DNA from: Pleurocapsa sp. MO_226.B13
GTDB taxonomy: Bacteria; Cyanobacteriota; Cyanobacteriia; Cyanobacteriales; Xenococcaceae
Reading direction: 5' to 3'
Assembly: GCA_030064795.1 (NCBI GenBank)
Contig: JASJEI010000033.1
Coordinates: 1-15,179, forward strand
Length of the DNA stretch: 15,179 nt
Under the pieces are notes generated by a model. The model saw only the letters and a program-made list of their open reading frames with translations. It ran no database searches and was not told the DNA's origin. Every line of letters starts with the position of its first letter. Position 1 is the first letter of the stretch. Both the position numbers and the translations under genes were made by a program. Positions 1-15,179 of this stretch are shown here, piece by piece.

Positions 1-200
1 AGCCAGAGGTTATTGCCCGCCGACCGCCCCAATTGTGAGGGGTAAGCGTGTCAAAGTCCCCAAATTCGTAGGGGCGGTCGGCGAAGGCTGACCAACTTTG
101 ACCAGGTTTTCTCTCGGGGCGACCCCGCGTCCTAAAGGATACCGCTTCGCATATCGACGAGAGGCGCAAGGGAATGCGCCCTTCCCGAAGGGCAATTAGG
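1..200. repeat. Palindrome-rich cyanobacterial intergenic repeat
   Basis: This non-coding stretch is built of inverted repeats. A perfect 13-bp pair is formed by CGCCGACCGCCCC at 18-30 and its complement at 71-83. A GGGG-CGA-CCCC hairpin lies at 116-126. GCCCTTC/GAAGGGC at 178-184 and 187-193 is a third. The phrase CCTAAAGGATACCGCTTCGC (132-151) resembles CCTAAAGGACTCGCTGCGCG in the repeat between two RNA genes at 13307-13326, so both probably belong to one dispersed repeat family. The open frame on the minus strand at 10-195 has repeat-like composition and no recognisable protein, so I do not call it. From 200 to 492 the DNA is AT-rich with one HIP1-like site and no gene. Confidence 0.6.
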
Positions 201-492
201 AAATGATGCTTTTTTTACAGTAGTTTAATTGCTAATTATTTTCAATATGCTTAAAAAGAGCGAATGAAGGAATGACTAATCAATTGTTTTATATCCCAGA
301 ATATCGACATATTCTCATCTGAATGCCAAATTATGCCGATTCTATGTCCACTGCGATCGCATTTACTGTATGATTACTGTACTAAACTAAGCGTTGATTA
401 GATTGTTTAACCGACGCAACACAAATACGGGTTCTAATTTTCACGACTCAGGTAAAATTGCTAAATGAATCCTTGTTGATGAGCAATTTACT

Positions 493-723
493 ATGGAAGA
501 AAAACCGAAAAATTTTAAGGTGGGCGATCGCGTTAAGATAGTCGCCCTCCCTGCCTATATTAAAACCGCAGAACCCATGCCGATGCTGCGTTCCCCCAGT
601 CTCTTAACCGTAGGAGAACAAGGAACGATTATAGATCGTCGTCCTGGGGGTTATTGGGGTATTCGCTTTACTCAAGGAGCTTTTTTACTCGAAAGTCAGT
701 ATATAGAGGCAATTAGTAATTAA
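493..723 (+). CDS. sipA: SipA-like DUF3148 regulatory protein
   Basis: This 76-residue protein matches the small cyanobacterial DUF3148 family typified by SipA, which binds the sensor histidine kinase NblS (Hik33) and modulates high-light and stress signalling. The sequence shows an SH3-like beta-barrel pattern: KVGDRVKIVALPAYIKTAEP near residues 10-29, then LLTVGEQGTIIDRRPGGYWGIRFTQGAFLLESQYIE, where glycine turns alternate with beta strands. The length is normal for the family. The ATG start is the first in frame and is followed at once by an acidic/basic lead-in. The gene ends 48 bp before prfB on the same strand, so co-transcription is possible. The family assignment is from recognition of the sequence; the interaction with NblS is known for the family and inferred here. 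Confidence 0.8.
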   Translation: MEEKPKNFKVGDRVKIVALPAYIKTAEPMPMLRSPSLLTVGEQGTIIDRRPGGYWGIRFTQGAFLLESQYIEAISN

Positions 724-771
724 ACTAATTAAGATGTAGATAGATAATTTAGAGACCACCAATTCCTTAAC

Positions 772-1882
772 ATGGAAGTATCCGAATTAAAACGCCAGAT
801 TGAAACCATATCTCTACACCTGGGTAAAGCTCAGGAGTATCTTTGACCCACCAGCAATCATTGCCAAAGTACAAGATTTAGAGCAAAGAGCAGCACAGCC
901 AGATTTTTGGGATGACCAAGCCACTGCACAAAAGGTTTTACAAGAATTAAACGATCTAAAATCAAATTTGGAGCAATATCAAAGTTGGCAAAGGACTCTA
1001 GAAGACACCAAGGCGATCGCTGAATTACTAGAGTTAGAATCAGACGAGGCATTAGCTACCGAAGCCCAAAATAATCTCGAACAACTAGAAAAAGAGTTGG
1101 AACTCTGGGATCTACAGCAGCTTTTATCTGGTACTTACGATACCAAAGGGGCTGTTTTAACGATTAATGCTGGCGCGGGAGGTACGGACGCACAAGACTG
1201 GGCAGAAATGCTCTTGCGGATGTATACTCGCTGGAGCGAACAAGAGGGCTACAAAGTTCGTTTGGCCGAGTCCTCTCCAGGGGATGAAGCAGGAATTAAA
1301 TCTGCCACCCTAGAAATAGAAGGACGTTATGCCTACGGTTATTTAAAAGGCGAAAAAGGCACGCACCGCTTGGTTAGAATTTCTCCCTTTAATGCCAATG
1401 GCAAACGACAGACTAGCTTTGCGGGGGTAGAGGTAATGCCTAATTTGGAAGATGAAGAACTAGACATAGAAATTCCCGATAAAGATTTAGAAATAAAAAC
1501 TTCCCGTTCTGGTGGTGCAGGGGGACAAAACGTCAACAAAGTAGAAACCGCCGTCCAAATTGTCCATTTACCGACCAAAATCTCTGTTCGCTGTACCGAA
1601 GAGCGATCGCAACTGCAAAACAAAGAAAGGGCAATGGCTCTTTTGAAGGCAAAGTTACTGATCATTGCTGAAGAACAACGAGCGCGAGAAATTGCCGAAA
1701 TCCGTGGTGACATGGTGGAAGCAGCCTGGGGTAATCAGATTCGTAATTATGTCTTTCATCCCTATCAGATGGTTAAAGATCTGCGGACAGAAACCGAAAC
1801 TACCGATGTCAACGACGTGATGGATGGCAATCTTAATGCCTTTATCGAAGCCTATCTGCGCCAAGAAAATCAGCTTGTTTAG
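772..1882 (+). CDS. prfB: Peptide chain release factor 2 (programmed +1 frameshift)
   Basis: RF2 recognises UGA and UAA in the ribosomal A site and triggers peptide release. The gene starts at ATG 772 and reads 24 codons ([24 protein letters not shown]) before an in-frame TGA at 844-846. A +1 shift at CTT-TGA then continues with [12 protein letters not shown] from 845 to the stop at 1880-1882, giving 369 residues, the usual RF2 length. The stop-codon recognition tripeptide SPF falls at residues 204-206 and the catalytic GGQ at 250-252, in [13 protein letters not shown]. The N-terminal domain is helical and coiled-coil-like, with many E, L and Q. A 360-residue reading from TTG 800 is an artefact, because its first 15 residues are in the wrong frame upstream of the shift. 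The gene follows sipA closely. Identification is near certain. Confidence 0.97.
833..847 (+). promoter_or_regulatory. prfB autoregulatory +1 frameshift site
   Basis: A Shine-Dalgarno-like AGGAG (833-837) sits three bases before the slippery CTT TGA C (841-847). This is the canonical bacterial RF2 arrangement. When RF2 is scarce, the UGA is decoded slowly; the internal SD element pulls the ribosome forward one base and full-length RF2 is made. Abundant RF2 terminates at the UGA and yields only a 24-residue peptide. All elements are visible in the sequence; the feedback mechanism is established for the family. Confidence 0.95.
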
Positions 1883-2186
1883 CTTCAACTGAGGTTGGTC
1901 GTTGAAACCTGGGATTTGACGCTCTGGGGGGATTTATAAACAAAAAACTAAACTGAGCGCGATCTAGGGGATTTGGGGACTAATACTTCCCTACCTCCCC
2001 ACTTTAGCGATCGCGTTAACTGGTTCGTGTCTACTACTTTTTTTCCACCCTAAAGGGTAAACTTACGAACCTAATTTTATTCGCTGTTTTGGACAATTGT
2101 TACAAATTGCAAAGTATAATAATCAAACTAGGTCGCTCTATTTTGCGACTTTTTGTCAAACCATTATTTGAGATAAGTATATTTAA
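1883..2186 (+). promoter_or_regulatory. Intergenic region with candidate crtP promoter
   Basis: This gap of about 300 bp contains a HIP1 site near 2006 and a perfect -10 hexamer TATAAT at 2115-2120. That places a start near 2127 and a leader of about 60 nt before crtP. TTGGACA (2089-2095) is a poor -35, about 20 bp from the -10, so the promoter may depend on an activator. No ORF or RNA gene is apparent here. The -10 is seen; its use is inferred. Confidence 0.5.
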
Positions 2187-3605
<1,419 letters not shown>

Positions 3606-3736
3606 TATATCTTGTCTGTTGTTTGTCTTTTATCGGCTAGTCGAGGAAACAATTTTAACTAGTTTGGGCAAGCACAGACAAAGTACATCGCCCTATCTCC
3701 TGCCCTAAACAAGACAGTAACCCCGTTTGCTTCTGA

Positions 3737-4666
3737 ATGTTGCAATTACCAAAATCAAAAACGCAAAAAAATCTAGTCTCGGTAGACGAGGCATATGAAC
3801 TCTGTCGTCAAATTACGGCAGAATACGCCAAGACTTTTTATCTCGGTACTTTATTGATGCCGAAAGAGAAGAGCAAAGCGATTTGGGCAATTTATGCTTG
3901 GTGTCGTCTCACAGACGAACTGGTAGATGGTGAAAAAGCAAAATATACCACTAAAGAAACCTTAATAGAATGGGAACAACAACTAGAGTCTATTTTTGCT
4001 GGGTATCCTATAGCTGATACAGATGTAGCCTTAGTAGATACTATTCAACGCTATCCGATGGGCATTCAACCTTTTCGGGATATGATTGCCGGACAGCGCA
4101 TGGATCTGATTCAAAACCGCTATCAAACCTTTCCAGAATTAGAGCTTTATTGTTATCGGGTTGCTGGTACGGTAGGTTTGATGTCCAATGCTGTTTTGGG
4201 TATTGGCCCAGACAAAAATGGCGTTCCTTGGGAGAAAGACAAACCAATCTACGTACCGACAGAAGAAGCAGTCGCCCTCGGTTTAGCAATGCAGCTGACC
4301 AATATTTTGCGCGATGTCGGAGAAGATCTACAACGCGATCGCATTTATCTTCCCCTCGAAGATCTCCACGCCTTTAACTACACTGAAGCAGACTTAATCG
4401 CTGGAGTCATTGATGACCGTTGGAAAGCGATGATGAAGTTTCAAATCAAACGCGCCAGAGGATATTATCTAAAGGCAGAGAAAGGTATTCGCTATTTGAT
4501 TCGCGATTCTCGTTTGCCAGTTTGGGCTTCTTTGATGCACTATCAGGGGATTCTCAACGAAATTGAGGCTAATAACTACGATGTCTTTAATAAACGAGCT
4601 TTTGTCCCTAAATACAAGAAAATTTTATCGCTTCCTGTTGCCTGGTTGAGAGCGCAGGTACTTTGA
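3737..4666 (+). CDS. crtB: Phytoene synthase
   Basis: CrtB condenses two geranylgeranyl diphosphates head to head, through presqualene-type prephytoene diphosphate, to 15-cis-phytoene, the first committed carotenoid. In the 309-residue protein the first Asp-rich motif is TDELVD (D60 and D64), which binds diphosphate-Mg. The second is NILRDVGEDLQRDRIYLP with D193 and D197, the squalene/phytoene synthase signature. YCYRVAGTVGLM precedes it. Length and motif spacing are normal. It follows crtP and probably shares regulation with it. Downstream, 56 bp after the stop, begins a decayed transposase pointing the opposite way, so the original 3' flank may have been rearranged. Confidence 0.97.
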   Translation: MLQLPKSKTQKNLVSVDEAYELCRQITAEYAKTFYLGTLLMPKEKSKAIWAIYAWCRLTDELVDGEKAKYTTKETLIEWEQQLESIFAGYPIADTDVALVDTIQRYPMGIQPFRDMIAGQRMDLIQNRYQTFPELELYCYRVAGTVGLMSNAVLGIGPDKNGVPWEKDKPIYVPTEEAVALGLAMQLTNILRDVGEDLQRDRIYLPLEDLHAFNYTEADLIAGVIDDRWKAMMKFQIKRARGYYLKAEKGIRYLIRDSRLPVWASLMHYQGILNEIEANNYDVFNKRAFVPKYKKILSLPVAWLRAQVL

Positions 4667-4721
4667 GATTGTTGATGGTTGAGGAGCAATATCGAGTGGG
4701 TATAACTACCTTAGATAAAAG

Positions 4722-5424
4722 TTCTCCATGGATTTTGGCTCGATTCTCCCATGTGGAAGCCTTGGAATCCGCTAAATATAGGAATTCTCTATGACACAGG
4801 ATTTCTGTCATTTTTCTCCATGTTGGTAGATAATCTGACTCATCCCCTCCATTAAAGAGCCAAAGTGGCTCCCAGTAAGGGCATTCCTAATGGGTCTAAC
4901 GTTGCCAACATTTGACGATATTGTCTTAAATCAGGTCGTCGATCTTTACTATACCCAAATTTAATCAGGGATGATTCTTCCTCGCTTTCTGAAATTTGAT
5001 GATATACCGAAAAACTAGTGGTGTCACTTCTCGCTTGTTTGGTGGGTAATTCATAGGCTTTGACCAAATGTTGAGATCATGACATCTCCATCTGAGGGAG
5101 GGTCTCTGTTCTGCCAAGTGTTCTCAATAAATCGCCACAACGGTCATCTGTTGCCTCTTTTTCTCGGATTTCCCATCCAGTTATTCCCTCTAAACTTCTT
5201 TGATGTTCCGAGACCCATTTTTCTAGGCAACATATCCTATGGTCGGCTTCACTCACGATATAGGTCAGTAATAATACCGCTAGTTCTCCATAACTTAGTC
5301 CTTGACGATTGCCATGAGGGAATGCTAGATGATTGTCTATGATTGACGCAACCTTCATTTGTGTTATCCAATAGATAATTAAGGGGAGATCATCTATTCG
5401 TTCTGACTGGATTTGTGACGTAAT
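4722..5424 (-). pseudogene. Degraded, truncated IS1634-type (IS4 superfamily) transposase
   Basis: Reading from 5424 downward gives ITSQIQSERIDDLPLIIYWI, then VASIIDN, HGNRQGLSYGELAVLLLTYIVSEADHR, TGWEIREKEATDDRCGDLLRTLG and, after an in-frame TGA at 5077-5079, QHLVKAYELPTKQARSDTTSFSVYHQ and LIKFGYSKDRRPDLRQYRQMLATLDPLG. These follow the order seen in IS1634-family transposases. The TGA is the only break in that frame down to about 4852. There a frameshift moves the reading to NGGDESDYLPTWRKMTEIL and FLYLADSKASTWENRAKIHGE, and homology stops near 4722. The catalytic C-terminal half is absent and the expected start codon is ATT. So there are at least one nonsense change, one frameshift and a 3' truncation. 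No terminal inverted repeats were found. The element is dead. Confidence 0.82.
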
Positions 5425-5732
5425 TAATCGACTCCTTGTTGCCTAACACTTGACTACATAAGGATTTTAACCTTTTTTGCCCACTGTACCCCTTAGATTT
5501 AAGCGAACGGTGAGTCCTAAACCTAAGAGTATTGGTCAAGCAGACAAATCATCTGTGTTTATCTGTGTCCATCTGTGGACTTTTCTAATAACTCAAATTA
5601 AGTCGATCGCGCCATTACAAAAAAATTTAATATTTGTTTAACAAACAATCTCTGACATTGGATACAACCTTTGTTGGTTAGGCAATTCGAGTTAAGCTGA
5701 AATAACGAGCTAATTATTTAAAAAATTAACCT
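5425..5732. other. Intergenic region with a three-fold ATCTGTG repeat
   Basis: No gene is evident. At 5551-5580 the heptamer ATCTGTG occurs three times at exact 10-bp spacing (ATCTGTGTTT, ATCTGTGTCC, ATCTGTGGAC). An AT-rich segment follows from 5620 to 5730, which may hold the promoter of the next gene, but I see no convincing -35/-10 pair. Confidence 0.45.
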
Positions 5733-6194
5733 ATGAAATTTCGATTTGTGACCATATTGTTGATTTCTGGTCTTTTCTGGCTGAGTAGCTGGATTGTAAC
5801 GCCTTCGGTTATGGCAATGACTTCTATTAAATTAACCAATCTTTCCTACGAGCCTTGCCCTGGTGACGAAGCTAAGGGAAGCGTGACTAGTGGTGATATT
5901 AGACCGGCTGATTGTTACATCATCAAGGGTAAAGCCAAAAATATCTCTGGCAAAACTGTGGTGGATGCCGATGTTTTTGGACGTATCTATGATGCTAATG
6001 ATAATTCGACTTTTGAAAATCGGGGACGCATTGGCACGATCGAAGAAGTTCCCCCAGGAGTAAGTAATTTTGAGATCAGGGTTAGCGTTCCTGCAAATCA
6101 ACCTACTCCCTTAAAATTAAAAAATTTCAAAGCTTCTGGGTTTGCAGGAAAAGTGCGCCCTTACTATTATGACGATTTTGAATATGACAATTAA
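5733..6194 (+). CDS. Small secreted protein of unknown function
   Basis: The product has 153 residues. It begins with a Sec signal peptide: KFR, then a hydrophobic core LLISGLFWLSSWIV, then SVMA with likely cleavage after Ala28. The mature part of about 125 residues looks all-beta: KLTNLSYEPC, YIIKGKAKNISGKTVVDADVFGRIYD, VPPGVSNFEIRVSVP. The phrase on unequal changes to a structure 'with added internal strands' and the pattern of NISGKTV...DADVFGRIYDA resemble FxLYD-type or Ig-like sandwiches, but I cannot assign a family firmly. Cys42 and Cys61 could form a disulfide. The C-terminus is acidic and tyrosine-rich (RPYYYDDFEYDN). It converges with yggT, with stops only 2 bp apart. Periplasmic or thylakoid-lumen location is inferred from the signal peptide. 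Confidence 0.8.
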   Translation: MKFRFVTILLISGLFWLSSWIVTPSVMAMTSIKLTNLSYEPCPGDEAKGSVTSGDIRPADCYIIKGKAKNISGKTVVDADVFGRIYDANDNSTFENRGRIGTIEEVPPGVSNFEIRVSVPANQPTPLKLKNFKASGFAGKVRPYYYDDFEYDN

Positions 6195-6196
6195 GT

Positions 6197-6475
6197 CTAA
6201 AATCCACTGGCAAAAGAAGCAGCAGAGAAGGAAGCCAGTGAGCTTTGGATAAACTGCAATAAAAACAGTGCTAAAATTGCCGAGATATCAATCCCGCCCA
6301 AGGGTGGGATAATTGAACGGAAGATATTTAGGTAGGGGTCGGTAACGGGACTGAGGTAGGAAATGATTTGACCTGCCCATTCCGCAGTCTGAAACCAAGA
6401 CAACAAAATTCTAACAATCAATAATACCCAATAAATATTTAAAAAGCTAATAAGACTAGTAATTATCAGATTCAT
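6197..6475 (-). CDS. YggT family small membrane protein
   Basis: I choose the ATG at 6473-6475, which gives 92 residues, the usual YggT length. Two membrane segments are visible: LIITSLISFLNIYWVLLIVRILLSWF (about 3-28) and ISAILALFLLQFIQSSLASF (about 64-83). Between them lies the family's signature region, SPVTDPYLNIFRSIIPPLGGIDIS. In plastids and cyanobacteria YggT/CCB3 relatives are linked to cytochrome b6 maturation or to membrane organisation; which applies here is unknown. The frame stays open upstream to 6832, but the family homology begins at this ATG. It lies downstream of mnmG on the same strand, 271 bp away. Confidence 0.88.
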   Translation of the reverse strand: MNLIITSLISFLNIYWVLLIVRILLSWFQTAEWAGQIISYLSPVTDPYLNIFRSIIPPLGGIDISAILALFLLQFIQSSLASFSAASFASGF

Positions 6476-6746
6476 AAATTTAATAAACTCCGAAGTCGAT
6501 CGACATTTGTTTGCTGTAGTTATCATAACTTTACTATTAATGTCAATTTGCAAGCCTCGATACTTACACTGACGAAAATGAAAAGTAGACCCAGTAAACA
6601 AATGCAAAGTACTATATGATTCTAGTTCATTTCGCGCTTTTGTTCGGTCGTAGACATCAATGATAAAAAAATTAAATCCTACAAGTTGGCTTTGATAGTT
6701 TGTTTGCTGAGTCTTCAAGGCGATCGCCTTGACTTTAATAGTAGAG
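6476..6746 (-). other. Open reading stretch between mnmG and yggT, status unclear
   Basis: The yggT frame continues without a stop for about 119 codons upstream, the outermost ones overlapping the 3' end of mnmG in another frame. The intervening text looks protein-like (LVGFNFFIIDVYDRTKARNE, LESYSTLHLFTGSTFHFRQC) but I recognise no family. It could be an N-terminal extension of the YggT protein, a separate small or decayed gene, or chance. No good ribosome binding site is visible. I do not call it a CDS. Confidence 0.25.
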
Positions 6747-8660
6747 TTAGCTAACGATTTGTTTTTGTTTTTGGGTTCTAATTTCCAGGTAAACCAACAA
6801 AGCATTAATATCGGCAGGGTTGACACCACCAATACGAGTAGCCTGACCGACAGTCAGGGGTTTAACCTGGTTGAGCTTTTCTCTAGCTTCCATCCGCAAG
6901 GTTTCCACAGTTAGATAGTCTAAATCCTGGGGTAATTTGCGTTGTGTATGACGGCTAATCTGGTCGATTTGGGTTTGCTGACGTTTGATATAGCCAGAAT
7001 ATTTAATATCGATTTCTGCCCCTTCTGCTTCTGCGGTAGTGAGTTCGGGGGTATCCAGACCGTATGATTTCAGATTGGCATAATGAAAACCTGGGCGACG
7101 CAATAATTCTGCTAGAGTAATCGACCCTTTAATTTTTTGTTGCGTCTCTTTGGCGATCGCCACTCCGACGAGATCTTTTTCTTTGATGCGAGTTTCATAG
7201 AGTCTTTCTTTTTCCGCTGCTATTTTGGCTTGTTTGTCGGTATAGAGTTGCCATCGGCGATCGTCAATTAAGCCGATTTCTCTACCCAAAGGAGTCAAAC
7301 GGCGATCGGCATTGTCAGAACGTAAAACTAAACGATATTCCGAGCGACTAGTCAACATTCGATAGGGTTCGCGGAGGTCTTTAGTACAAAGATCGTCAAT
7401 TAATGTACCCAGATAACTTTGTTCGCGAGCAAAAACCACTTCTGGTTCTCCTTTGACAAACCGCACCGCATTAATTCCCGCTACTATGCCTTGGGCTGCT
7501 GCTTCTTCATAACCCGTCGTTCCGTTAATTTGTCCCGCGCTAAATAATCCCTCTACTTTTTTAGTCATTAAGGTTGGATAACACTGAGTGGCGGGTAAAA
7601 AATCATACTCAACTGCATAGGCAGGACGAAGCATGGTGCAGTTTTCCAGACCAGGAAGAGTTCTAAGCATCGCTAACTGGATTTTTTCTGGCAATCCTGT
7701 AGAAAATCCCTGAATATAAAGTTCGGGTATTTCTCTGCCTTCGGGTTCGATAAAGATCTGGTGACTTTCTTTATCCGCAAAGCGAACGATTTTATCTTCA
7801 ATACTGGGACAATAGCGCGGGCCTTTAGCATCAACCCAACCACCATACACGGGAGACAGGTGTAAATTATCCCGAATAATTTTGTGAGTTTCGGCGGTAG
7901 TACGAGTCAAATAGCAGTTCATCTGCTCTCTTTCTACCCAGGCTTCGGGGTCAAAACTAAACCAGCGTAGTTCTTCATCGGGGGGTTGGGGAGTCATTTT
8001 GCTATAGTCAACAGATCGCTTGTCTACCCTGGCAGGCGTACCTGTTTTCAGTCTGCCTGTTTCAAAACCAAGCTGATTGAGGGTTTCAGTTAAACCTGTG
8101 GCTGCAAATTCTCCCGAACGTCCAGCCTCCATAGACTTATTACCGACCCAGATTCTTCCACCTAAAAAAGTGCCAGTCGTCAAAATAACTGCTTTTGCCC
8201 CAAAACAAGTACCGAAGTAGGTTTCGATGCCAATTACCTCATCATTTTTACCCAGCACCAAATCCGTGACCATACCCTCGCGGATGCTCAAATTCTCTTG
8301 ATTTTCTACGATCTGCTTCATAACCACAGCATATTCTCGCTTGTCGGTTTGCGCCCGCAAAGCCCAGACCGCAGGGCCACGAGAAGCATTTAAGACCCGT
8401 TTCTGGAGATAAGTGCGATCGCTTACCTTACCAATTTCTCCTCCTAGAGCATCAACTTCATGAGTTAACTGAGATTTAGCAGGGCCACCCACCGCAGGGT
8501 TACAGGGTTGCCAAGCAATTCTGTCTAGGTTAAGAGTCAGCATCAGGGTGCGACAACCCAATCTTGCTGCTGCCAAAGCAGCTTCACAGCCAGAGTGTCC
8601 GCCACCGACCACGATAATATCAAAAAAGTCTTGAAAATCTACAGGATGAGATACGGTCAT
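6747..8660 (-). CDS. mnmG: tRNA uridine-5-carboxymethylaminomethyl synthase subunit MnmG (GidA)
   Basis: MnmG, with the GTPase MnmE, uses FAD and methylene-tetrahydrofolate to install the (carboxymethyl)aminomethyl group at C5 of the wobble uridine (U34) of several tRNAs. The 637-residue protein has the FAD-binding motif [12 protein letters not shown] (GGGHSG at residues 19-24). It has the first GidA signature [14 protein letters not shown], with the reactive Cys53, and the second, [21 protein letters not shown] further conserved cysteine sits in [12 protein letters not shown]. The C-terminal domain ends [18 protein letters not shown], as is usual. Length is normal, and the ATG start at 8658-8660 is just before the FAD motif. 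mnmE is not in the window. Confidence 0.97.
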
Positions 8661-8846
8661 ATTAATTAACGAGTTTCAATAGGAAAATAATTATCTTAAA
8701 ATTCCTAAAATTACTATAGTGTCTGGCAATTGTGCCTGTAATTAATTGTAACGTAGACAGTTATCCCCATTGATTGTCAAGCCATCAATTCCGTAAAGTC
8801 CCGCTAAATCGAAGATATTTGTAATAACCAATGACCGATGACCAAT

Positions 8847-10178
8847 TTACGATCCGATAACAGTTTTCGCTTTACTCAACTTATTGCGGTCGGGTAATTC
8901 TTTTTCCAAATATCGCAATCTTGGCTCTCGGCAAGCGATCGCCACAACCATTAAATTTAGAATTCCTAATAACACCAGTAACAAAGTCACACCCTGTCCC
9001 ATACCTGTATTAATAAATCTACTAATACTCCTGGCGATGATTCCACCTTCTGCCATGAGAGGATTGAGAACATTATCTACTAAAGGCCCTGCTAGCAAAT
9101 AAGCACAGATAGCCAGCGAGCGCTCTAAAGTTTGCTGGAGGGCAAATACCCTACCTTGTAAATGACTGGGTACTTTGCTTTGCCAAATTGCTTGGTTGCA
9201 GCTAACTATAATCGGTTGAGAAAATAAGTAACCGAAGATTCCAATTGCCAAGACCAAAGTGGAAATTTTTAGACCGCCGACTAAAATAATTATTCCTTGA
9301 AAACCGACAAAGCCAATAATTGCCTTGACACGGTTTTTTGGGCCAGACCAAAGACTCATCAGCACGCTACCTAAAAGCATTCCGCAACCACCAACTGATA
9401 GTACTATTCCTAGTTGTTCGGTCGAATCTGGTTGATAGAGCAAGGGCCACAAGACTACTTCTAGCATTCCCATTGTGAAATAGCTGATGGCAATAAAACA
9501 CACCAAACGAACTAAACCAGGTCGCAGGACAATATAATTCCAGCCAGCAACAGCATCAGATACTACCCGATCGACTACCTTACTTCTTCTTTTGCGAGTA
9601 AATCTTTTGAAATCTGGAAATTTGACGCTTAATAAGCTAATAACAGCAACTATAAAAGTAACAATATCTACAAATAAAATTGTTTTTAAGCCAAAAAACT
9701 TCATCAACATACCTGCGATCGCGGGAGCAGCAATTTTGGCAATTGCAAAGGAAGCTTGTACCATGCCATTGGCGCGACTCAAATTTTTCGCTGGTACTAA
9801 TTGGGCGATCGCTGCGATATAAGCTGGCTGTTGAAAAGCATTGAGGCTGGATGAAATTGTTAATGCTAGATAAATATGCCAAATTGCTAAACTATTTGAC
9901 CCTACCAGAGCTAGTATTACTAGGGTGATCATTCCCGTCCCTAGATCGCTCATAATCATTGCGTAACGGCGATTCCAGCGGTCTACTAACACTCCAGCTA
10001 AAGGTGAAATAATTACCTTTGGCAGATACATAAATAATATAGTTAGGGCAAATTGAGTAATTGTCCCTGTATCTTGATATGTTTGCTCCAAGATCCAAAA
10101 TCCCAAAGCAAATTCTGTCAGTTTAGAACCCAGTAAAGAGATAACTTGCCCAACCCAGACAATAAAGAAAGTTTGCAT
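8847..10178 (-). CDS. MFS transporter, MFS_3/EntS-like
   Basis: The 443-residue product has about 12 hydrophobic segments and the MFS motif A, GVLVDRWNRR, at residues 62-71 between the second and third helices. The opening FFIVWVGQVISLLGSKLTEFALGFWILE is typical of the MFS_3 group, which contains the enterobactin exporter EntS and macrolide efflux proteins. Later landmarks are QQPAYIAAIAQLVPAKNLSRANGM and VPSHLQGRVFALQQT, which are shared by that group. Two halves are separated by a basic cytoplasmic loop, KFPDFKRFTRKRRSKVVDR. Substrate is unknown; export of a small hydrophobic compound or siderophore is likely from the family. The gene stands alone on its strand, 186 bp from mnmG, and may be controlled from the palindrome 76 bp upstream. 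Confidence 0.88.
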   Translation of the reverse strand: MQTFFIVWVGQVISLLGSKLTEFALGFWILEQTYQDTGTITQFALTILFMYLPKVIISPLAGVLVDRWNRRYAMIMSDLGTGMITLVILALVGSNSLAIWHIYLALTISSSLNAFQQPAYIAAIAQLVPAKNLSRANGMVQASFAIAKIAAPAIAGMLMKFFGLKTILFVDIVTFIVAVISLLSVKFPDFKRFTRKRRSKVVDRVVSDAVAGWNYIVLRPGLVRLVCFIAISYFTMGMLEVVLWPLLYQPDSTEQLGIVLSVGGCGMLLGSVLMSLWSGPKNRVKAIIGFVGFQGIIILVGGLKISTLVLAIGIFGYLFSQPIIVSCNQAIWQSKVPSHLQGRVFALQQTLERSLAICAYLLAGPLVDNVLNPLMAEGGIIARSISRFINTGMGQGVTLLLVLLGILNLMVVAIACREPRLRYLEKELPDRNKLSKAKTVIGS

Positions 10179-10825
10179 CTGTTTTTGTATATTTTGTTAG
10201 TCAACATAGAAATAGACGATTTGTGTGTGTGTGGAAGCTGAAAAGTGAATATTTGTATAGACTACAAAGTCTATACAGTGTAGCCGAGAGATTTTTGAAT
10301 GCCAAAAGGCGCGACTAGATTCCGTTCTTCGATTAAATAATTTTCATAGATGATAGATCTATAGGGGCAACTTATGAATCACCCTCTAGAAATATCCTCT
10401 TGGTCTATTTAGTAGGAGTTCAACGTTATGTAGTATGCCTTAAATTTTACGGCTTCACAGGTATTTGTATTTGAGCTACAAAAGACTATGTTAGTATTTC
10501 AGTACTTTCTATCATAGGTTAAATTGCCTAAGACCAACGATTTCCAACCAAGTTTAGTTGAAAACCACCAAGCTTGCTTAACGTTAAACTATTTATAGAT
10601 AGTTTTTAACTCTTTTTTGTTTCGTAATCATGAAATTTTCAATTATGTCTTTCTATAACTGGTCTCTTACTTTATGATGAAGAAGCAATAATTAGGTTTA
10701 ATGATTGATTAAGAAAAGTAATTACCAACTTTAGCGACAAGTGTCGAAACCAAAATAATGTCCAATCTGCTTGAAGGCAACGACATTAATTGAAGTCAGT
10801 GGCGATAAGAGAAAAATAAAGATCG
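10179..10825. other. Long divergent intergenic region
   Basis: This stretch separates the MFS gene (minus) from the DnaJ-TPR gene (plus). It holds a short GT tract (GTGTGTGTGTG, 10222-10232), the palindrome at 10254-10277 and otherwise AT-rich sequence. I find no ORF of note and no recognisable RNA gene. No strong -35/-10 pair was found for either flanking gene. Confidence 0.5.
10254..10277. promoter_or_regulatory. Perfect palindrome, possible operator of the MFS gene
   Basis: TGTATAGACT and its exact complement AGTCTATACA form a 10-bp stem around the 4-nt centre ACAA. The palindrome lies 76 bp upstream of the MFS start codon. It has no T-run on either side, so a terminator is unlikely. The symmetry and position suit a binding site for a dimeric repressor, such as TetR or MarR types that often control exporters, but no such regulator is encoded in this window. 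Confidence 0.35.
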
Positions 10826-12160
10826 ATGGCAAGGGTGGAGAATTACGCGGATAACTACTACTCGACTTTGGGAGTATCCCGAAATGCGACTTCAAAAGAA
10901 ATCAAAATAGCTTTTCGTCGTTTGGCTCGTCAGTATCATCCTGACTTGAACCCAAACGATCCTATTTCAGCTGAGAAATTTAAGCAGATTTCTCAAGCTT
11001 ATGACGTACTATCCGATACAGCGAAACGCCGTCGTTACGATCGCCATGTTTCTTCCCCTCGAAACCAAGCAAAAACTACTCACCGCACTCGGTCAAAGAG
11101 TACCCACTACTATTCTACGCCGAGAACGGCTCAAGAGTATTACCATCGAGGAACTTTACGTACCCAGCACAAAGAATATCGTCAAGCTATAGAAGATTAT
11201 ACAAAAGCAATCGAACTCGATCCCAAATTTATCGATGCTTATCTCAAAAGATGCGAAATGCGCTACAAAATGGGGGATAATCAAGGCGTTTTGGATGATT
11301 GCTACCGAATATTTGGCATCAATCCCAACGTGGCAAAAGCTCATTATTATCAGGGAAGAGCGCGCTATAGTTTGGGTTATACTCAACCAGCGATCGAATC
11401 TTATAATTCGGCGATCGCTCAAGATAATAATTATCCCCAGGCATACTATTATCGAGGCATTGCCTACAAAGAAATATTAGCCGTCTCTTCTGCTGTCAAC
11501 GATCTTAATAGAGCAGCAGAACTTTTTCGTCTCCAAAAAAACTATGAAGCTTATCGTCGTAGCCAAAAAATCATCAACGAACTAACTAAAAATAATCAGC
11601 TCTTTGGTTGGGTTGATAATTTAGTTCACAACTCCCTGATGACCTTGAGTTTTTCCTTCCTCAATCCTGGCGGGGGATTATTACCTGCATTTTCTCGTCT
11701 TAACGGTAAACAATCAAGGCAAGTGGGAGTAATCTACGGACTATTTTCCAGTTTGTGTTTTGTCTGTAGCTATTTTATGACTGGCTTACCTATCGATATA
11801 GCAGTATGGCAATTGTTCTTGATTGGTTTGATTCCTTTTGTCAGTTTTGTGGCTACTGGTAACATTGTGCGTTTCGCGCTACACCATCGTGGTCGCTTTT
11901 CTACTGATGTCTTTATTGCTGGAGTCGCCCTCGCTCCCCTAGCATTTGCCAGTATTTTAATCGGATTTATTCCGCTCTCAGCATTTTCTTTGAGTATTCC
12001 TTTGACACTCTTGGGTCTTTCCTACAGCGCGTTAACTCTCAACGCTGGCTATACCCAATTACTAAATATCAATGAATCAAAAGCTGCTTTGACTGTGGCT
12101 TTGATGTTGGTAATTAATAGTTATGTCTGTTTGTCCTTAATCTCTAGTTTGGTTATTTAG
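10826..12160 (+). CDS. DnaJ-domain protein with TPR repeats and membrane C-terminus
   Basis: The 444-residue protein has three parts. Residues 10-72 are a J-domain ([20 protein letters not shown]..., HPD at 38-40), which would stimulate an Hsp70/DnaK ATPase. A basic, serine-rich linker (about 73-95) leads to three or four TPR units at about 96-230, for example [19 protein letters not shown], with recurring A-x-Y-x-R-G and A-I-x-x-Y patterns that mediate protein contacts. From about 290 to 440 there are four or five hydrophobic segments ([73 protein letters not shown]), so the protein is anchored in a membrane. The Gly/Phe and zinc-finger regions of true DnaJ are missing; this is a class III J-protein. 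The membrane target and client are unknown. It is 414 bp upstream of the RNA array; no functional tie is shown. Confidence 0.85.
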
Positions 12161-12288
12161 ACAGAAACTGCCTTTAAGTGACCTAGATCGACAGGATTTA
12201 GGATAAAAACCTTCTGCGCCTTTGCCCCAAACTAAGCGGGGTAAACGTCTTGGCGAGAGATCTTTTTCAATTTCTGATTACATTTATG
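12161..12288 (+). other. Intergenic region after the DnaJ-TPR gene, possible weak hairpin
   Basis: TTTGCCCC (12221-12228) can pair with GGGGTAAA (12238-12245), with one G-U pair and a 9-nt loop. No U-tract follows, so it would be at best a weak terminator separating the DnaJ-TPR gene from the RNA array. Confidence 0.3.
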
Positions 12289-12317
12289 TTGCAAAAAATA
12301 TTTCCATCGTATATACT
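12289..12317 (+). promoter_or_regulatory. Candidate promoter of the Y RNA array
   Basis: A -35-like TTGCAA (12289-12294, 4 of 6 to consensus) and a -10 TATACT (12312-12317, 5 of 6) are separated by exactly 17 bp. Initiation would fall near 12324, about 250 nt before the first RNA gene, so the transcript would run through the MITE-like palindrome. A second possible -10, TATAAA at 12559-12564 at the very end of that palindrome, is well placed to start at 12571-12575, the 5' end of the first RNA, but lacks a -35. Confidence 0.5.
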
Positions 12318-12411
12318 ACAAAAGTAATCAAAAGTCAGCGATCGTTCAGCAGTCTGAATTAAGGAACAAGGAAAGAGGAGAAAGGAACGAGGATCTCAAA
12401 ACTAAAAACTA

Positions 12412-12561
12412 ATACCAATTTTAAAAAGTAATGAGAGACTTAGTAGGTTGGATTACACGAAGTAAAACCCAATTTAAACCCAATTATTGTTGAGTTTACG
12501 AAACTAAACCCAACCTACAAATACTCTATCGATCTCTCTCACTACTTTAGGAAAATGGTAT
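12412..12561. repeat. MITE-like palindromic element upstream of the RNA array
   Basis: The 150-bp segment is an imperfect palindrome. Its outer arms, starting ATACCAATTTT at 12412 and ending AAAATGGTAT at 12561, match over about 27 bp with roughly 5 mismatches. An inner perfect 9-bp pair, GTAGGTTGG (12443-12451) and CCAACCTAC (12510-12518), encloses ACCCAA/TTGAG-type sequence. This resembles the GTAGGTTGGGTT...AACCCAACCTAC miniature elements common in cyanobacterial genomes. No transposase is present; it would be mobilised in trans. Confidence 0.7.
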
Positions 12562-12574
12562 AAAAACTAATCAT

Positions 12575-12701
12575 GCGATGGTAGCTCAAGAGGTAGAGCA
12601 TCAAAAACATCCTTGTTCAGAACTTATCCCTATGGGGTCGAAGAATTGAGGGTTATCGACTACGGATCGGATGGTTGCAGGTTCGAGTCCTGCCCATCGC
12701 A
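12575..12701 (+). ncRNA. tRNA-like Y RNA, copy 1 (Arg-like anticodon arm kept)
   Basis: The ends form a perfect 7-bp acceptor stem, GCGATGG (12575-12581) with CCATCGC (12694-12700), and A12701 is the discriminator. The D-arm is GCTC/GAGC (12584-12587, 12596-12599) with a GG-containing loop. The T-arm is GCAGG-TTCGAGT-CCTGC (12677-12693). Between them lies the shared hairpin: CCTTGTTC (12611-12618) pairs with 12643-12651, with one bulged U at 12646. ATCCC (12626-12630) pairs with GGGGT (12634-12638) around loop TAT. After it, TCGA-CTACGGA-TCGG (12656-12670) forms a four-pair anticodon-like arm with U33 and triplet ACG. The 127-nt body is too long to be a normal tRNA. I infer a Ro60-binding Y RNA built on a tRNA. 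CCA is not encoded. Confidence 0.82.
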
Positions 12702-12790
12702 TTGTAAAGAATGAGGAGAAAGGAAAGAGGAAACAGGATAAAAAATTGAAAATATCTAAAAATATCTAAAATCTAAAAATCTATAGTCAG

Positions 12791-12912
12791 GCGGTGGTAG
12801 CCAAGTGGTAAGGCAGCATTATCCTTGTTCAAAACTTATCCCAATGGGGTCGAAGAATTGAGGGTTATCGATTGGAGATCGGCGATCGCGGGTTCGATTC
12901 CCGTCCATCGCT
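12791..12912 (+). ncRNA. tRNA-like Y RNA, copy 2
   Basis: Acceptor stem GCGGTGG (12791-12797) pairs with CCATCGC (12905-12911), one G-U, discriminator U at 12912. The D-arm is GCC/GGC (12800-12802, 12812-12814) with loop AAGTGGTAA. The T-arm is GCGGG-TTCGATT-CCCGT (12888-12904), like cyanobacterial tRNA-Gly. The shared hairpin has CCTTGTTC (12823-12830) opposite 12855-12863 with the same bulged U, and ATCCC/GGGGT (12838-12842, 12846-12850) around loop AAT. As in copy 1, the hairpin's end supplies TCGA for a short arm TCGA-TTGGAGA-TCGG (12868-12882), whose centre triplet would be GGA. Ser tRNAs need a long variable arm, which is absent, so normal decoding as Ser is improbable. No CCA is encoded. 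Length is 122 nt. Confidence 0.8.
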
Positions 12913-12988
12913 TTAGAAGCAGAAAAGAAGGAAAAAGGAGGATAAAAAGTAATTGAAGATTAAGAGCTTAAAATCAATAATTAATCGA

Positions 12989-13090
12989 GCGACGGAAGCC
13001 AATTTGGTGGCATTATCCTTGATTCAGAACTCACCCCTGTGGGGTCGAAGAGTTGAGGGTTATCTGGTTCGACTCTAGTCCGTCGCACCA
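12989..13090 (+). ncRNA. tRNA-like Y RNA, copy 3 (no anticodon arm, CCA encoded)
   Basis: The smallest copy, 99 nt plus an encoded CCA (13088-13090). Acceptor GCGACGG (12989-12995) pairs perfectly with CCGTCGC (13080-13086), with discriminator A13087. The D-arm is GCC-AATTTGGT-GGC (12998-13011). The T-loop TTCGACT (13068-13074) is closed by only four pairs (CTGG/CTAG). The shared hairpin replaces the whole anticodon arm and runs straight into the T-stem. Here CCTTGATTC (13017-13025) pairs with GAGTTGAGG (13050-13058) in nine consecutive pairs; the extra A pairs with the U that is bulged in copies 1, 2 and 5. The terminal stem is ACCCC/GGGGT (13033-13037, 13041-13045), loop TGT. This layout, a D-arm, a T-arm and a Ro-type stem, is closest to the described bacterial YrlA RNAs. 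Confidence 0.82.
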
Positions 13091-13106
13091 AATTTAATAT
13101 TAGCAA

Positions 13107-13238
13107 GCGTTGGTAGCTCAGTTTCAACATCTTTGTTCATAGCTTATCCCAATGGGGTCGAAGAGTGAGGGTTATCGGTAAGAGCAGCTAAGTGCATATC
13201 TTAGTGTGTCGTGAGTTCAAGCCTCACCCAACGCACCA
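13107..13238 (+). ncRNA. tRNA-like Y RNA, copy 4 (hairpin in the D-loop, CCA encoded)
   Basis: Acceptor GCGTTGG (13107-13113) pairs perfectly with CCAACGC (13228-13234), followed by A and an encoded CCA (13236-13238). The T-arm GTGAG-TTCAAGC-CTCAC (13211-13227) is perfect. The D-stem is GCTC (13116-13119) with GAGC (13182-13185), but its loop holds the entire shared hairpin between AGTTT and GGTAA. In the hairpin, CTTTGTTC (13131-13138) pairs with GAGTGAGG (13163-13170), with no bulge. ATCCC/GGGGT (13146-13150, 13154-13158) closes on AAT. A separate arm GCTAAG-TGCATAT-CTTAGT (13187-13205) stands where the anticodon arm belongs, but it has 6 pairs and G rather than U at position 33. Only this copy carries the insertion in the D-loop. 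Length is 129 nt plus CCA. Confidence 0.8.
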
Positions 13239-13260
13239 AACATTTATAGCCGTACAAAAT

Positions 13261-13365
13261 TAGGTTAGGACAAGTAAAGTTATTGGTTCGCAAGTAGCAA
13301 GTAGCCCTAAAGGACTCGCTGCGCGTCGCAGTAGCGAGTAGCAAGTTAAAAAATGTCCTAACCTA
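13261..13365. repeat. Inverted-repeat element between RNA copies 4 and 5
   Basis: A perfect 12-bp inverted repeat, TAGGTTAGGACA (13261-13272) and TGTCCTAACCTA (13354-13365), bounds a 105-bp segment. Inside are GTAGCAAGTAG/GAGTAGCAAG direct repeats and CCTAAAGGACTCGCTGCGCG (13307-13326), similar to sequence at 132-151. It looks like a dispersed non-autonomous repeat that landed between two RNA genes. No clear target-site duplication was seen. Confidence 0.6.
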
Positions 13366-13388
13366 TGAACGTACTGCGATATATCTCT

Positions 13389-13524
13389 GGGATGGATGGC
13401 GGAATTGGTAGACGCGATAAACTAAACGCCTTTGTTCGTAGCTTATCCCTCTGGGGTCGAAGAATTGAAGGTTATCGGTATTTATTAACTAAAGTTGTGT
13501 AGGTTCAAATCCTACTCCATCCCC
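13389..13524 (+). ncRNA. tRNA-Leu-like Y RNA, copy 5
   Basis: The 5' half (T, G, GCG-GAATTGGTAGA-CGC at 13397-13415) follows cyanobacterial tRNA-Leu. The acceptor is GGGATGGA (13389-13396) with TCCATCCC (13516-13523), eight pairs rather than seven, and C13524 would be the discriminator. The T-arm is GTAGG-TTCAAAT-CCTAC (13499-13515). GATAAA (13416-13421) pairs with TTTATT (13481-13486) as an anticodon-type stem whose loop is replaced by the shared hairpin. In that hairpin CCTTTGTTC (13429-13437) pairs with 13462-13471 around a bulged U, and ATCCC/GGGGT (13445-13449, 13453-13457) closes on TCT. AACTAAAGTT (13487-13496) could be the remnant of a class II variable arm. No CCA is encoded. Length is 136 nt. 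It cannot decode Leu because no anticodon loop is left. Confidence 0.8.
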
Positions 13525-13583
13525 TGTTTAGTCGATTTGTTTAATTAGATCGACAAACAATCTTGCGAGTATGTTGCTCGCAA
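13525..13583 (+). promoter_or_regulatory. Two hairpins in the leader of the Ro60 gene
   Basis: Hairpin 1 has TGTTT and GTCGAT (13525-13529, 13531-13536) pairing with ATCGAC and AAACA (13549-13559), with one bulged A and a 12-nt AT-rich loop. Hairpin 2 is TTGCGAG (13563-13569) with CTCGCAA (13577-13583), 7-nt loop. They lie between the last RNA gene and the Ro60 ribosome binding site. They could attenuate read-through, stabilise the RNA 3' ends, or mark the processing boundary between RNA array and mRNA. No clean U-tract follows either stem. Confidence 0.45.
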
Positions 13584-13607
13584 CAAATCATTTTGCCTGA
13601 AAAGGCT

Positions 13608-13612
13608 GGAGG
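13608..13612 (+). promoter_or_regulatory. Strong ribosome binding site for the Ro60 gene
   Basis: GGAGG lies four bases before ATG 13617. It decides the start, because the in-frame reading from this ATG begins the protein and the site is the only strong Shine-Dalgarno nearby. Confidence 0.8.
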
Positions 13613-13616
13613 TAAG

Positions 13617-15179
13617 ATGAATTACCGTTTTTTTACTAACAAGAATCAAACACCTCAAAATCAAGCCATTCCAGGACGCGAAGCGGAAATGATCCCAGGA
13701 CGTTCTGGTGGCTATATGTTCGAGGCCGATCTTTGGCAAATTCTGCGTCGTTGCTTGTTAATTGGTACGGCGCAAAGTACCTACTATGCCAATAAAAGAG
13801 AATTGACCGATGATTTTATCGCTACTGTCAAAAAAGCGATCGCATCCGATCCTAGTCGTGTAGCCAAGGAAATTGTCTACGCTAGTGATGGACGTTCGAT
13901 AAATAACAGCGCACCAATTTTAGCTTTGGTATTGCTTTCTCTGGGAAGTACATCAGCAGCAAAACAAGCATTTCGAGAAATCTTTCCCCAGGTAGTTCGT
14001 ACTGGAAGTCATTTTTATGAATGGTTAAGTTACACCAAATCTTTGCGGGGTTTTGGCAAGATAATTAAAGAAGTAGGTACGGCTTGGCTGTCGAGAGAAG
14101 ACGTTAAAGGTTTAGCCTATCAACTTTTGAAGTATCAACAACGTCATGGCTTTAGTAACCGTGATGCCTTGAGACTATTTCATGTCAAACCAGCAACCGA
14201 AGAACACGATCGCCTTTATGATTGGGTAGTCAATGGTTGGTCGGAATTACCCGAACAAATTCCTTCAACCGCACTAGCACAAATCTGGTGGTACGAATGG
14301 CTAAAACGTCATCCCGAAGCCACTCATCGAGCGATCGCCGAAGGAAAATTAACTCATGAAATGGCTGCCCCTGTAGGTAATATGGATCGTCAAGCATGGC
14401 AGTTATTGTTTGAAACCATGCCCATTGGTGCAATGCTGCGTAATTTGGGTTCATTAACTCAATTGGAAGTGTTGCGAGTTGATAGTACTCGTAATTTAAA
14501 GCGAGTAAAAGCGGTTTTGAATAATCAAAGCTACCTGCGAAAAGGTCGCATTCACCCTATCGATGTTCTTAAGGCGTTAAAAACCTATTCTAGTGGCGGT
14601 AAAATCGGACGCAGCCAAAAAAACTGGACTCCCATTCCCCGTATTGTCGATATCTTGGAAAAAACTTTGGAACTATCTTTTAAGGTAGTCAAGCCAACCA
14701 ACAAGGTATTTCTTCATGCGGTAGATATTTCTAGTTCGATGTCTTATGGTGTAGTCGATTCAGTAGGATTAAGCTGCTGTGAAATTGCCACGGCAATGTC
14801 TTTGGTAACGGCAAAGGCAGAAAAAAACTATGCTATTCGCGGTTTTTCGACCAAATTTGTCGATTTAGGGATTACCAGTCGCGACTCATTCACTTCTGCC
14901 CTCAAAAAAGCCAGCAATCAAAATTTTGGTGGTACAGATGCCAGTGTTGCTTATGATTGGGCAATTAAGCATAAATTTAAAGCAGACGTTATTTGTTTTT
15001 GGACAGATAATGAAAGTTGGGCGGGAAGAAAACATCCCGCACAAGCTTTAAAAGAATATCGCCGTAAAGTCAATCCCAATGCGAAAGCAGTATATATCAC
15101 CCTTGCACCTTATAACATTACCTTAGTCGATCCTCAAGATAACAATTCTTGGGATTTAGCGGGTTTCGATCCTGGTACT
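13617..15179 (+). CDS. rsr: Ro60/TROVE-domain RNA-binding protein (3' end beyond window)
   Basis: The frame is open for 521 codons to the window edge, which is close to the full length of Ro60 proteins (about 530). Ro60 is a ring of HEAT-like repeats plus a vWA-type domain. It binds Y RNAs on its outer surface and the single-stranded ends of misfolded RNAs in its central hole. In bacteria it works with 3'-5' exonucleases in RNA maturation, decay and stress survival. Here the TROVE part spans about 30-360 (GGYMFEADLWQILRRCLLIG, LSREDVKGLAYQLLKYQQRH, GFSNRDALRLFHVKP). The C-terminal domain has an intact MIDAS: DISSS at 370-374, T440 in FGGTDAS and D464 in WTDNES. The start follows a strong GGAGG. 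Five Y RNA-like genes stand directly upstream on the same strand, as Y RNA genes often adjoin Ro60 in bacteria. Confidence 0.95.
   Translation, partial: MNYRFFTNKNQTPQNQAIPGREAEMIPGRSGGYMFEADLWQILRRCLLIGTAQSTYYANKRELTDDFIATVKKAIASDPSRVAKEIVYASDGRSINNSAPILALVLLSLGSTSAAKQAFREIFPQVVRTGSHFYEWLSYTKSLRGFGKIIKEVGTAWLSREDVKGLAYQLLKYQQRHGFSNRDALRLFHVKPATEEHDRLYDWVVNGWSELPEQIPSTALAQIWWYEWLKRHPEATHRAIAEGKLTHEMAAPVGNMDRQAWQLLFETMPIGAMLRNLGSLTQLEVLRVDSTRNLKRVKAVLNNQSYLRKGRIHPIDVLKALKTYSSGGKIGRSQKNWTPIPRIVDILEKTLELSFKVVKPTNKVFLHAVDISSSMSYGVVDSVGLSCCEIATAMSLVTAKAEKNYAIRGFSTKFVDLGITSRDSFTSALKKASNQNFGGTDASVAYDWAIKHKFKADVICFWTDNESWAGRKHPAQALKEYRRKVNPNAKAVYITLAPYNITLVDPQDNNSWDLAGFDPGT

Follow-up and report, generated by a model that had tools for sequence, protein, structure and literature searches.

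Tandem tRNA-shaped units with a Y-RNA-type hairpin beside cyanobacterial Ro60 genes: putative circularly permuted relatives of YrlA RNA

An array of tRNA-shaped units upstream of a Ro60 gene

The window, the whole stretch of DNA analysed here, comprises 15,179 nt from Pleurocapsa sp. MO_226.B13. At positions 12575–13524 it contains an array of five tRNA-shaped units, each with one Y-RNA-like hairpin of ~50 nt inside its body (Table 1). The hairpin model search placed all five hairpins on the + strand, and the array ends 92 bp before the start of a Ro60 gene. The encoded protein matches the Pfam families vWA_Ro60 (1.9e-38) and TROVE (1.6e-15) as well as the PDB entries for Xenopus Ro (2.5e-71) and Deinococcus Rsr (9.3e-71). 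It combines the TROVE ring with a vWA domain, and its sequence has a motif, DISSS, of the MIDAS type. The residues aligned to Xenopus K170, R174 and H187 (positions counted by hand), which have a role in Y RNA binding, are kept.

Table 1. Features of the array and of the adjoining gene, in window coordinates; bit scores refer to the hairpin model R1.
Feature	Position	Strand	Details
Y-tRNA copy 1	12575..12701	+	acceptor GCGATGG/CCATCGC, D-arm, T-arm
Y-like hairpin of copy 1	12608..12658	+	R1 68.2 bits, E 2.3e-14
Y-tRNA copy 2	12791..12912	+	acceptor GCGGTGG/CCATCGC (one G-U), D-arm, T-arm
Y-like hairpin of copy 2	12820..12870	+	R1 68.5 bits
Y-tRNA copy 3	12989..13090	+	acceptor GCGACGG/CCGTCGC, D-arm, hairpin, T-arm, encoded ACCA
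Y-like hairpin of copy 3	13014..13065	+	R1 52.7 bits
Y-tRNA copy 4	13107..13238	+	acceptor GCGTTGG/CCAACGC, T-arm, encoded ACCA
Y-like hairpin of copy 4	13128..13177	+	R1 61.2 bits
Y-tRNA copy 5	13390..13524	+	acceptor GGATGGA/TCCATCC, T-arm
Y-like hairpin of copy 5	13427..13477	+	R1 62.2 bits
Ro60 orthologue (TROVE and Ro60 vWA)	13617..15179 (to window end)	+	Pfam and PDB matches

Complementary 7-nt acceptor halves, read from the sequence, flank each hairpin; a script recovered those of copies 1, 2, 4 and 5. The hairpin interrupts the 5′ strand of the anticodon stem in copy 1 (3-bp mini-arm, loop CTACGGA, ACG at the anticodon position) and sits in the anticodon stem of copy 2 (loop TTGGAGA, GGA at the anticodon position). 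It lies within the D-loop of copy 4, which has an anticodon arm CTAAG-TGCATAT-CTTAG, and in the anticodon loop region of copy 5, whose body appears Leu-like by eye. With the hairpin removed, ARAGORN called tRNA-Arg(acg) for copy 1 (score 127.5), tRNA-Ser(gga) for copy 2 (121.1) and tRNA-Met(cat) for copy 4 (110.8), and scored copy 5 at 115.5. Two points correct the earlier note here: the hairpin of copy 4 lies in the D-loop, and copy 3 has lost its anticodon arm. For copy 3, ARAGORN called no tRNA after removal of the hairpin. The minimum free energy fold of copy 3, computed on a stretch beginning one base inside the unit, displays the acceptor, D-arm, hairpin and T-arm.

With the hairpins in place, ARAGORN found zero tRNAs in the window in its plain mode; its intron mode called copies 1, 2 and 5 under both of two settings, with anticodons that differed between them. 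The Rfam tRNA model matched copies 2 (40.0 bits) and 5 (41.7 bits, E 3.1e-7) above its cut-off, treating the hairpin as an insertion in both, and copy 1 partially and below the cut-off (18.7 bits); besides tRNA, the remaining Rfam matches to E 10 in the window were chance-like. Single-sequence folding was unremarkable for the five units (z −1.89, −0.88, −1.42, −1.57 and +0.34), and the hairpins alone were not unusually stable (z −1.63 to +0.77). Promoter-like sites were not enriched in a scan against shuffles (2 found vs 2.9 expected).

Conservation of the hairpin and its linkage to Ro60

The R1 model used 38 hairpins, including the five of the window. They define a conserved bulged stem with the strands CGAAG...GUUAUC, in which 93.0% of the cells are paired and one lower-stem pair is open in 19 of the 38 copies. 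Covariation in this alignment amounts to 0.339 vs 0.242 in shuffled alignments (reached in 0/500) and at most 0.157 in slid ones. For the hairpin alone, neither the pairs changed on both sides (5 vs 4.6 shuffled, 326/500) nor the further pair types (17 vs 18.9 shuffled, 485/500) rose above the shuffles.

A search for the hairpin located it beside Ro60 in 79 of the 80 cyanobacterial loci that were fetched, and in the window as well. All 313 hairpin copies found with nhmmer, those of the window among them, share the strand of Ro60; upstream hairpins lie within 1.5 kb of the gene in 254 of 263 cases, and all 50 downstream hairpins within 400 nt. A scan of 386 cyanobacterial genomes scored the best 15 candidates of each under strict filters, so that weak copies elsewhere could escape. 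On this basis a hairpin match was present in 32/32 genomes with a close, full-length Ro60 and in 1/349 genomes lacking Ro60, which speaks against the generic repeat that the earlier note had named as a possible refutation. The single Ro60-less match is weak (32 bits) and degenerate, and no tRNA body was recovered from it. Among the best 15 candidates of each, the other five genomes gave no match; four of them have a divergent Ro60 (33–37% identity) and one a Ro60 fragment. Within this divergent or fragmentary set, a permuted copy at one locus (L111) scores weakly (23 bits), a second (L114) appears by eye to follow the YrlA order, and a third (L113) appears by eye to carry plain Y-type stem-loops. 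The laboratory strain Picosynechococcus PCC 7002 has one clear and two weaker copies, which precede the TROVE gene of pAQ7 (locus L118). Among viral contigs, one pattern led to four, two of which matched the hairpin model at about E 0.01; these matches were taken as chance, as stretches L126 and L129 do not have the look of tRNA-like units, and a longer pattern gave zero matches in viral contigs.

tRNA bodies across relatives

When the hairpin was left out and its flanks were joined, ARAGORN recovered a spanning tRNA at 215 of the 313 copies, with 158 scoring at least 115, and none at 98. Excision at random places gave such tRNAs at 4/313 and 1/313, and shuffled flanks at 0/313 twice. Excisions shifted by 20 nt commonly yielded low-scoring tRNAs (187/313 and 186/313), only 24 and 3 of which reached at least 115. 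Together with the coordinates and the acceptor halves, these controls bear out the earlier description of five hairpin-bearing units 92 bp before a TROVE/Ro60 gene. At least one copy scored at least 115 without its hairpin in 73 of the 80 loci, and in 69 the T-arm and D-arm motifs occur together in one copy or more; a D-arm motif before and a T-arm motif after the hairpin occur at 163/313 copies vs 1/313 random places. Of the 134 cases in which the insertion point could be placed, 110 have the hairpin within the anticodon stem, near 28|29. The tRNA-like module with D- and T-arms, a trait of YrlA as well, is present in the upstream copies; those downstream of Ro60 are poor tRNAs, of which 1/50 scores at least 115 and 45 of 46 lack the D-arm motif (present in 1/46).

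Alignment of 48 whole units, with rows picked via ARAGORN and hence favouring tRNA pairing, gave 35 pairs with 95.3% paired, covariation of 0.453 (shuffled alignments 0.189, 0/500; highest slid value 0.112), and 26 pairs changed on both sides vs 17.4 shuffled (0/500). The acceptor, D- and T-arms covary in these ARAGORN-selected rows. Pairs 27-43 and 28-42, which close across the hairpin, are both formed in 42/48 units, vs a mean of 18 and a maximum of 27 in 2000 shuffles. The D-loop GG and T54T55C56 are each found in 154/155 ARAGORN-selected units, G-1:C73 in 127/182 units and an encoded CCA in just 34/182.

A perfect 3-bp anticodon mini-arm is absent from 208 of 307 usable copies. Where it is present, U33 is kept in 98/99 and a purine at 37 in 38/39 distinct arms, while the triplets vary freely: 40/153 have A in first position without being ACG, and 2/153 read stop codons. 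Such triplets are unlike those of decoding tRNAs, whose anticodon is in bacterial use and suits the body. In the genome G001, the triplet disagrees with the nearest ordinary tRNA in 3/3 parsed copies (TCC in a body nearest to tRNA-Ala and tRNA-Val, 77%; TGG nearest to tRNA-Arg, 68%; CGT nearest to tRNA-Leu, 66%), and the genome has an ordinary tRNA for every one of the 20 amino acids (ARAGORN called 69 genes in 43 fetched stretches).

These mismatches make it unlikely that the units are intron-bearing decoding tRNAs, from which the hairpin is excised and the halves are ligated, for instance by RtcB, into working tRNAs. Such a reading would account for the good tRNAs obtained at many copies without the hairpin and for the retained U33 and purine 37. 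It would also fit the presence of RtcB in 32/32 Ro60 genomes vs 13/32 others, a weak co-occurrence because the comparison set was hand-picked and rich in small genomes, and the joint rise of TROVE and RtcB transcripts in one study (PMC11423583). However, copy 3 of the window has no anticodon arm to restore, the hairpin of copy 4 lies in the D-loop, and A-first and stop triplets, the body–triplet disagreement and the complete set of ordinary tRNAs in G001 all argue against it, as does the nature of the hairpin as a conserved Y-type element bound to Ro60 loci.

Relation to YrlA and other RNAs

YrlA RNAs are reported from Salmonella, Mycobacterium smegmatis and phages. Their order in the Rfam consensus (RF02553) is Y5′, T-arm, acceptor loop, D-arm, Y3′, and their ends pair into the Y stem (PMC8394870). 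The units described here run acceptor, D-arm, Y3′, loop, Y5′, T-arm, acceptor, i.e., they are a circular permutation of YrlA in which the tRNA ends are open: the acceptor, closed by a loop in YrlA, has its halves outermost, and a short loop caps the Y stem. Going by gene order, the units would lack the paired ends that form the Ro60-binding stem of YrlA, and their D-arm precedes the T-arm. Both forms have the Ro60 linkage, Y stem, T-arm, D-arm and an acceptor-like stem; unlike YrlA, the permuted units come in multiple copies, many of them with an anticodon-type loop.

The earlier note had suggested searching with the Rfam YrlA and Y RNA models, and neither matches the window (YrlA to E 10), as expected for YrlA from the permuted order. 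In four of six relatives' loci searched, weak YrlA matches span adjacent copies in the register that the permutation predicts (L003, E 1.8e-5; L010, L041 and L118, E 0.006–0.01); at 31.0–40.5 bits they stay below the gathering score of 69. The Rfam search found no ordinary YrlA in G001, which carries the permuted form. From these spanning matches one could argue that the working RNAs are ordinary YrlA read across neighbours, from the Y5′ strand of one copy to the Y3′ strand of the next, and acceptor halves of adjacent copies do pair at 6/7 positions in 54/96 neighbour pairs with differing stems. We consider this improbable: full 7/7 acceptor pairing occurs within the unit in 180/182 (units chosen by ARAGORN, which demanded pairing) but with the next copy in 9/96, a lone hairpin match is seen in 7/80 sources with matches (some of them contig ends), and the window itself is without a YrlA match.

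Metazoan Y RNAs contain a motif like GGUCCGAAG...GUUAUC. The hairpin shares such a motif and the bulged stem. In correction of the earlier note, the order of the two Y strands is reversed; in addition, the loop is at the opposite end and a tRNA body is attached. Acceptor, D-arm and T-arm are common to the units and to tRNAs (RF00005), intron-bearing ones included; the 50-nt Ro60-linked hairpin, the unusable or mismatched triplets and the frequent G-1:C73 set the units apart. Permuted tRNA and tmRNA genes are also circular permutations of a tRNA-like RNA; here, in contrast, the permuted relative is a Y RNA, and both registers can be read in the tandem copies. A literature search, with incomplete coverage of key Y RNA papers, did not find the arrangement described, and an earlier description is possible. 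The earlier note had missed the permutation, the retention of U33 and purine 37 beside variable triplets, and the occurrence of the arrangement outside the genome of the window.

A small mobile repeat sitting by chance in tRNA-like pseudogenes, without a bond to Ro60, is already largely refuted: insertion points do vary (anticodon stem, anticodon loop, D-loop and, at L116, a locus away from Ro60, apparently the 3′ acceptor strand), but among the best 15 candidates of each genome the matches cluster at one locus in 33 genomes, except one with two (G144), and 32 of the 33 have Ro60, the 313 copies in fetched loci keep to one strand, and the stems covary.

Putative function

The anatomy of the units, their covariation and permuted order, and their linkage to and co-occurrence with Ro60 are established. 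With a probability of roughly four in five, judged from sequence, the five genes encode RNAs that are bound by Ro60 and consist of a tRNA-like body with a Y-RNA-type hairpin in the anticodon region or D-loop, a permuted YrlA. That they are Ro60 ligands, tRNA bodies with a common Ro-binding stem, was predicted in the earlier note, and the comparison of genomes strongly supports that prediction. Most likely the units are Ro60-tethered tRNA mimics ('Y-tRNAs'), a rearranged and multiplied bacterial Y RNA, for which we infer transcription, Ro60 binding and an effector role. Like tRNAs, the units would be released from the array by RNase P together with a 3′ tRNA-processing enzyme, and the Y hairpin would be the part gripped by Ro60. 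Exposed on the Ro60 ring, the tRNA-shaped body would serve as effector module: it would gate the ring and give a docking site to an RNA-processing partner, which could be PNPase, by analogy with the Deinococcus RYPER, or tRNA enzymes; the setting would probably be translation stress or RNA-damage stress.

A more specific and rather doubtful proposal is that the array forms a Ro60-mounted panel of anticodon baits, which anticodon nucleases or the machinery dealing with damaged tRNAs would cut or recognise and to whose attack Ro60 with PNPase or RtcB would respond. It builds on anticodon loops in which U33 and purine 37 preserve the fold of a tRNA and the triplet can vary, and if true, one protein would read which tRNA-cutting attack is on.

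If the units are such Ro60-tethered tRNA mimics, bacterial Y RNA genes come in two circular permutations, one of them in essence a tRNA fitted with a handle for Ro60. This fits a tRNA origin of YrlA-type RNAs, with tandem copies read in another register as a possible route between the two. A further prediction is that the partners of Ro60 would encounter a mature tRNA-like end, a feature absent from YrlA. Anticodon-type loops kept alongside free triplets make the purpose of the tRNA-like module of Y RNAs directly testable.

A Y RNA-like hairpin within tRNA-like bodies upstream of Ro60

The window DNA is cyanobacterial, as its Ro60 protein shares 88% identity with the one encoded in a Pleurocapsa metagenome-assembled genome. 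The protein aligns with Xenopus Ro60 and Deinococcus Rsr across almost its full available length and conserves the residues aligned with Xenopus K170, R174 and H187, which have a role in Y RNA binding. In each of the five units upstream of the gene, a hairpin of ~50 nt splits a tRNA-like body into two halves. In copies 1 and 2 the hairpin interrupts the anticodon stem on its 5′ side, in copy 3, which has no anticodon arm, it links D-arm and T-arm, in copy 4 the D-loop holds it, and in the Leu-like copy 5 it occupies the anticodon loop region. ACCA is encoded after copies 3 and 4.

Coordinates of the features in the window and in fetched stretches (L numbers)
Feature	Stretch	Position	Strand	Remarks
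Five units	window	12575-13524	+	same strand as Ro60; array ends 92 bp upstream of it
Ro60 gene	window	13617 to window end	+	TROVE and Ro60-vWA domains
Imperfect inverted repeat	window	13236-13390		arms of 37 nt with 73% complementarity; separates copy 4 from copy 5
Cross-copy YrlA match	L003	4766-4886
Nostoc-type downstream unit	L022	~7648-7775		just downstream of Ro60
RF01656 (nematode stem-bulge RNA) matches	L113	4231-4296, 4371-4436	-	weak; at Y elements beside Ro60
RF01656 match	L121	2262-2389		weak; at Y element beside Ro60
Degenerate hairpin	L115 (genome G386)	1134-1182		RtcB match of G386 also interrupted by stops
Second hairpin site	L116 (genome G144)	~1062-1190	-	away from Ro60
Three Y-tRNA-like units	L118 (Picosynechococcus PCC 7002 plasmid pAQ7)	2542-2944		between phnC and TROVE gene
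Ordinary tRNA genes	L131 (genome G001)	C1:4301600-4304400		dense array, far from Ro60

The hairpin is a covarying element. Among 38 aligned copies (five from the window, 33 from relatives) a lower-stem pair alternates between G-C (24) and A-U (14), and an upper-stem pair between C-G (26), U-A (8) and U-G (4), while the innermost lower-stem pair is unpaired in 19. The covariation score was 0.339 vs 0.242 after shuffling (none of 500 shuffles reached 0.339) and at most 0.157 with partners slid; by the cruder measures of pairs changed on both sides and of further pair types, the 38 copies were not above shuffles.

The hairpin is tied to Ro60

A Ro60 protein scan of genome contigs gave 161 confirmed stretches, of which the best 80, all cyanobacterial by title, were used together with the window; two of them (L038 and L066) are parts of one chromosome. 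A profile search (nhmmer, E ≤ 0.01) found 313 hairpins in the window and 79 of these 80 loci, with L044 as the only locus lacking a match, vs 46 of 80 by a strict regular expression. Sources with matches held 1 to 11 copies. All 313 lie on the Ro60 strand and none within the Ro60 gene itself; 263 are upstream (254 of them at most 1.5 kb away) and 50 downstream, all within 400 nt.

The association also held across 386 cyanobacterial genomes searched whole, with scoring limited to the 15 best candidates of each genome; the hairpin model came from Ro60-linked copies, but the scan was nonetheless free to match elsewhere. The hairpin was found in 33 genomes, a Ro60 match in 37 and both in 32, exactly those with a full-length Ro60 of at least 69% identity. 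Among these scored candidates, the remaining five Ro60 genomes, with four divergent proteins (33-37%) and one fragment, had no hairpin match. The single genome with a hairpin and no Ro60 match, G386, gave a weak, degenerate match from which no tRNA body was recovered, possibly a relic. The scored candidates included one further place away from Ro60, in G144, where the hairpin apparently interrupts a tRNA-like body within its 3′ acceptor strand and seems to mark a further insertion point. RtcB matches were split within one long open frame in G102, G144, G192, G230, G279, G309, G377 and G383, as an intein would do.

The bodies are tRNA-like

When the hairpin was removed and the flanks were joined with 170 end choices per copy, ARAGORN called a tRNA spanning the join at 215 of the 313 copies, 158 of them scoring at least 115. 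With the cut shifted by -20, +20, -30 or +30 nt, that score was reached at 24, 3, 0 and 1 copies, at random places at 1 and 0, and with shuffled flanks at none. Since the same shifts still gave 187, 186, 73 and 52 tRNAs of any score, it is the score, not mere recovery, that separates real joins. At least one high-scoring copy occurred in 73 of the best 80 loci; 157 were upstream (of 263) and one downstream (of 50). Of these 158 copies 134 could be parsed; the join fell on the 5′ side of the anticodon stem (27|28 to 29|30) in 110 of them, and otherwise in the D-loop, the anticodon loop or other positions. Independently of ARAGORN, a D-arm motif before and a T-arm motif after the hairpin were present in 163 of 313 copies vs one of 313 random places.

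A whole-unit alignment comprised 48 units (window copy 2 added by hand, two of 49 listed units left out). Its complete three-way structure paired 95.3% of cells; covariation was 0.453, vs 0.189 after shuffling and no more than 0.112 with partners slid. The anticodon stem is closed across the hairpin by pairs 27-43 and 28-42, and 42 of the 48 units form both, whereas 2000 shuffles averaged 18 and never exceeded 27. Because rows were picked through ARAGORN and a perfect mini-arm, tRNA pairing in this alignment is inflated to some degree. Of 182 units, 34 encode CCA and 127 combine G-1 with C73, a feature of tRNA-His. Just downstream of Ro60, Nostoc-type loci have a unit in which the hairpin replaces the D-arm, followed by a small arm and the T-arm, by eye a derived form.

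An anticodon-type loop apparently conserved but not for decoding

Of 307 usable copies, 99 continue straight from GUUAUC into CGN, seven bases and N′CG with all three pairs formed, and 208 lack this perfect mini-arm; slid controls gave 44 at +2 and 2 to 20 elsewhere. Position 33 is U in 98 of the 99 (38 of 39 distinct arms), 38 of the 39 have a purine at position 37, and positions 34-36 take all four bases. Among 153 triplets from high-scoring units, 40 start with A and differ from ACG and two read stops; this count derives from ARAGORN and may favour U33, whereas the raw count of 99 arms is independent of it. For all three parsed copies of genome G001, the triplet conflicts with the identity of the closest ordinary tRNA (77, 68 and 66% identical at best), and the genome covers all 20 amino acids with ordinary tRNAs. 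Because U33 and the purine at 37 are kept, the triplets are free, and G001 combines this mismatch with a full ordinary set, what looks conserved is the loop itself and not a decoding role. The ARAGORN genes of G001 include one tRNA with a CTA anticodon.

Relationship to YrlA

The Rfam consensus of YrlA runs Y5′, T-arm, acceptor strand, loop, acceptor strand, D-arm, Y3′, whereas the cyanobacterial units, here called Y-tRNAs, run acceptor, D-arm, Y3′, short loop, Y5′, T-arm, acceptor. In the order of its elements the unit is a permutation of YrlA, so that in tandem the stretch from the Y5′ of one copy to the Y3′ of the next has YrlA order. The working RNAs might then be YrlA-order RNAs read across neighbouring copies. 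In this register the YrlA model matched four of six loci searched, none up to the gathering score (L003, E 1.8e-5; weaker in L010, L041 and L118, E 0.006-0.01), and acceptor strands of neighbours with differing stems still pair at 6/7 positions in 54 of 96 cases. They pair at 7/7 in only nine of the 96, however, vs 180 of 182 within the unit (a figure favoured by selection), which makes cross-copy RNAs very improbable. Since acceptor strands pair fully within the unit and rarely do so with the next copy, we argue that the single unit would be the working RNA.

By eye, YrlA order occurs beside Ro60 in three phages (L119-L121) and at one locus with a divergent Ro60 (L114), and the Y-type stem-loops of L113 lack a tRNA module. 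The YrlA model matched below cut-off in L121 (E 5.6e-6), L123 (E 2.3e-4) and L120 (E 0.043). L111, another divergent Ro60 locus, has a weak permuted unit inside an array of 12 ordinary tRNAs called by ARAGORN; the YrlA-order elements of L114 stand beside 17 such genes. Tandem duplication followed by a register change would be the natural route between the two forms. The pAQ7 hairpins, which come from a laboratory strain, score 43.0, 20.4 and 12.9 bits, with the CGAAG motif varied to CGCUG in two units and CGCAG in the third. The RF01656 matches fall in bacterial or phage sequence.

Possible function and novelty

The units would be trimmed in tRNA fashion, Ro60 would grip the Y hairpin, consistent with the residues conserved in the window protein, and the tRNA body would be presented as effector. 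PMC8394870 and PMC7790460 describe Y RNA tethering Rsr to PNPase in Deinococcus, and the latter proposes the tRNA-like part of YrlA as a possible anticodon nuclease inhibitor. This idea might extend to the units here, with their retained anticodon-type loops, an extension that we consider doubtful.

No published account of the permuted arrangement was found in the literature searched, which did not cover the central Y RNA papers. As Y RNAs bearing tRNA-like modules are already known, the units are probably a variant of Y RNAs, distinguished by their permuted order, outer acceptor stem, arrays and retained loops.
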